From Candidatus Cloacimonadales bacterium (GTDB taxonomy: Bacteria > Cloacimonadota > Cloacimonadia > Cloacimonadales > TCS61), in the NCBI GenBank assembly GCA_030656075.1, contig JAUSOT010000145.1, positions 1-61,367 of the forward strand: a DNA stretch of 61,367 nucleotides, given 5' to 3'. Each line of letters starts with the position of its first letter. The stretch's first letter is position 1. Shown here in pieces: positions 1-61,367 of this stretch. The notes beneath the pieces are model-generated. The model was not told the origin of the DNA. It did no database searches and worked only from the letters and a program-made list of their open reading frames with translations. The translations under genes were made by a program, and so were the position numbers.

Positions 1-1752
1 AACTATTCCTACCACACCGCCATGTAATTCAGTGACAATTTCCTGTCCGCTTCCTGCCCCGATATCCATTCCTCTGACCGGTTTCAAATTCGCTTTAGCA
101 GTTTCTCCCACACCGCAGGGAAGAAGCCTTAATTCTCCAAATTTGATGTCCTCTTCAAAAACTTCGCCATTAGGAAGCTCAATTTTAGCCGAAAGAACAA
201 CTTTATCAGCTTTGCTCTTGCCGACTGGAGCGACACAGGTTCCCAGATAGACCAGACAGTCTTTTTCAAAAACTTCCGTTGCAGCCTGTTCACTGATCTC
301 TGCCAGGACGCCGAGTTGCGGCATCATAAAGATACTATCCACAGCCAGCCTGGTTATACCTTCCGGCAGGAAGGAATCGATCAACATCATCACAGATTGA
401 TTTCGACGGGGAGCATGAGAAAGCACTCCACCGGAGCCGACCAGCAGGTCGAGGCTCATCATGTTCACGATAGATTCACCGGAGGTTGATTGAGAAAAAG
501 CTTCGGAAATTTCACGCTGTCTTTGTCCGCCCTTCAGGGAAACGGCAAATTCTTTATGTTGGATGAAAGCATATTTGAGGGCTTCTTTAGCAATTGCCTG
601 TTCCAGAACGAGTTCTTCCAATTGCTGGGGAATTGTCGTTGGACGGATCATTTTATTTTTGATCATGTTACGCAAACCTGATTCATCGATATCGAAAGGA
701 ACCCAGCGCAGAATTCCATCTATACCGGCTGTAGCCAGCACATTAGAAATACTGTAGCTCAAACCAAGATTGGCGCTAACGGTTCGGTTAAATACTTTTT
801 CCGGTGTGAAAACCGAAAAAACGTCTGTTGTCGCACCACCGATATCAACACCCAAAACTTCGATGTTGTTCACTTTGGCAATAGTCTGCATGATGTTTCC
901 CACGGCAGCCGGGGTCGGCATGATAGGAATATCAGTGAGTTTGCCGTCGATCGGGCCTTTTGTCCAGGTCATCAATTTACCGTAGCCGGGAGCTTGAGCC
1001 ATCACATGTTCCATGAAAAGGTCATGGATTTTATCACGAGCCGGCCCCAGGTTTTCTCTTTCCAGAGTGGGACGCAAATTATCAGTAATAATAAGATCAG
1101 TTTTGCTTTCCAGTGTTTTTTTAATAATATCCCGGGCTGAGGTATTTCCAGCATAAATAATCGGAAGTTTATAGCTGGAGCCAAGACGCGGCTTGGGGTC
1201 GGCTGCTCCGACCAACTCAGCCATTTCGGCTACGTGTTTGGTGGTTCCGCCGTCCACACCGCCGGCCATCAAGATCATATCCGGCCGCAGATGCCTGATC
1301 CGCTCGATCTTTTCATGATTGGCGCGTTTATCATTGCTGGCGATCAAATCCATCACGATAGCCCCGGCACCCAAAGCAGCCCGTTCCGCACTTTCTCCGG
1401 TCATTTTAGCGACAACACCGGTCACCATCATTTGCAATCCACCACCGGCGCTGCTGGTGGAAACATAAGCTTGCACGCCTTCACCATCTTTGTCCGATAG
1501 CCAGATAGTTTCATCTTTGATGAATTTAATGCTGTCATCGTTGTATTTGATACGGGCGAGTTCTTCCAATTCGGTGACTGCGTTGATAACGCCTCTGGTT
1601 ACATCATTCAAAGGTTTTTCTACAGTTGTGGGAGCTTCTCCACGTACTGTTTGACGGTATTCACCATCGATATACTCAATCAGAATCGATTTCGTGGTAG
1701 TACTTCCGCAGTCGGTAGCGATGATTCTTCTCAGCTTTTGAGTATCTCCCAT
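1..1752 (-). CDS. glmL: GlmL/MutL-family mutase accessory ATPase, 3'-truncated by window edge
   Basis: The frame is open from the start to the window edge (584 codons visible, C-terminus missing). The product has an actin/HSP70-type ATPase fold. A phosphate-binding motif ATDCGSTTTKS lies near residue 12 and a second GVDIGGATTDVF motif lies mid-protein, with glycine-rich SSAGGGL and MAGGVDGG loops. This is the pattern of the GlmL/MutL family encoded beside B12-dependent carbon-skeleton mutases and amino-acid fermentation genes; its exact job is thought to be a chaperone or reactivase role. Two in-frame ATGs exist. The one at 1752 is chosen because a GGAGG lies four bases upstream, while the ATG at 1764 has no ribosome site. 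The small gene upstream on the same strand is probably co-transcribed. No mutase is visible here, but one may lie beyond the edge. Family assignment is confident; the substrate pathway is not known. Confidence 0.85.
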   Translation of the reverse strand, partial: MGDTQKLRRIIATDCGSTTTKSILIEYIDGEYRQTVRGEAPTTVEKPLNDVTRGVINAVTELEELARIKYNDDSIKFIKDETIWLSDKDGEGVQAYVSTSSAGGGLQMMVTGVVAKMTGESAERAALGAGAIVMDLIASNDKRANHEKIERIRHLRPDMILMAGGVDGGTTKHVAEMAELVGAADPKPRLGSSYKLPIIYAGNTSARDIIKKTLESKTDLIITDNLRPTLERENLGPARDKIHDLFMEHVMAQAPGYGKLMTWTKGPIDGKLTDIPIMPTPAAVGNIMQTIAKVNNIEVLGVDIGGATTDVFSVFTPEKVFNRTVSANLGLSYSISNVLATAGIDGILRWVPFDIDESGLRNMIKNKMIRPTTIPQQLEELVLEQAIAKEALKYAFIQHKEFAVSLKGGQRQREISEAFSQSTSGESIVNMMSLDLLVGSGGVLSHAPRRNQSVMMLIDSFLPEGITRLAVDSIFMMPQLGVLAEISEQAATEVFEKDCLVYLGTCVAPVGKSKADKVVLSAKIELPNGEVFEEDIKFGELRLLPCGVGETAKANLKPVRGMDIGAGSGQEIVTELHGGVVGIV

Positions 1753-1767
1753 TCGTTCCTCCATGTT

Positions 1768-2130
1768 TTATTTCTTGAATATTTTATAAAAGAAATTCTT
1801 AATTTTATTCATTCTTCTTTTTCTTAGAAGTTTGCGTTTTTCACGTTCTTCACGATACATTTCCACATCCAGTTCATCGATACGATCTATTAACAATTTT
1901 ACATTTTCTTCTTTTTCCAGCAGAACAGCAAATTCCTGATGTTCTTTTGTATTGAATAATGTTTCGATAAAAGGTGAAAGAAAATAGATAACCTGGCTGC
2001 CGATCCGAGCCAGGGGGCGAAGCGATTCGATCGTCATGATTGCCGGCGCTGCCATTCTGTGTTTCACAATGAAGCGCGATGCTTTCTCGATCAATTCCAC
2101 CGAACGTTCCCTGCTGATTTCCAGTATCAT
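1768..2130 (-). CDS. Conserved small protein upstream of glmL, unknown function
   Basis: A 120-residue basic protein without a signal peptide. Its middle has a run resembling a conserved pattern (MAAPAIMTIESLRPLARIGS) followed by QVIYFLSPFIE. The second half is charged and helical (LLEKEENVKLLIDRIDELD) and ends in a strongly Lys/Arg-rich tail. The amphipathic hydrophobic patch plus basic tail could bind a membrane, but that is inference. The frame extends upstream to a GTG at 2178. The ATG at 2130 is preferred because AAAGG lies six bases before it and a possible promoter overlaps the upstream extension. It ends a few bases before glmL and is probably in the same transcript. I do not recognise a named family with certainty. 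Confidence 0.7.
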   Translation of the reverse strand: MILEISRERSVELIEKASRFIVKHRMAAPAIMTIESLRPLARIGSQVIYFLSPFIETLFNTKEHQEFAVLLEKEENVKLLIDRIDELDVEMYREEREKRKLLRKRRMNKIKNFFYKIFKK

Positions 2131-2182
2131 AAATTTCCTTTTATTCATCAGGCTCGATTTACCTAACTTCTTTATCACTAAA

Positions 2183-2212
2183 TAATTACCTTTTACAATT
2201 CAGATTTGTCAA
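2183..2212 (-). promoter_or_regulatory. Possible sigma70-type promoter for the glmL pair
   Basis: On the minus strand TTGACA (2212-2207) is followed after 18 bases by TAATTA (2188-2183). Transcription would start near 2176, just upstream of the preferred ATG at 2130. The -10 box is a poor match, so this is a weak prediction. Confidence 0.3.
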
Positions 2213-2324
2213 AAAATCTTGATACTATGTTCACTGTCAAGACAATGATTTTCTTATAACATTATTTATTAACTGGTTAGTAGAAATAAAAACATGCCAA
2301 TCAATTGATTCCCTTGGTGCCTAA

Positions 2325-3020
2325 TCAAGCGCGGGCAATGGTGAGCACAAAAACCTTCGCGGCGCCATTTTGTCTCAGCACACTTGAAATGCTGTTCACA
2401 GTTGCTCCAGTGGTGAAAACGTCATCAACAATGAGAATATTTTTGTTGTTAATATTCAGTTTTGCCTTCAAAGAAAAGGCATCCTGCACATTTTTCTTCC
2501 GATCTTTCCTGCCCAATTTTGTTTGAGTTTCTGTGAATCTTCGACGTTGAATCAGATTTGGTTCATGCGGCCAGTTCATTCTGCGGGAAATCTCTGCTGT
2601 CAGAAGTTGAGACTGATTAAAGCCGCGAGAGCGTTTCTTTACTTTATGCAGGGGAACGGGAGCGATAATATCTACGGATTGAAAAGGATTAAATTCACGC
2701 AGATAATCTTCGGTTAATTTTCCAAAAAGAATTGCAACTTTCCTCATTTCATCATATTTCAGATCATGGATCAGATTCAGGATCATTTTATTAAATTGAA
2801 AAACCGATCTTGCTTTATCAAATTGGAATTCATTTCCTTGGCAAATCAGACACGTTTTTCCCTGATCGTAAGCTCCGCAAACAGGGCAGACCTCGGTTAA
2901 AAATTCCAACGAGTTTAAACAGCTTTCGCAAATTATGTCATTCTGAATTCTGTCGTTACAACTGAAACAGGTTCTTGGAAAAAGAAGATCTATCAACGAA
3001 GATAAAATATTACTCTTCAT
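2325..3020 (-). CDS. comF: ComF-family phosphoribosyltransferase-like protein
   Basis: A 231-residue protein with the ComF layout. An N-terminal zinc-binding double-zinc-ribbon (CFSC...CESC, then CPVC...CLIC, roughly residues 18-60) is followed by a type I phosphoribosyltransferase domain. The PRPP-binding loop ILIVDDVFTTGAT is at about residues 195-207, and the ComF signature PVPLHKVKKRSRGFNQSQ is at about 122-139. Family members take part in DNA uptake or recombination in competent bacteria, but many non-competent species carry them and the substrate is unknown. Its start overlaps the end of the upstream gene by 11 bases, so translation is probably coupled. Length and motifs are complete. 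Confidence 0.92.
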   Translation of the reverse strand: MKSNILSSLIDLLFPRTCFSCNDRIQNDIICESCLNSLEFLTEVCPVCGAYDQGKTCLICQGNEFQFDKARSVFQFNKMILNLIHDLKYDEMRKVAILFGKLTEDYLREFNPFQSVDIIAPVPLHKVKKRSRGFNQSQLLTAEISRRMNWPHEPNLIQRRRFTETQTKLGRKDRKKNVQDAFSLKAKLNINNKNILIVDDVFTTGATVNSISSVLRQNGAAKVFVLTIARA

Positions 3021-3696
3021 GTTCCTCTTCAGTTTCGTGTTTTCGTTTTCGTGGTTTCACGGCAAAACCAAGTTGAACGAGGTATGGTTCGTCCTGTTCC
3101 CAAATCATCAAAGCCCAGGAATAAAGCGAACGTAATTTTCGCGAATCTTCTCTATAAAGTTCCATTTGGATCGAATTATTTAATTCGCTTTTTTCAGATT
3201 TTAGCTGCTTGATTTTCTGGAATATTTTTGCAGATTCAGCTAAAAGATTTTTCAATTTCTCGATAAATTCTCCGGGAATTATTTCTTCTCCCTGATCTAA
3301 AAATCTCTGAGAAGACTTCAATAATTTTTCCACAACTTTGATTTTGTCGGAACGGTTTCTGGGAAATTTTTCTCCAATTCCCAGAAAGAGATTTTTCTTT
3401 TTATCTTCCAAAAATGTGGAGAGCAATAAACGCTTACATCTCAAATAATATTTGAATGTTTTTTCATCAGCATCTCTCAATTCGCTGTAAAAATTTTCTG
3501 AATTCAGCTTCTTGTTTTTAGCATTTCCCAAGACATTTTTCCATTTCTCAGCAGCATGCAATCCCCAGTTCACCAGAGTACGCGGAATATTGAGAGAAGG
3601 AGCCCAATATTCGATGTAGTTTTTTAAAATTTCCAATCGTGCAGTCCGTACGGCATAGCTGTCATTAGTAAAATAATTATCGGTATATTCCGCCAT
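3010..3696 (-). CDS. Hypothetical helical protein coupled to comF
   Basis: A 228-residue, highly charged, mostly helical soluble protein with no signal peptide or membrane segment. The N-terminal third contains an aromatic-rich stretch (NYIEYWAPSLNIPRTLVNWG). The rest is Lys/Glu-rich and may form coiled coils, ending in an RKRKHETEEEHEE tail. A strong AAGGAGG lies five bases before the ATG. Its 3' end overlaps comF by 11 bases, so the two are likely translated together. I do not recognise the family. Context alone would link it to whatever ComF does in this lineage, and that is inference only. Confidence 0.75.
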   Translation of the reverse strand: MAEYTDNYFTNDSYAVRTARLEILKNYIEYWAPSLNIPRTLVNWGLHAAEKWKNVLGNAKNKKLNSENFYSELRDADEKTFKYYLRCKRLLLSTFLEDKKKNLFLGIGEKFPRNRSDKIKVVEKLLKSSQRFLDQGEEIIPGEFIEKLKNLLAESAKIFQKIKQLKSEKSELNNSIQMELYREDSRKLRSLYSWALMIWEQDEPYLVQLGFAVKPRKRKHETEEEHEE

Positions 3697-3905
3697 AAAA
3701 ACCTCCTTAATTCAATCTGAATATCTTTCCGATCATGTTTCATGATCTCAAGATACAAAACATTACTTTTTTTAAGAATGATGGATTGTATGTCAAGTAA
3801 AAGTATTTTAACCGTCAATGGCGTGATGTGGTATTGGTATGGATGTGAATTAATTAGTGGTAGCCATATAATCAACATTGTGATGATTTAGTAAATTGCT
3901 TTAAT

Positions 3906-4628
3906 TTAGTTTCTATTTTTATATGATAAGACAATATGCCGGATGAGGCCATATAAAACATAGACCACAATCCACAAAATAAAGACATAATATGGATACC
4001 GGATGGCGACAACAGCCGACAGCAAAGCAAGCACAATGAAGAGCTTTGCTTCGCGGGAAAATTTCTTACCTTTTTCCAACGGAAGGTATTCGATTTTACT
4101 GACCATAAGAAGCCCCGAAATGAAGGTCAAAGCCAGAAGGGAATTAGCAGATTTTATGGAATTCCAGGAGAAAAAATTCAGGATGATATAAGAAGAAATT
4201 ATCCCGGCTGCGGCAGGGATCGGCAGTCCGACAAAAGGTTGTTTTTTGGTGGAATTTGTTTCGGCCAGGGTGAAGCGGACGAGTCGATATCCACCGGCGA
4301 GAATGTAAAAAAAAGTAACGACAGCGCCGGTGATTCCCAATTCGAAAAGTGCCACTTTGTAAGCCAGAAAACCGGGAACAACTCCGAAGGCGACAAAATC
4401 GGACAAGGTATCGAAAAGAGCTCCAAATTTACTCTGGGCATGTAACAGCCTGGCCAGTTTTCCATCCAAGAAATCACAAACCATGGAAGCAGCAATAAAC
4501 CAGGCAGAGTTTACGAAATTTTTATCCATGGTGTATTGCAGGGAGATGAGGCCGAAAACCAGGCTGAGTGCGGTGAAAAAATTTGGAATGATAATTTTAA
4601 ATTTAGTAAATCCGTTTGCCAAGATCAA
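3906..4628 (-). CDS. pssA: CDP-diacylglycerol-serine O-phosphatidyltransferase
   Basis: A 240-residue integral membrane enzyme expected to transfer a phosphatidyl group from CDP-diacylglycerol to L-serine, giving phosphatidylserine. The CDP-alcohol phosphotransferase signature DG(x2)AR(x8)G(x3)D(x3)D is intact in DGKLARLLHAQSKFGALFD plus TLSD at about residues 53-75. Several hydrophobic segments span the protein. Its TTG start overlaps the upstream stop as TTGA, with AAAGGA just before, so it is translationally coupled to the PSD-like gene. PssA followed by phosphatidylserine decarboxylase is the standard route to phosphatidylethanolamine, but the coupled partner here looks catalytically dead. 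Confidence 0.9.
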   Translation of the reverse strand: MILANGFTKFKIIIPNFFTALSLVFGLISLQYTMDKNFVNSAWFIAASMVCDFLDGKLARLLHAQSKFGALFDTLSDFVAFGVVPGFLAYKVALFELGITGAVVTFFYILAGGYRLVRFTLAETNSTKKQPFVGLPIPAAAGIISSYIILNFFSWNSIKSANSLLALTFISGLLMVSKIEYLPLEKGKKFSREAKLFIVLALLSAVVAIRYPYYVFILWIVVYVLYGLIRHIVLSYKNRN

Positions 4629-5152
4629 ACTTCCTTTGAAGCTAGAATTGTATGCCCGGAGATTACTTTTTGTAAGGCTGAAACGCTTATTGAAAATTCA
4701 TCAGGAAGTAAAATTTCACAAATTAATTTTCCTGTTTTAAAACCGATTAATTTTCCAACTTCTGAAGAGAAGTCTTCCCACAAAATTGGCTGCTTTCCAT
4801 GAAAAAGGATATCAATATTTTGTTCTACAGTTGCATTTCTGATATCCACAGATTGCCAGAAATATTTGGTGATGATTAACTTATTTCCTTCAATTTTTGT
4901 AACCCTTCCATTCACCGGAGATAACACACAGCCGGAAATATCTTCGGGAAGAACAGCTTTGTTGATCTTGAATATTACAAAGACGAACATGTACCAGAGA
5001 AGTCCGAAAAGAGCGATATATTTTACTTCATCCACCCGGTAAAAATGATTGATGATGAAAGTGATGAGGATGAGAATAATCGGCCATAAAGAAGCTAAAT
5101 ATTTCTGTTTATGGATCGAATTAATATAATTGAGAGGATTTAGTTTATCCAT
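4625..5152 (-). CDS. Phosphatidylserine-decarboxylase-like protein lacking catalytic residues
   Basis: A 175-residue protein with two N-terminal membrane segments (about 21-37 and 45-61) followed by a short domain resembling phosphatidylserine decarboxylase. LSPVNGRVTKIEG (77-89) matches the SPADGxV region. IGFKTGKLICEILLP (136-150) followed by SALQKVISGHTILA matches the family's IGxxxFGSRVxxxLP...VxAGxTxxA end. The residues that define the enzyme are missing: the GS cleavage pair that yields the pyruvoyl group is replaced by GK/KL, and the DVHVNRAP-like histidine is replaced in SVDIRNA (101-107). It lies between purB and pssA and overlaps pssA by four bases. It could be a non-catalytic partner of PssA or a divergent enzyme. 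Homology is by eye and only moderately certain. Confidence 0.7.
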   Translation of the reverse strand: MDKLNPLNYINSIHKQKYLASLWPIILILITFIINHFYRVDEVKYIALFGLLWYMFVFVIFKINKAVLPEDISGCVLSPVNGRVTKIEGNKLIITKYFWQSVDIRNATVEQNIDILFHGKQPILWEDFSSEVGKLIGFKTGKLICEILLPDEFSISVSALQKVISGHTILASKEV

Positions 5153-5154
5153 AC

Positions 5155-6447
5155 TTAGATGCCAACTCTGCAGAAAATATAATCAACATTTTCGGTGTAA
5201 CGATCATAAGAAAAAATATTTTCAATTTCTGCTTCGGTAAAATATTTACTTACTTCTTCATCTTGCAAGATCAGTTCTTTAAACGGCTGTTGGGTTTTCC
5301 AGCAGAGCATGGCATTGCGCTGCACGAGAGTGTAGGCATTTTCGCGCGAAATTCCTTTTTTAGCCAGTTCCAGCAGAAGCACCTGGGAGAAGATCAATCC
5401 ATTGGTCAATTCCAGGTTCTGTTTCATTTTTTCAGGATAGATCAGCAGATTTTCGATCAGCAGGATCATTTTATTCAGCATGTAGTTTGCCAGGATGGTT
5501 GAGTCCGGCAGGATGATGCGTTCCACAGAAGAATGACTGATATCTCGTTCATGCCAGAGTGCGTTATTTTCCAAAGCCGCCATGGCATTGCTTCTAAGAA
5601 GTCGAGCCAGTCCGCACATTTGCTCCGTCACGATTGGATTGCGTTTATGTGGCATAGCGGAAGAACCTTTCTGACCTTTGGAAAAATTTTCTTCTACTTC
5701 CAGAACTTCCGTTCTCTGCAGATGCCTGATTTCCAGAGATATCTTTTCGATCGTTGTTCCGATTACAGCGATTGTGTTCATAAATTCGGAAATCCGATCT
5801 CGCTGGATGACCTGAGTGGAAATGTTTACCGGTTTCAGATCAAGATACTGGCAGGCGATCTTTTCGATTTCCGGGGAAAGATGAGCGTAATTTCCCACAG
5901 CACCGGAAATCTGACCGACAGAGATCACTTCCACAGCTTTTTCCATGCGGCTCAAGTTGCGCTGCATTTCGTCGAACCAGAGAGCAAACTTCAATCCGAA
6001 AGTAATTGGCTCGGCGTGAATGCCGTGCGAACGCCCGATACATAGAGTGAATTTATATTCACGAGCTTTTATCTTCAGAACTTCGCTGAATTTTTCCAGA
6101 TCGCGGATAATGAGCTCTCCAGCCTGACGAAGCTGCAGGGAAGTTGCTGAGTCCAATACATCCGATGAAGTCATGCCGTAATGAATCCAACGGGAAGACG
6201 GACCGACAAATTCACCAACATTCGTCAAAAAAGCGATCACGTCATGTTTGGTGATTGCTTCGATCTCGGCAATGCGTTCCACATCAAAATCAGCACGTTC
6301 AACAATTATATCCAAATCTTCATCGGGAATTATTCCCAGCTCGTTCATAGCTTTACAAGCGGCGATTTCCACGTCCAGCATGCATTGAAAGCGGTTTTGC
6401 AGTTCCCAGATTTTCGACATCTCTTCCCGCGAATATCGTGCGATCAT
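5155..6447 (-). CDS. purB: Adenylosuccinate lyase
   Basis: A 430-residue cytosolic enzyme of the fumarase/aspartase superfamily. It cleaves SAICAR and adenylosuccinate in purine synthesis. The flexible signature loop GSSAMPHKRNPI is at about residues 260-271. The catalytic-His region GRSHGIHAEPITFG and HYGMTSSDV near residue 87 are also present. Length is typical of the short bacterial PurB. It ends two bases before the PSD-like gene and follows a lipoprotein gene by about 30 bases, so it sits inside a long minus-strand transcription unit with unrelated functions. Confidence 0.95.
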   Translation of the reverse strand: MIARYSREEMSKIWELQNRFQCMLDVEIAACKAMNELGIIPDEDLDIIVERADFDVERIAEIEAITKHDVIAFLTNVGEFVGPSSRWIHYGMTSSDVLDSATSLQLRQAGELIIRDLEKFSEVLKIKAREYKFTLCIGRSHGIHAEPITFGLKFALWFDEMQRNLSRMEKAVEVISVGQISGAVGNYAHLSPEIEKIACQYLDLKPVNISTQVIQRDRISEFMNTIAVIGTTIEKISLEIRHLQRTEVLEVEENFSKGQKGSSAMPHKRNPIVTEQMCGLARLLRSNAMAALENNALWHERDISHSSVERIILPDSTILANYMLNKMILLIENLLIYPEKMKQNLELTNGLIFSQVLLLELAKKGISRENAYTLVQRNAMLCWKTQQPFKELILQDEEVSKYFTEAEIENIFSYDRYTENVDYIFCRVGI

Positions 6448-6478
6448 CTTCTACCTCGTTTATTAAGTCTGATTAATT

Positions 6479-7084
6479 TTAATCTCTCTTTCGAGTTATT
6501 TTGTCAATTTCAATTTTGATCAGATCAATTTTATTTTGCCAAACTTCAATTCCGGTAAGATCGGTTTCGTAAAAAAAATCGATCGAGAATTCCTTAGAAA
6601 GTTGTTTGATACTTTTAATTTTCATCTCCTCCGAAAATCGAATAGTCGTATTTTCATCGAAGTTTAGAATATTATTCCTGATAATTTGATTTTTGAATTT
6701 CAATAACTGTAATGGTTTCAGAAAAAATTGTAAACCGGGGAATCGATCAAGAGCGAAAAATTCAGGTTCGGCAGATTGCGTTTTTATCTGGATCAGGGAA
6801 TCGATTTTCACCGTCAGGAACGGTTCGGGTTTCATGCCGAAAATCCCGGAATCATAAACTGTGATTTTGAATATATCGCTAGTTTTTTTGATATTTATAT
6901 TTTTTCGAAATACAAAATTATCATAATTAACGGTGACGATACCATCTGCCTGAAACTCATTCCAGCTTTCCAGGTGTTCAAGCAGAAGTTGTTCTTTATC
7001 GATTAAATTTAATTTTGAGTTGATAGCACAACCGGCCAGCAGAAGAATGAAAAAGATCGAAAGACTATTTCTCAGCAGGTTCAT
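6479..7084 (-). CDS. Outer-membrane-type lipoprotein, possibly LolB-like
   Basis: A 201-residue precursor with a signal peptide and lipobox (FFILLLAGC, Cys about 19), so it is a substrate for Lgt, encoded immediately upstream and overlapping by 20 bases. The mature part is rich in beta-strand patterns (FQADGIVTVNYDNFVFRKN, then FKITVYDSGIFGMKPEPF) typical of small half-barrel lipoproteins such as LolB or DUF4292 proteins. I cannot show specific LolB motifs, so LolB is only a possibility. AAGGA lies just before the ATG. If it were LolB-like it would help lipoprotein insertion in the outer membrane, which would suit the coupling with lgt. Confidence 0.75.
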   Translation of the reverse strand: MNLLRNSLSIFFILLLAGCAINSKLNLIDKEQLLLEHLESWNEFQADGIVTVNYDNFVFRKNINIKKTSDIFKITVYDSGIFGMKPEPFLTVKIDSLIQIKTQSAEPEFFALDRFPGLQFFLKPLQLLKFKNQIIRNNILNFDENTTIRFSEEMKIKSIKQLSKEFSIDFFYETDLTGIEVWQNKIDLIKIEIDKITRKRD

Positions 7085-7862
7085 TTTCCTTCACCCGGAT
7101 GAGAAGTGCGATAGCGATCAAACTGGTAGCGATCATCAATGAACATAAAATCTGTCCGGTGGTCAGGAATCCCCAAACATATCCAAGATGGGCATCCGGT
7201 TCCCGCACGAATTCGATAAAGAATCTGAAAAAACCGTACAAACCGATCCAACTCCAGAAAACAATGCCAGGTTTTTTAATTTTTCTAAACATCCAATTAG
7301 TGATTAGAAAGAGGATCAATCCTTCAAAAAGCGCTTCATAAAGCTGCGATGGATGGCGCGGTTTTCCATCCGAATTGGGAAAAACCATACCCCAGGGAAG
7401 AGAAGTTACTCGTCCAAAAAGTTCGGCATTGATGAAATTTCCCAGCCTTCCCAAGAGCAGCCCGATGGAAACCAGCGGCATCACCGGATCTGCCATTCTG
7501 TAAAAACTTAATTTATGTTTTTTGCAGAAGAAATAGCCAAAGATGATCACCCCCAAAGCGCCGCCGTGAAAGGACATTCCTCCCTGCCAAACGGTAAAAA
7601 TATGCAACGGATTGTACAAATAATAGCTGAGATTATAAAATAAAACATATCCCAGTCTGCCGCCAACTATCACGCCCAGCATCAGATTGAAAAGCAGAGA
7701 TTCATATTCGTCTTTTTTTAATTTTATGCCTTGCGAGGCATAATTTCTACGCACAAAAATGTAGGCAACAGCAAAGCCGATGATATAAAATAATCCGTAC
7801 CAGCGAATTTCAAACATACCCAGCTTTAGGATCGTGGGATTTATCTCAGGAAATCTTAACAT
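7065..7862 (-). CDS. lgt: Prolipoprotein diacylglyceryl transferase
   Basis: A 265-residue polytopic membrane enzyme that attaches diacylglycerol to the lipobox cysteine of prolipoproteins. The Lgt signature GRLGNFINAELFGR is at about residues 138-151. The conserved GGRLGYVLFYN and WQGGMSFHGGALG segments precede it, and the terminal half has the expected hydrophobic helices. AAGGA precedes the ATG by about seven bases. The downstream lipoprotein gene overlaps its end. Several predicted lipoproteins elsewhere in this window would be its substrates. Confidence 0.95.
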   Translation of the reverse strand: MLRFPEINPTILKLGMFEIRWYGLFYIIGFAVAYIFVRRNYASQGIKLKKDEYESLLFNLMLGVIVGGRLGYVLFYNLSYYLYNPLHIFTVWQGGMSFHGGALGVIIFGYFFCKKHKLSFYRMADPVMPLVSIGLLLGRLGNFINAELFGRVTSLPWGMVFPNSDGKPRHPSQLYEALFEGLILFLITNWMFRKIKKPGIVFWSWIGLYGFFRFFIEFVREPDAHLGYVWGFLTTGQILCSLMIATSLIAIALLIRVKENEPAEK

Positions 7863-7933
7863 TCTAATTCCTTCTATTAATTACGAAAGCACACCGGTAT
7901 TCAATTCTCCGATTGCTTTCGGTTTGATAAAAA

Positions 7934-8716
7934 TTATTTTCCAAATTCTTTCAATTTTTTGTAGAGAATTTCCGTCAGCTCTTCAGCAGGAAGTTCATGT
8001 TTCTCGACGTCTTTTTTAAATTCGGGCGAGAAGATTTTAACGACCTGAGTTGGCGATCCATTCAAGCCGATATCGTTTTCATTCAAATCCAGATCAGCAG
8101 CAGTCATGATCTTCATTTTGATTACTTTAGCATTACGCTTTCCACGCAAAGAAGGCAATCTTGGAATGTTAATGTCTTTCACCACCGTCAGCACGGCAGG
8201 AAGACTTATTTGAATTCTATCGTAACCATCTTCCATCAGGCGTTGAACTATCATCTTTCCGTCTTTGATTTCTTCGATCTTGCGGACGAAACCGGTTTGC
8301 GGAAGTTTGAGATGAGCAGCAACTCCTGGTCCCACTTGAGCAGTGTCACCGTCGATGGCTTGCTGCCCGAAAAAGATAAGATCATATTCACCGATTTTCT
8401 TGATCGCTTCGGCTAAAGTCAGGCTGGTTGCCCAGGTATCCGCTCCGGCAAATTTGCGGTCTGTGAGCAAAACGATCTCATCCACGCCCATGGAAACGGT
8501 TTCCCGCAGAGCCGATTCAACTTGAGGTGGGCCCATACTGAGAGCTGTAATTTTTCCACCATATTGCTCTTTCAGCCGGATCGCTGCTTCGATTGCATAC
8601 AGGTCAAAAGGATTGATAATGCTTTCCACACCTTCGCGGATCAGAGTATTAGTTACCGGATCAATTTTGATCTCATTTGTATCGGGCACCTGCTTGATGC
8701 AGACGATAATATTCAT
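7934..8716 (-). CDS. etfB: Electron transfer flavoprotein beta subunit
   Basis: A 260-residue protein with the EtfB N-terminus MNIIVCIKQVPDTNEIKIDP and the AMP/FAD-binding region around ALSMGPPQVESALRETVSMG. The later VLTVVKDINIPRLPSLRGK segment is the EtfB family signature. The frame is open upstream, but the homologous start is the ATG at 8716, 13 bases after the DegT stop and with GGAG about ten bases upstream. EtfB needs EtfA. No etfA is adjacent: the neighbours are lgt and a sugar aminotransferase, so the partner must be elsewhere. Partners of this Etf, such as an acyl-CoA dehydrogenase, cannot be inferred here. Confidence 0.93.
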   Translation of the reverse strand: MNIIVCIKQVPDTNEIKIDPVTNTLIREGVESIINPFDLYAIEAAIRLKEQYGGKITALSMGPPQVESALRETVSMGVDEIVLLTDRKFAGADTWATSLTLAEAIKKIGEYDLIFFGQQAIDGDTAQVGPGVAAHLKLPQTGFVRKIEEIKDGKMIVQRLMEDGYDRIQISLPAVLTVVKDINIPRLPSLRGKRNAKVIKMKIMTAADLDLNENDIGLNGSPTQVVKIFSPEFKKDVEKHELPAEELTEILYKKLKEFGK

Positions 8717-8729
8717 TAAAGCAAGACTC

Positions 8730-9833
8730 CTATTTGTAGAAATTTCGAATTTCTTCGATAACATAATCTTGCTGTTCTTTCGTGATTTCAGAAAAAACAG
8801 GAATGGAAATCACTGATTCTGCCAATTGTTCGGAAATCGGGAAATCACTTTTTTTATAATTCAGATAGGAAAAACATTCCTGCTGATGTAAAGGCAGAGG
8901 GTAATAAATGGCGCAGCCGATATCGTTAGATCGCAGATATTTGAGAAGCTCGTCTCTTTTTTCAGCGACCAAAGTGAACTGATTGAAGATACTCTCAGCT
9001 TTTTTGTGAACAACCGGAAGTTTAATTTGAGGGATATTTTGCATATTTTGGAAATAATATGCTGCGTTTTTTCTGCGAGCTTCCGACCAAGCCGGAAGAT
9101 ATCTCAATTTCACCAGCAGCACTGCTGCCTGAATCGTATCCAAGCGACTATTCAAACCTACCCATTTATGATAATATTGAGGGTTTTCACCATGTTCGCG
9201 CAACTGGAAAAGCCTGTCAGCCAATTCAGCATCATTGGTCAAGCACATGCCGCCGTCACCCATTGCTCCCAGGTTTTTGCTGGGAAAGAAAGACAGCGTG
9301 CCGATATCGCCGATCGTACCCGCAGTTTTGCCGTCAAATTTGGCTCCAATTCCCTGAGCATTATCTTCGATCACTTTCAGATTGTGTTTTTTAGCAATTG
9401 CCATGATCTTATCCATCTCAGCCGGTTGACCGAAAAGGTGAACCGCAATGATCGCTTTTGTTTTGGGCGTGATCGCAACTTCAATTTTATCGGGATCGAT
9501 ATTAAAAGTGTCGGATTTAACATCTACAAAAACCGGTCTGGCTCCCACACGATGGATCGTGCCGGCTGTGGCAAAAAAAGTGAAGGGAGTTGTGATAACT
9601 TCGTCGCCATCTCCGATACTCAGAGCCAGCAAAGCCAGCACAAGTGCATCTGTGCCGGACGCACAGCCTACAGCATGTTTCACTTCACAGAACTTCTGCA
9701 TTTCCTCTTCAAATTCTTTAACCTGCGGTCCCAATTTATAAGCATGAGAAGCAAAAACCTTCTCCATCTCTGAACGAATATCATCCATGACGGGAGCATA
9801 TTGAGCGTTTAAATCCAGCAGAGGAACTTTCAT
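8730..9833 (-). CDS. DegT/DnrJ/EryC1 nucleotide-sugar aminotransferase
   Basis: A 367-residue PLP-dependent aminotransferase. Family hallmarks are GCASGTDALVLAL (cofactor phosphate site), VIEDNAQGIGA (Asp for the pyridine nitrogen) and the Schiff-base lysine in FFPSKNLGAMGDGG at about residues 182-195. It transfers an amino group to a keto nucleotide sugar for surface polysaccharide. The sequence resembles WbpE-type UDP-3-keto-sugar aminotransferases, but the substrate is not proven. It lies directly downstream of a sugar epimerase (stop-to-start gap 9 bases, AGGAG six bases before ATG) and an SLBB export protein, which supports a role in capsule or O-antigen synthesis. Confidence 0.93.
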   Translation of the reverse strand: MKVPLLDLNAQYAPVMDDIRSEMEKVFASHAYKLGPQVKEFEEEMQKFCEVKHAVGCASGTDALVLALLALSIGDGDEVITTPFTFFATAGTIHRVGARPVFVDVKSDTFNIDPDKIEVAITPKTKAIIAVHLFGQPAEMDKIMAIAKKHNLKVIEDNAQGIGAKFDGKTAGTIGDIGTLSFFPSKNLGAMGDGGMCLTNDAELADRLFQLREHGENPQYYHKWVGLNSRLDTIQAAVLLVKLRYLPAWSEARRKNAAYYFQNMQNIPQIKLPVVHKKAESIFNQFTLVAEKRDELLKYLRSNDIGCAIYYPLPLHQQECFSYLNYKKSDFPISEQLAESVISIPVFSEITKEQQDYVIEEIRNFYK

Positions 9834-9842
9834 GAACTTCTC

Positions 9843-10802
9843 CTATTCTTCGAAAAATGCGATTATTCTTTGTAATATCTGATCCAGATCAAATTTGGGT
9901 TTGAAATCGATGCATGTTTTAACCTTTGTCAGATCCGGTTTACGATGGCGCATATCTTCAAAACCTTCTTCGTAAGCTTCTTCATAATCGATATATTCAA
10001 TTTTGGAACGGCTGTTCGCCATCTTTTTAATTTTATTGGCAAGTGCTTCGATGGTAATTTCCGTATCATTTCCAACATTAAATATCTGTCCTTCCGCTTT
10101 TTTATGGTTCATGAGTTTGATCATGCCATCGGTTACGTCTTCCACGTCACAAAAGCAACGGGATTGTTTGCCGTCGCCAAAGATCGTGATAGGATGATTG
10201 AGCAGGGCATTGTGAACGAATTTGGGAATCACCATACCATACTGTCCGGTCTGGCGCGGACCGACCGTGTTGAAACACCTGACGATGACCACCGGCAGCT
10301 TTTTTTCGCGATAATAGGCCAGAGCCAGGAATTCATCGATAGCTTTGGCAGAGCTGTAGCTCCAGCGTGAAATATGCGTGGAACCCAAGAGTCTGTCATC
10401 TTCTTCTTTGAACGGTATGTTATCGCTCTTTCCATAAATTTCGGAAGTGGAGGCGATTAAAACTTTTGTCTTGTATTTATTGGCAAATTCCAAGACATTC
10501 TCCGTTCCCACAATATTCGTGCGCAGCGAAAGCAGCGGGTTATCGATGATATATTTCACGCCTACGGCAGCGGCGAGATGATAGATTTGATCGGAAACTT
10601 TAATCATATTTTCCAAAACATCACGATTCAAGATGGAATCGATCTTATAACTGAATTTAGGATTATTGATAAGATGGATAATATTGGAATATTTTCCTGT
10701 GGAAAGATTATCGATCACGCTGATCTCATGACCTTCTTTCAACAATTTTTCTGCCAGATGAGAACCGATAAAACCGGCGCCGCCGGTAATTAATATTTTC
10801 AT
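9843..10802 (-). CDS. NAD-dependent nucleotide-sugar epimerase/dehydratase
   Basis: A 319-residue extended short-chain dehydrogenase. The Rossmann motif GGAGFIGSHLAEKL is at residues 7-20. The catalytic Ser/Thr and YxxxK are seen in STSEIYG and WSYSSAKAIDE (about 147-158). The overall style resembles GalE, UDP-glucuronate epimerases or decarboxylases; the exact reaction cannot be decided from sequence. AAAGGAG lies five bases before ATG. It sits between the polysaccharide-export gene and the DegT aminotransferase in a tight unit, so it probably supplies a modified nucleotide sugar. Confidence 0.92.
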   Translation of the reverse strand: MKILITGGAGFIGSHLAEKLLKEGHEISVIDNLSTGKYSNIIHLINNPKFSYKIDSILNRDVLENMIKVSDQIYHLAAAVGVKYIIDNPLLSLRTNIVGTENVLEFANKYKTKVLIASTSEIYGKSDNIPFKEEDDRLLGSTHISRWSYSSAKAIDEFLALAYYREKKLPVVIVRCFNTVGPRQTGQYGMVIPKFVHNALLNHPITIFGDGKQSRCFCDVEDVTDGMIKLMNHKKAEGQIFNVGNDTEITIEALANKIKKMANSRSKIEYIDYEEAYEEGFEDMRHRKPDLTKVKTCIDFKPKFDLDQILQRIIAFFEE

Positions 10803-10815
10803 TAAAACTCCTTTA

Positions 10816-12219
10816 TTAAAGCGTCAAGGTTCGGATAGTCAGGATGATTGTGGCGAATTGAGTTAAGATAGTGAGGATGTCTTTGGTGATCTGGAAGAAC
10901 TCATAGTCAGATTTTTCAGGAACGAAAATAACATCGCCATCCTCGATGATCAATTCGTCTGATGGTTTCAGCCAAACTCCGGAATCTGATCTTATGATGC
11001 GGATTTTATTTTTCCGGGCAGTTTTAACAAAACCACCGGCTTTCTCGATATAATATTTATAATTTTGACCCGCCTCTATCGCAAGATAACCCGGATTTTC
11101 TACCTGGCCGGAAACAAAAACGGTATTTGATTTTTGGGGAATATAAATGAAATCCTGATTCTTGAGAATAATATTGTATTTTTTATCTTTGGTTTCCCAT
11201 AGTTTTTCCATATCGATGGAAAATTTAGCCCGGAGTTCTCGAGATTTTTGCTTGAAATAAGAGAATTCCGTGTAAGTCATATTTTGTGTTGATATCAATT
11301 TTAATCTTTCAAATTCCGGGTCAAAATCGATATCAAGATCAACTCTTTGCACGAAAGCCTTGTCAAGATTGGCATTCTCCGCATTCAAACCGCATTGTTC
11401 CAAAATCTGAAGCAGTGTCGTTTTGCCTTCCACAATGGGGTATAAACCAGGAAAATCAACTTCTCCGGCCACGTTTACAAATTTATTTTCATGGAATTCA
11501 GGAATCGATCGAACATAGATCCGGTCACCGCTTTGCAGCAAGATATTATCCTGGCTTTCAAGATTGGAAAGAACATTTTCCAGATTAATAATTATTTTTT
11601 CAGTTGTATTGCTGTTTGCAAATCGCACCAATTCGACTTCCGGCAAATAGGCGTTTTCCTGGCAACCCAAAGCCAGTTCAATAATGTCGGAAATCCTGTC
11701 GTTGACCACGAGCTCGTAAATTCCTGCTTTATTCACAGCGCCGATCAGGTTTATTTCGCTTTTTTGGGAAGGCACAAAGATCACATCGCCATCCATGATG
11801 TATGGATTGTATTTATCCATTCCAAGTACAAAAAACTTCTGCAGATCGACCTGGATTTCCAGATTTTTTCGTTTTAAAATGATATTTCTTTTTGATCCAT
11901 TGAGATTGGTTATTGCCAGCGGATCGTAAATGAAATCCTTATATTTCCGGGTAAACAGATCAGTATCTTCTTCGAGTATTTTATCTGCTTTTTTCAATTC
12001 CAGTTGTGCCGTAAAATATTTGGTTTCAGAAAGTTTCAGCACTTCCGAGACCCTGGTAGAAGCCGGCACCAGGAATACACCGGGATTATCTACTGCCCCA
12101 GCCAGTGATACACTATAGAGCATAATATCGGTGCTGAAATCAGATATTTGTGCCGTAAGGTTCCAGGAGATTAATCCCAAACTTGCGATTATAATTATTC
12201 TAATATATTTTCTAAACAC
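10816..12219 (-). CDS. SLBB-domain polysaccharide export protein
   Basis: A 467-residue exported protein with an N-terminal signal peptide (cleavage likely after NLTAQ). It carries several SLBB beta-grasp repeats, recognisable as recurrent VxxxGAVxxPGxF/GxY segments (VSLAGAVDNPGVF, NLIGAVNKAGIYEL, VNVAGEVDFPGLY, VFVSGQVENPGYL), each followed by a GDxIxVP-type end. A hydrophobic C-terminal helix (about 445-467) could cross the outer membrane as in Wza-type channels. The GTG start is set by GGAGG four bases upstream. It heads a unit with an epimerase and aminotransferase, consistent with polysaccharide export. No clear separate Poly_export domain was recognised at the N-terminus. Confidence 0.88.
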   Translation of the reverse strand: MFRKYIRIIIIASLGLISWNLTAQISDFSTDIMLYSVSLAGAVDNPGVFLVPASTRVSEVLKLSETKYFTAQLELKKADKILEEDTDLFTRKYKDFIYDPLAITNLNGSKRNIILKRKNLEIQVDLQKFFVLGMDKYNPYIMDGDVIFVPSQKSEINLIGAVNKAGIYELVVNDRISDIIELALGCQENAYLPEVELVRFANSNTTEKIIINLENVLSNLESQDNILLQSGDRIYVRSIPEFHENKFVNVAGEVDFPGLYPIVEGKTTLLQILEQCGLNAENANLDKAFVQRVDLDIDFDPEFERLKLISTQNMTYTEFSYFKQKSRELRAKFSIDMEKLWETKDKKYNIILKNQDFIYIPQKSNTVFVSGQVENPGYLAIEAGQNYKYYIEKAGGFVKTARKNKIRIIRSDSGVWLKPSDELIIEDGDVIFVPEKSDYEFFQITKDILTILTQFATIILTIRTLTL

Positions 12220-12300
12220 ATAGCCTCCTCAAAAATTCAGGAAAAAATCTTTAATCTGCCTTTTTTGTCAATTTATAATTGGCACTCGTTCCAACGCTGC

Positions 12301-15300
12301 TTAATGGATTTCCTGCCAATAAGTTATCATTTCCAGTGCCTTACCCGGCAAAAACTCTTTGTCATTATTTTGTCCTGTTTCGGTTTGGAAAATAACTTTG
12401 AAATTCTTGGTTGCATCGATTTTTAACGGATAATTGAATTTTTCTACCAACAGCGTCAATTTCTGGCGGGAAGGTATTTTCTTGGCCGGGAATTCAAAGA
12501 TGATATTGCCATTTTTCATCTTCAATGACTCCAGTCCGGTTTGTTTGGTCAGCAGTCTTAACCGATAATATCTAAACGCATTCATCGCTGGCAACGGAAT
12601 GTTGCCAAATCTATCGATCAATTCTTTTTGCAATTCTTCAAATTGGGTAATTTCTTCAAACCCGATCATTTTGCGATAGATTTCCAATCTTTCTTTTTCG
12701 CTTTCGATGTAGCTTTCGGGAAAATAATGATCACTTTCGATGCGCAGTCTTTCGATGTTCTGCGGCTCTTCTTCCAGCCATTCATTTCTTGGTTTTTCGG
12801 CTTGGATGCCATCAATGGCTTTTTCTAAAAGCCGGTTGTAATAATTGAATCCGATGGAATTTATGATGCCGCTTTGCTTGGTTCCCAGCAGCGTTCCTGC
12901 TCCGCGCAGTTCCATATCGCGCATCGCTATCTGATAGCCGCTCCCCAGCGATTCATATCCGATGAGAGTTTCCAACCGTTTCCGCGCATCGTCGTGCATT
13001 TTGGGCGGAATTATCAGATAAGCATAAGCCCGGCGATTGCTTCTTCCCACTCTGCCGCGAATCTGATAAAGTTGAGCCAGACCGAACATATCGGCTCGAT
13101 TGACGATGATCGTGTTGGCATTGGGAATATCGATGCCGGATTCGATGATGGTGGTGGCGATCAGCACATCGAATTTATGATGAGCAAAATCCAGAGTTAC
13201 GGCTTCCAAATGCTTTTCAGGAAGTTGGCCGTGCCCGATTTCAAAAGAAACATGCGGCAGTAATTTTTTTAATTCCGTATAAATGCTTTCGATCGTTTGC
13301 ACCCTATTGTGTACGAAGAAAACCTGGCCGCCACGCTCCACTTCGCGGCTGATCGCATCTTTGATAACATCTTTATCCCAGGGTACGATCACGGTGCGGA
13401 TCGGCAATCGAGCTTTGGGAGATGTGCGGATGAGGGAAAGTTCCTTCAGTTTGGAAAGCGCCATATACATGGTGCGCGGAATCGGAGTGGCACTCATATA
13501 CAGCGTATCCACGTTCGATTTCATTTGCCGCAGTTTATCTTTGTGACGCACGCCAAACCGGTGTTCTTCATCGATGATGAGCAATCCCAGTTTTTTATAT
13601 TTAATATCTTTGGAAAGCAGGCGGTGCGTTCCAATGGCAATATCGACATCTCCGCTGGAAAGTTTAACAACGTCTTTCTTAAGATTCGTAGCGGAACGAA
13701 ACCGGCTGAACATGGCAATGCGCACCGGGTATTGAGCCAATCTTTCTTTGAAAACCAGGTAATGCTGTTCGGCCAGGAGCGTGGTGGGAACCAGCACTGC
13801 CACCTGCCAGCCGCTCATCACGGCTTTGAAAGCAGCACGAATGGCAACTTCTGTTTTGCCGAACCCCACATCACCGCAAAGCAGTCTTTCCATGGGCGCA
13901 TCATTTTCCATGTCTTTTTTGATCTCATTAGTTGCAGTGGTTTGATCCGGTGTGTCTTCGTAGATGAACGAATCTTCCATTTCAATCTGCCAATTGTTAT
14001 CTCGATCGAAAGCTATTCCGCGCCGCATGCGGCGTTCTGCATAGAGCTTGATCAAATCTTCGGCAACCAGCTCGATCTGTTTCTTGGCGCGGCTTTTGGT
14101 GTTTTCCCATTTTTTGCTGCCCAATTTGTGAATGGTTGGGGCGATGCCTTCTTCCGAAACGAATTTGGAAACCAGCGAAAGCTGAAAAGTGGGAACGTAA
14201 ACCACGTCGTTTTCGGCGTATCTCAAAGTCAGACATTCGATCGTATTCCCATCCACCTGCAATTTATTCAATCCGGCATAAATACCCACTCCGTGATCGA
14301 TGTGGACTACGTAATCACCCGGTTTGAGCGATTCATAATCGACCAGGGCTTCTTCCTTGGAAAACTGCGCCTGCCGTCTTTTGCGTTTGTAGCGACTGAA
14401 AATTTCATGGTCGGTGTAGATCGCCAGCCTGGCGTCGATCAGGTTGAATCCATTCTGCAGCACCCCGATGGTGAAATCCATCTGGTTTTCAAATTGCGGC
14501 AACAGATCCAGCATTCTCTTGCTCTGGCTTTTGTTGTCTGACTGCAAAAAAATGCGATAACCATCCCGCACTTTGGCAGCAATTTCCTGTTCCAGAATTT
14601 CCAGAGAACCATGCATATTGGTTTGCGCAGAAACCGGAGCTTCCAGCTTTTGAGTGATTTGTTTAAAATCTTGGAATGAACCGGAAAGGAAAAAATTAGT
14701 ATATTTTCGAAAAACCTGGATTACAAATTTTTCCGATTCAAAAATATCTTCCGGCTTGGGAACGAGCCGCTTTTTGAATTTGGAATGAACTTTTTGATAT
14801 AGCTCGGTCGTTTCTTCCAAAATTTCAGTAAAAGAAGATTGGAAAAACTGGAATTCATCCCAGAAAACCAGGCAATTTCCCGCATCGAAATATTGCAGGA
14901 AAGATTCAATTTTAGGCAGCAGCAGAGAAGCATCCAATTCGATGCCTTCATAAAATCCGTCTTTATGGATGCGCTGCCACAACTCTTCGGAAGTGTCGAT
15001 GTCGTGTAGTGAAAATTCGCGGGAAGGAATTAAAATGATCGTTTCCAATTCTTCACCCGTTGATCTTTGTGAACTGACGGAAAATACCCGGATCGATTCC
15101 AGTTCGTCGCCGAAAAATTCCAGACGGACAGGTTTGTGAGAGTTGGGACTGAACACATCGATAATGCCGCCTCGGCGCGCCAGTTCTCCCACTTTGCTCA
15201 CCTGGAACTGATTTTCATAACCCATTCCCACCAGGTCGGAAACCAGCACATCAGGATTTATATCTTCGCCTTTTTTAAGGGTGATAATATTCTTTCCGAA

Positions 15301-15714
15301 AATCTCGGAAGCAGCTATTTTGCGCAAAAAAGAACGGATGGAAACTGTGAAAACAGCTGAATGAACTGAAACTGCAGCGGTCAAAGTTTCGATGCGTTGA
15401 GCCCGAATAAGATAATGCGGTGAACGCTGCTCGTAGGGCAGCACTTCGTAATCCGGCAGAAAATAAGCCGAGTCGCGTCCGATCAGCAGATCAAGGTCTT
15501 CCAGGTAATCTTCGGCAACTTTATCGTCGGCAGTGATGAACACAATGTTCTTACCGGTTTGTTCATAAGCGTGTGCCAGCAATAATGATTTAGCAGAACG
15601 GTTCAGGTTATGCACCAAAGTACCGGAAGTTTGAGTCTGTACGGCAGCCTCAAATTCCCGAATGAAATTTGATCTCTCAATGATCGAACTTATCTTATTG
15701 TAGAATAAACTCAT
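12301..15714 (-). CDS. mfd: Transcription-repair coupling factor
   Basis: A 1137-residue cytosolic ATP-dependent DNA translocase that removes RNA polymerase stalled at lesions and recruits UvrA. The N-terminal UvrB-homology part is followed by the RNA-polymerase-interacting domain (LKPGDYVVHIDHGVGIYAGL near residue 475). The SF2 helicase motor has Walker A GDVGFGKTE (about 611), DEEH (about 715), SATPIPRT and the RGRVGRSNRRAYAYL motif VI. The C-terminal TRCF domain is present. Length is normal and the gene is intact. A convincing ribosome site is not seen before the ATG. Confidence 0.96.
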   Translation of the reverse strand: MSLFYNKISSIIERSNFIREFEAAVQTQTSGTLVHNLNRSAKSLLLAHAYEQTGKNIVFITADDKVAEDYLEDLDLLIGRDSAYFLPDYEVLPYEQRSPHYLIRAQRIETLTAAVSVHSAVFTVSIRSFLRKIAASEIFGKNIITLKKGEDINPDVLVSDLVGMGYENQFQVSKVGELARRGGIIDVFSPNSHKPVRLEFFGDELESIRVFSVSSQRSTGEELETIILIPSREFSLHDIDTSEELWQRIHKDGFYEGIELDASLLLPKIESFLQYFDAGNCLVFWDEFQFFQSSFTEILEETTELYQKVHSKFKKRLVPKPEDIFESEKFVIQVFRKYTNFFLSGSFQDFKQITQKLEAPVSAQTNMHGSLEILEQEIAAKVRDGYRIFLQSDNKSQSKRMLDLLPQFENQMDFTIGVLQNGFNLIDARLAIYTDHEIFSRYKRKRRQAQFSKEEALVDYESLKPGDYVVHIDHGVGIYAGLNKLQVDGNTIECLTLRYAENDVVYVPTFQLSLVSKFVSEEGIAPTIHKLGSKKWENTKSRAKKQIELVAEDLIKLYAERRMRRGIAFDRDNNWQIEMEDSFIYEDTPDQTTATNEIKKDMENDAPMERLLCGDVGFGKTEVAIRAAFKAVMSGWQVAVLVPTTLLAEQHYLVFKERLAQYPVRIAMFSRFRSATNLKKDVVKLSSGDVDIAIGTHRLLSKDIKYKKLGLLIIDEEHRFGVRHKDKLRQMKSNVDTLYMSATPIPRTMYMALSKLKELSLIRTSPKARLPIRTVIVPWDKDVIKDAISREVERGGQVFFVHNRVQTIESIYTELKKLLPHVSFEIGHGQLPEKHLEAVTLDFAHHKFDVLIATTIIESGIDIPNANTIIVNRADMFGLAQLYQIRGRVGRSNRRAYAYLIIPPKMHDDARKRLETLIGYESLGSGYQIAMRDMELRGAGTLLGTKQSGIINSIGFNYYNRLLEKAIDGIQAEKPRNEWLEEEPQNIERLRIESDHYFPESYIESEKERLEIYRKMIGFEEITQFEELQKELIDRFGNIPLPAMNAFRYYRLRLLTKQTGLESLKMKNGNIIFEFPAKKIPSRQKLTLLVEKFNYPLKIDATKNFKVIFQTETGQNNDKEFLPGKALEMITYWQEIH

Positions 15715-16336
15715 AGAAGGCGAATTTTATTTTGCGTCTTTCAGAGTCAAGAAGATTGAATTGTAGAACGGTCACCTTGACCGTTATTTAAAAAATTAGC
15801 CACCGAAAAACACCGAAAAGAGCAGCCACGAAGAACGTGAAGAAACGCTAAGAAAAAAAAACTAATTCTTACTATTTACCACCTTCACACTGAGCTTGCC
15901 GAGGTAAGGTACAAAAGGGCACAAAAACTTAGCAGGACTCAACTTTCTAATTCGGATTTCTTTCAGATTTCATCACCGAAGAAGAGAGTTGAGAACGAAA
16001 GGAGAAATTCTGAAGTCCCTGCAAAAGAAAAGAAGCAAGAGAAGGTGATCGTTTCGAATTCGAAGCCGACACTTGCGATGAACTCCAGTCTTTCTCGAAT
16101 CAATTATTCATTTATTCAACCCTGAAAGAGCTAATGTTTACTTTACCTCATTTTCTTTCATAATATTCTTTTATGAAATGTGGGAAAGTTCAAATTGCAG
16201 GAAACTTATCCAAACCTCCCCACTGAATCTGTGAAAGAAGGTTTCGGAAAGCAGCAAGAAGGTTGATTTCAGATTTACGAGTGGAGATTTTTGAATTGTA
16301 ACGAAGAAGCGTAATTGCTATTATATTAAACAGTTA

Positions 16337-16350
16337 CCCCCCCCCCCCCC
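16337..16350. repeat. C14 homopolymer
   Basis: Fourteen consecutive C residues in an otherwise AT-rich region, 466 bases upstream of the secreted protein at 16816. Long C/G runs are slippage-prone and in several bacteria drive phase variation. This one is outside any gene, so an effect could only be on transcription. It could also be an assembly-uncertain length. Confidence 0.9.
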
Positions 16351-16722
16351 TATAAATAAAATAATAAAAAATTTGACATTAATTGCTTCGTAATTCCTTT
16401 TTGTTCCATAGATTTCGTTGGAAATTCTGAATGAGACTTGAGAAAAGAATTGGCGAGTATGAAAAAAAGTGAATAAAATTGAAAAAAATTGAGTGGTGGC
16501 GTCACACTTTAATGATTTTTGGGATATATAGAAGATGTTATAAAAAAGGAAGAGAGTGTATCGAAATAAATAGGTGGTCACCCGTATTTCATCTCTCTAC
16601 AACACTCTTCCCGAGAAACACGAAGAATTTTCAGCATGTTGATGTCAAACGATTTGTGCATTCTCTTCCTTCATTAGCTATGAAGGAGGGCGGAAATGTT
16701 GTTCATTATCTGTAAGAATAAG

Positions 16723-16767
16723 TTTGAGTAGATTTCATTTTAAGTTGTGAAAGATGAGATTATGTAG
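16723..16767 (+). promoter_or_regulatory. Upstream module shared with the 32221 gene
   Basis: TTTGARTAGATTTCATT followed after a short variable spacer by GAGATTATRTAG. The same arrangement is at 32166-32207. Both lie just upstream of genes for membrane-anchored or exported products, so a shared promoter or operator is possible. This is inference from two copies. Confidence 0.3.
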
Positions 16768-16815
16768 TTTAGTCGTAATTTGAAAATGAAAACAAACCAA
16801 ACTTAGGAGGAAGAA

Positions 16816-19332
16816 ATGAAAAAGATTATAGTTATCCTGATGCTTTGTACAATCAGCTTATTAAGTGCTGTAAATCGTGAATCAGAATTTTGTAATATTG
16901 CTACAGGGCAGTTGGAAAAAGCAAGCGATTCAAATGGATCTTCACAAACAATGGGAGAACCGACTTACCCTCAAAGAGATGTCACAATTGAATTTTCTAG
17001 TTTTGATGATAAAGCTATTTTAAAGGAAACTGAAGTATCACCATTTTCAACCAATGCAATATCAGCCTGGCATTTAAATAATAAGCATATTGAATTTGAT
17101 GCTTTTGTTGAAAATCCTAGTTTTCCATGGATTAGTGCATATTGTGGAACTTACTTACCTTACGCTATTGATTATCATGTTAATATAACAGATGATGGAA
17201 CTATTATACCATCTGGTTGCGATGATACAATGAAACTCTTTGATAATGAATCCAACATGTCTAACTGGACATATACTCCTACACCTAAGGTTTTAAAGGT
17301 TGACTGTACAAATGATCGGAATTACTTCTTTGTAGCAGTTGAAATATCAGCATATGAGATAGAAATCAGGTGTTATGATATCCAAGCAAATTCATTGTTA
17401 TGGAGCGTTGATTATGCAACCCAAGCATTCAAAGTCAAAGACTTAAAATATAATGAAGAAAAAAACTTTGTATTGGTTACAATGGTTGATGAAGTGGCTG
17501 TGTTGAATGCTGATGATGGTAATGAGGAGTTTTTCTGTAGTACCAGTTTCACAAATACCGAAGCAGATATTTCTTTCGATGGCAATTTAATTGTTTTTGC
17601 CGAATCAAATCCCAATAGACTTAGAGTTTTTGAGTATAGTCAAATACTAGAAACATTTACTCTTAGATGGCAATATACAATTCCTTTTGTATCTCCGAAT
17701 CAATATGTATCGTGGGGATTTTCAGCTTCAATTTCTGGTGATGGATCTACTATCGTGTTAGGAACACTTCAGGTTTATAATGATAACTCAAAAGGTGGTG
17801 GAGTAATATGTTTTGATTCTTCATCACCTACACCCTTATGGAGCAAGGTTGATATTGGGCATCTTGTATATAGTTTAGATATGTCTTGGGATGGAAATAT
17901 AATTGCTGCTGGAAGCTGGGGACCTATCAATGGAAATGGACCTGATTTTTTTATGTTTGGTAGAACGTCCAATAATGTACTATTCGATTTTACTACAAAC
18001 GGATCAGTATTTCCTGTAAGCATATCTGAAGATGGTACATATTGTACGTTTGGAGGAAAAGCTGTACATGCTAACATACTTGGCAATGGGGGATTTTTAT
18101 ATGGTATAAAGTCTGATTTTGAAACCAAAACCTACACTTTCCCCAGCCAATGGACAATTCCGGATTGTGGCTGGAAATGGCTCTCCTTCGATATCCTCTA
18201 TCCCGAAGAAGATGATAATATAGCTGAATTTTTCCTCGCACCAATTTCTGAACCAACAAAATTAGATAGAGCATGGTTTAAACCTCATTCAAACAACTCA
18301 AATCCAGCTTATATATCATTCGATGAACAACTGAATTTAGATCATCTTTTTACCAGTCCCTATGGGTACAAATTCCACACATTTACTGAATGTCAATTCA
18401 CGGTAACCGGCCAGCGCTGCCCGGCAGAAACAACATTCCCTCTTTTTGGCAACAACCAGGAAAACTGGATCGGTTACTTCCTGGAAGAAACCCAACATAT
18501 TTATGATGCGTTTGCTGATCAATTAGCTAATATAACAGGTCTTAGAACACAACATTGGGCTATTAAAAAACCGCCTAATGGAATCTGGCCGGATGTACCT
18601 TATACAATCAGTCCGGGAGATATGGTGATTGCTTATTGTGATGACGATGTTCCTTTATTCACGTGGAATTATACTGAATCTCGAGAAAAGTATACTGTAC
18701 TGGAATCTCAAGATTTCAATTATGAAGAAGAATCTGACTATATTCCTGTTTTCATAGAGTTAGACCCGAATGATCTACCTTCGGAAATTGGTGCCTATGT
18801 GGATGGAGAATGCAAAGGAGCCACAGTTGTGCAGGACACAACCGCCCAGATCTGTGCCTATGTTTTGGAAAACCAGGGAGAGGATCTGGAATTTGAATTC
18901 TCTTATGGAAGTAGAGAACAAAACAAGCGGATCAAGGAATACGGAATAAACGAACCGGAAACATCTAAAACAGTGAAAGGTACCATTCAGATCGATAACA
19001 GCCGAGATTGCTATTATGTTTCATTTAAGGATGGGCAAAATAATACTCCTGTAACTGCCAAAATTGAGATCACGAATTTCCCCAATCCCTTCAATCCTGA
19101 AACTATGTTGTTCTTTTCTTTGCCCAATGAACAGGAAATCGAACTAACCGTTTACAACTTGAAAGGACAGAAAGTAAAACAACTCGCAAGCGGTCAATTC
19201 CCGGATGGAGAACATTCGATTGTTTGGAATGGAAAAGATGATAACGGAAAATCGGTCGGTTCCGGTTTGTATCTCTACAAGCTGAAGACCGGTGATAAAG
19301 TAATTTCGAAGAAAATGTTACTTTTGAAGTAA
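16816..19332 (+). CDS. Secreted beta-propeller-like protein with T9SS-type sorting domain
   Basis: An 838-residue precursor with a clear signal peptide (MKKIIVILMLCTISLLSA). The central part, about residues 110-430, has repeated short strands with ITDDGTIIPSG, SFDGNLIVFA, SGDGSTIVLG, SWDGNIIAAG and SEDGTYCTFG. These are the S.DG.... units of a WD40/YVTN-like propeller. The C-terminal about 85 residues form the Por/T9SS type A sorting domain (NFPNPFNPETM, YNLKGQKVKQL, WNGKDDNGKSVGSG, KKMLLLK), which is removed on export in Bacteroidota. AGGAGG is six bases before the ATG. The function of the propeller is unknown. A long non-coding upstream region with a C14 tract may regulate it. Confidence 0.88.
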   Translation: MKKIIVILMLCTISLLSAVNRESEFCNIATGQLEKASDSNGSSQTMGEPTYPQRDVTIEFSSFDDKAILKETEVSPFSTNAISAWHLNNKHIEFDAFVENPSFPWISAYCGTYLPYAIDYHVNITDDGTIIPSGCDDTMKLFDNESNMSNWTYTPTPKVLKVDCTNDRNYFFVAVEISAYEIEIRCYDIQANSLLWSVDYATQAFKVKDLKYNEEKNFVLVTMVDEVAVLNADDGNEEFFCSTSFTNTEADISFDGNLIVFAESNPNRLRVFEYSQILETFTLRWQYTIPFVSPNQYVSWGFSASISGDGSTIVLGTLQVYNDNSKGGGVICFDSSSPTPLWSKVDIGHLVYSLDMSWDGNIIAAGSWGPINGNGPDFFMFGRTSNNVLFDFTTNGSVFPVSISEDGTYCTFGGKAVHANILGNGGFLYGIKSDFETKTYTFPSQWTIPDCGWKWLSFDILYPEEDDNIAEFFLAPISEPTKLDRAWFKPHSNNSNPAYISFDEQLNLDHLFTSPYGYKFHTFTECQFTVTGQRCPAETTFPLFGNNQENWIGYFLEETQHIYDAFADQLANITGLRTQHWAIKKPPNGIWPDVPYTISPGDMVIAYCDDDVPLFTWNYTESREKYTVLESQDFNYEEESDYIPVFIELDPNDLPSEIGAYVDGECKGATVVQDTTAQICAYVLENQGEDLEFEFSYGSREQNKRIKEYGINEPETSKTVKGTIQIDNSRDCYYVSFKDGQNNTPVTAKIEITNFPNPFNPETMLFFSLPNEQEIELTVYNLKGQKVKQLASGQFPDGEHSIVWNGKDDNGKSVGSGLYLYKLKTGDKVISKKMLLLK

Positions 19333-19685
19333 AAGAAATACCCCCTCATTTCTCCCCCTAATTAGGGGGAGTCAGTGGGGGTTGATTCAATTGATCTTTA
19401 AATAAAATAGTGTGTCTTTCTGAGGTCACTGATAGCTTCACTTCCGAAGAATCTCTTGAGAATCTTATTAGCTTTACATCTTATCTTGCATTGAGATTAT
19501 TCCTGCCAGCACCGTCGAAGCTTGGCGAAGACATGAGAACGACGTGCAAGATTCGTCAGAAAGACAATGCAAAAAAAGAAAACATGAAACATGTGTATGT
19601 CCGGCAACTGCCGGACTTCCGATTGTTTTATTCTGATTAACATTCCGAAGTGCTCAGGCACATTCGGAAGTTAAATGAGGAAATC
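19333..19685. other. Repeat-filled gap between two secreted-protein genes
   Basis: No gene is supported. It holds a TCCCCCTA/TAGGGGGA hairpin with a GGGGGTTGATTC tail (19352-19388, also at 58641-58674), a GTCTTTCTGAGG...GAAGAATCTC element (19414-19455), a GTCCGGCAACTGCCGGAC palindrome near 19600-19617, and a TTCCGAA...TTCGGAA hairpin (19643-19669) directly before the next start. Confidence 0.7.
19414..19455 (+). repeat. GTCTTTCTGAGG...GAAGAATCTC element, copy 1
   Basis: One of four copies in the window (others at 26143, 37596 and 48796). The two conserved ends are separated by about 20-25 variable bases. Confidence 0.7.
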
Positions 19686-22049
19686 ATGAAACTAAAATTC
19701 TTTCTTTTGTTCGTATTTGTTAGCGTTTTTTCGTTGCTAACCTCTATAACCTGGCACATCAAACAGGACGGCACAGGTGACTTTACAACCATCCAGGAAG
19801 GCATCAATGCGTCTGTAGATACTGATACTGTTTTAGTCTATCCTGGAACCTACTATGAAAATATCATCTACAATGGCAAAAACATAACCGTTGCCAGTCT
19901 TGAACTTACAACAGGTGATCCATCTTATATTCCGTTAACAGTTATAAATGGTCAACAGCAAGGGAGTTGTGTAAGAGTCTGGGATCAGGAATCTACGGCA
20001 AAAATACAGGGTTTTACGCTTACAAATGGCTGGGGTAGTCAATGGTATCGCAGATCGGGTGGTGGTGTGATAATAACCGGTGAATATCAAAATCCTACTT
20101 CATTTTCTATTAAGAATTGCAGGATTACCAATAACTATTCCGAAACAGGTGGTGGAATTTATGCATTCAGAAGTAATCTTGAATTATCAGGAGTTTCAAT
20201 TCATAATAACTATTCCTATATGTGTGGTGGTGGTATTGATTTGAATGAAACAATAGTTGATTTTAATAACGTGAATAGATGCAATATTTATGATAATCTT
20301 GCTGGTACTGGATTAGATATATACTCCTTCAGATGTCAAACTAATGAAGTAATTGTAGATACGTTTACAGTTATAGAACCAACCCGATATTTTGCAAATC
20401 AATTTGAACTTAATTCATGTCCCAATCCTCCTTATTCGTTCGATATTCTCCATGCTTCAATGCAGCCGGTTAATGACGATCTTTTTGTATCCCCTTATGG
20501 AGATGATGCAAATTCCGGTTTATCATCAAATGAACCGATGAAAACGATTATTCAGGCTATCCGTAAAGTTGCTTCGGATAGTCTTAATCCCAAAACTGTT
20601 CACCTGGCAGCCGGTGTTTACAGCAAAAGTGCAAATGATCAATTCTTTGCATTTGGAGGAAAAGATAATATTAATATCATTGGAGATGGTAAAACAACTA
20701 CTATAATTGATGGAGAATACGGACAATATCCATTGTTTTATATGGGTGGAGCTGATAACGCTATTATAGAAAATATGACATTTAAAAACATTAATTATTA
20801 TTCTAGTATTATTAGGCTATTTGATTCAGATTTCTGTTTATTTAAAAATTTGATAATCCAGAATTTTGAAGGAACTGATATAATTGGTGCTTTCATTAGT
20901 AATCCAACTGAGCACTTATTTATAGATAATGTTGATTTTATTAATTGTTTTACTCCGCTAGGTGTTGCTGCTGCGGACATTGGTGAAATTGATTATTTAG
21001 AGATGGATGGATGTAAATTCATAAATAACACATGTTCTGGTTCAGCCTATACTCAACTTTGTGCTGGTTTACAAACTGGAACATATAATGAGGGAGAAGT
21101 AGTTATAAAAAATACAAGATTTTCAAATAATGTAATTGATGCAAGTGAATATGGAGTCAGTGCATTAGTTTTAAACACTTTAAACGGAGAAAGCGGGAAA
21201 TATACAATTTCTAATTGCCTATTTGATAATAACCAGTGTTTAGGTACAGCTTATAGAACCGTAAACATTGACGGTTCTGATGATGTATATATAAATAATT
21301 CAACATTTGTAAATAATACTAGTACATATACTTTAATCATACTTAGAAATCCAATCGAGTTTCATAATAACATAATGCGCAACAATTGTAACTATGAGAT
21401 TTTTTTACCCGACAACTCCTCTATTGGATATCAGGCAGAACTCAATATCTCCCATTGTAATATCCAAGGTGGTTACAGTGCAATTTATAACCAAAACAAT
21501 GCCAATATTGTAAACTGGGGAGAAGGTAACATCGACGCTGACCCGCAATTCCTTCTTTCCGGAGACGATCCTTATCAACTAACAGAACTTTCTCCCTGCA
21601 TCGACACCGGCACACCGGATACAACCGGTTTATTCATTCCGCCCTGGGATGTACTGTATAACCAAAGAGTCTGGGATGGAGATAATAATGGAACAGCAAT
21701 TATTGATATGGGATGTTATGAATATGGAGCAGAGCTGTATGTAGAAGCCACCCAAAACCAAATACCCAGCACCCCATACCAATTAACTAATTATCCTAAT
21801 CCCTTCAATCCTGAAACGAAGATAGTCTTCAATCTTCCTGAATCCGGTAAAGTGAAATTGGAAATCTACAACATTAAAGGGCAGAAAGTAAAGACTCTGA
21901 TGGATGCTTATACAGCTAAAGGAGAGTTCACGGCCATCTGGAATGGACGAGACAATTCTGGAAAACGAGTAGCGAGTGGTGAGTATCTGGCAACTTTGAA
22001 AGTGAATGATGAGATCGTGACGGAAAGGAAGTTAGTGCTTTTGAAATAA
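19686..22049 (+). CDS. Secreted parallel beta-helix protein with T9SS-type sorting domain
   Basis: A 787-residue precursor. The start is at 19686, where GAGG lies about six bases upstream; the in-frame extension to 19650 lies in a repeat. The signal peptide is MKLKFFLLFVFVSVFSLLTS. The mature N-terminus WHIKQDGTGDFTTIQEGINA is the opening of pectin-lyase-like right-handed beta-helices. Asn-rich turns follow (ITNNYSETGGGIYAF, NNCTF-like ladders), with a second opening at about 275 (VSPYGDDANSGLSSNEPMKT). The last 90 residues are the sorting domain (NYPNPFNPETK, YNIKGQKVKTL, WNGRDNSGKRVASG, ERKLVLLK). Such proteins may bind or cleave polysaccharide; no catalytic residues can be assigned. Confidence 0.9.
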   Translation: MKLKFFLLFVFVSVFSLLTSITWHIKQDGTGDFTTIQEGINASVDTDTVLVYPGTYYENIIYNGKNITVASLELTTGDPSYIPLTVINGQQQGSCVRVWDQESTAKIQGFTLTNGWGSQWYRRSGGGVIITGEYQNPTSFSIKNCRITNNYSETGGGIYAFRSNLELSGVSIHNNYSYMCGGGIDLNETIVDFNNVNRCNIYDNLAGTGLDIYSFRCQTNEVIVDTFTVIEPTRYFANQFELNSCPNPPYSFDILHASMQPVNDDLFVSPYGDDANSGLSSNEPMKTIIQAIRKVASDSLNPKTVHLAAGVYSKSANDQFFAFGGKDNINIIGDGKTTTIIDGEYGQYPLFYMGGADNAIIENMTFKNINYYSSIIRLFDSDFCLFKNLIIQNFEGTDIIGAFISNPTEHLFIDNVDFINCFTPLGVAAADIGEIDYLEMDGCKFINNTCSGSAYTQLCAGLQTGTYNEGEVVIKNTRFSNNVIDASEYGVSALVLNTLNGESGKYTISNCLFDNNQCLGTAYRTVNIDGSDDVYINNSTFVNNTSTYTLIILRNPIEFHNNIMRNNCNYEIFLPDNSSIGYQAELNISHCNIQGGYSAIYNQNNANIVNWGEGNIDADPQFLLSGDDPYQLTELSPCIDTGTPDTTGLFIPPWDVLYNQRVWDGDNNGTAIIDMGCYEYGAELYVEATQNQIPSTPYQLTNYPNPFNPETKIVFNLPESGKVKLEIYNIKGQKVKTLMDAYTAKGEFTAIWNGRDNSGKRVASGEYLATLKVNDEIVTERKLVLLK

Positions 22050-22260
22050 TTTTCACCTTCGGAACGGTCGAGTATTCGAGAACCTTCCAAAGCTTATATG
22101 CGACCTGCCATGTCGAAAATTGAATTTCAGCAAGCTGGCATCTTGCTTAGCAATTTCAAAAATTTTGTCGTCAGGATCAAAACCCAAGTCGAGTCTATAG
22201 AAGCCGTAGAAAGAAATTTTTTTTACGAAAATTTGTATGACCCGACTCGGGTTTTCGGAT

Positions 22261-23148
22261 TTATTCTAAATAATAACCGGCTCCCACGGCTAACATTTCA
22301 TCGCCAATGACGACTTTTTTCACATAAGACATTTTTTGTGAAGATACCTCATTGCCGGGTTTGGACCACATATAATCTATCCAACAGCTTTCCTGAGTTT
22401 TCAGAATTTCCAGCTGTTCTTTCATGAAATATTTTCCGTTAGTATCTTGAAGATTAATAACGTCTGTTCCCACCAACTGAGGAGAAAAGGGATTCACCAC
22501 ACAACCACCCTCCAGGGTTACGACAAAAATATAAGAATTCAAAAAAATAAATTTATCCGCTTTATCATTGAATCTGGCAAAAGCGGCTTCTTTGCCTTCC
22601 TGCTGCAAAACTTCCTCGGCTTCATTCACGGCAGTTTCGATGAAAACTTTTTCGATTGGCATATTGTATTTGCCGCTGCCCACCAGGTATTCCGTTCCAT
22701 CAGGAGCTACAGCTTTTTTGATGAAAGTAGATTTCCATTCTATCAAATTTGTGTCCGGCAATGTCCACTCATAAAAAACCCAGCCTTCACCGTTTTGAGC
22801 AGTCTCCACGAACATCTTGCCAATCGGTTTGCCGTTAATATCTTTCAAATCCAGCATGTTTTTACCTTCGCCGGCGGCATCCGGCGGATAAACATAGCGC
22901 ATGCCATCCATACCCCAGACGAAAACGTAATTCTCTCCATAAAACCATTCGCTGTTTTTCTGACGAAAATCCGGAAAAGCTTTTTCTCCTTTTCTTCCTA
23001 TCAAATCGACAGCATCATACACCAACTGCACGACTTCTTTTGTTTTTTCATGCCCATAGATCGACAGATCGGGAACAACAGCCTTTTTTGCCGGAGTGCA
23101 GGAAATAAGGATTCCCAAAATAACTAAAACAAATAAAAAGTACTTCAT
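22261..23148 (-). CDS. Lipoprotein with two tandem Cache-type sensor domains
   Basis: A 295-residue lipoprotein precursor (lipobox LGILISC, Cys 17). The mature protein is a duplication: residues about 35-165 and 170-290 share the single-Cache pattern. In the first copy this is YVFVWGMDGMRYVYPP, then LKDINGKPIGKMF, then GWVFYEWTLP. In the second it is YIFVVTLEGGCVVNP, then LQDTNGKYFMKEQ, then CWIDYMWSKPG. Cache domains bind small ligands in the periplasm and normally feed a kinase or chemoreceptor. Here there is no cytoplasmic output, so it may act as a binding protein for a separate sensor. A similar lipoprotein is at 31338. Confidence 0.85.
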   Translation of the reverse strand: MKYFLFVLVILGILISCTPAKKAVVPDLSIYGHEKTKEVVQLVYDAVDLIGRKGEKAFPDFRQKNSEWFYGENYVFVWGMDGMRYVYPPDAAGEGKNMLDLKDINGKPIGKMFVETAQNGEGWVFYEWTLPDTNLIEWKSTFIKKAVAPDGTEYLVGSGKYNMPIEKVFIETAVNEAEEVLQQEGKEAAFARFNDKADKFIFLNSYIFVVTLEGGCVVNPFSPQLVGTDVINLQDTNGKYFMKEQLEILKTQESCWIDYMWSKPGNEVSSQKMSYVKKVVIGDEMLAVGAGYYLE

Positions 23149-23337
23149 GATCTCCTCCCAAGGATTTTTTTAAAACTAAGTTATTTATTAATTTTCAGTT
23201 ATTTACTGTCAAATAGAATTTCTGAACTCACCCGGGCTCTTCCCTCTCTTTCCCGCTATTGCTCAAATAGAGGGAACATTAGATGCCGCTGAAAGAAAAT
23301 ACTCAGTGAAAATTATTAAATATACTGGAACAAAACT

Positions 23338-23391
23338 AACCTTGAAAAGGGCTTCTTCTATTATTTCAGATTACTTAGCACTTTCAAGGTT
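23338..23391. repeat. AACCTTGAAAG...CTTTCAAGGTT inverted-repeat element
   Basis: Terminal inverted repeats of about 11 bases enclose about 30 bases. A related copy lies in frame inside the nnr gene (28966-29018), and a fragment lies near 45292-45345. Confidence 0.6.
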
Positions 23392-23604
23392 CCTATCAGA
23401 TTTTTTCAATAATTTACTTAACACATGTTCTGCGACATGTACCAAGTAAATTTCACAAAGGTTATGATCTGGCGAATAGTTGGAAAAATCAAAACTTGTC
23501 CTAAGCTCGAAAGAGTCTTGGGATAAGCTGATAAGGAAATAAGCTCCCCTCTTGTAATGAAGAGGGGTTGGGGGAGTTTTTGAACAAATCTTTCAAAAAA
23601 TGAG

Positions 23605-23624
23605 ATTCCCGCTTTCTCGGGAAT
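23605..23624. repeat. ATTCCCG...CGGGAAT hairpin, copy 1
   Basis: A seven-base stem of the dRS3-like type widespread in bacterial intergenic DNA. Other copies are at 37425-37444 and 48895-48914, with different loop bases. Confidence 0.7.
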
Positions 23625-23741
23625 GACAGAGCAACAAGAAACAAAGATTAAAAGTCCGCTTCTGTTCGTGTTTGTTCGTTGCTAAAACAAAACTGCTTCA
23701 TTTTAATTGACACCCCAAAACAGCCGAAAACATTGAACCGC

Positions 23742-24728
23742 ATGATTGAATTAAAGAAAAAGGATTTTGGGAAAATACCTGAAAAAACAGGATATTACTT
23801 TTTGGCTGAAGCAGAGAAAATTCTCTTCACCGGCAAGACATCCAACCTGCAGAAAAGCATTCAAAAAATTCTTACTTCAGGTCTGGAAAATAAAAACATT
23901 TTCCAGCTCGTTTCACTCACCCAAAAGATTTCCTACCAGGAAACCAACTCGCTTTTTGCCGCTCTTTTAGAAGAAAAAAAAATCCTGCAAAAACATAATC
24001 CTGAATTCAATCAAAGTATTCGTCTGTATGACAGTTACGTCTATCTGGCAGTGGATTTTTATCATGTTCCTTTTTTGAAGATCAGCGAAAATACCTTAGA
24101 AGATCTGTATTATCTGGGACCATTCCGCAGCAGATTCTTTCTTTATGATTTCATCGATGCCATGGCAGTGCTATTTCAGTTTCCTTCCTGTGAACAGCGT
24201 CCGGCTGCCGACGGAAATGAAAAATTTCCCTGCCGAAAGCTGAAAGAAGGAAAGTGCAGCGGCTGGTGTTTACAAGACAAACCGGAAATCGTTGAAATGC
24301 TGTTTGGAACATATTTTCAAGATAATCGCAAATTAATTAAAAAAACTAAAAGCCGACAGAAAAAATTAATGGATAGCCTGGAATTTCTAAAGCTGGAAAC
24401 TTTGAACGAGCAAATCGAGCTGATCGAAAAATATTATGATTTTCTGCAATTTTTTCACGTTACCAAAAAGCTGGAGACAACACTTTCCTACGAAAATAAA
24501 AAAGTGAAAATTGCTGGTGGCTTGCTATCTGAAATTGAGAAAAGCGGCAAAATTTGGGACTTTAATAATTTCCTGCCGGAATATCGGCGCAATGAATTCC
24601 TGGCTCACGATAAGAGCCAGTTTATGGAGCGCCTCATCATTTACCGCCAATTAAAGAAAAATAAACTTGATGCAATTGAGGATATTTATAAAAAGTCGAT
24701 TTTAGAGATGAAAGGAAATTTGGAATAA
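23742..24728 (+). CDS. UvrC N-terminal-like protein with degenerate GIY-YIG domain
   Basis: A 328-residue protein resembling the first half of excinuclease UvrC. The GIY-YIG region reads KIPEKTGYYFLAEAEKILFTGKTSNLQ, where UvrC has PGVYxF...LYVGKAKNLRxR. The second Tyr and the catalytic Arg are not conserved. Then follow LLEEKKILQKHNPEFNQSIR, the YLGPFRSRF motif and a four-cysteine cluster (C, CRKLKEGKCSGWC) at the place where UvrC binds an iron-sulfur cluster. The UvrBC helices, the RNase H-like nuclease and the helix-hairpin-helix parts are absent. The ATG at 23742 is preferred over a TTG at 23679 because the domain begins there, though no strong ribosome site is seen. It is followed after 2 bases by a response regulator. 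It may be a structure-specific DNA-binding relic rather than a nuclease. Confidence 0.72.
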   Translation: MIELKKKDFGKIPEKTGYYFLAEAEKILFTGKTSNLQKSIQKILTSGLENKNIFQLVSLTQKISYQETNSLFAALLEEKKILQKHNPEFNQSIRLYDSYVYLAVDFYHVPFLKISENTLEDLYYLGPFRSRFFLYDFIDAMAVLFQFPSCEQRPAADGNEKFPCRKLKEGKCSGWCLQDKPEIVEMLFGTYFQDNRKLIKKTKSRQKKLMDSLEFLKLETLNEQIELIEKYYDFLQFFHVTKKLETTLSYENKKVKIAGGLLSEIEKSGKIWDFNNFLPEYRRNEFLAHDKSQFMERLIIYRQLKKNKLDAIEDIYKKSILEMKGNLE

Positions 24729-24730
24729 AG

Positions 24731-25102
24731 ATGAAGATCCTTATTGTTGATGACGAAATAACCGTTACACAATATTTGAAACTGGAATTGGAAGACTGCT
24801 GCCAGGATCTGGAAGTGATAACCGAAAACACCGGCTACGAAGCGCTCAACAGGCTGATGCAGGGCGATATAAATCTGCTGCTGACCGATATTGCCATGCC
24901 CGATATGGATGGCTATGAATTGTATTCCCGGGCAAAAGAATACGACGAAAATCTGCCGATCATCATGATGACAGGATTTGGCTACGATCCGGGACATGCC
25001 ATTGTAAAATCGCGCCGGGACGGATTACAGGATGTTCTTTTCAAACCTTTTGAAACTCAGAAACTATTTGATCTGATCAAGAAAAGAGTGATGGGAGAAT
25101 AG
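24731..25102 (+). CDS. Single-domain response regulator
   Basis: A 123-residue CheY-like receiver with no output domain. The acidic pair is D7/D8 (ILIVDDE), the phospho-acceptor Asp is D53 (LLTDIAMPDMDG), the conserved Thr is T81 (IIMMTG) and the Lys is K105 (VLFKPF). It starts two bases after the UvrC-like gene and its stop precedes the metalloprotease start by two bases, so the three are one unit. A histidine kinase lies about 2 kb downstream on the same strand (27146) and is the obvious candidate partner, which is inference. Confidence 0.93.
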   Translation: MKILIVDDEITVTQYLKLELEDCCQDLEVITENTGYEALNRLMQGDINLLLTDIAMPDMDGYELYSRAKEYDENLPIIMMTGFGYDPGHAIVKSRRDGLQDVLFKPFETQKLFDLIKKRVMGE

Positions 25103-25104
25103 CC

Positions 25105-26136
25105 ACGAAACGTTTACTTTATGTCATTTTTGCTTTGTTTTATTTCTCGTTTTGTACTGCTTTGGAAGTCTCTGATCCGAACTATGAAAATCTGCATATC
25201 AGCGGCAATGAGAACGATGTAAATGTACTGAAGCACATAATCTCCCAATTTGACGCAGATATTTTTGCCTTCCAGAAAAGCGTAGGAGCCTACCTGGATG
25301 CACCGATCAATATCAGCATCGCTGCCGACAAAAAAGAGTACAAATCATGGACAGGTGGGAAATCTTCTATTCTTGAATTCAGCCAGGCTTTTTATAATCA
25401 ACAGACCGATACGATCTACCTGAGGAATCCGGCTGAACTGAATAATCTGGTCATGTTGCAGCGCATTTTGCTGCACGAATATATTCACCATTTTGTCGGT
25501 TACTATTGGAAGAATCCGCCGCTTTGGTTCAATGAAGGAATGGCAGTATATTTCAGTAATGATATGGGATTTGACCGCGAACTGAACTTCGCCAAAAATT
25601 TTATTCTGGGTAACTCACGCACCTTGAATATGATGAAATACAGCTATCCACGCAATCAAATCGAATGGGAAAGCTTTTATGCCAAATCAGGGCTGGCGGT
25701 GAAGTATATTTACCTGAAAAAGAAGATCGAATTCTACCGCTTCTGGGATTTGGCAAAACCGGAGCATGATTTCGATTCCGCTTTTCTAAAAGCTTTTCTG
25801 ATGAGCACGGCAGAGTTTTCCACTCAATTTGAAAATTATGCCAAAACTCATTTCCGGGTGGAAATTTTGCTTGCCTCCAGCGGTATGATCTGGAGTATTT
25901 TACCGTTGGTTTTGATCGCCGGGGTAATTCGCCGGAAGTTCATTAACAGGAAGAAATTGAAAGTGTGGGAAAAGGAAGCGGAAGAATTTGATAATATTTC
26001 TTCGTCTGCAGGAGCAGAAAATGCGCATTCCAACGCAGGAGCATTGGAACGAGAAAATTCTGTCATCCTGCCTGCCAAGCCGAAACATAGTGAAGGCTGG
26101 AGCGAAGTCGAAGGAACAGAATCAAAAAGAGAATAA
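25105..26136 (+). CDS. Membrane-anchored MA-type zinc metallopeptidase with ACG start
   Basis: A 343-residue protein if started at ACG 25105. That start gives a classic signal peptide, (M)KRLLYVIFALFYFSFCTALE, and lies seven bases after GGGAG. The TTG at 25135 would cut off the basic end of the signal, and no ATG or GTG is available in frame. The catalytic zinc site HEYIH is at about residues 124-128, with the third ligand in WFNEGMAVYF (Glu about 144); this is the peptidase MA/gluzincin pattern. A transmembrane helix near 255-275 leaves a cytoplasmic tail. The last about 40 residues (AHSNAGALERENSV and onward) are encoded by intergenic-type repeat sequence, so the native C-terminus was probably shorter. 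Confidence 0.82.
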   Translation, partial: TKRLLYVIFALFYFSFCTALEVSDPNYENLHISGNENDVNVLKHIISQFDADIFAFQKSVGAYLDAPINISIAADKKEYKSWTGGKSSILEFSQAFYNQQTDTIYLRNPAELNNLVMLQRILLHEYIHHFVGYYWKNPPLWFNEGMAVYFSNDMGFDRELNFAKNFILGNSRTLNMMKYSYPRNQIEWESFYAKSGLAVKYIYLKKKIEFYRFWDLAKPEHDFDSAFLKAFLMSTAEFSTQFENYAKTHFRVEILLASSGMIWSILPLVLIAGVIRRKFINRKKLKVWEKEAEEFDNISSSAGAENAHSNAGALERENSVILPAKPKHSEGWSEVEGTESKRE

Positions 26137-26142
26137 GTTAAT

Positions 26143-26185
26143 GTCTTTCTGACGTATCTGACACGTTGTTCTCTGGAAGAATCTC
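26143..26185 (+). repeat. GTCTTTCTGA...GAAGAATCTC element, copy 2
   Basis: Same family as the copy at 19414, with GACG in place of GAGG. It lies just after the metalloprotease stop. Confidence 0.6.
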
Positions 26186-26362
26186 GACTATAGATGGAAG
26201 ATAAGCTGGATGAAAATTCAAGAGATTCTTCAGGAGTTTCATCTGGTTCCAATGCTCTGCGTTGGAATCCAAGATTTACGCTCAGCGTATGTTATGCTCT
26301 GTTTTTCCCGCGGGAGCGGAAGTATTTCGTTCCGACGTGGAACATCGGAACGAGAAAAATTA

Positions 26363-26398
26363 CTCCTTCTCCTCGATAGGAGAAGGCTGGGATGAGGT
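26363..26398 (+). repeat. CTTCTCCT...AGGAGAAG hairpin with GCTGGGATGAGGT tail, copy 1
   Basis: A 36-base element identical to 28593-28628. The tail supplies the GAGG ahead of the mazG ATG at 26407 and an upstream in-frame ATG at 26392. Confidence 0.85.
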
Positions 26399-26406
26399 CG
26401 AATTTA

Positions 26407-27180
26407 ATGAAAGAATTTGATAAACTGGTAGAGATAATTGCCAATTTGCGCAATAAAAACGGCGGCTGTCCGTGGGATTTGAAACAGACTCACGAATCGC
26501 TGGTGCCAAATTTCATCGAGGAATTATACGAATCGATAGAAGCGATCGAAAATAAAGATTACAATCATCTTTCAGAGGAGTTGGGCGACTTGATGCTGCA
26601 CATCATCATGCAGGCACAAATAGCTCATGAAGCAGGAGAATTCCAGATCGAAGAAGTGTTGAACAAAATCAACGACAAACTCATCCGCCGTCATCCGCAT
26701 GTGTTTGCCGATGGTTATGCCAAAGATGCCAACGGCGTGAAAATGAATTGGGAACGCATCAAGTTCGATGAAAAGAAAAAATCCCGCCAATCGGCTATCG
26801 ATGGCATTCCCCGCTCCATGCCAGCTCTCATCGTAGCCCAGAGAATGCAGGAAAAAGCTGCTTCGGTCGGCTTTGATTGGCCGGATGTGGAACCAGCTGT
26901 GGATAAATTAGAAGAAGAAATTCATGAATTCATCGATGCCTTCCAACAAAAAAACGTAGAAGAAATGCAGGACGAACTGGGAGACATGCTGTTTTCCATC
27001 GTGAATATTGCGCGTAAATTGGGTTTCGATACCGAATCGGCATTACGACGAACGATCGATAAATTTGATTCTCGCTTCCGAAAAGTGGAAGAACATTACC
27101 GCAAAAATGATAAAAACATGCTGGATGCCAGCTTGGAGCAGTTAGATGAAATCTGGGAAATTGCAAAAAAAGACGAGTAA
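26407..27180 (+). CDS. mazG: Nucleoside triphosphate pyrophosphohydrolase MazG
   Basis: A 257-residue cytosolic enzyme hydrolysing NTPs to NMP and pyrophosphate, a house-cleaning role. It has two MazG-fold domains: an N-terminal one with CPWDLKQTHESLVPNFIEE and the EExxD metal motif EELGDLMLH (about 55-63), and a C-terminal one with ELGDMLFSIVNIARKLG. The ATG at 26407 is preferred over that at 26392 because the latter lies inside a repeat; the repeat's GAGG is nine bases before 26407. The histidine kinase gene overlaps its end by 35 bases. Confidence 0.93.
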   Translation: MKEFDKLVEIIANLRNKNGGCPWDLKQTHESLVPNFIEELYESIEAIENKDYNHLSEELGDLMLHIIMQAQIAHEAGEFQIEEVLNKINDKLIRRHPHVFADGYAKDANGVKMNWERIKFDEKKKSRQSAIDGIPRSMPALIVAQRMQEKAASVGFDWPDVEPAVDKLEEEIHEFIDAFQQKNVEEMQDELGDMLFSIVNIARKLGFDTESALRRTIDKFDSRFRKVEEHYRKNDKNMLDASLEQLDEIWEIAKKDE

Positions 27181-28375
27181 AAGAAATCGATTTGTAACAG
27201 GTTACTTTGTTGTCGGCAGCATCATACTGCTGATTTTTTTCGTGCTGTACACAAATATGCTGCTGCGTGATATCCGCCAGGACGTTCAGGTTGTTCCCGA
27301 CTTGTATTCCAAATTTCTGGGGCTTCCCACCGACGTTAACCTGGAGCATTTTCTCTTTCAATATTTCATGGAAGAGATCATTCCCCGCATCGATTATCCC
27401 ATCATTCTGGCTGATAGTTTAAAGATTCCGTTCAGTTGGGAAAACATCGAGATCGAGCAGAAAGAATTTAAAGAATTGGATGAAAGGGAACAGAAAATTC
27501 TACTTTCCATGCTAAAAAAAATGGAAGCTCAAGGCGGTATGATTCCGCTGAAATTCAGTCATGATGATCCTAAAATTTATAGTTGGGTATATTTCGGCGA
27601 CTCTCACACTCTCACCCAATTGAAAATGATGCCCTACATCGATATGGGATTGATCGTGATTTTCCTGCTTCTGGGAATTTACGGGATTATCATCATCAAA
27701 AAAGGTGAAAGGAACATTATCTGGGTGGGACTGGCCAAAGAAACAGCGCATCAGTTTGGAACGCCGCTTTCTTCCTTACGGGGCTGGATCGATATTTTGG
27801 AAATGAAACTGCTGGAAAAAGGCGATGATGCAGAAATGATTTCTATGCTGAAGAATATGAAAGGCGATGTGAACCGGCTCAGCAAAATTGCCTCACGTTT
27901 TGGAAAAGTTGGTTCCGTAATCAAATGTCAGGATTGCAGTTTGCACGACATCATCACTGCCACGATCGAACATTTCAAGCATCGTTTGCCTACAGAATCG
28001 AAAAAAATCGAAATAAAATATATCAGTGAGATCAAAGATTTGAAGGTTGAAATAGATGCCGATCTGATCACCTGGACTTTGGAAAACCTGATCAAAAACG
28101 CCATCGATGCCATGCAGGACAAAGGCGGCATTATCACAGTGAAAGCTTTTTCGCAGAAAGGAAAAACATATATTCATGTTACTGATGAAGGTGTGGGAAT
28201 GCCGAAATCCTTGTTCAAGAAAATATTCATTCCCGGCACGACCAGCAAAGAACGCGGCTGGGGATTGGGTTTGAGTTTGGCTAAAAGAATTATCGAAGAA
28301 TATCATAAAGGCAAAATTCGCGTTTTGGAAAGCGAAGTGGGCAAAGGCACCACGTTTGAGATTGTGTTGGAATGA
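27146..28375 (+). CDS. Membrane sensor histidine kinase
   Basis: A 409-residue two-membrane-helix kinase. Helix 1 is at about residues 17-38. A periplasmic sensor of about 130 residues with no recognised domain follows, and helix 2 is at about 168-188. The H-box KETAHQFGTPLSSLRGW places the phospho-acceptor at His202. The N-box is ENLIKNAIDAM, and the G-boxes are DEGVGMP and GWGLGLSLAKRI. The AHQFGTP variant is common in Bacteroidota-type kinases. GGAG lies seven bases before the ATG. It overlaps mazG by 35 bases in another frame. No regulator is adjacent; the receiver at 24731 is the nearest. Confidence 0.93.
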   Translation: MKSGKLQKKTSKRNRFVTGYFVVGSIILLIFFVLYTNMLLRDIRQDVQVVPDLYSKFLGLPTDVNLEHFLFQYFMEEIIPRIDYPIILADSLKIPFSWENIEIEQKEFKELDEREQKILLSMLKKMEAQGGMIPLKFSHDDPKIYSWVYFGDSHTLTQLKMMPYIDMGLIVIFLLLGIYGIIIIKKGERNIIWVGLAKETAHQFGTPLSSLRGWIDILEMKLLEKGDDAEMISMLKNMKGDVNRLSKIASRFGKVGSVIKCQDCSLHDIITATIEHFKHRLPTESKKIEIKYISEIKDLKVEIDADLITWTLENLIKNAIDAMQDKGGIITVKAFSQKGKTYIHVTDEGVGMPKSLFKKIFIPGTTSKERGWGLGLSLAKRIIEEYHKGKIRVLESEVGKGTTFEIVLE

Positions 28376-28524
28376 GATTCTCCCCTTCGGAAGGGGAGAT
28401 GCGGCTTTAGCCGTAGAGGGGTTTTGCAAGATAGAGGATTAATTCAGGAATAGTTTTAAGCTAAACTCTAAGATTGGCTATGGCAAACCCTCTTTAATTC
28501 CCCCTTGCGAAGGGGGACAAATGA

Positions 28525-28542
28525 GTTCTGCATAATAGAGTG
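28525..28542 (-). repeat. CACTCTATTATGCAGAAC repeat, copy 1
   Basis: An 18-base sequence identical, as reverse complement, to 42468-42485 and 52439-52456. Diverged forms lie at 47374 and 47541. Confidence 0.8.
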
Positions 28543-28592
28543 TTTTTCACCTCACCTCAATCCTCTCCTGAGAGGAGAGGAAGTTCGCTTTT

Positions 28593-28628
28593 CTCCTTCT
28601 CCTCGATAGGAGAAGGCTGGGATGAGGT
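28593..28628 (+). repeat. CTTCTCCT...AGGAGAAG hairpin, copy 2
   Basis: A 36-base identical copy of 26363-26398. Related diverged versions are near 52350-52370 and 52559-52595. Confidence 0.85.
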
Positions 28629-28684
28629 GGATATTGAGAGTGTAAAATACAAGATTAGCTCTTAATCTATTTCAATGATTTAGA

Positions 28685-28698
28685 AGAAGTTAACTTCT
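28685..28698. promoter_or_regulatory. Palindrome AGAAGTTAACTTCT upstream of nnr
   Basis: A perfect 14-base palindrome about 110 bases before the nnr ATG, followed at 28741-28763 by an AACTTAT...ATAAGTT hairpin. It could be an operator; no regulator is known. Confidence 0.3.
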
Positions 28699-28810
28699 AA
28701 ATATCGGACAGGATGTAGTCAAAATGCCTTTAGTGTTTTTAACTTATTTTATTACAATAAGTTATGAATTGTGAAAAAGGCTTAAAGGGGGACAAAAGTT
28801 AGGAGGTCAC

Positions 28811-30376
28811 ATGTACGTTTTATCGCGTGAAGAAATGTATGCCTTCGATAAATTTACCATCGAGCAGATCGGCATTCCAGCTAAAGAGCTGATGGAAAAA
28901 GCCGGCCGGGGTTGTGCGGAATTTATCAGGAATGAACTGCTTGGAAATCCGGAAGAAATGAAAGAAACCTTAAAAGTGTCAAGCGGGGAGAATAATTTGA
29001 AAGAGACGCTTTCAAGGTTCAAAGTTGCGATTTTTTGCGGAGTTGGAAATAACGGTGGTGATGGCTTCGTGATCGCTCGTTATCTGCGGGAGTGGAATTA
29101 CGAACCGGTCATCTTTCTGTTGGGAATTCCTGACAAAATGAACCCCGAAACCCGGGAAAATTATCAATCCTGCCGGCAGCTGGGAATCGCGATCATTTCT
29201 ATCGATAATGCCGATTTTGAATATGATCTTGCCAAATTCGATTTGATCGTCGATGCGATTTTCGGAGTTGGTTTGCAGGGCATCATCAAAGGTTGGCGAG
29301 CCGATCTGATCGAACGGATAAACAATTCGAACCCGATGGTGGTAGCAGTGGATATTGCCAGCGGTGTGGATGCCGATACCGGACAGGCGGAAGCAGCTAT
29401 TGAAGCAGATTTCACCTTAACAATGGCAAACTATAAATACGGACATTTACTGGGAAAAGGCCGTGAAAAAAGCGGTGAAACTTTGGTGGTTGATATTGGA
29501 ATTCCGGAAAATGTTTACGGGAAATTTCCACCCAAAGGTAAATTGATCACCGCGGAAAACGTGCTTTATCCGAAGCGATCCCGATTTTCCCATAAAGGAG
29601 ATTATGGCAGAGTGGGCATCATTGCCGGTTCTTCCGGTTACAGCGGGTCAGCAATCATGGCATCCCGTTCTGCTTTGCGAGCCGGTGCCGGGCTCATCAC
29701 GCTTTTTCATCCAGCCGGAATGGAACAGATTTTCGAATCACAACTTGTGGAAGTGATGACATATCCACTCCCCTTGGGAAGAGGAGATAAAGAGGGGTTT
29801 GGTAGATTCCTTGAAAAATTAAACACCATGGATGCTCTACTGATCGGTCCGGGAATCGGCACAAAAACTGAAATAAAAGATCTACTGACAGAAATTCTGG
29901 AAATCTGGCAGAAGCCACTTGTTCTGGATGCTGATGCTTTAAATATCATTTCCGCAAATCGAGAATTACTTGAGAAAATCAAGAGTAAACCTGTGATCCT
30001 CACTCCCCATATCGGTGAATTTGCCAGGCTCGCAAATCAAACTATTTCTGAAATTCAGAATGATCCCTTGAAAGCGCTGGATGAATTTATTGAAAAATAT
30101 AAATGTAATATATTATTAAAAAGTTCTACAACAATTTTTGCTGATGGCGACAGTTATCTGTTTAATACAACCGGTAATGATGGTCTTTCCACCGGTGGCA
30201 GCGGCGATGTGCTGTCCGGAATAATCGTTTCCTTCCTGGGACAAAAACTGAAACCGAAGGACGCCGCAATTTCTGCATCTTATTTGATGGGAGAAACTGC
30301 CGAAAAACTGGCAGGAATCCGCAGACCGGCTTCCATCATTCCGTCGGATATAATTGAGAATTTGTTTAGGTATTGA
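28811..30376 (+). CDS. nnr: Bifunctional NAD(P)H-hydrate epimerase/dehydratase
   Basis: A 521-residue cytosolic repair enzyme. The N-terminal YjeF/NnrE domain epimerises damaged NAD(P)HX (GVGNNGGDGFVIARYL at about 77-92). The C-terminal NnrD ribokinase-like domain dehydrates it with ADP or ATP (STGGSGDVLSGI at about 460-471, and HIGEFARL). AGGAGG precedes the ATG. Two parts of the gene look like intergenic repeats read in frame. At 28966-29018 an inverted-repeat element adds about 18 residues (TLKVSSGENNLKETLSRF) before the first strand. At 29768-29800 a CTCCCCTT...AGAGGGGTTT element encodes PLPLGRGDKEGF between core strands. Both domains otherwise appear intact. Confidence 0.93.
   Translation: MYVLSREEMYAFDKFTIEQIGIPAKELMEKAGRGCAEFIRNELLGNPEEMKETLKVSSGENNLKETLSRFKVAIFCGVGNNGGDGFVIARYLREWNYEPVIFLLGIPDKMNPETRENYQSCRQLGIAIISIDNADFEYDLAKFDLIVDAIFGVGLQGIIKGWRADLIERINNSNPMVVAVDIASGVDADTGQAEAAIEADFTLTMANYKYGHLLGKGREKSGETLVVDIGIPENVYGKFPPKGKLITAENVLYPKRSRFSHKGDYGRVGIIAGSSGYSGSAIMASRSALRAGAGLITLFHPAGMEQIFESQLVEVMTYPLPLGRGDKEGFGRFLEKLNTMDALLIGPGIGTKTEIKDLLTEILEIWQKPLVLDADALNIISANRELLEKIKSKPVILTPHIGEFARLANQTISEIQNDPLKALDEFIEKYKCNILLKSSTTIFADGDSYLFNTTGNDGLSTGGSGDVLSGIIVSFLGQKLKPKDAAISASYLMGETAEKLAGIRRPASIIPSDIIENLFRY
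28966..29018 (+). repeat. Inverted-repeat element inside nnr
   Basis: ACCTTAAAAGTGTC and GACGCTTTCAAGGT form imperfect 14-base terminal inverted repeats (two mismatches). The ends resemble the intergenic element at 23338-23391. It is read in frame. Confidence 0.55.
29768..29800 (+). repeat. CTCCCCTT...AGAGGGGTTT element inside nnr
   Basis: Resembles the intergenic element 28380-28424 and lies in frame in the NnrD domain. Confidence 0.5.
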
Positions 30377-30379
30377 GAA

Positions 30380-30573
30380 TGTTCGTTCAACCTTCCAGAT
30401 TGAATGAAATTTTAATCAAGACCATCCCTGGTCTTGACAGAGCACACCAGGATGGTGTAAGTTAACTCATGGTTCAACCAAGATGGTTGAACCAACAGAA
30501 AAATGACCATCTCTGGTCTTGGCAGAGCACACCAGGATGGTGTGCGTTAACTCATGGTTCAACCAAGATGGTC
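30380..30573 (+). repeat. Left RAYT-flanking hairpin array
   Basis: About 190 bases, matching the right array (31111 onward) with about five mismatches. Inside are two 85-base-period units beginning at 30420 and 30505. Each unit holds hairpins AAGACCA...TGGTCTT, CACACCAGGATGGTGTG and GGTTCAACC...GGTTGAACC; a TTCAACC...GGTTGAA-type hairpin leads the array. Confidence 0.9.
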
Positions 30574-30606
30574 GATGATCGGATTAATATTTTGAAGGAG
30601 ACCATT

Positions 30607-31107
30607 ATGGCATCACTCAGAGTATCAAAAGATAATGCTGACAGCATTTTCTTTGTCACTTTCACGATTCGCAGATGGTACTACATTTTTGACCGACATT
30701 CAAGATGGGATATTTTGCTTTCGGCTTTGAAATTTTATCAGGAAAATCAAAATTTGAAAATATATTCATGGGTCTTTATGCTCAATCACATGCATTTGAT
30801 TTTTCAGAGTGAAAATGCAATTAAATTCATTAATAGTTACAAGAGTTATACTGCTCAAAAAATAAGAGAAAATATTCAAGATACGGAACCGAAATTATTG
30901 AAATTATTCAAAACCGAAAAAGATTATCAAATTTGGCAGGGAAAAAATTATCCTGAAATTATCGAATCAGAGAAATTCTTTTTGCAAAAAGCAGAATACA
31001 TCATTACTAATCCGGTCAGGAAAGAATATGTTTATGAGCCGGAAGAATGGAAATTTTCATCTTCAAGTAGAATTCAATTGCTGAAATTAGAAAGTTTATT
31101 TGAATAG
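30607..31107 (+). CDS. REP-associated tyrosine transposase (RAYT, Y1/HUH family)
   Basis: A 166-residue single-strand transposase/nuclease of the Y1_Tnp (IS200-related) family. The HUH metal motif is in FMLNHMHLIF at about residues 56-65, and the catalytic Tyr region is in KAEYIITNPVRKEYV at about 134-148. The upstream in-frame extension to 30469 runs through repeat DNA and is rejected: GAAGGAG lies six bases before the ATG at 30607. The gene is bracketed by near-identical hairpin arrays, the usual setting of RAYTs, which process and spread REP hairpins but do not carry classical insertion-sequence ends. No passenger gene is present. The catalytic motifs look intact, so it may be active. Confidence 0.9.
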   Translation: MASLRVSKDNADSIFFVTFTIRRWYYIFDRHSRWDILLSALKFYQENQNLKIYSWVFMLNHMHLIFQSENAIKFINSYKSYTAQKIRENIQDTEPKLLKLFKTEKDYQIWQGKNYPEIIESEKFFLQKAEYIITNPVRKEYVYEPEEWKFSSSSRIQLLKLESLFE

Positions 31108-31110
31108 CGG

Positions 31111-31316
31111 TGTTCGTTCAACCTTCCAGGTTGAATGAAATTTTAATCAAGACCATCCCTGGTCTTGACAGGGCACACCAGGATGGTGTACGTTAACTCA
31201 TGGTTCAACCAAGATGGTTGAACCAACAGAAAAATGACCATCTCTGGTCTTGGCAGAGCACACCAGGATGGTGTGCGGTAACTCAAGGTTCAACCAAGAT
31301 GGTTGAACCAACAGAA
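31111..31316 (+). repeat. Right RAYT-flanking hairpin array
   Basis: A direct repeat of the left array with two 85-base-period units starting at 31151 and 31236. The second unit is complete here, including the full GGTTCAACCAAGATGGTTGAACC hairpin arms that are cut off in the left array. Confidence 0.9.
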
Positions 31317-31337
31317 ACATAAAAACGGAGGAAGGAA

Positions 31338-32087
31338 ATGTATAAAAAAATTGGATTTTTATTCTTTGTATTGGTCGTTTTGATATTAGGTTGCAGCAAA
31401 TCAAAACCGGATGCAAAAGTTGATGAAATGCTCACAACTTCGATGAACACCGTCGATCAGATTGTTCAGGATGAGCTGGACAGGCTGCACACGATTGCCG
31501 AATTGAAAGATGTGCAGGAAGGAAACTGGGATTTCATCAAAGCAGCTCTCACCGAAAATGAAACAGACCGTAACGCTGCTCTCTACTGGTATTCTCTTCC
31601 CAGCGGCAGCTATTTCACATCCGAAAAAGACAAAGTGGAAGCTAATTTAAGCAGCCGCGGTTATTTTCCTGATTTATTGGCAGGCAAAGATGTGGTCGGC
31701 TATCCGATCGTGGGCAAAACCAGTGGCAGAAAATCTTTCGTAATCGCTGTTCCGGTGATAGTGGAGGAAGAAGTTTATGGCATTCTGGGCACATCGATCT
31801 ATCTGGATGAAATGTGGGATTTCCTGAACGACAAGCTGATCATTCCTGAAAAATACGATTTCTATGCCGTGAATACCATGGGCATCACTATGTTCGATCT
31901 GGAAACTAAAGACCATCTGCTTGCTAACACGTTAGAACAGACTTCTACCACCCTGGTGGAAGCGATCAAAGTTATCATCAGCACAGAGAACGGCACGGTG
32001 ACTTATAAGTGGAATGATAAAAAGAAAACAGCGGTTTACCGCACATCACCCGTCACCAACTGGCGTTATGTTATCTCCTATTATTGA
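31338..32087 (+). CDS. Cache-domain lipoprotein
   Basis: A 249-residue lipoprotein precursor (lipobox VVLILGC, Cys 19). The mature part has a long helix (VDEMLTTSMNTVDQIVQDEL) followed by a Cache/PAS-like sensor fold. The LYWYSLPSGSYFTSEKD strand region, GYPIVGKTSGRKSFVIAVPV and EVYGILGTSIYLDE are typical of extracellular dCache domains. There is no membrane-spanning output, so it resembles the tandem-Cache lipoprotein at 22261. GGAGG stands 6-10 bases before the ATG. The right RAYT array lies immediately upstream and may have displaced its original promoter. Confidence 0.85.
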   Translation: MYKKIGFLFFVLVVLILGCSKSKPDAKVDEMLTTSMNTVDQIVQDELDRLHTIAELKDVQEGNWDFIKAALTENETDRNAALYWYSLPSGSYFTSEKDKVEANLSSRGYFPDLLAGKDVVGYPIVGKTSGRKSFVIAVPVIVEEEVYGILGTSIYLDEMWDFLNDKLIIPEKYDFYAVNTMGITMFDLETKDHLLANTLEQTSTTLVEAIKVIISTENGTVTYKWNDKKKTAVYRTSPVTNWRYVISYY

Positions 32088-32165
32088 TTTGCTTTACAGG
32101 AGAAATTGAAGCAGAAAATATTAAAATATTGACACGACAGGAAGTTGAAATTTTTTTTAAAAGGA

Positions 32166-32207
32166 TTTGAATAGATTTCATTATCAGAAAGAGTTGAGAT
32201 TATATAG
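32166..32207 (+). promoter_or_regulatory. Upstream module shared with the 16816 gene
   Basis: TTTGAATAGATTTCATT, a shorter spacer, then GAGATTATATAG, as at 16723-16767. It ends 13 bases before the ATG at 32221. Confidence 0.3.
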
Positions 32208-32220
32208 ATAGGTTGGGGAG

Positions 32221-32907
32221 ATGAATCAGAAACAGAAAAGTTTAATTCAAAATGTTATCATAGTTGTTTTTATAATGATCATCATTGTAAATGTGAATAA
32301 GTGCGTCCACAGATCGACGATCTGGATTTCCGACCTGCCGGAAAAAGAAGTTTTCTTCAATTCAACCGGAGATAAACTGAAGGTCAGCAATCCTGATGAA
32401 GGGATTTCCAAACTGAAACAGAAACTGGAACCGAACGAATATATTCTCTATTACGATGAAAATCCTGCCGAACGCTGGTATGCAACCATGCGGCTCAAAA
32501 AAGGCGAAAATGAGGTTGATCTGAAATTCCGAAAACACACACTTCCGCACATCAAAAAAGAGCTGATCCTGGAATACAAAACCGATGATATAGAATTGGG
32601 GAATCGCAGTTGGCGCTATTCGATCTACAATTCCAAAAACAGCGAAATTTTTTATGATATGGAAATCAATTTCTCTCTACGTGGAAAATTGGTCGGAGAG
32701 GATTATGCTTACACCGCCAAATGGTGGCTTGATAAAAGCGGCAGCAAAAAAAGCAAAGAACAGATTAATCTTACCTCTCACGATAATTTGACTTTTACTA
32801 TTTATGAAGATGGTTTGCACAGAATCGATGTGAACCTGGTCTCGAACGGCAACACTGCCAGCTTTGAAATGAACGCTGTTTTTACCAAATACGCAAATAA
32901 AAAATAA
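32221..32907 (+). CDS. Membrane-anchored protein of unknown function
   Basis: A 228-residue protein with one N-terminal membrane helix (about 10-26, VIIVVFIMIIIVNV) and a periplasmic domain rich in beta-strand patterns. Examples are KHTLPHIKKELILEYKTDD, IFYDMEINFSLRGKLVG and HRIDVNLVSNGNTASFEMN. The strands and turns suggest an immunoglobulin- or jelly-roll-like fold, but no family is recognised. It is not a lipoprotein: the cysteine at 28 lacks a lipobox. It lies between a Cache lipoprotein and a T9SS-type secreted protein, all envelope proteins. Confidence 0.7.
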   Translation: MNQKQKSLIQNVIIVVFIMIIIVNVNKCVHRSTIWISDLPEKEVFFNSTGDKLKVSNPDEGISKLKQKLEPNEYILYYDENPAERWYATMRLKKGENEVDLKFRKHTLPHIKKELILEYKTDDIELGNRSWRYSIYNSKNSEIFYDMEINFSLRGKLVGEDYAYTAKWWLDKSGSKKSKEQINLTSHDNLTFTIYEDGLHRIDVNLVSNGNTASFEMNAVFTKYANKK

Positions 32908-32939
32908 AAAATATAGATTCTGAAAATATAAACTGAATA

Positions 32940-32959
32940 CGAAGTTAGCTATAACTTCG
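32940..32959. repeat. CGAAGTTA-GCTA-TAACTTCG hairpin
   Basis: A perfect eight-base stem with a GCTA loop between the genes at 32221 and 33010. It resembles the hairpin at 19643-19669, which also precedes a secreted-protein gene. Confidence 0.5.
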
Positions 32960-33009
32960 GAATGCTGGTATTTTGTTTGAAGCACAATTTGGAAAAATGG
33001 AGCTTTATT

Positions 33010-35418
33010 ATGAAAAAGTTAATAGTTATTCTCTTTCTTTTGTTTTCCTTTTTTCTTCCGGCTCAAAATGTGGTCATCAACGAAGTACTCTACGATCCGG
33101 TTGGCTCGGATGGGGGCTATGAATGGATTGAATTGTATAATAATTCCGATGAAGGCGTGAATTTAGCATTATGGAGATTAGTGAAGGCAGGGAGTGAATT
33201 CGAAACAGTCTTTTTTTTCGATCTCTTTGCTTTTAATTATATTTCTCCGCATTCCTATTTCTTAATTGGAGAAGAATTCGTTCCGAATTGTGATCTCACC
33301 GAAACTCTTGCTTTTCAAAATGGCGGCTCCGAAACTGATGGAATTCGGCTTATTTCTCCCGACACGCTATACACCGATACAGTTTTGTATGATTCTCCCA
33401 ATACTAATAATCTGCCGGACGATCTGTCCAATCCCGGTATTTATTTTGCCGTCGATGTGGTGGGAGGGAATACTCTGGCACGCAAACACGATGGGGAAGA
33501 TACAGATAATTCTGAAACAGATTTTTTTGAATGTGAAATTCCTACTCCCGGAAGTGCCAATATTTACCCGGTTGATCTGGCAATTTACGAGCTGGAAATA
33601 GCCTGGAATAATGATGAATACTGGCTTCAAACAGAGATTGTTAATTTATCCACAGAAAATGTGGATAACTATGAAGCAACGCTCGAAATTACCATCAATA
33701 GTGCAACTTACGGCATCTTCGAACTTCCTGCCATTCCAGCTTCCAGTTCAGTGCCGTTTGCTTGTAACCTGGGAACGTTCACTGAAAATTATGTGATAGT
33801 GGAATGTTTGCTTTATTATTTGTATGATAATCAGTTAGATAATAATTTTGTCATCACCTCCATCCTGATCGATTCTTCACCGATTGTCTTGAATGAAATA
33901 TTTTTCAAGCCGCAAAGCACCAATCAGGAATGGCTGGAATTGTTCAATCGCAGTTCGTGTGCATATCTTGTGGATAACTGGAGAATAATCGACGCATCCG
34001 GCGGAGAAATAAGCTTTTCCGGCTTTCTGGGAGCAGATGATTTTCTGGTCGTTTGCCAGGATACGATTTTGATGATGCAGATCTATCCCAATATCGATCC
34101 GAATAAGATAATTCAAAGTGACAGTTGGACTTCCCTGAATAATACCACTGAAACATTAGTTTTGCAAGATGGATTTGCGGCGGTTTTCGATTCCGTTTTC
34201 TATGATGGAAATAACTGCCCTGCCGATTATTCATTGGAACGGGTAAATCCCTTTGAAGATGAAAATATCGAATGGCTGGTTTGCTTAGATTCACTGGGAA
34301 CTCCCTCTTTTCACAACAGTGTGCTTCCCATCGCAAAAGATCTGGAACTGGAATTTGTGGAAATCCGGGAAGAAAATGGAGAAATCTATCATAAAATTAA
34401 GATCACAAATATCGGCTTGGAAAATATTATTTCTGTTGATTTTACCTGTTTTCAATGGCAGATGGATGAAAATCCGGCAGTAGAAATTTATGCAGATGAA
34501 ATTACGATAGATGATGATCTGGAGATCGTTTTCAGTACAAATCTGCCGGATGTTGGTTATTATGAATTTGAGTATTTTGTGGATTCCGAGGAAGATTTGA
34601 ATGAAGCCAATAATTCAGACTGTTCATTTTGGGATTGTAATGGTCTTCCGTTCGTGATCAACGAAATCATGTATGCTCCGCAGAATGAAATGCCGGAATG
34701 GCTGGAAATCAAATTCAATCTGGGAATATCCGACATGACAGAATTTTTTCTGGTCGTGGATGAAGATACTTTGCAGATAGATTATCCTGCGTCGGAAACC
34801 GAATTCATGCTCGTCACCAATTCCTGGAGTGATATCGATACTTTGCAGTCGGTTTATAGCCTGGAAAACATTCCGATCATTTGCGGATTGACGTCACTTT
34901 CCAATAATGGCGAACAGCTTGCTCTTTTGGATGAATGCGGTAATTTGATCGAGAGTTTCTGCTTTTCTCCGGATTGGAATGATGCGATGCCCGGTATTTC
35001 CATCGAACGCGTAAATTCCTGTCTTACTGCCACAGAAAACAATTGGGGGCCTTCAGTTTCGGAATGTACTCCCGGAGTAGAAAATAGCATCTTCGTACAA
35101 GTTTTGCCGCCAAAAATGAAACTTTCTGTCGATCCCAATCCCTTCTCACCTTATCGCGGAGAACATACAATTTTCAGCTTCAAACTACCGGAAGTGATCA
35201 GCCGAATGACTTTGCGGATCTTCGATCTGAAAGGCAGAATGCTGCGCAAACTGGTGAACCAGGAACTGCAGGCATCCACTGGAAATATTGTTTGGGACGG
35301 CAAAGGCGACAACGGCAAGAATCTGCCGATCGGTGTTTACGTGGTGCTGATGGAAGCAGCTTCCTATGAATCGGAAAAAGTTTATAAAAAGAAGATCACG
35401 GTTGTAATAGGGAAATGA
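33010..35418 (+). CDS. Secreted lamin-tail-domain protein with C-terminal sorting domain
   Basis: An 802-residue precursor starting at ATG 33010 (GGAG seven bases upstream; the earlier start at 32962 lies by a repeat hairpin). The signal peptide is MKKLIVILFLLFSFFLPAQ. Three lamin-tail-like domains begin with VVINEVLYDPVGSDGGYEWI, IVLNEIFFKPQSTNQEWLEL and FVINEIMYAPQNEMPEWLEI at about residues 20, 300 and 550. Intervening regions look like CARDB-type immunoglobulin folds. The C-terminal about 90 residues form a sorting domain of divergent type (DPNPFSPYRGE, FDLKGRMLRKL, WDGKGDNGKNLPIG). LTD domains in secreted proteins often bind DNA or the cell surface; the role here is unknown. Confidence 0.88.
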   Translation: MKKLIVILFLLFSFFLPAQNVVINEVLYDPVGSDGGYEWIELYNNSDEGVNLALWRLVKAGSEFETVFFFDLFAFNYISPHSYFLIGEEFVPNCDLTETLAFQNGGSETDGIRLISPDTLYTDTVLYDSPNTNNLPDDLSNPGIYFAVDVVGGNTLARKHDGEDTDNSETDFFECEIPTPGSANIYPVDLAIYELEIAWNNDEYWLQTEIVNLSTENVDNYEATLEITINSATYGIFELPAIPASSSVPFACNLGTFTENYVIVECLLYYLYDNQLDNNFVITSILIDSSPIVLNEIFFKPQSTNQEWLELFNRSSCAYLVDNWRIIDASGGEISFSGFLGADDFLVVCQDTILMMQIYPNIDPNKIIQSDSWTSLNNTTETLVLQDGFAAVFDSVFYDGNNCPADYSLERVNPFEDENIEWLVCLDSLGTPSFHNSVLPIAKDLELEFVEIREENGEIYHKIKITNIGLENIISVDFTCFQWQMDENPAVEIYADEITIDDDLEIVFSTNLPDVGYYEFEYFVDSEEDLNEANNSDCSFWDCNGLPFVINEIMYAPQNEMPEWLEIKFNLGISDMTEFFLVVDEDTLQIDYPASETEFMLVTNSWSDIDTLQSVYSLENIPIICGLTSLSNNGEQLALLDECGNLIESFCFSPDWNDAMPGISIERVNSCLTATENNWGPSVSECTPGVENSIFVQVLPPKMKLSVDPNPFSPYRGEHTIFSFKLPEVISRMTLRIFDLKGRMLRKLVNQELQASTGNIVWDGKGDNGKNLPIGVYVVLMEAASYESEKVYKKKITVVIGK

Positions 35419-35443
35419 ATTGTCATTGCAAGTATTCTTTTAT

Positions 35444-35541
35444 CTTGTTCCCAAATTTCATTTGGGAACACAATTGAAAGCGAAACTCCAGTTTCGCCAG
35501 AGGAGATTCTCATTCCCAAACAGGAGTTTAGGAACGAGAAT
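35444..35541 (-). repeat. GTTCCCAAA...TTTGGGAAC/CAGGAG hairpin element, copy 1
   Basis: About 98 bases with nested hairpins GTTCCCAAA...TTTGGGAAC, GCGAAAC-TCCA-GTTTCGC and TTCCCAAACAGGAGTTTAGGAA. Same family, opposite orientation, as 45379-45594. Confidence 0.75.
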
Positions 35542-35547
35542 ATAATA

Positions 35548-35637
35548 CTTGTTTCATTTGGGAACACAATTGAAAGCTTAACTTTAATTTTGCCAGAGGA
35601 GATTCTCCTTCCCAAACAGGAGTTTAGGAACGAGAAT
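35548..35637 (-). repeat. GTTCCCAAA/CAGGAG element, copy 2
   Basis: A diverged tandem copy of 35444-35541. The middle hairpin has decayed to AACTTTAATTTTG. Confidence 0.7.
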
Positions 35638-35699
35638 TTAATTGAATAATCTGTGTTCATCCGTGAAAATCCGTGAACTAAAAAATAAGGAGAAAATTC

Positions 35700-37238
35700 A
35701 TGTATGGTAAAACAATTTCCTATGCCATTCAGGGCATCGATGCCCAGCAGATAACGGTGGAAGCTGATGTGAAAGGCGGATTATACAAATTCTTCATCGT
35801 TGGACTTCCATCAGATTCCGTTAAAGAAAGCCGCAACCGCGTTTCAGCCGCCATTAAGAATTCCGGCTTCCGATTTGCCAATCATCTCTACACTGTAAAC
35901 CTGGCTCCGGCTGACATCAGGAAAGACGGTGTGGCGCTGGATGTGCCGACCGCTCTCGCTTTGATCGTTGCATTGAATCAAGTACAGACAACTAAACTGG
36001 AAAAATATGCCTTCATCGGTGAGCTTTCTCTGGATGGGAATCTGCGCCCGGTGCGGGGAGTTTTGCCGATTGCCGTTGCCTGCTGGAAAGACGGAATCGA
36101 AGGATTGATCCTGCCCTATGAAAATGCCAAAGAAGCAGCGATCATCGAAGAATTGAACGTTTATCCGGCAACTTCTCTGAATGAGATCGTCAACTTTTTG
36201 GAAGATAAAATCGTGATCGAACCGCTGAAAGTGAAGAAAGAAGATATCTTTAAACATCTCGATGATAGCCCGGTGGATATGTTCGATGTGAAAGGGCAAT
36301 ATCATGTGAAACGTGCTCTGGAAGTGGCTGCAGCCGGCGGACATAACGTGCTGATGCTGGGCCCACCCGGTTCCGGTAAAACCATGCTGGCGCGCCGCAT
36401 TCCAACCATTCTGCCCAGTCTTACTTTGGAAGAATCATTGGAAACAACGAAAATCCATTCCGTTGCCGGTCTCACCGGCAGCAAGATGGGCATCATCACC
36501 AGCCGTCCGTTCCGTTCTCCGCATCACACCATCAGTGATGTAGCGCTCATCGGCGGCGGCAGTTATCCCAAACCGGGAGAAGTTTCGCTTTCGCATAATG
36601 GAGTTCTTTTTTTAGATGAACTTCCCGAATTCAAGAAATCAGTTTTGGAAGTATTACGTCAACCGCTGGAAGATGAGGTCGTCACCATTTCCCGCGCTAC
36701 CCAAAGCCTGGAATTTCCAGCAAAATTCATGATGGTGGCTTCCATGAATCCCTGTCCCTGCGGTTATTTTGGCAGCAACGTGGAAAGCCATGCCTGTAAC
36801 TGTCCCATTGCCGCTATTCAACGCTATCGCTCCCGTATTTCCGGTCCGCTTTTGGATCGGATCGATATTCATGTGGAAGTGCCAGCCGTAAAATATGAAG
36901 AATTGAGCGGAATTCCCACCGGAGAAAAATCGGTGGATATTCGCAAAAGAGTGAACGATTCGCGGGATATTCAACTGCAGCGTTTTAAAGATGAAAAGAT
37001 CTTCAGTAATTCGCAGATGAATCCCAAACAGATCAGAAAATACTGCCAACTGGAAGCCGACAGCAAGGATATTTTGAAACGTGCGATGGATAAATTGGGG
37101 CTTTCCGCCCGGGCTTATGACCGCATCCTCAAGGTGAGCCGGACAATTGCCGACCTGGAAAACAGTGAAAACATCAAAGTGAATCACATCAGTGAAGCGG
37201 TGCAGTATCGAAGCCTGGATCGGAAGTTTTGGGAATAA
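35700..37238 (+). CDS. comM: YifB/ComM-family AAA+ Mg-chelatase-like ATPase
   Basis: A 512-residue protein with the full ComM layout: an N-terminal Lon-protease-like domain (GLYKFFIVGLPSDSVKESRN and beyond), the Walker A GPPGSGKTM near residue 222, Walker B GVLFLDELPEF near 302, a zinc-binding CPCGYFG...CNCP insert, and a C-terminal Mg_chelatase_C domain (LSARAYDRILKVSRTIADLE). ComM is a helicase that promotes branch migration during natural transformation; most bacteria carry it. AAGGAG lies nine bases before the ATG. Together with comF at 2325 it may hint at DNA uptake, though both are widespread. Confidence 0.95.
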   Translation: MYGKTISYAIQGIDAQQITVEADVKGGLYKFFIVGLPSDSVKESRNRVSAAIKNSGFRFANHLYTVNLAPADIRKDGVALDVPTALALIVALNQVQTTKLEKYAFIGELSLDGNLRPVRGVLPIAVACWKDGIEGLILPYENAKEAAIIEELNVYPATSLNEIVNFLEDKIVIEPLKVKKEDIFKHLDDSPVDMFDVKGQYHVKRALEVAAAGGHNVLMLGPPGSGKTMLARRIPTILPSLTLEESLETTKIHSVAGLTGSKMGIITSRPFRSPHHTISDVALIGGGSYPKPGEVSLSHNGVLFLDELPEFKKSVLEVLRQPLEDEVVTISRATQSLEFPAKFMMVASMNPCPCGYFGSNVESHACNCPIAAIQRYRSRISGPLLDRIDIHVEVPAVKYEELSGIPTGEKSVDIRKRVNDSRDIQLQRFKDEKIFSNSQMNPKQIRKYCQLEADSKDILKRAMDKLGLSARAYDRILKVSRTIADLENSENIKVNHISEAVQYRSLDRKFWE

Positions 37239-37424
37239 GATAACAATGAGCCACCAGTCTTTGTTCCTTTAATTCGGAACTACGCCTTGGCAGGCAGAGG
37301 CACGGAGAGCACAGAGAATCTGAAACAATTATGCTTTTTTTAACAACTAACCCGTCTTCTCCGGCGGTTGCCGGATACGCCGCGGCAGGCAAAATCGAAC
37401 AAATACGAACAAAAGAAATTTGTC

Positions 37425-37444
37425 ATTCCCGTGGAAACGGGAAT
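37425..37444. repeat. ATTCCCG...CGGGAAT hairpin, copy 2
   Basis: An eight-base stem (ATTCCCGT/ACGGGAAT) with loop GGAA, of the dRS3-like type. Confidence 0.7.
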
Positions 37445-37595
37445 CTTGGTAGCTCACGGATTTGCACGGAAAAGCACGGATAATTAATCGACAGGATCAC
37501 AGGATAAAACGGGAAAACTAGGTGAACGTGAGACTCAACCTGGAAGGATGAACCAACTTTAGACATGAACAAACAACAAAAAAGATAAAAAAATG

Positions 37596-37639
37596 GTCTT
37601 TCTGAGGATGAACTTACAAAGGCATTCGACGAAGAATCT
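37596..37639 (+). repeat. GTCTTTCTGAGG...GAAGAATCT element, copy 3
   Basis: Same ends as the copies at 19414, 26143 and 48796. Confidence 0.65.
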
Positions 37640-37673
37640 AAATAGAGAAAAAACTCTTCATCATTCTACAAAC

Positions 37674-38333
37674 TCAAAATCGTGAAAAATACTTTTTTAT
37701 GACTTTGAAAATGTTCTTCCTGCCCAAAATAAAATACATGCCTACCAGCATGCTGATTACAAACGAAAAGATAAAGAAAATTTTACCAAGAGTTGTTGGA
37801 ACTGCATAGGCGAAGCCTATTCTCACAAAACCAATAACCAGAAAGAACATGTAAGCAGAAAAGCCGATTGCTTTACTTTTGGAGATTTTTACCGATTTAT
37901 CAAATGTTCCCCAGGAACTTTTGCTGTCCGTTATTTGGGAATCAAGTTCTTCTAACAATTTTTCAGTTTCGGGAGAATATTTTTTCTTGAGGTTTTGCGG
38001 TTTTGTCACCTCTTGTCGAAACAATGGAATATCCGGATATTTTATGGCAAATAGAAAACAAGTAGGACAGACGTAAAATTTAGTCTGATAATCGTTTGTT
38101 TCATAATTCTCTTCCCGATATGGTTGATCGCAACTGATACAGCTTCCCTTGAATTTCGTTTGGTTTTGTTTGGCAGAAATGAGAAAATTTGTAAAAAGCT
38201 GATGTTTAAAGTTCATTCTTTTCAATAAAGAAAAACTATATACTTTTGAATTACATCTCACACATTGATAATAGACGCCTTGGCCATCGTTCTTTTGTTC
38301 ATATTCTGAATTACAAAATGGACAAGATTTCAA
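37674..38333 (-). CDS. Zinc-ribbon membrane protein of unknown function
   Basis: A 219-residue protein. The start is a TTG at 38333 because a perfect AAAGGAGG lies four bases before it; the ATG at 38354 has none. It opens directly with a zinc ribbon (MKSCPFCNSEYE...CVRC), followed by a second (CISCDQPYRE...CPTC) at about residues 65-93. After a charged linker come two membrane helices at about 160-178 and 185-205. Paired zinc ribbons plus membrane helices are common in uncharacterised bacterial proteins. No close family is recognised. It is separated from the glycyl radical operon by about 100 bases and may be unrelated. Confidence 0.78.
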   Translation of the reverse strand: MKSCPFCNSEYEQKNDGQGVYYQCVRCNSKVYSFSLLKRMNFKHQLFTNFLISAKQNQTKFKGSCISCDQPYREENYETNDYQTKFYVCPTCFLFAIKYPDIPLFRQEVTKPQNLKKKYSPETEKLLEELDSQITDSKSSWGTFDKSVKISKSKAIGFSAYMFFLVIGFVRIGFAYAVPTTLGKIFFIFSFVISMLVGMYFILGRKNIFKVIKKYFSRF

Positions 38334-38435
38334 GTTTCCTCCTTTTCCTATCATTCTGGCCCCTTCGTCGTAGCTCAGGACAAGCTTGTCGAAGGATTGA
38401 GTAAAATAAAGCCCATGAATTCATTCGCGGGAAAA

Positions 38436-39371
38436 CTAAAAAGGCGTATCCTGCCCGATGAAGCAGGTTAAGCCGAATTCTTCAAAAATTTCTTTGGCGG
38501 TTTGCAGTTCTTCAGGAGAAGGAATCGGAAATTTATCTGCTTTGAATTCTAATCCTAAGAGTTGGTATTTATTTCTGCCTAAATGATGTAATGGCAACAG
38601 GTTAATTTCTTTCCATTTTGTTTCTAATATCAAAGATGCAATCCCTGCCAGGTTTTCTCTGGAGCTATTGAAACCGGGAATAAAGGGTAAACGAAAAATC
38701 AGTTTGCCGTTGAAAGTTTCATTTAGTTTTCGCACATTATTGATGATATTTGTATTGGAAGTTCCGGTTCCTGTTTCATGCTGCTTAGGATCGATCTGCT
38801 TCAAATCAAAAAAAATCCAATCAAGATGATCGATAACCAGTTCAAAGTTTTTCCAAGGCACATTACCGCAAGTTTCGATGGCAGTGTGAATGTAGGATTC
38901 ATAGCATTTTTTCAGAATATTATGGGCAAAATCAATTTGCAGCAAAGGTTCTCCACCTGTTAAGGTGATTCCACCTTCGCTTCCCCAGAATTGCCGGTCT
39001 CTTTGGATAATCGAAAAAAGTTCATCAACAGAAATTGTCCGTCCGCTCATTCGCAAAGCATCCGTGTAGCAATTATCAAGGCAGGAATGGTCATGGCATT
39101 TTTCACAAATTGTCCTGTCGATCACTGGTTTTTCAGCTATGAATTGTATGGCATTGTTCGGGCAGAATGTTTCACAATTGCCGCAGCCAATACATCTGGA
39201 AGCATAGAATAACGGAATATTTTCTTTACTGATGCCTTCAGGATTGCAGCACCAGAAGCAGTTAAGAGAACAACCCTTTAAAAAGATTAAACTTCGCGCT
39301 CCGGGGCCATCATGAACAGAAAAACCCTGGATGTCGAAAATGGTACCGGAAATCTGCTGATTTACTTCCAT
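38436..39371 (-). CDS. hpdA: Glycyl radical enzyme activase (HpdA-type radical SAM)
   Basis: A 311-residue radical-SAM enzyme that would install the glycyl radical on the partner encoded by hpdB. The SAM cluster motif CxxxCxxC is in FLKGCSLNCFWCCNPEG at about residues 30-46. A two-cluster ferredoxin-like insert follows (CIGCGNCETFCPNNAI and CEKCHDHSCLDNC, about 60-100), as in activases of HPAD, CutC and glycerol dehydratase but not PflA. The glycine-rich GGITLTGGEPLLQ motif is at about 132-144. Its start overlaps the small-subunit gene by ten bases. The gene order large-small-activase equals hpdB-hpdC-hpdA in clostridia. Confidence 0.9.
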   Translation of the reverse strand: MEVNQQISGTIFDIQGFSVHDGPGARSLIFLKGCSLNCFWCCNPEGISKENIPLFYASRCIGCGNCETFCPNNAIQFIAEKPVIDRTICEKCHDHSCLDNCYTDALRMSGRTISVDELFSIIQRDRQFWGSEGGITLTGGEPLLQIDFAHNILKKCYESYIHTAIETCGNVPWKNFELVIDHLDWIFFDLKQIDPKQHETGTGTSNTNIINNVRKLNETFNGKLIFRLPFIPGFNSSRENLAGIASLILETKWKEINLLPLHHLGRNKYQLLGLEFKADKFPIPSPEELQTAKEIFEEFGLTCFIGQDTPF

Positions 39372-39601
39372 GCAAAATCATTACAGGTTACAGCCTGCAT
39401 ATCGGGATAGGCAGTGGCTTTTTCCAGGCATAAACCCAGATTGTTCTCTTTCATTGAAAAATGCAGGCAATGCTTACATTTGGGAGCTTTCTCAAAGTCG
39501 GAACAGGCAGGTTCATCCGCCTTGATTTTAGCTTTGGTTCTTTTGCAGATGCCTTTAAAAACGTCGGTGGCTAAATAATATTTACAGTCTATATGATTCA
39601 T
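39362..39601 (-). CDS. hpdC: 4-Hydroxyphenylacetate decarboxylase small (Fe-S) subunit
   Basis: A 79-residue protein with eight candidate cluster ligands: His3, Cys6, Cys19 and Cys33, then Cys42, Cys45, Cys58 and Cys73. This matches the His3/Cys6/Cys19/Cys and Cys/Cys/Cys/Cys ligand sets that I recall for the two [4Fe-4S] clusters of the clostridial HPAD gamma subunit. The order DC...A.D..KGIC...AC...PKCK.C...LGLC...AVTC is the same. The start at 39601 has AAGGA seven bases upstream and puts the histidine at position 3; the longer frame to 39682 is rejected. Among glycyl radical enzymes this subunit is, as far as I know, specific to HPAD-type decarboxylases. It starts 14 bases after hpdB and overlaps hpdA. 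Confidence 0.88.
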   Translation of the reverse strand: MNHIDCKYYLATDVFKGICKRTKAKIKADEPACSDFEKAPKCKHCLHFSMKENNLGLCLEKATAYPDMQAVTCNDFAWK

Positions 39602-39615
39602 ATCAAAGTCCTTTC

Positions 39616-42291
39616 TTATATTTCCGCATATTCCGTTCTGGCGATAACTTCGTCCTGGATCTGTTTGCCAAGTTCTACCCAATATTGAGTAAATCCGGCC
39701 ACGCGCACCATCAAACCGCGGTATTTGTCAGGATTTTGCTGGGCGTCTTTCAGCATGCGGGAATCAACGATATTGAATTGAACATGAAAACCGCCTTTTC
39801 GAAGATATGCTCTGATCATCTCCAAAAACTTACGTGCTCCTTCACGTCCTTTGATAACAGAAGGATGGATTTTCATATTCAGTTGTGAATTTTGCGATGA
39901 AGCATGATTGTAGCAAGTTGCAGAAGAGAACAAGGCATACGGTCCGTTTTGATCGGTTCCCGGATAGGCAGAAACAGAACCGTCGGCAAAAGTTGTACCG
40001 CCAAGTCTGCCATCGGGAGTGGCCAAAGTAACAGCGCCCATGGGACCATGAGTCGAAACCGATATCTGGCAGGAATACAAAGGTTCATCATAAAGCGATC
40101 TGTAATTTTCACACATTCCGCTAAACCACTCCTGCCATTCTTTAAAGATGTTATCTACATATTTGTTATCATTGCCGAATTTAGGAGCATCCAGGCATTG
40201 TTTGTGTGTCTTTAACCAGGTTTGGAAATTCTGAGTTTGTTTCTGTTCGGTTAAACTGTAGGAACCGGTTTCCAAGGCAGAAATATAGCCGAAGTTTTCT
40301 TCCAGAGCTTGCTTCAAGGTAGCCAGCGAGAAATTTTTCTCTTCAAAAACGTTCTTTTTGAGGGAAGCAAGAGAATTGACGAGGTTAACTCCTCCGCAAA
40401 TTTCCACGTTAAAGGTACGATTATAACGGCTGCCTTTATTACTGATATCTTTTCCAGTTTCCAGGCAGTCTGGTTTCAGCATGCTATTGATGATCGAAGG
40501 AGATATTTTTCCCCAGACATCGTGTTGGATGTTATTCGTTAAGGTTAACACTTCTACTGTCAGACTGAAATATTCCTGGAAAGCTTTCCAGACTTCCTCA
40601 TAAGATTCCAGATTATAACCATGAGCAGGATAAACTCTTCTTCCGGTTCGTTTATCAAGCCCATCGAACAAAACAGCTTCCAAAACTTTGGGCAAGGAAA
40701 TGAAGTGAACTCCCACGCTGGTAGCAGGGGCAGAACCGCCGGGAATGTAATGAGTAACACCATCCAGATCGAGCGGCATCCAACTACCGGCAGATGTTTC
40801 CAGGCAACCGCCAATCGACCAGGCTCGAACTTCTTCCAGCGTCATTCCTTCATTTTTAAAATTGTTAAGCAAAAATTCCATTGCCACTCGATTATTAATC
40901 CAGGCCGGATAGCCGGTGCCGATTTTTGTACATTCGATCCCTTTTAATAAAAATTCTTCGGGCAGTTTTTCATCGTATAATAAACTTAAAGTCGGTTGCG
41001 GAGTGTCGCAGGTCATGGCGGATTCAAGAATCAACATTTCCAGTTCATTTGCTGCACTTTCCCCATCTTTGGTCAGTCCGCCGAGGCAGAGATTATTGAA
41101 AGTATTTCCGCTTAAAACGCCGCCGACAACGCCCATGGAAGCAAAACAATCTAATTCGGTAAATTTCATGCGCATGCATTCAAGCAGTTCCAAAGATCGT
41201 TCGCGGGAAAGTATTCCTTTATCCATATCTCGTTTCCAGAAAGGATAAAGTACTTGGCCCAGCCTTCCGGGAGATAATCCGGAAATGGCATCTTCATTCA
41301 GCACTGCTACGTGGAAAATCCAAACCAGCTGCAAAGCATCATGGAAGGTTCGGGGAGGATTGATCGCCAGCCATTCCAGGCGTTCGGCAATTTCCAGGTA
41401 TTCGGATTTATCGTTTTCATCTTCTTCCAGGGATGCCATCAGTTTAGCTTCTTCAGCATGATTTTTGATCCAGCTCTGCAATCCTTCCAGCATGGTATAA
41501 ACAGATTTATAGAAATAAATTCTGTCCATTCCGGGATAACCGGCTGCTTGTTTCAGTTTTTCGTCACAGATATTTTTGATGCCTTCAATGCCGTATTGCA
41601 GGGGATAATAATAATTCATCACTTCCCGCCCCTGGGGCAGGGTGTAGCCGGAATCGAACATGCAGATCACGGCACGCATGATTTCTTCTTTTTCGTGGTA
41701 GCCGGGAACTAACTGCTCATATTTATGACCGACATCATCGACCGATTTATTATGCCATTTTTTGGCTACATCCAAAAGTATGGGCATTTCTTCTTTGCGA
41801 AGTCCAAACTTGCCGGCAATGGATAAAACATTTCCAATGCTTTTTGTAACGTTGCCTCCACCCTGTCCCATCGTAGTAACTTCATCAGCACTGACTTTAC
41901 CAGCTTCCAGAGCATCTTTGTACAATCGATCTTCGTGTGCCATGAAAAAAGCTTCCGAAAGCCAGGGCATTGGATAAGAACCGCGCAGATAATGAGATTT
42001 TCCCAGCACCAGCAATTCACCCGGAAAAATGGCCGGTGTAAGATGCTCGAAACCAGCTTTCAGTGCTTCCGCTCTTCGCACAATCGGGATTTCACCTTCT
42101 AATTCTTCCCATTTTCTTGTGTACCAGTAGGGAAATTCTACTGATGCAGATGATTTGGTTTCAAAATATAATTGTCGGGATTTTTCTACTCGTGCGGAAG
42201 GAGATTTATGGATCTCGCGTGTTTGGATTTCGCCCTCTGGTTTTGAACCGTAATAATTGTATGTATCACATTCTATTTTTTTCGATTCCAT
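39616..42291 (-). CDS. hpdB: 4-Hydroxyphenylacetate decarboxylase-like glycyl radical enzyme
   Basis: An 891-residue glycyl radical enzyme. The glycyl loop is VRVAGFTQYWVELG (Gly866), and the thiyl site is SIGGCLETS (Cys496, with Glu498 as CxE). Compared with the clostridial HPAD active site as I remember it (Ser344, Phe405, Cys503, Glu505, His536, Glu637), residues at a constant offset of 7 are Ser337, Phe398, Cys496, Glu498, His529 and Glu630. The His and Glu are those that contact the phenol hydroxyl. The expected reaction is 4-hydroxyphenylacetate to p-cresol and CO2; other arylacetates are possible. GGAG lies eight bases before the ATG. It heads a three-gene operon. The C-terminal AYPGTDQNGPYALFSSAT block is typical of arylacetate decarboxylases. 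Confidence 0.88.
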   Translation of the reverse strand: MESKKIECDTYNYYGSKPEGEIQTREIHKSPSARVEKSRQLYFETKSSASVEFPYWYTRKWEELEGEIPIVRRAEALKAGFEHLTPAIFPGELLVLGKSHYLRGSYPMPWLSEAFFMAHEDRLYKDALEAGKVSADEVTTMGQGGGNVTKSIGNVLSIAGKFGLRKEEMPILLDVAKKWHNKSVDDVGHKYEQLVPGYHEKEEIMRAVICMFDSGYTLPQGREVMNYYYPLQYGIEGIKNICDEKLKQAAGYPGMDRIYFYKSVYTMLEGLQSWIKNHAEEAKLMASLEEDENDKSEYLEIAERLEWLAINPPRTFHDALQLVWIFHVAVLNEDAISGLSPGRLGQVLYPFWKRDMDKGILSRERSLELLECMRMKFTELDCFASMGVVGGVLSGNTFNNLCLGGLTKDGESAANELEMLILESAMTCDTPQPTLSLLYDEKLPEEFLLKGIECTKIGTGYPAWINNRVAMEFLLNNFKNEGMTLEEVRAWSIGGCLETSAGSWMPLDLDGVTHYIPGGSAPATSVGVHFISLPKVLEAVLFDGLDKRTGRRVYPAHGYNLESYEEVWKAFQEYFSLTVEVLTLTNNIQHDVWGKISPSIINSMLKPDCLETGKDISNKGSRYNRTFNVEICGGVNLVNSLASLKKNVFEEKNFSLATLKQALEENFGYISALETGSYSLTEQKQTQNFQTWLKTHKQCLDAPKFGNDNKYVDNIFKEWQEWFSGMCENYRSLYDEPLYSCQISVSTHGPMGAVTLATPDGRLGGTTFADGSVSAYPGTDQNGPYALFSSATCYNHASSQNSQLNMKIHPSVIKGREGARKFLEMIRAYLRKGGFHVQFNIVDSRMLKDAQQNPDKYRGLMVRVAGFTQYWVELGKQIQDEVIARTEYAEI

Positions 42292-42467
42292 ATTTGATTC
42301 TCCAAATTTCGATATTCTTAAACTTAATCATATTTATTATTTTCGCCTTTTCCGCCTCCGAAAACTTTCGGAGTCACCTTTTTCAGGGGAGAAGGAATAT
42401 GCTCTTCGAAGGTTACGAATCGTCATCCCCTCCTCCGAAGAGGGTTGGGTTGGGCAGTTTTCAAAAT

Positions 42468-42485
42468 CACTCTATTATGCAGAAC
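42468..42485 (+). repeat. CACTCTATTATGCAGAAC repeat, copy 2
   Basis: Identical to 52439-52456 and to the complement of 28525-28542. It follows a TCCCCTC(CT)CCGAAGAGGG element with a TTGGGTTGGG tail. Confidence 0.8.
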
Positions 42486-42501
42486 TCATGATATTCTTAA
42501 A

Positions 42502-43488
42502 CTATATTGACATGGAATTCAACGTATTCATCAATTCCTTTCTTATATCTTTCACATCCTCAAAAATGATGCGCGTCACGCAGGAAATGAGCGGAATCGA
42601 CAAGTTGAATTTTGCCAGTTTATTGACCGTTTTTGCCATGGAAACTCCTTCGACTACCATCCCGACTTCTTGCAAAGCAGCTTCGGTGGAATATCCCTGA
42701 GCCAGCAGTTTACCGAATTGTCTGTTCCGGCTGTTTTCGGAAATGCAGGTCGTGATCAAGTCTCCAATGCCGGCGATGCTGTAGGCTGTTTTGTGATACA
42801 CGCCCAGAAATTTCATGATCGTCACAAATTCATCCACGCCGTAAGTCATGATGATCCCGAAAATATTTGTTTTGTAACCCAGTCCATCGGCAATTCCCAC
42901 TGCAATGGCGATCAAACCCTTCAATGATGAGGCAAGTTCGACACCTTTGATGTCCCGGCTGAATTCAAATTTGAGAAGATCATTTTCCAGTCTTTGTTGC
43001 AGCTGAAACAAAAGTCCAATATCGCGTGCTGCCAGGATAGCTTTGGCAGGAAGTCCTTCGGCAATTTCGCGGGCAATGGTCGGACCGGCCAGATTGGCAA
43101 ATTTCACTTTCGGCATTTTGTCCATCACGGTTTCCCAAACTGTTTTCAGGGTAGTGTGTTCAACTCCTTTCGAGGCGTTTACGATAATGAATTCTTCTAT
43201 TTGATGAGCGATGAATTCATCGGTCAACTCTTCAATGAAACGGGAAGGAATGGCAGTGATGACGATGTCATTTTTTTTGATCTGCCGGGAAAATTTCTTT
43301 TCGACGATGATATTATCGGGTAATTTTATATTCGGCAGAAACTGGGATTCACGTGTCTTATTGATCTCATTTGCTTCCTGCTCGTCAATCGTCCATAAAT
43401 ATACTTTATTTTTTTTAGAAAATACCATTGCCAGCGTGGTTCCCCAATTTCCGGAACCAATTACGATAATTTTACCAAGCTCTTCTAT
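42502..43488 (-). CDS. gpsA: NAD(P)-dependent glycerol-3-phosphate dehydrogenase with ATA start
   Basis: A 328-residue enzyme making sn-glycerol-3-phosphate for lipid synthesis. From the ATG at 43428 the protein would lack the dinucleotide-binding loop. Reading upstream in frame gives IEELGKIIVIGSGNWGTTLA, the normal GpsA N-terminus with GxGxxG. No ATG, GTG or TTG exists there before the preceding stop. An ATA at 43488 lies seven bases after GGAG (43499-43496) and gives a normal length, so it is taken as the start. Other conserved parts are NASKGVE, ANLAGPTIAREIAEGLPA, the catalytic Lys region ELASSLKGLIAIAVGIADGL and GIGDLITTC. It supplies the same pathway as pssA. Confidence 0.88.
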   Translation of the reverse strand: MEELGKIIVIGSGNWGTTLAMVFSKKNKVYLWTIDEQEANEINKTRESQFLPNIKLPDNIIVEKKFSRQIKKNDIVITAIPSRFIEELTDEFIAHQIEEFIIVNASKGVEHTTLKTVWETVMDKMPKVKFANLAGPTIAREIAEGLPAKAILAARDIGLLFQLQQRLENDLLKFEFSRDIKGVELASSLKGLIAIAVGIADGLGYKTNIFGIIMTYGVDEFVTIMKFLGVYHKTAYSIAGIGDLITTCISENSRNRQFGKLLAQGYSTEAALQEVGMVVEGVSMAKTVNKLAKFNLSIPLISCVTRIIFEDVKDIRKELMNTLNSMSI

Positions 43489-43985
43489 AACTATTCTCCA
43501 ATTAATTTTTCATCTGAGCCCACTCTTTGCAATCTATCTTTATTGTAAAGATTTTTTTGATTAGATTGCATTTGTCGGAATTTGCTGAAATGATTATTTC
43601 TCGTTTCAATTACAGAAAAATTAAAATATAGTCTTATTTCTCCACCGCCATCCGCAAAATCAGCAACGCCAAAATTAGGCTCTCTTCCAAATTGAGTGGA
43701 AACTCTTCAGGTTACTAAACCAAATGGAAATGAAATAGGTCTGAATTGCCATGCCATTTATGGCGTGGCAATTGATATACATTCATAAATTGCATGTGAT
43801 CTTGTTCAAACTAGATGTCCTGCAAAAATATGGATACGTGATGAAAGGCATCATCCACTTGATTTGAAAAAGAGCCAAAAATAAACGAAAATAATCCATA
43901 ATCCAAGATTGATAAATTTGCTGTTTCGCCGCTAAAGCAACTACCTCGAAGTAGTTTTCGTATTCACGTTGTTCAACACGAAAAC
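43489..43985. other. Gap between gpsA and tRNA-Val, possible decayed coding sequence
   Basis: No intact gene. On the minus strand a frame open from about 43706 to a TAG at 43491-43493 reads protein-like (FGREPNFGVADFADGGGE; ends SDEKLIGE) and its stop sits in the gpsA ribosome site, but it has no start. A hairpin ATTGCCATGCC...GGCGTGGCAAT lies at 43745-43772. On the plus strand from 43698 there is also a protein-like frame broken by TAA. Confidence 0.4.
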
Positions 43986-44062
<77 letters not shown>

Positions 44063-44192
44063 ACTTGAATTGATCAAATTTTAGAAAGATTTTTCGTCAA
44101 GCAGTAATGTTCCCAAATCAGAAATTTAAGAAATATTCAATTTAGAAAAATTGATACCGGATATATTGTTTGAGTTTATTGCTCAATTCCTG

Positions 44193-44597
44193 CTACTTCG
44201 CCTGCTCCGAAGCAATGATGATCTTCTGCAGGCCAACACTGCGGGCAATATCCATAATTTGCACAACAGTGCCATGCTGCACGGTTTTATCCGCTTTCAG
44301 AATCAGACTTTTCTCGTCTATTCCCGGCAGAATATCTTTAATTTGAGTTTCCAGTTCTTCCATGCCGGTTATTTTACCGTTCAGAAAAATTGAACCATCC
44401 GCTTGCACCGTGATTTCCAAATCTCCGGTTCGCTCACCCTTGGAGCTTTTGGTTTCCGGCAAGTCTAATTTCATGCCGGGCTGCTCGACGAAACTGGTGG
44501 TGAGCATGAAAAATATGAGCAGCAGCAGCACCACATCTATGAGTGAGGTGATATTGATGGTAACTTTTCGTGTCTTCTTTTCCAGCAGATGCATCAT
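44193..44597 (-). CDS. exbD: ExbD/TolR-family biopolymer transport protein
   Basis: A 134-residue protein with one N-terminal membrane helix (about 15-34, INITSLIDVVLLLLIFFML) carrying the proton-path aspartate Asp21, and a periplasmic domain ending ARSVGLQKIIIASE. With ExbB it forms the proton-driven motor that energises TonB. The ATG overlaps the exbB stop as ATGA, with AAGGA upstream. exbB lies immediately upstream and a tonB-like gene is further upstream on the same strand, so this is a TonB energy system rather than TolQR. That choice is inference from context. Confidence 0.92.
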   Translation of the reverse strand: MMHLLEKKTRKVTINITSLIDVVLLLLIFFMLTTSFVEQPGMKLDLPETKSSKGERTGDLEITVQADGSIFLNGKITGMEELETQIKDILPGIDEKSLILKADKTVQHGTVVQIMDIARSVGLQKIIIASEQAK

Positions 44598-45223
44598 TTT
44601 TCCTTATTTCTGAATGAAATGATCTTCTTAAGCAGGTTATTGGAAATGTTCTCAATATCCAAAATCAGTTCTTCGGCTTTACTGGTGAAATAATTGTAAA
44701 AAATCAGCGCCGGAATTCCCACCGACAACCCGACAGCCGTGGTGATGAGCGCTTCCGAAATACCGCCTGAAAGAGCCGAAGCTTCGCCGACTCCCTGCAC
44801 TGAGATCACGCCGAAAACTTTGATCATGCCGAAAACCGTTCCCAAAAGACCCAGAACCGGAGCAACCGCAGCGATCGTTTCCAAGATTCCCAGTCCTTTC
44901 TGCAAGACGCGGATTTCCTGCCGGCCGCTGTCGGAAAGCTCTTCCCGCATCAACGTGTAAGAAGTTCCTTGATGATTCAGTACCAGGATGATCAGGTTGG
45001 AAAGCACACCCGGATATTTTTTGCAGACATTCAGCGCCAACGCTTTATCTTCTTCCGAAGCAATGTTTTCCACCACGCTTTTTACTTCGGGAACAATTAC
45101 TTTATCCTTCTTGAGAGTGAGGATTTTTTCGATGATAATTGCCAACGAAAGAACGCTGCAAATGATGAGCGGGATCATCAAAATGCCGCCCTTGACTAAA
45201 AATGACCAGATTCCTGTGAACAT
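44594..45223 (-). CDS. exbB: ExbB/TolQ/MotA-family proton channel protein
   Basis: A 209-residue integral membrane protein with three helices: about 10-32 (KGGILMIPLIICSVLSLAII), about 115-140 and about 155-180. The family signature AAVAPVLGLLGTVFGMIKVF and GISEALITTAVGLSVGIPALIFYNYF is intact. AAGGAG lies four bases before the ATG. It overlaps exbD by four bases. The tonB-like gene upstream is separated by a 391-base gap filled with two tandem repeat elements, which may break or terminate the operon between tonB and exbB. Confidence 0.93.
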   Translation of the reverse strand: MFTGIWSFLVKGGILMIPLIICSVLSLAIIIEKILTLKKDKVIVPEVKSVVENIASEEDKALALNVCKKYPGVLSNLIILVLNHQGTSYTLMREELSDSGRQEIRVLQKGLGILETIAAVAPVLGLLGTVFGMIKVFGVISVQGVGEASALSGGISEALITTAVGLSVGIPALIFYNYFTSKAEELILDIENISNNLLKKIISFRNKEK

Positions 45224-45378
45224 ATTTCTCCTTGTCTATTTAACCACGAATTTACACGAATATTTTAACAACGAACAAAACTAATAAGACTAACCTTGAA
45301 AAGGTTTATAAGCTTTTTCTCCTTGCTAAACCTTTTCAACGGTTTTCCAACAAAACCATTCGGAAGATTGTTTTTCCT

Positions 45379-45473
45379 TCTCGTTCCTAAACTCTGTTTG
45401 GGAATGAGAAGTTTCTTTCACGAAACCGGAGTTTCGCAATCAATTGTGTTCCCAAACAGAATTTGGGAACAAG
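45379..45473 (+). repeat. CGTTCCTAAAC...GTTTGGGAATG element, copy 3
   Basis: Contains TCGTTCCTAAACTCTGTTTGGGAATGA, CGAAAC-CGGA-GTTTCG and GTTCCCAAACAGAATTTGGGAAC hairpins in order. The next copy starts exactly 120 bases on. Confidence 0.8.
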
Positions 45474-45498
45474 ACCAAAGACCAATAATAGTTTTTCC

Positions 45499-45594
45499 TT
45501 CTCGTTCCTAAACTCTGTTTGGGAATGAGAAATTTCTTTCACGAAACCGGAGTTTCGCAATCAATTGTGTTCCCAAACAGAATTTGGGGACAAG
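45499..45594 (+). repeat. CGTTCCTAAAC...GTTTGGGAATG element, copy 4
   Basis: A near-identical tandem copy of 45379-45473, with only a few base changes. Confidence 0.8.
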
Positions 45595-45614
45595 ATTAAT
45601 ACCTCGCAAAGACA

Positions 45615-46433
45615 TCATTTTCCCAAGATATACGAAAACAAGGCTGTAATTTCCAAATATTCTTTGGGAAAATTAACAGGTAAAGGCTTGAAAGGAGCTG
45701 AAAACTGAATAGCCCTCGTGCTGGTGGCTTCCAGAGAATAATGAGCATTGCTGGCCAGAATTTCCAGGTCTTTGACCGAGCCGTCCTGCATTACTTTAAA
45801 ACGCAGCAGAATATCGCCGCCGATAGCGCCCAGATGAGTGAAAGCAAAAGGCGGATTGTTGTGCGACTGAACTTTCTGTTTCATTTCCAGCAGGTAAGGA
45901 GCAAATTCCCACTGGTAGGTATTCAGGCTCATGCCGCCGTGGTTTTTCACTTGCGAAACCAAATTGTCATAATCTAAATTATTAGTTTTGGTTTTCTGCA
46001 TTTCCTGGTTTGCCTGGAAGGTTTCAAGAAAGGATTTTTTATTCTGCCGGATGTCCTTCAAAATGTCGGTTGGGCTATTTTGCTGAGGTTTGGAATCTTT
46101 GGCAAGCTCATAATCCGACTCCTGGAATTCAGGGAATTTGAAATTTCCTTTTTGAAAGGGGGTGTGACTTTCTTCCAGATCATTTTCTACCAAATCTGCA
46201 GCCCGGGTGTTTTTATCGGAAACCAGAGCGCTGGGAGCATCCGGTAATTCCTGTTTGATATTTTCCGGAGTTTCTACCAGTTCAAAAACCAGTCTGTCTT
46301 CCGTTTTTTTCATCAACTCAGTTTTTTCGGGAAAGATTAAACCTCGATCGATTTGAATGAATAACAGGATTAAGAGATGAAGAAAGATGGATGCCAAAAT
46401 GGTGCAGGTACGAATTTTATCTTTCTTCATCAT
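45615..46433 (-). CDS. tonB: TonB-like energy transducer
   Basis: About 272 residues. A short cytoplasmic start and one membrane helix (TCTILASIFLHLLILLFIQI) carry the TonB-type SxxxH pattern (Ser16, His20). A linker of about 150 residues, unusually poor in proline, follows. The C-terminal TonB domain has GGDILLRFKVMQDGSVKDLE, ATSTRAIQFSAPFKPLP and YLEITALFSY. It would carry energy from ExbBD to outer-membrane receptors such as the one at 55608. Starts at 46448, 46433 and 46430 are possible; 46433 is chosen for GGA five bases upstream. It is upstream of exbBD on the same strand. Confidence 0.88.
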   Translation of the reverse strand: MMKKDKIRTCTILASIFLHLLILLFIQIDRGLIFPEKTELMKKTEDRLVFELVETPENIKQELPDAPSALVSDKNTRAADLVENDLEESHTPFQKGNFKFPEFQESDYELAKDSKPQQNSPTDILKDIRQNKKSFLETFQANQEMQKTKTNNLDYDNLVSQVKNHGGMSLNTYQWEFAPYLLEMKQKVQSHNNPPFAFTHLGAIGGDILLRFKVMQDGSVKDLEILASNAHYSLEATSTRAIQFSAPFKPLPVNFPKEYLEITALFSYILGK

Positions 46434-46487
46434 CTCTTTCCAAATCATATCTACAAACTAATTTCAACCGATTTGATGTCTAATATT

Positions 46488-47303
46488 TTATTTGGAAACT
46501 AAGAAAACTTTCATCCAGGCATTTAACGATCTGGGTCTTTCCGTAAATTCAGGCTGCTCCATACCGCCTGGCATTTGTCCCATTTCGTCGTCGGGCCTTT
46601 CGCCGATTTCACCCCCGGAGATTCTATCTTCGGGTATTTTTGGTTTGGAATGTATTTTCGGCTGTTCGATTTTTGGAGTTTCAAAACCAATCAAAAATTC
46701 AGCATTTGGTTTCACATTGAGGGAAAAAGAATTTCCCGAATCAGCGTAAAGTGGTATTTTCAATTCATAAGCAAATAATCCCTTATGAGCACCCACAGCC
46801 ATTTCCAATCCGGTCAATTCACTAAGTTTCATTTTGACGACATCATTCCTGACAGGTCCGATGATCTCCAATTCTTTCGGCAGGGTCAGCAGCATTTTCT
46901 CGATATTGGGAAGTTCCATTTTTTTATCGTTTGGCATTTGCTGTTCGGATTTATCGAGTTTCTCAAACATCTGCGGATTTTGCATTCCCAGCGGAAAATG
47001 AATTCCGACTTCTTTTTTCTTTTTACCTTCCGTATTTATCCAAAGTGTGCAGCCCCGCGTGATAAGCTGCCTGGTGAGTTCCTGTGTGGTGGGATAAAAA
47101 CAGAGATAAAGAAAATTCTCATCGTTCATCACACCCAAAACCACGTTGTAATCTTTCAAATAATATTGAGCGTCGATCCAATCTTTGTCATTACCATCGA
47201 TGGTGATTTCCCGATCTCTCCAAAGACTTTCCAGTTGAATCATATTGCAACCCTGCAACAGGATAACGGCGATCATGACAATTCCGAAATAATACTTTTT
47301 CAT
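46488..47303 (-). CDS. Lipoprotein with CBM9/DOMON-like domain
   Basis: A 271-residue lipoprotein precursor (lipobox VILLQGC, Cys 19). Mature residues about 30-75 (ITIDGNDKDWIDAQYYLKDY, then VLGVMNDENFLYLCFYP) are the opening of the carbohydrate-binding module 9/DOMON-like beta-sandwich. That fold often binds haem or sugar in exported bacterial proteins. Residues about 205-258 are low-complexity, rich in Pro, Glu and Met (GGEIGERPDDEMGQMPGGME). It lies 40 bases upstream of the tonB-like gene on the same strand. Function is unknown. Confidence 0.78.
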   Translation of the reverse strand: MKKYYFGIVMIAVILLQGCNMIQLESLWRDREITIDGNDKDWIDAQYYLKDYNVVLGVMNDENFLYLCFYPTTQELTRQLITRGCTLWINTEGKKKKEVGIHFPLGMQNPQMFEKLDKSEQQMPNDKKMELPNIEKMLLTLPKELEIIGPVRNDVVKMKLSELTGLEMAVGAHKGLFAYELKIPLYADSGNSFSLNVKPNAEFLIGFETPKIEQPKIHSKPKIPEDRISGGEIGERPDDEMGQMPGGMEQPEFTERPRSLNAWMKVFLVSK

Positions 47304-47373
47304 CTTTTTTTACCATTATTTGGAAATTAAAAATAGCAATTTCCGAAAATTTCTCCTTATATATTCATTTCAA

Positions 47374-47560
47374 ATGAGTTCTGCATAAAACAACTCCGTC
47401 TTTGCGAAGAATCTTGCAGAGGAATTCTGCTGAAGCAATCTATTTTGTTAAATAATTAATAATTAAAGAGATTGCTTCGTATGCGGCAGCAAGAAGCCAA
47501 CTCGCAAAGACAACAATTGCCGACTTTTTCTACTAAAAAACTCTATTATGGAGAATTCAT
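47374..47560. repeat. Candidate miniature inverted-repeat element
   Basis: Left end ATGAGTTCTGCATAAAAC and right end, read as reverse complement, ATGAATTCTCCATAATAGAGTT are inverted copies about 185 bases apart. The ends match the 18-base repeat found at 28525, 42468 and 52439. The interior holds CGAAGAATCTTGC and GAAGCAATCT motifs and no gene. Confidence 0.5.
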
Positions 47561-47571
47561 ATTCATTTCAA

Positions 47572-48111
47572 TCACTTATTTCGGGAAGGTGGAAATTTCT
47601 CCACAAATTTCTGAGCGGTTTCATTGATAATTTCTGCGATGTTTTCCACATCTATCCTAATTCCGGAAGCCCAGCCCTGCCAGATCAATTCGTCAGTTTC
47701 TCCGTCATAAATTTTCAGGGTGATCATTCCTTCCATATACCTGTCTTTGGATACATTTGTTAAGCCAAAACCGAATCCATGATGACGCCAACCATGAGAA
47801 TAATGCGAAACATAAACATCCTCTTCCATGTGGGAAGCCTGCTCGTATGCCAAAATGAAATCAGCGTTCTGATCGGTTTTTTCATAACCTTTGTTTTCCA
47901 GTTCCAGGTTCAAAGCGTTTTTCAATCGTTTATCCATCAAAGGATTATCGAAGATAGAGTTGCTTTTATTATCAACGTCTTTTGCCCAGCGGAAAGTGTG
48001 ATATTTACTGAAATCGGCTTCTACATCGTAGTCGTATGCCACATAAATGGTAGAACATCCCAAAAACGAAAGAACGATTAGAACAAGCGCTGCAAGTTTT
48101 ATGGCTTTCAT
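47572..48111 (-). CDS. DUF4136-type lipoprotein
   Basis: A 179-residue lipoprotein precursor (lipobox VLSFLGC). The mature protein has the DUF4136 layout: YDYDVEADFSKYHTFRWAKD near the start, KRLKNALNLELENKGYEKT-type helix, DFILAYEQ strand, a His-rich loop (YSHGWRHHGFGFG) and MITLKIYDGETDELIWQGWA. The start at 48111 is chosen because AGGAGG lies five bases upstream; an in-frame GTG two codons earlier is less likely. The family is widespread in outer membranes and has no assigned function. Confidence 0.88.
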   Translation of the reverse strand: MKAIKLAALVLIVLSFLGCSTIYVAYDYDVEADFSKYHTFRWAKDVDNKSNSIFDNPLMDKRLKNALNLELENKGYEKTDQNADFILAYEQASHMEEDVYVSHYSHGWRHHGFGFGLTNVSKDRYMEGMITLKIYDGETDELIWQGWASGIRIDVENIAEIINETAQKFVEKFPPSRNK

Positions 48112-48333
48112 GTTCACCTCCTCCGAATGAATAATTTAATTCCCTTCCTGTTACAAGTAAAATCTTTAATTTCTCATAATTTCTTCCTGAACATTCAGAC
48201 AGAAGCGATAGAGCAATCCTGCGAAATATTTTTATTGGAAATCTCAAATTGATCAAATAAGATGAATTATTTATTTGACGGTGGGCTAAGCTAATGAAAT
48301 TTGAAAGGATGAAATGAGTAGAAGGAAATAATT

Positions 48334-48786
48334 ATGAGCTACATTCTAAATTTGCGTGAAAAAATGGGAGATGAACCGTTGATTATGGTGGGATCGACCG
48401 TGATGATAAAGGATAAAAAAAGAAAGATTCTGCTGCAAAAACGCAGTGATACCGGCTTGTGGAGCACGATCGGCGGTGCGATGGAAGTGGGTGAAAGCTT
48501 GGAAGAAACAGCAATTCGAGAAGTGCAGGAAGAGACTGGTTTGAAAATTGAATCGATGGAAATGAAAGGTATGCTTTCCGGGAAAGAGATGTTTCATAAA
48601 TATCCCAACGGAGATGTGATCAACCTTGTCACAGCGGTTTTCGAAGTAATTGAATGGTAGGGAATTCCCAGAGTTAATGATAATGAAAGCCTGGATTTTC
48701 AGTTTTTTGATTTGAAGAATGAATTACCTGAGATGCCGCTACTGGTGAAAGTAATCTTGGAAAAATCAGGATATCTTAATAGTTAA
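48334..48786 (+). pseudogene. Nudix hydrolase interrupted by an in-frame amber codon
   Basis: The first 108 codons encode a Nudix fold with the full box GGAMEVGESLEETAIREVQE + ETGL at about residues 48-71 (GxxExGEx7REVxEETGL). Translation stops at TAG 48658-48660, in the strand ending TAVFEVIEW. The same frame resumes directly (GIPRVNDNESLDFQFFDLKN, then ELPEMPLLVKVILEKSGYLN) and ends at TAA 48784-48786. The downstream part is the normal C-terminal end of such hydrolases, so a single nonsense change, or readthrough, is implied. Without it the product is 150 residues of nucleotide-sugar or NTP-clearing type. The truncated 108-residue form keeps the catalytic box but lacks the last strand and helix. 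Confidence 0.82.
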
Positions 48787-48795
48787 CAAAATGTT

Positions 48796-48838
48796 GTCTT
48801 TCTGAGGAATTTTCTCAATTGAGCTCACGAAGAATCTC
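48796..48838 (+). repeat. GTCTTTCTGAGG...GAAGAATCTC element, copy 4
   Basis: Lies just after the Nudix pseudogene. A second hairpin follows at 48895. Confidence 0.65.
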
Positions 48839-48894
48839 TATTTTAACGAATGATGTCAGCCTCGCGAAAGCGGGGATCGGAGCTGTTTTTGGAG

Positions 48895-48914
48895 ATTCCC
48901 GATTACTCGGGAAT
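48895..48914. repeat. ATTCCCG...CGGGAAT hairpin, copy 3
   Basis: A seven-base stem, loop ATTACT, dRS3-like. Confidence 0.7.
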
Positions 48915-49008
48915 GACTGCTGATTATTTTATTTAGAATGTCTTACAGCTTCAAGTCCAGTTTCGCAATGCTCCTCTGAACTCGGATCTATTTTTGTGCT
49001 TTTTGTAG

Positions 49009-50364
49009 CTATTTCCCGATACAGAAATTCTCGAAGATCTGATTCAGAATATCGTCGGTAGTCACTTTGCCGATGATCTCTTCCAAAGCGGTACTGGCTT
49101 CTTTCAGATCAAAAGCGGTAAATTCATAACCCAGATCATTCTGCAGAGATTCGATTGCTTTTTGAGTTGATTCCACAGCTTTTTTCACGGCGGCGATTTG
49201 ACGGGTATTGGTCAAAATCCCCGATTGCAGTTCTTCCCGGGAAATAAGAATATCTTCGATCAGCTTTTCTTTGAGTTCTTGTAAACCTGATGTATCGGTT
49301 ACTGAACAAATCAGGTAGCCTTTTGTTCTGAAATCATCCAATTTACCTTTCGGGAATAAATCTGACTTGTTCAGAACTTTGATGATCCTGCTTTCTGAAG
49401 TAAATTCCAGAAGTTTTGCATATTCGTTTTCATTCTCTTTTCCATCGATGATAAAAAGGATTCTGTGAGAATCCCGAATAATCTCATAGGAACGTGCAAT
49501 ACCGATTTTTTCTATATCGTCGGATGTTTCGCGAATGCCGGCAGTATCAAAAAAACGGATGAGATATCCCTGCAGGTTGATCGCTTCTTCCAGGTAGTCC
49601 CGCGTGGTGCCGGGATGCGGCGTAACGATTGCCCGTTCTGTTTGCAGGAAAGCATTGAAGATGCTGGATTTGCCAACATTCGGCGCTCCCACCAAACTCA
49701 CTTTCAAACCTTCTTTCAAAATCAATCCTTCCGTTCCGGTTTCCACCAGTTTTTCCAATTCCTGCCGAAGTTCGGTTAATTGTCCGCCAAGTTGTTCTTT
49801 GTCCAGTTGCTCCAATCCCTGTTCTGTAAAATCGATTTCCAATTCCAGTAAAGTGCGGTATTCCGTCGTTTTTTGCAGCAGTTTTTCGATTCTTTTACGC
49901 AAACTTCCTTCAAATTGCTGCATCGCTGCCAGATGAGAAATTTTCGTTTTAGCAGTTAAAATATCGCCAACTGCTTCAGCTTGAGTCAGTCCGATTTTAT
50001 CATTCAAAAAAGCTCTTTGCGTGAATTCCCCGGGATCAGCCAGGCGGGTATGGCGCAGCAGCATTTCCAATATCTGGTTCGTGACGAAAGTGCTGCCGTG
50101 GCAGGAAATCTCCACCACATCTTCACCCGTGTAGCTGTGCGGCGCTAAAAAAACAGTTACCAGCACTTCATCGATCAGTTGATCATTATCGCAAATCCTG
50201 CCGAAAGCAGCTTGATGCGATTTGATTTTGGAAAGTTTTTTTGAAGAATGGAAAATCTCTTCCACAACCGGAATGGAATGTTCACCGCTGATGCGCAAAA
50301 CAGAAATGCCACCAATCCCGATCGGGGTGGAAATGGCAGAAATCGTATCGCCTTTATATTCCAT
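49009..50364 (-). CDS. mnmE: tRNA modification GTPase MnmE
   Basis: A 451-residue GTPase that, with MnmG, modifies wobble uridine 34 of certain tRNAs. The N-terminal tetrahydrofolate-binding domain begins DTISAISTPIGIGGISVLRI. The G domain holds GAPNVGKSSIFNAF (about 228), DTAGIRET and NKSD. The essential C-terminal FCIGK is intact. It starts five bases after dxs, so the two are probably co-transcribed. Length is normal. Confidence 0.96.
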   Translation of the reverse strand: MEYKGDTISAISTPIGIGGISVLRISGEHSIPVVEEIFHSSKKLSKIKSHQAAFGRICDNDQLIDEVLVTVFLAPHSYTGEDVVEISCHGSTFVTNQILEMLLRHTRLADPGEFTQRAFLNDKIGLTQAEAVGDILTAKTKISHLAAMQQFEGSLRKRIEKLLQKTTEYRTLLELEIDFTEQGLEQLDKEQLGGQLTELRQELEKLVETGTEGLILKEGLKVSLVGAPNVGKSSIFNAFLQTERAIVTPHPGTTRDYLEEAINLQGYLIRFFDTAGIRETSDDIEKIGIARSYEIIRDSHRILFIIDGKENENEYAKLLEFTSESRIIKVLNKSDLFPKGKLDDFRTKGYLICSVTDTSGLQELKEKLIEDILISREELQSGILTNTRQIAAVKKAVESTQKAIESLQNDLGYEFTAFDLKEASTALEEIIGKVTTDDILNQIFENFCIGK

Positions 50365-50369
50365 GGAAA

Positions 50370-52229
50370 TTATTTGAGGAGTTTTTTGATCTTTTCGTAA
50401 ATCTGATCTGTGGTTACTTCGATGATCTCTTTCAGTTCGTCGGTAGTTCCGTAGGTGACGAATTGGTCGGGAATTCCAAAAGAATGAACCCGAATATTAG
50501 AATTCACAAACCTGCTTTTGATCGACTCACCAAACCCGCCTTTCAAGCTATTTTCTTCGATAGTGAAGATCGTTGTCACACTCTTTTCCAGTTCTTTCAA
50601 AAGTTTTTCATCAGCTGGTTTCATCCAGCGTGCATTGATCAAGTATGGTTTAATTTTCGGAAAATCTTTTTTCATTTTTTCAAAGATCGCTTCTGCATCC
50701 TCAAATGATTTTCCAATGCCGATCAGAACTATATCATTCCCTTTGATGCGCACATCATATTTGCCGAGTTCGATCGGTTTGTGTTCAATTTTACAAGATT
50801 TGGCAGAACCGCGGGGATAACGGATGGCAATCGGTCCTTCATTATATTCGGCGGCAAATTCCAGCATCATTTGTAATTCTTCCGCATCGGAAGGCGCCAA
50901 GATGGCAAGATTCGGCACGATGCTGAGATAGGAAAGGTCGAATACTCCATGATGCGTAGCTCCGTCTTCTCCCACCAGTCCGGCTCGATCCAGACAAAAA
51001 ACAACCGGTAATTTCTGCAAAGCGATGTCATGGATAATCTGATCGAAAGCGCGCTGCAGGAAAGTGGAATAAATTGCTACAAACGGTTTCATTCCCTGAA
51101 TGGCTAATCCGCCGGCAAATGTGACGGCATGCTGTTCGGCAATTCCCACATCAAAAAAACGTTTCGGAAATTTTTCGGCAAAATCAACCAAGCCTGTGCC
51201 ATCTGCCATGGCAGCAGTAATAGCGATGATCTTATCATTTTTTTCTGCCAGATCGCAGAGTTTCTCACCGAAGACTTGTGAATAGGATTTGCCGTTTTTG
51301 CCGCGGCATTTACCTGATTCGATTTCGTAGGGTCCCAAACCGTGAAAACGCGGTGCATCATCTTCGGCGGGTTCATAACCTTTGCCTTTGGTGGTGACGA
51401 TATGAATTAAGATAGGGCCGTTCATATTGCGTACGACCTTCTTGAAAATCCGCACCATGCGGGGAATATTATGGCCGTCGATCGGTCCGACATATTTAAA
51501 ACCGAGATCTTCAAAAATAATATTCGGCGCCAGAGAGCTGATCAGATTTTCTTCAATCTTCCTGGCGCTCAGTATCGTGCGGCGGCGAATCCGGTGCGGC
51601 AAGTGCTGCACAAAATCCCAAACTACATTTTTGATGGTATTGTAGGAACGGCTGACCAGGATATTGGTGAGATAAGCCTGTAGGGCGCCCACGCTTTTAG
51701 AAATCGACATGTTGTTATCATTTAAAATAACGATCATATCTCTCTGCAGATGCCCTGCGTGATTTAGTGCTTCGAATGACATTCCGCCCGTGAGGGCGCC
51801 GTCACCGATCACGGCAATATTTTGGCCTTTTTCATTTTTCATTTCCCGGGCAATGGTGATTCCCAGAGTTGCCGAGATCGAGGTGCTGGCATGTCCAACG
51901 CCGAAGGCATCGTAAATGCTTTCAAAAGTGTTATTGAATCCGCTGATACCATTCAATTGGCGCAGTGTATCGAATCTCTCATTCCGTTCGGTTAAAATTT
52001 TGTAGGCATAAGATTGATGCCCCACATCCCAGACTATCTTATCAATTCTTGGATCGAAAACTTTTAAAAGCGCAATCGTCAGGTCGGTGGCACCCAGGCT
52101 GGGAGCTACATGTCCGCCATTTTTTGCCGTTACTTCGATTATTCTTTTCCGCACATCCCGGGCGAGTTCCAGAAGTTCTGAAAGCGACAGATTCTGCACA
52201 TCATCCGGTGTTTTTATTTTTTCAAGCAT
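50370..52229 (-). CDS. dxs: 1-Deoxy-D-xylulose-5-phosphate synthase
   Basis: A 619-residue thiamine-diphosphate enzyme that joins pyruvate and glyceraldehyde-3-phosphate, the first step of the MEP isoprenoid pathway. The thiamine motif GDGALTGGMSFEALNHAG (about 142-159) with NDN, DVGHQSYAYKILTER near residue 66, DGHN, and the transketolase part VGIAEQHAVTFAGGLA and DRAGLVGEDGATHHG are intact. It precedes mnmE in the same unit. Confidence 0.96.
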   Translation of the reverse strand: MLEKIKTPDDVQNLSLSELLELARDVRKRIIEVTAKNGGHVAPSLGATDLTIALLKVFDPRIDKIVWDVGHQSYAYKILTERNERFDTLRQLNGISGFNNTFESIYDAFGVGHASTSISATLGITIAREMKNEKGQNIAVIGDGALTGGMSFEALNHAGHLQRDMIVILNDNNMSISKSVGALQAYLTNILVSRSYNTIKNVVWDFVQHLPHRIRRRTILSARKIEENLISSLAPNIIFEDLGFKYVGPIDGHNIPRMVRIFKKVVRNMNGPILIHIVTTKGKGYEPAEDDAPRFHGLGPYEIESGKCRGKNGKSYSQVFGEKLCDLAEKNDKIIAITAAMADGTGLVDFAEKFPKRFFDVGIAEQHAVTFAGGLAIQGMKPFVAIYSTFLQRAFDQIIHDIALQKLPVVFCLDRAGLVGEDGATHHGVFDLSYLSIVPNLAILAPSDAEELQMMLEFAAEYNEGPIAIRYPRGSAKSCKIEHKPIELGKYDVRIKGNDIVLIGIGKSFEDAEAIFEKMKKDFPKIKPYLINARWMKPADEKLLKELEKSVTTIFTIEENSLKGGFGESIKSRFVNSNIRVHSFGIPDQFVTYGTTDELKEIIEVTTDQIYEKIKKLLK

Positions 52230-52716
52230 AAGCTTCCTTTATTTTTTATCGACAAGCACTTTCTATTCTCTGCCTCATCCCCAATGTAATATTCAGCAAG
52301 CTGAATTTCACGGGGTAAACCGACTTCGTCCCGAAAGCGTTCGGGACCACCTTCTCCTATCGTGGAGAAGGACAAAAAATTATAACTTTATTAGGCATTT
52401 CTCCCTCTCCCTTGGAGAGGGCAGGGGTGAGGCAAAAACACTCTATTATGCAGAACCCTTTTATATCGACAAGCACTTTCTATTCTCTGCCTCATCCGTC
52501 CGGCAGCTGCCGGACACCTTCTTCGATGGAGAAGGAAATCTATCCAAATCAAAACCACTTCTCCTTCTCCATTGGAGAGGATTGGGGTGAGGCTGGTCAG
52601 TTATAAATTCACACACTATAATCAATCGTTACCATTACACTAAATTGATAAATTAACCAAGCATTAAGGATGTCAAACAAAAATCACATAAGCTATCTGG
52701 TAACCACTGGCATGTA
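52230..52716. other. Repeat-filled gap between engB and dxs
   Basis: No gene. A direct repeat ATCGACAAGCACTTTCTATT extending through CTCTGCCTCATCC occurs at 52247-52279 and 52466-52498. Between and after are CTCCCTCTCC/GGAGAGGG, GTCCGGCAGCTGCCGGAC (near 52498-52516), CTTCTCC/GGAGAAG hairpins and the 18-base CACTCTATTATGCAGAAC (52439-52456). These belong to the same families as at 28.5 kb and 42.4 kb. Confidence 0.75.
52439..52456 (+). repeat. CACTCTATTATGCAGAAC repeat, copy 3
   Basis: Identical to 42468-42485; complement at 28525-28542. Confidence 0.8.
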
Positions 52717-53322
52717 TCACAAAACTTGTCCGGCAATCCAATTTAAAATCTTTTCCACACCTGCTTTACTGAGAGAGGAAACCGGGAAGATGAGATCTCG
52801 ATTTATTTGTAGTTCGTCCGCCAATTTTTTAGCAGTTGCCAGCGTTTTGGATTTCGGGATTTTATCTGATTTAGTGGCAGCAACCACAAATTTAATGTTA
52901 TTTTCCTGCAGCATTTTCAGAACAGCCATATCTTTTGGATCAGCTTTATGACGGATATCGACCAAAACGATCACTCCAATCAAACTCAGACGATTCCGGA
53001 AGTAATCCAGGATCATCTTTTTCCAGGATTCACGCTCGGTTTTGCTGACTTTTGCGTAGCCATAGCCGGGCAGATCGACAAAATTCAAAAAGCCGTCTTC
53101 ATCATTATCGTTTTTGAATCTGATCTCAAAAAAATTAATTAATTTGGTCTTGCCGGGTGTTCCGCTGACTTTGGCAATTGCCTTCCTGTTCAAGATAGTG
53201 TTGATCAGCGAAGATTTTCCCACGTTGGATTTTCCCACAAAGGCAAACTCGGCATAAGGAGAGGATGGATAACCTGCCGGCTTCACAGCGCTTTTGATAA
53301 ATTTAGATTCTACGATTCGCAT
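52717..53322 (-). CDS. engB: Ribosome biogenesis GTPase EngB/YsxC
   Basis: A 201-residue GTPase needed for large-subunit assembly. The G motifs are G1 GKSNVGKSSLIN (about 30-41), G2/G3 GTPGKTKLINFF and FVDLPGYGYAKVSK (about 78-91), and G4 ATKSDK (about 155). The N-terminal extension FIKSAVKPAGYPSSPYAEFAF is typical of the family. No strong ribosome site is seen before the ATG. Downstream lies a repeat-rich gap. Confidence 0.95.
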   Translation of the reverse strand: MRIVESKFIKSAVKPAGYPSSPYAEFAFVGKSNVGKSSLINTILNRKAIAKVSGTPGKTKLINFFEIRFKNDNDEDGFLNFVDLPGYGYAKVSKTERESWKKMILDYFRNRLSLIGVIVLVDIRHKADPKDMAVLKMLQENNIKFVVAATKSDKIPKSKTLATAKKLADELQINRDLIFPVSSLSKAGVEKILNWIAGQVL

Positions 53323-53350
53323 GAAGCCACAGAGCCACTGAGAAAATTTG

Positions 53351-53472
53351 TAGGTTCAATCGTCCCGACTGAACCTTTGGATTTGATTGATCGTCCCGAT
53401 CTACTTTTTGATTAATTGCTTTCGGGACGAAAGCGAAAAAACGATAGACTCCTCGAGACGAGAAGTCTAACT
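53351..53472 (-). repeat. CGGGACG hairpin array, copy 1
   Basis: Between engB and queD. Hairpins GGTTCA-ATCGTCCCGAC-TGAACC, GCTTTCG-GGA-CGAAAGC and GACTCCTCG-AGA-CGAGAAGTC follow in order. Related arrays are at 58383-58505 and 58676-58784. Confidence 0.8.
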
Positions 53473-53480
53473 TCAAGATT

Positions 53481-53849
53481 TTATTCAAAATACACCATCG
53501 ACGATTTATCCGATTCCCATACTTCGACTTCAACTACTCTGCATCCATTCACATTTATCTCATTCTTTATTTTATCATAAATGTACTTCGCGATATTTTC
53601 GGAAGTCGGATTCACATTTTCAAAACATGGCAATTCATTCAAATAACTGTGATCAAGTGTGTCTATCAAAGCATTCAGATGCTGCTTCACAATACCAAAA
53701 TCTATGGTCATGCCGATTTTATCTGTTTTCTCACATTCGATTCCCACCCGCACTTTCCAGTTGTGACCATGCAGATTTTTACAGGCGCCGTCGTAACCGT
53801 TCAGTTTATGAGCGGAAGCAAATTGAGACGTTACATTCAACTTAAACAT
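53481..53849 (-). CDS. queD: 6-Carboxytetrahydropterin synthase
   Basis: A 122-residue enzyme of the PTPS/QueD family, making 6-carboxy-5,6,7,8-tetrahydropterin for queuosine and related deazapurines. The zinc ligands are in SAHKL (His14) and NLHGHNW (His27/His29), and the catalytic Cys lies just before in GACKNLHGH (Cys23). Conserved DFGIVK and the PTSENIAKYIYD motif follow. The start is the ATG at 53849; the frame extends one TTG codon further. No other queuosine gene is nearby. Confidence 0.93.
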   Translation of the reverse strand: MFKLNVTSQFASAHKLNGYDGACKNLHGHNWKVRVGIECEKTDKIGMTIDFGIVKQHLNALIDTLDHSYLNELPCFENVNPTSENIAKYIYDKIKNEINVNGCRVVEVEVWESDKSSMVYFE

Positions 53850-53993
53850 CAATCCCCCAAACCCTTAAATATTACACGGTTTCAAATTTAAATGCCCCCT
53901 TTTCTTGTAAAGAATTTTAGGATTGACAAATTGCCTTCCAAAAGGAATTTCACTTCAGTTTTGGAATGAAAAAATGAATTTGTAGAGGTTTAA

Positions 53994-55391
53994 ATGGAAC
54001 ATCTCAGAATTGGAATTGTCGGAAATATCGGCGTGGGAAAATCCACCCTGGTGGAAGCAGCAGCAGTAGCTCCGTTGAACGAAGTTTTACTATCAACCAT
54101 CCCCAACCGTACCGGAGAAGAGCAGGTTTTTGCCTTTCAGGAAAAATTCAATTCCAAAGTTCTGGATGCTTTTTATGCCGATCCGGTCGGCAACGCTTTC
54201 ATGGCTCAGATAGAATTTTTTAATGGCAGGTTGGACAGGCAGCGTCTGATCGAAGGCTGCAAAGGTGTGATTCTGGAAGATAGAACTCTACCAGAAGATT
54301 ATCACATTTTCGGCATGGCGCAAAAGATTCTGGGAAACATGAGCGAAGAAGAATTTCTGGCTTATCAGCGCAACTACAATCTGATGACTTCCAAAATTCC
54401 CGAACCAGACCTGATCGTTTATCTGAAAGCTGATATTTCCACTCTTCTGGATCGGATAAAAGAACGTGGCCGAGCCAGCGAAATTTCCATTCCGTCATCC
54501 TATTTGGAACAGTTGAACGAACTCTATGAACTCTTCATTCACCGGCATGTGAAATGTCCGGTGCTGGTGATCGATGCCAACGTAGATACTCCCCTGGATG
54601 AATATTTGGAAAACACAATCAATAAAATAGCGGAAGAGATCCGCAATCTGAACTTGCGCGTAACCACACCGGGAATCAGCAAGTGGGTTACACTGCCGGA
54701 AACAGCAGCAACTTTGAAAGCGATCGATGCCGAAAGCAGACTGGAAAAATACCTGCAGGAAAATCCTAAACTTATCGCCATCGCCGGGAATGTGGGATTG
54801 GGAAAATCCACTCTGGCAGCCATTATGCAGCGCAGCTTGAAGATCAATGGCCTTTTTGAAAATCCCGAAGAAAATCCGCTCCTGGAAAAATTTTTGGCTG
54901 ACAAAAAAACTTATTGCTACGATCTGCAACTGCATTTTTTAAAAATGCGAAAAGAGCTGCAATTAAAAGGAAAATCCTTAGAAAGCAGCGCTGTGATCGA
55001 CCGTTCTCTACCGGAAGATTTACTAATCTTCTGCTACCAGTTTTATCAGGATGGCTATCTGACCGCCAACCAATTAGATGATCTGACCACCAGATTCAAA
55101 GCAGCTTGTCATGAAATTCCCTCTCCCGATTTGCTCATTATTTTAAAAGGCCGGGCAGATCTGGCCTGGAGCAGGATTCAGCAGCGTGGTCGGGAAATGG
55201 AGATAGAAGGTGGCTGGAGTCTCAGCGAAATCGAATCCTTGAATGAACTGTATCGAACCTACAGCAAAGATGTTGTTCAGTTCGGTTTTCATTCTGGAAA
55301 AGTATTAGAAATAAACGTGGATCAACTGGATTTCACAAACCGCATTCATGTCGGTTATATTTTTGATGGTATTATGGAAACTCTGAAGTGA
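53994..55391 (+). CDS. Tandem-fused deoxynucleoside kinase
   Basis: A 465-residue protein made of two complete deoxynucleoside-kinase domains (dCK/dGK/dAK family). Domain 1 has the P-loop GNIGVGKST (10-18), EDRTLPEDYHIF (95-106) and LID arginines RGRASEI (158-164). Domain 2 has the P-loop GNVGLGKST (265-273), IDRSLPEDLLIF (335-346) and RGREMEIEGG (398-407). The two domains differ greatly, so they may have different substrates. In some Gram-positive bacteria related kinases act as heterodimers of dAK and dGK encoded by adjacent genes; this gene would encode such a pair as one chain. Domain 1 has an insertion of about 15 residues after the P-loop. The role would be salvage of purine deoxynucleosides, which is inference. 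Confidence 0.88.
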   Translation: MEHLRIGIVGNIGVGKSTLVEAAAVAPLNEVLLSTIPNRTGEEQVFAFQEKFNSKVLDAFYADPVGNAFMAQIEFFNGRLDRQRLIEGCKGVILEDRTLPEDYHIFGMAQKILGNMSEEEFLAYQRNYNLMTSKIPEPDLIVYLKADISTLLDRIKERGRASEISIPSSYLEQLNELYELFIHRHVKCPVLVIDANVDTPLDEYLENTINKIAEEIRNLNLRVTTPGISKWVTLPETAATLKAIDAESRLEKYLQENPKLIAIAGNVGLGKSTLAAIMQRSLKINGLFENPEENPLLEKFLADKKTYCYDLQLHFLKMRKELQLKGKSLESSAVIDRSLPEDLLIFCYQFYQDGYLTANQLDDLTTRFKAACHEIPSPDLLIILKGRADLAWSRIQQRGREMEIEGGWSLSEIESLNELYRTYSKDVVQFGFHSGKVLEINVDQLDFTNRIHVGYIFDGIMETLK

Positions 55392-55607
55392 AATCAGAGT
55401 AATTTTCCAACCGAATGAGCTGCGAAAATTGACGACTTTTTTTAAGAAACAGTTCTTTTTAATTATAAATTACCTGAAAATATAATCCTACATTTGAATC
55501 AAAAATAATAAATTTTAAACAATTATATTTTCGACTTGACATATCAGAGAAGAAAAACAATTTCAGTGAAGTCATTTAGTGGACGAAAAAATAAAAGGAG
55601 GATGTGT

Positions 55608-58304
55608 ATGAAAAACGTGCTTGTAGTTGCTGTTCTAACGATCTTGCTCATGGTACCGTTAACAATTTTTGCTCAAACAGGTACAATTGCCGGGCAGGTT
55701 ACTATCGCTAAAACCGGAAATCCATTGGCTAATGCCGCGGTGTATTTGGGGGATTCCAAGACAGGAACCTATGCCTTGAAAAACGGCCAGTTTACCTTGA
55801 AGAACGTTCCTGTGGGAAAACAAACTATCACTGTCAGCTTCATGGGTTATGCCAAGCAAACTCAGGAAGTGAATGTGAAAGCCGATGAAACAACGGTTGT
55901 TAAATTCGCTATGCAGATGGAAGCTATTAGTATCGAGGGTATCAATGTTGTTTCAGATCGAGCACAAACTGATACACCAATTGCTTATACCGATGTCGAA
56001 AAAGAAGAAATTACTTCTTCTCTTGGTTCACGTGATATTCCACTTGTTCTCACGAATACTCCCAGTGTTTATTCCACAGGTCAAGGCGGCGGTGCAGGTG
56101 ATGCACGTTTAAATATCCGTGGTTTTAATCAAACAAATGTCGGTGTAATGATCAATGGTGTTCCTATTAATGATATGGAAAATGGTTGGGTTTATTGGTC
56201 AAACTGGGATGGTCTTGGCGACGCTACATCATCTATCCAAGTTCAAAGAGGATTAAGTGCGGTTAATCTTGCTGTTCCTTCTATTGGCGGAACTATGAAT
56301 ATGATTACTGATGCAACCCAAATGAAAAAAGGCGTTTTATTCAAACAAGAATATGGTTCCGGTGGATTTCTGAAGAAAACTCTGGTAGCAAATTCTGGTT
56401 TAGTGAATGACAAATATGCCTTTAGTTTCAACGTAACCAGTAAAACCGGTGATGGCGTAATTGATGCAACATGGACAGAAGCTTGGTCATATTATCTGGC
56501 TGCAAGTTATAATGTAAATGACAACAATCGTCTTGAATTCTACGCTGCCGGCGCTCCGCAAAGACACGGGCAAAATCGATATATGCAAAATATGGCTGCA
56601 TATAGCCACGATTATGCCGAAGATAATTCAGATGTACCTAATAGTGATCTTGCTGCCTATTTTGCTGATTTCCAAGAATCTGAAGCTGGAGTATACTACA
56701 ATGAAAATTGGAACGCAGTAAGTCCTACCTACAAAGGTAAGCAATGGTGGGATGGTCAAATCCATTCCAGATACTCTTCAACTTTCCTCAACGAAAGTGA
56801 AAATTACTATCATAAACCGCAAATTAACTTAAACTGGTTTACAAAAATAAACGAACAGTTAGATATCTATTCCATTGTTTACTATTCTGGAGGAAAAGGC
56901 GGCGGATCTGGTACTTTTCGCAGTTTGAATTGGGATTATTCCGGACCTTCAAGAATTATTAACTGGGATTCTACGATTGCAGAAAATGATACATTAAGTA
57001 CAGGTTCATCCGGTATTCTGCGTAACAGCGTAAATCAGCAATGGACAATTGGAGCAATTTCCAAAGCATATTACGCCATTAATGAGGATTTGAAAGCTTC
57101 TGCAGGTATTGATTTGAGAACTGCAAAAATTGATCACTTTAGAGAAGTGCGAGACCTTTTAGGCGGTGATTATTTCTTCTTTAACGGTAATGATTTTGAT
57201 ACTGCAGACGAATATGAAAAAGGACTTGGCGACAAAATTGATTATGATAACACCAACGAAGTTGGCTGGATTGGTGGTTATGCCCAAACTGAATATACAA
57301 AAGACAAACTATCCACGACAATTATGGGTGGAATTTCTGCCGTTAAATATTCTTATACCGACCACTTTGTTGCTGATGCCGATGGAGATGAATTAGCCAC
57401 AGAAACAGATTGGATCATGGGTTTCCAGGCAAAAGGTGGTGCAAGCTATCGTATGAATAACAACATTGGATTCTATGGAAATGCCGGCTATGTAAGTAAA
57501 TGCCCCATCTTTGATGAAGTGATTAACGACTGGACCGGAGAATTGGTTGAAAATCCAGAGAATGAAAAATTTCTTTCTCTTGAAACTGGAGTAAATTTTG
57601 TAAGTTCGGACGGATCGCTCAATGTTAAGGGTGGTTTCTACTTCACGAATTGGACTGATCAATCACAAAGCTTTGCAGTAGATACTCCGACTGATGAAAT
57701 TAAAATCTTTGTAAGCGGAATTGATTCCAGACACATGGGGGTTGAATTTGAAGTCCATTCACAGCCGTTGGAAATAGTAAAATTTGGTCTTTCTGTATCG
57801 AAGGGTGACTGGAAATACTTAAACGACTTATTGGACGTTAGATATGAAGGCGCTCCCGGTGATGAAGATACTCTTGATATTTATGTGAAAGATTTAAAAG
57901 TTGGTGATGCTCCTCAAACACAACTTGCTTTTGATACAACACTATTTCTTGTTGAAGGTTTGAGCACTACCATATCCTATAAATATTTCACTGATTTCTA
58001 TGCAACATTTGATCCGTTCAGTCGCCAAGATCCAACCGACACAGAAGAAAGTTGGGAAATTCCCGCTTATGGTGTGATAGATCTTCATGTAGCTTATGAA
58101 CTTCCTACAATTGTCAATGGACTTGAAGTTCAAGCTTTTGCTCATATTTTCAATTTGCTGGATGAAACTTATGTTCAAGATGCAGTTGATAATAGCGCAT
58201 ACAATGCTTGGGATAAAGATGCATATCCTCATACAGGTAGTGCAGCTGAAGTTTATTTTGGACTTCCAAGAACATTTAATGCAGGAATTTCAGTAGGTTT
58301 CTAG
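55608..58304 (+). CDS. TonB-dependent outer-membrane receptor with carboxypeptidase-like N-domain
   Basis: An 898-residue precursor. The start is at 55608, where AGGAGG lies six bases upstream. The signal peptide is MKNVLVVAVLTILLMVPLTIFAQ. Residues about 25-110 are a carboxypeptidase-regulatory-like/CarboxypepD_reg domain (GTIAGQVTIAKTGNPLANAA, SFMGYAKQTQEVNV). The plug is about 125-240 (LNIRGFNQTNVGVMINGVPI, PSIGGTMNMITDA). The beta-barrel ends in PRTFNAGISVGF, with the terminal Phe expected for outer-membrane insertion. It would import an unknown ligand using the TonB-ExbBD system at 44-46 kb. No SusD-like partner is adjacent. A strong terminator follows. Confidence 0.92.
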   Translation: MKNVLVVAVLTILLMVPLTIFAQTGTIAGQVTIAKTGNPLANAAVYLGDSKTGTYALKNGQFTLKNVPVGKQTITVSFMGYAKQTQEVNVKADETTVVKFAMQMEAISIEGINVVSDRAQTDTPIAYTDVEKEEITSSLGSRDIPLVLTNTPSVYSTGQGGGAGDARLNIRGFNQTNVGVMINGVPINDMENGWVYWSNWDGLGDATSSIQVQRGLSAVNLAVPSIGGTMNMITDATQMKKGVLFKQEYGSGGFLKKTLVANSGLVNDKYAFSFNVTSKTGDGVIDATWTEAWSYYLAASYNVNDNNRLEFYAAGAPQRHGQNRYMQNMAAYSHDYAEDNSDVPNSDLAAYFADFQESEAGVYYNENWNAVSPTYKGKQWWDGQIHSRYSSTFLNESENYYHKPQINLNWFTKINEQLDIYSIVYYSGGKGGGSGTFRSLNWDYSGPSRIINWDSTIAENDTLSTGSSGILRNSVNQQWTIGAISKAYYAINEDLKASAGIDLRTAKIDHFREVRDLLGGDYFFFNGNDFDTADEYEKGLGDKIDYDNTNEVGWIGGYAQTEYTKDKLSTTIMGGISAVKYSYTDHFVADADGDELATETDWIMGFQAKGGASYRMNNNIGFYGNAGYVSKCPIFDEVINDWTGELVENPENEKFLSLETGVNFVSSDGSLNVKGGFYFTNWTDQSQSFAVDTPTDEIKIFVSGIDSRHMGVEFEVHSQPLEIVKFGLSVSKGDWKYLNDLLDVRYEGAPGDEDTLDIYVKDLKVGDAPQTQLAFDTTLFLVEGLSTTISYKYFTDFYATFDPFSRQDPTDTEESWEIPAYGVIDLHVAYELPTIVNGLEVQAFAHIFNLLDETYVQDAVDNSAYNAWDKDAYPHTGSAAEVYFGLPRTFNAGISVGF

Positions 58305-58349
58305 TAAAACACTGAAGTAAAATTCTAATCTGATTCACAGATAAATTTG

Positions 58350-58378
58350 GGGGAAGCTTTCGAGCTTCCCCTTTTTTT
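58350..58378 (+). terminator. Rho-independent terminator of the receptor gene
   Basis: A nine-base stem GGGGAAGCT/AGCTTCCCC with a TTCG tetraloop is followed by seven T residues, 45 bases after the receptor stop. Confidence 0.93.
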
Positions 58379-58382
58379 GTGT

Positions 58383-58505
58383 TGGTTCAATCGTCTCGCT
58401 TGAACCTGATATTTTGCCGGATCGTCCCGATCTGAGATGAATCGAGTGATGGTTTTCGGGACGAAAACAAGAAACATTGCGGACTCCTCGGGACGAGAAG
58501 TCCAA
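58383..58505 (-). repeat. CGGGACG hairpin array, copy 2
   Basis: Hairpins GGTTCAA...TTGAACC, GTTTTCG-GGA-CGAAAAC and GGACTCCTCG-GGA-CGAGAAGTCC in the same order as at 53351. Confidence 0.85.
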
Positions 58506-58675
58506 CTTTCAAAATAAGAGTGAATTTAAAGAAATAATTCCGCTCATCTCTTGATTTGAAAAAGGGGCTGGGGGAGTTTGAATATCCAATCCGGAATTTC
58601 CAGAATGAAGTAAAAAATAAGAATATGTGAAAGATGCACTTCCCCCTAAATAGGGGGATCGAGGGGGTTGATTCT

Positions 58676-58784
58676 GTTGCCTGATATTTTGCCGGATTGT
58701 CCCGATCTGAGATGAATCGAGTGATGGTTTTCGGGACGAAAACAAAAAACATTGCGGACTCCTCGGGACGAGAAGTCCAACTGA
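58676..58784 (-). repeat. CGGGACG hairpin array, copy 3
   Basis: Nearly identical to the last 100 bases of 58383-58505, lacking its first hairpin. Confidence 0.85.
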
Positions 58785-58927
58785 TCAATCTCGTTCCCAA
58801 GTTTGTCTTGGGAATGTTAAACTCTTTTCCATTTTGACATTATCTTTAGTCCATTACAGATGATTCCAGTTTGAATACTGGAATAGATAATGCATAAAAT
58901 TCAGGTAATAAATATGAGGGGAATATT

Positions 58928-61096
58928 ATGAAAAAATTTATTTTAGTTCTTTTTCTGCTTTCTATATCAATTTATCTATTATCCGATCCACCTCCGCAGT
59001 ATGATCTGCGTGATGTGAACGGGGTGAATTATGTTTCCGGCGTCAGGAATCAAGGTCAATATGGAACCTGCTGGGCACATGGAGCCATGGCTTCCATGGA
59101 AGGAAACTTGTTGATGACCGGAGCCTGGGCAACAGCCGGTGAAACAGGTGAACCGGATCTTTCAGAAGCTCATCTGGATTGGTGGAACGGATTTAATCAA
59201 CATAATAACGACGACATAAATCCTCCCACCGGCAGTGGTCTGGAAGTTCACATGGGTGGAGATTATCGCGTAACGACAGCCTATCTGGCTCGCGGCGAGG
59301 GCGCTGTGAGAGAAATCGATGCGCCTTATTCCAATTTAGCAAATCCACCTGCCAGATGGATGCCTGATTATCATTATTATTACCCCAGAGATGTGGAATG
59401 GTTCAAACTTGAAGATGACCTTTCCAACATCGATGTCATCAAGCAGATCATCATCGATTACGGCGTTTTAGGAACCTGCATGTGCTATGATGGTTCGTTC
59501 ATCAACGGGCAATATAATCACTATCAGCCGCCAACCAGCCCGTTGGATCCCAATCATGCTGTGGCGATAGTGGGTTGGGATGATGCTCATGCAACCCAAG
59601 CTCCTTTGCCCGGTGCCTGGATCGTTAAAAACAGCTGGGGCAGTGGATGGGGTTACAGCGGATATTTCTGGATTTCGTACTACGATAAGCATTCCTGCCG
59701 CAATATTGAAATGGGAGCGATTTCCTTCCAAAACGTGGAACCGCTGGCTTACGACCATATTTATTACCACGATTATCATGGCTGGAGAGATACTCTCACA
59801 GTTGCCACGGAAGCTTTCAATGCTTTTGAATCTACCGGAACTCAGTTTATAGAATCTGTAAACTTTTTTACAGCCGTAGATAATGTAGATTACACCGTAA
59901 AAATCTATGATGATTTCGATGGGACAAACCTGAGCAACGAGCTTTCCACTGTGAGCGGCAGCTATGAACATGCCGGCTTGCATACGGTCGATCTTGATCC
60001 AATAGTAGTTGTAACCGATGGTGAAGATTTTTATGTTTATCTCTATCTTTCCACGGGCGGACATCCCTACGACAGGACTTCCGATGTTCCTGTTCTGCTG
60101 GGAGCAAATTACCGCACGATCGTGGAATCTTCCGCTAATCCCGGAGAAAGCTACTATAAAAGCGGTAATGACTGGTTGGATTTTTATGATTACAATGATC
60201 CGTCCGGTTTCCAGAATTCAGGCAATTTCTGCATCAAAGCGCTTTCGTTGGATGGAAGCGGTGGCATCATCGCTCCATCGAATCTGCAAGGTGAGATCAT
60301 CGATTTCAACAGCATTTATCTTACCTGGGATTGCGGTGAAAGAGATCTCTTGAGCTACAAAGTTTATCGCAATAACGAATTTATTGCCGAAGTGAGCAAC
60401 GTTCCCTTCCCCACCACAGCCTACCTGGATGAAGCTCTGGATGCCGGTTCCTACACTTATTATGTGGTGGCTGTTTATGATGCAGGCGAATCCGATCCGT
60501 CACCCAGCATAACTATTGAGTTGACACTTCCTGCTCCGCAGAACTTGGTTGCCAATCCGCAGAATCCCAACGTATCACTCATCTGGGATAACGTGGAAAG
60601 CAGCAGAGATTTTCTAGAATACGTTGTTTACAGAGATAACGTAGAAATTGGAACCACAGGATCACATTTTTATGTGGATCTGAATCTGCCGGCTGGAGTT
60701 TATGAATATTATGTAACTGCAAAATATTCCGGTGACTATCAATCCGAACCGTCTAATTCAGTTTCTGTGGAACTGACGGAAGCAGGCGGAATTTTACCCA
60801 ATGCAACTGAATTTACCGGAATTTATCCCAATCCATTCAATCCGACCACAACGCTTTCTTACAGTCTGAATGAATCGGGACATGTTCTGCTGGAAATATT
60901 CAATCTGAAAGGCCAGAAGATCACAACTCTGGTTGATAAAGTTCAGGATGCCGGTAATCACGCTGTTATTTGGAACGGAACGGATAAAAACGGCAACATT
61001 GCTGCCAGCGGCATCTATATTTCGCGCTTTTTGGTTGACGGCGTTGCACACTTCGGTAGATACACCAGCGTGAAAAAAGTAATTCTTTTGAAATAG
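58928..61096 (+). CDS. Secreted papain-like (C1A) cysteine protease with Fn3 and sorting domains
   Basis: A 722-residue precursor with a signal peptide (MKKFILVLFLLSISIYLLS). There is almost no propeptide, since the catalytic domain starts at once (YDLRDVNGVNYVSGVRNQGQ). The C1A active site is complete: Gln42, Cys48 (QYGTCWAHG), His210 (PNHAVAIVGWDD) and Asn235 (VKNSWGSGWG). After about residue 275 comes a lectin-like beta domain with ANPGESYYKSGNDWLD. Two fibronectin type III domains begin IIAPSNLQGEIIDFNSIYL and APQNLVANPQNPNVSLIW. The C-terminal sorting domain has IYPNPFNPTTT, FNLKGQKITTL and KKVILLK. It is predicted to degrade protein outside the cell or on its surface. Confidence 0.94.
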   Translation: MKKFILVLFLLSISIYLLSDPPPQYDLRDVNGVNYVSGVRNQGQYGTCWAHGAMASMEGNLLMTGAWATAGETGEPDLSEAHLDWWNGFNQHNNDDINPPTGSGLEVHMGGDYRVTTAYLARGEGAVREIDAPYSNLANPPARWMPDYHYYYPRDVEWFKLEDDLSNIDVIKQIIIDYGVLGTCMCYDGSFINGQYNHYQPPTSPLDPNHAVAIVGWDDAHATQAPLPGAWIVKNSWGSGWGYSGYFWISYYDKHSCRNIEMGAISFQNVEPLAYDHIYYHDYHGWRDTLTVATEAFNAFESTGTQFIESVNFFTAVDNVDYTVKIYDDFDGTNLSNELSTVSGSYEHAGLHTVDLDPIVVVTDGEDFYVYLYLSTGGHPYDRTSDVPVLLGANYRTIVESSANPGESYYKSGNDWLDFYDYNDPSGFQNSGNFCIKALSLDGSGGIIAPSNLQGEIIDFNSIYLTWDCGERDLLSYKVYRNNEFIAEVSNVPFPTTAYLDEALDAGSYTYYVVAVYDAGESDPSPSITIELTLPAPQNLVANPQNPNVSLIWDNVESSRDFLEYVVYRDNVEIGTTGSHFYVDLNLPAGVYEYYVTAKYSGDYQSEPSNSVSVELTEAGGILPNATEFTGIYPNPFNPTTTLSYSLNESGHVLLEIFNLKGQKITTLVDKVQDAGNHAVIWNGTDKNGNIAASGIYISRFLVDGVAHFGRYTSVKKVILLK

Positions 61097-61100
61097 CGGA

Positions 61101-61121
61101 TCGCAAACATCTTGTTTGCGA
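61101..61121. repeat. TCGCAAACA-TCT-TGTTTGCGA hairpin
   Basis: A perfect nine-base stem right after the protease stop. Read as complement its core is AACAAGATGTT, like the CAAGATG core of the RAYT array hairpins. Confidence 0.6.
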
Positions 61122-61131
61122 CGTAATCTCA

Positions 61132-61169
61132 AACCTTCCAGGTCTGCAAAAACCTGGAAGGTTTTTTTA
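61132..61169 (+). terminator. Rho-independent terminator of the protease gene
   Basis: Stem AACCTTCCAGGT (61132-61143) and ACCTGGAAGGTT (61152-61163), then a T run. The stem uses the same AACCTTCCAGG word as the first hairpin of the RAYT arrays. Confidence 0.88.
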
Positions 61170-61229
61170 AACCTCATGGAATGTTATTTGCTTCTTAGAG
61201 GCAAGTAAATAAAGGAAAAGGAAGGATAG

Positions 61230-61367
61230 ATGAGACTGAATTTGATTTTAATATTGTTATTGATATCGATACTTCAACTGTCAGGTGAATGGATTGAAAT
61301 TAGTGAAAATCGAGGAGTAGAGCTATTTGAGCATACATCTTATGGCAGAGAATTGACGGAAGTGCAT
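61230..61367 (+). CDS. N-terminus of an exported protein, truncated by window edge
   Basis: Forty-six codons are visible: a signal peptide (MRLNLILILLLISILQLSG) followed by EWIEISENRGVELFEHTSYG and RELTEVH. GGAAGG lies five bases before the ATG. The opening is similar in style to propeptides of gingipain-like (C25) secreted proteases common in this group, but too little is seen to assign a family. It follows the papain-like protease gene on the same strand, after a terminator. Confidence 0.7.
   Translation, partial: MRLNLILILLLISILQLSGEWIEISENRGVELFEHTSYGRELTEVH

Follow-up and report, generated by a model that had tools for sequence, protein, structure and literature searches.

A Probable REPtron in a Candidatus Cloacimonadales Genome: a Single-Copy RAYT Gene between Arrays of a Hairpin Quartet

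Introduction

Does the small transposase gene carried by this 61,367-nt stretch of DNA from a Candidatus Cloacimonadales bacterium (the window) form one system with the two near-identical hairpin arrays between which it lies, and to which kind of system does it belong? The biochemistry of RAYTs rests on a few GTAG systems, from gammaproteobacteria. An earlier note, made from the letters of the window, had read the locus as a RAYT transposase between near-identical arrays, a likeness that it took to suggest recent duplication or gene conversion and an active system. The analysis described here indicates that the locus is very probably a REPtron, in which one copy of an HUH/Y1-class RAYT is paired with a hairpin family of REP type that is cognate to it. 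The coordinates of the features are shown in Table 1.

Table 1. Location, strand and supporting evidence of the features of the window.
Feature	Position	Strand	Evidence or composition
Upstream neighbour yjeF/nnr, NAD(P)H-hydrate dehydratase/epimerase	28811..30376	+	Pfam Carb_kinase and YjeF_N
Left array	30380..30575	+	A-B-C'-D' then B-C'-D'; model R1, 119 bits
RAYT / TnpAREP gene	30607..31107	+	166 aa; NF047646 and Pfam Y1_Tnp
Right array	31111..31316	+	A-B-C'-D'-B-C'-D', all complete; model R1, 121 bits
One quartet unit	31111..31226	+	Alignment, four-helix covariation, foot analysis
Downstream neighbour, dCache-domain lipoprotein	31338..32087	+	Pfam dCache_1
RAYT-less quartet, sister TCG-core family	58378..58512	+	Model R1, 57.6 bits

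The RAYT Gene

The HUH/Y1 transposase of the earlier note, with its 166 residues, was confirmed: the protein scored 92.5 bits against NF047646 (REP_Tyr_transpos, NCBIfam; cut-off 80) and passed Pfam Y1_Tnp. Its HUH motif, NHMH (residues 60-63), was intact, the candidate catalytic Tyr131 lies within YIITNP, and the Y---NP helix motif was present. In an alignment with two relatives, N60, H61, M62, H63, Y131, N135 and P136 were unchanged; the HUH/Tyr alignment is thus not defective. The ATG at 30607 was taken as the start of the gene because it is preceded by GAAGGAGA; a start at 30469, in an upstream extension of the reading frame, was rejected, as that extension runs through the array.

The closest named relative was found in a Cloacimonadota MAG (69% identity), and a search for relatives in phage records found none. 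The genome carrying the window (G000, a 3.2 Mb draft) holds one copy of the gene; its nearest paralogue, 58% identical, is located on contig 177 beside an array with its own distinct core. Judged by dN/dS values of 0.03-0.18 (obtained for three pairs of sister RAYTs, some with saturated dS, other pairs dropping out through saturation or too few differences), the sister RAYTs are evidently under purifying selection. An AlphaFold2 model of the protein, built from three sequences, reached a pLDDT of only 38.

An active insertion sequence of the IS200/IS605 type, bounded by the arrays and transposing as a whole, would share the HUH/Y1 protein and would agree with the differences between occupied and empty sites among genomes, but it was judged extremely improbable. 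The protein has Y---NP and not Y---Q, scored 20.9 bits against the IS200 model (cut-off 55), and is encoded by a single copy with the nearest paralogue at 58%; on these grounds membership in IS200/IS605 was rejected. The supposed ends, moreover, are seven-hairpin arrays that also exist without the gene.

Structure of the Arrays

The direct repeats, at 30380-30575 and 31111-31306, were 196 nt each and 97% identical (6 mismatches), close to the about 190 bases and about five mismatches first reported. The claimed 85-base period was measured as 85 nt in each array, and within the right array 9 of 85 sites differed between one period and the other. Seven hairpins were counted in the right array, above the minimum of three strong ones in the earlier note; the left array breaks off within its final hairpin, at 30573-30575. 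Folded as single-stranded DNA, the right array gave -57.5 kcal/mol (z -9.8) and the left array -46.4 kcal/mol (z -6.1), and no shuffled sequence folded as well as either.

The unit was a quartet, which agrees with the statement that the arrays exceed ordinary single REP hairpins in complexity. In the right array it consists of an outer hairpin A with a GTTC foot, an inner hairpin B, an inverted inner hairpin C' and an inverted outer hairpin D' ending in CAAC, with A and B oriented one way and C' and D' the opposite way; elsewhere in the same genome quartets measured about 115-125 nt. Across nine units, compensatory changes in the four helices filled 27 two-sided cells versus 12 expected, with a covariation of 0.27 versus 0.11 that was reached in none of 500 shuffles. 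Half units nearly always retained one outer and one inner hairpin, and therefore the basic REP appears to be a same-orientation double hairpin and the quartet an inverted pair of such REPs. In full dispersed units A-B faces C'-D', and by this arrangement the quartet of two facing double hairpins is to be regarded as a BIME- or REPIN-like element.

Strong folds between two same-strand genes might also be expected of RNA-level elements (terminators, mRNA stabilisers or binding decoys) to which the adjoining RAYT would be incidental. This is very unlikely, since a search of the arrays against Rfam returned nothing above the gathering cut-offs, T-runs were absent after the hairpins, and the type of array tracks the RAYT clade across genera. 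Sub-threshold matches to CsrB (23 bits versus 71) were set aside as too weak.

Variants of the unit were also observed. In three genomes a second palindrome, such as TCCCCGATTAAATCGGGGA, was present within the loop of the outer hairpin, the outer stem being intact (L193, with two copies, L102 and L080/L214). At L224 (5104-5565), L227 (3844-4269) and L230 (2473-2703) the interior hairpins were swapped for other palindromes, ACCCAAAAACAAAGTTTGGGT, GGAAGTTTAACTTCC and TGTTCCTAAGTTCAACTTAGGAACA, as though members of further hairpin families had been inserted mid-unit.

Copies without the Transposase

Genome-wide counts rest on the covariance model R1, for which both strands were reported and only the best candidates were scored. 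The model gave 133 strand-hits in the own genome; it is near-palindromic, and most places were matched on both strands. Sorted by eye, the units comprised an ACC family, that of the window, and a TCG family, the sister family. The ACC family had roughly ten complete or almost complete units, the window's own included, besides degenerate ones; the TCG family had about forty units and is linked to the RAYT paralogue of contig 177. Units were mostly intergenic: 9 of 44 overlapped long ORFs, some of these ORFs being probably spurious, versus 547 of 720 random stretches from the same loci. These dispersed copies lacking a transposase bear out the reading of the locus as a RAYT with a cognate array. 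Weak matches to the quartet model at 37476-37563 and 61093-61213 of the window represent degenerate half units or chance.

Foot and Guide Geometry

The core of the sister family was TCGTC[CT]CGA, and its outer hairpins begin with GTTGG. Their feet had G at position -11 in 92% of cases and the next base outward was almost free of information, and therefore GTTG marks the end of the element in this family. Inner hairpins of the same family carry GTTT, one base farther from the loop; outer feet of the window family were GTT[CG]. Among 150 RTC-loop hairpins from sampled loci of the own genome, GTT preceded the loop by exactly 12 or 13 nt in 94; an extra peak of GTT at 8 nt corresponds to GTTCAA of the stem itself. 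The same two distances were found in the window family (core ACCATCCTGGT) and in relatives from other genera. On this sequence pattern, it is proposed that the basic REP carries a putative GTT guide, located 12 nt (outer hairpin) or 13 nt (inner hairpin) upstream of the RTC loop.

The GT[AG]G foot of canonical GTAG REPtrons was absent. In most subclasses the published REPs carry GT[AG]G, subclass 2.6 and class 3 being exceptions, and the guide of E. coli TnpAREP is contacted by W94, Q95, E100, H101 and R104 (PMC6006769). Alignment with that protein (4er8) showed that W94 and Q95 are kept and the other three are replaced (E100P, H101E, R104E). The GTAG-specific enzyme of S. maltophilia did not cleave a GTTG substrate (PMC8266576), and the use of GTTG would therefore have to be a property of the present clade. 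By the published guide rule, A3G4 or T2G4 selects CT or CA (PMC8266576); were this rule to hold here too, GTTG would be expected to favour CA.

Bracketing of RAYT Loci by Direct Repeats

Flanking direct repeats were detected at 39 of 43 RAYT loci examined and, with the same cut-off, at none of the 38 other genes of the window; chance is therefore excluded for the bracketing in the window. The rayT gene of E. coli MG1655 is bracketed likewise (94% over 84 nt), which makes this a known type of arrangement. Since bracketing is usual at RAYTs, near-identity of the repeats alone is no sign of recent activity. For the earlier note this meant a divided outcome: RAYT, cognate array and complexity stood, and the two further claims gained no support. 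Near-identity does not by itself imply recent duplication or gene conversion, like bracketing being present at the same 39 loci and in E. coli; as to an active system, the genome has one copy of this RAYT, such bracketing is usual, and neither circles nor de novo insertions were observed.

That the likeness of the arrays stems from a recent local duplication or gene conversion, and is uninformative on transposition, has a chance somewhat short of even. Identity between the arrays of the window is 97%, versus only 75-80% for the best dispersed units compared with them, and 9 sites differ from one tandem 85-nt period to the next. Set against this, like bracketing occurs at nearly every RAYT, and such an event is compatible with a REPtron and not exclusive of it.

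The own genome contained seventeen RAYT loci, one of them apparently frame-broken (contig 211), nearly all located between direct copies of distinct repeat families. Where RAYT-like genes had the NHYH motif (L029, L030, L027, L026 and L031), they lay between direct repeats 110-178 nt long (87-99%), most of which had no strong short-loop hairpins. Published subclasses 2.1 and 2.3, which have NHYH motifs, are said to be without REP-like sequences.

Gain, Loss and Position among Genomes

In a genome of the same genus (G001), yjeF is followed after a gap of 23 nt by the Cache gene, with neither RAYT nor array; the array-RAYT-array segment was therefore gained in the window or cleanly lost in G001. 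GAA is present on both sides of the insertion, and divergence of the empty site in G001 is too great for a target-site duplication to be judged.

The neighbourhood of the sister RAYT, yjjG-phnD-phnC-phnE-HAD, was conserved and the position of the RAYT in it varied: before yjjG in G001, between phnD and phnC in G024 and G030, after a second copy of phnD in G034, and after phnE in G000. Arrays without RAYT were located at yjjG-phnD in G000, at phnE-HAD in G001 and G030, and at phnD-phnC in G034 and G032, and thus persist at sites where relatives have array-RAYT-array. At L227 (G034, contig 161) the second copy of phnD lies between phnE and the RAYT, which suggests a local duplication beside the arrays.

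Both these shifts and the long direct repeats at 39 of 43 loci would agree with an LTR-like cassette, in which homologous recombination between arrays serving as landing pads moves or removes the RAYT, the transposase being perhaps inactive today. This explanation is considered rather unlikely, as it leaves unexplained how short units came to be scattered among dozens of intergenic sites and why hairpin core and RAYT clade covary strictly. Doubtful to a greater degree is a combined proposal, namely that the arrays are attachment or landing sites of a relocating, LTR-like RAYT cassette and that the RAYT reads a GTT guide set a constant number of bases from the loop, a mode of recognition unlike that of the GTAG systems.

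Co-Diversification of RAYTs and Arrays

RAYT identity was correlated with the similarity of the flanking hairpins over 36 loci (Mantel r 0.68, p 1e-4) and within the clade (r 0.85, n = 12, p 1e-4). All 17 RAYT pairs with at least 70% identity shared hairpins, versus about 1% of pairs below 30%. When 59 genomes were searched, eight had 13 or more quartet hits and were exactly the eight with the window RAYT clade, the remaining genomes having 9 or fewer; because these genomes are related, they do not represent eight independent events. The paralogue with its own core and the Mantel correlations point to one full-length gene per type of REP, the two co-evolving.

RAYTs of a Deltaproteobacteria MAG (L071) and of a Cloacimonadota-family genome (L212) were 50% identical and were flanked by the same unusual hairpin, GTTCAGGTT..AACCTGAAC. 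By these sequences, a transfer of RAYT with array between phyla is possible.

Proposed Mechanism

For the REPtron favoured here, the mechanism is modelled on TnpAREP, for which strand-specific recognition of folded single strands, foot-guided cleavage and rejoining have been described (PMC8266576). By analogy with the enzymes of E. coli and Stenotrophomonas, the RAYT most likely binds the single-stranded hairpin through its loop, stem and GTT foot. Tyr131 would then nick beside the foot and rejoin the ends, and quartet units would thereby be excised, spread and amplified. Arrays outlast and outnumber the RAYT gene, which would reside in whichever local array it last entered. Comparison of the sites suggests that recombination between direct arrays can delete the RAYT, leaving a solo array.

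Comparison with Known Systems

By its sequence features, the system is to be placed with the RAYTs and REPtrons and not with the IS elements. IS200/IS605 elements likewise have an HUH/Y1 nuclease and subterminal hairpins with guides; they are multi-copy autonomous insertion sequences, whereas the window RAYT is single-copy. In a literature search of limited coverage, no published account of such a system in Cloacimonadota was found, which leaves its absence unproven; atypical structures near group-5-like RAYTs were mentioned in the literature found and none was dissected.

The E. coli REPtron (rayT/yafM with BIME-2 arrays; Bertels group 2, Quentin subclass 2.2) resembles the window in that near-identical direct BIME copies bracket the RAYT and inverted REP pairs are dispersed. 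It differs in its GTAG foot and bulged single hairpins, versus a GTTG/GTTT foot and double-hairpin REPs, and its TnpAREP has E100, H101 and R104 where the window RAYT has P, E and E. Judged by foot and protein motifs, the system is evidently not a member of the canonical GTAG REPtrons (subclasses 2.2, 2.4, 2.5, 2.7 and 2.8).

In TIRtrons the genes are RAYT-like, and the palindromes at their flanks, some of them double and some dispersed, bear no relation to GTAG REPs (PMC3733652). They share with the window the non-GTAG palindromes beside a RAYT-like gene, but their flanks are described as terminal inverted repeats, whereas those of the window are direct copies of a quartet array.

The yjjG-phnDCE region, where the RAYT shifts and arrays persist in its absence, offers natural material on how RAYTs and REPs spread and are lost. 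Within one genome, two paralogous RAYT/array pairs share their geometry (GTT, 12 or 13 nt, RTC loop) and have different cores; with these paired cores and relatives at graded distances, the specificity code becomes directly testable.

The TnpAREP of subclass 2.6 / Bertels group 5, mostly from Bacteroidetes, has atypical, non-GT[AG]G flanks with copies elsewhere in the genome (PMC6006769). Compared by published description, this looks, tentatively, like the closest class: size (about 179 aa versus 166), WQ, SS near the C terminus and atypical flanks are similar, and two motifs deviate, NH[LIV]H and YIH[QN]NP versus NHMH and YIITNP in the window RAYT, the phylum being different too. New with respect to the E. 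coli system are the quartet unit, the GTTG/GTTT foot and the replacement of three of the five guide-contact residues.
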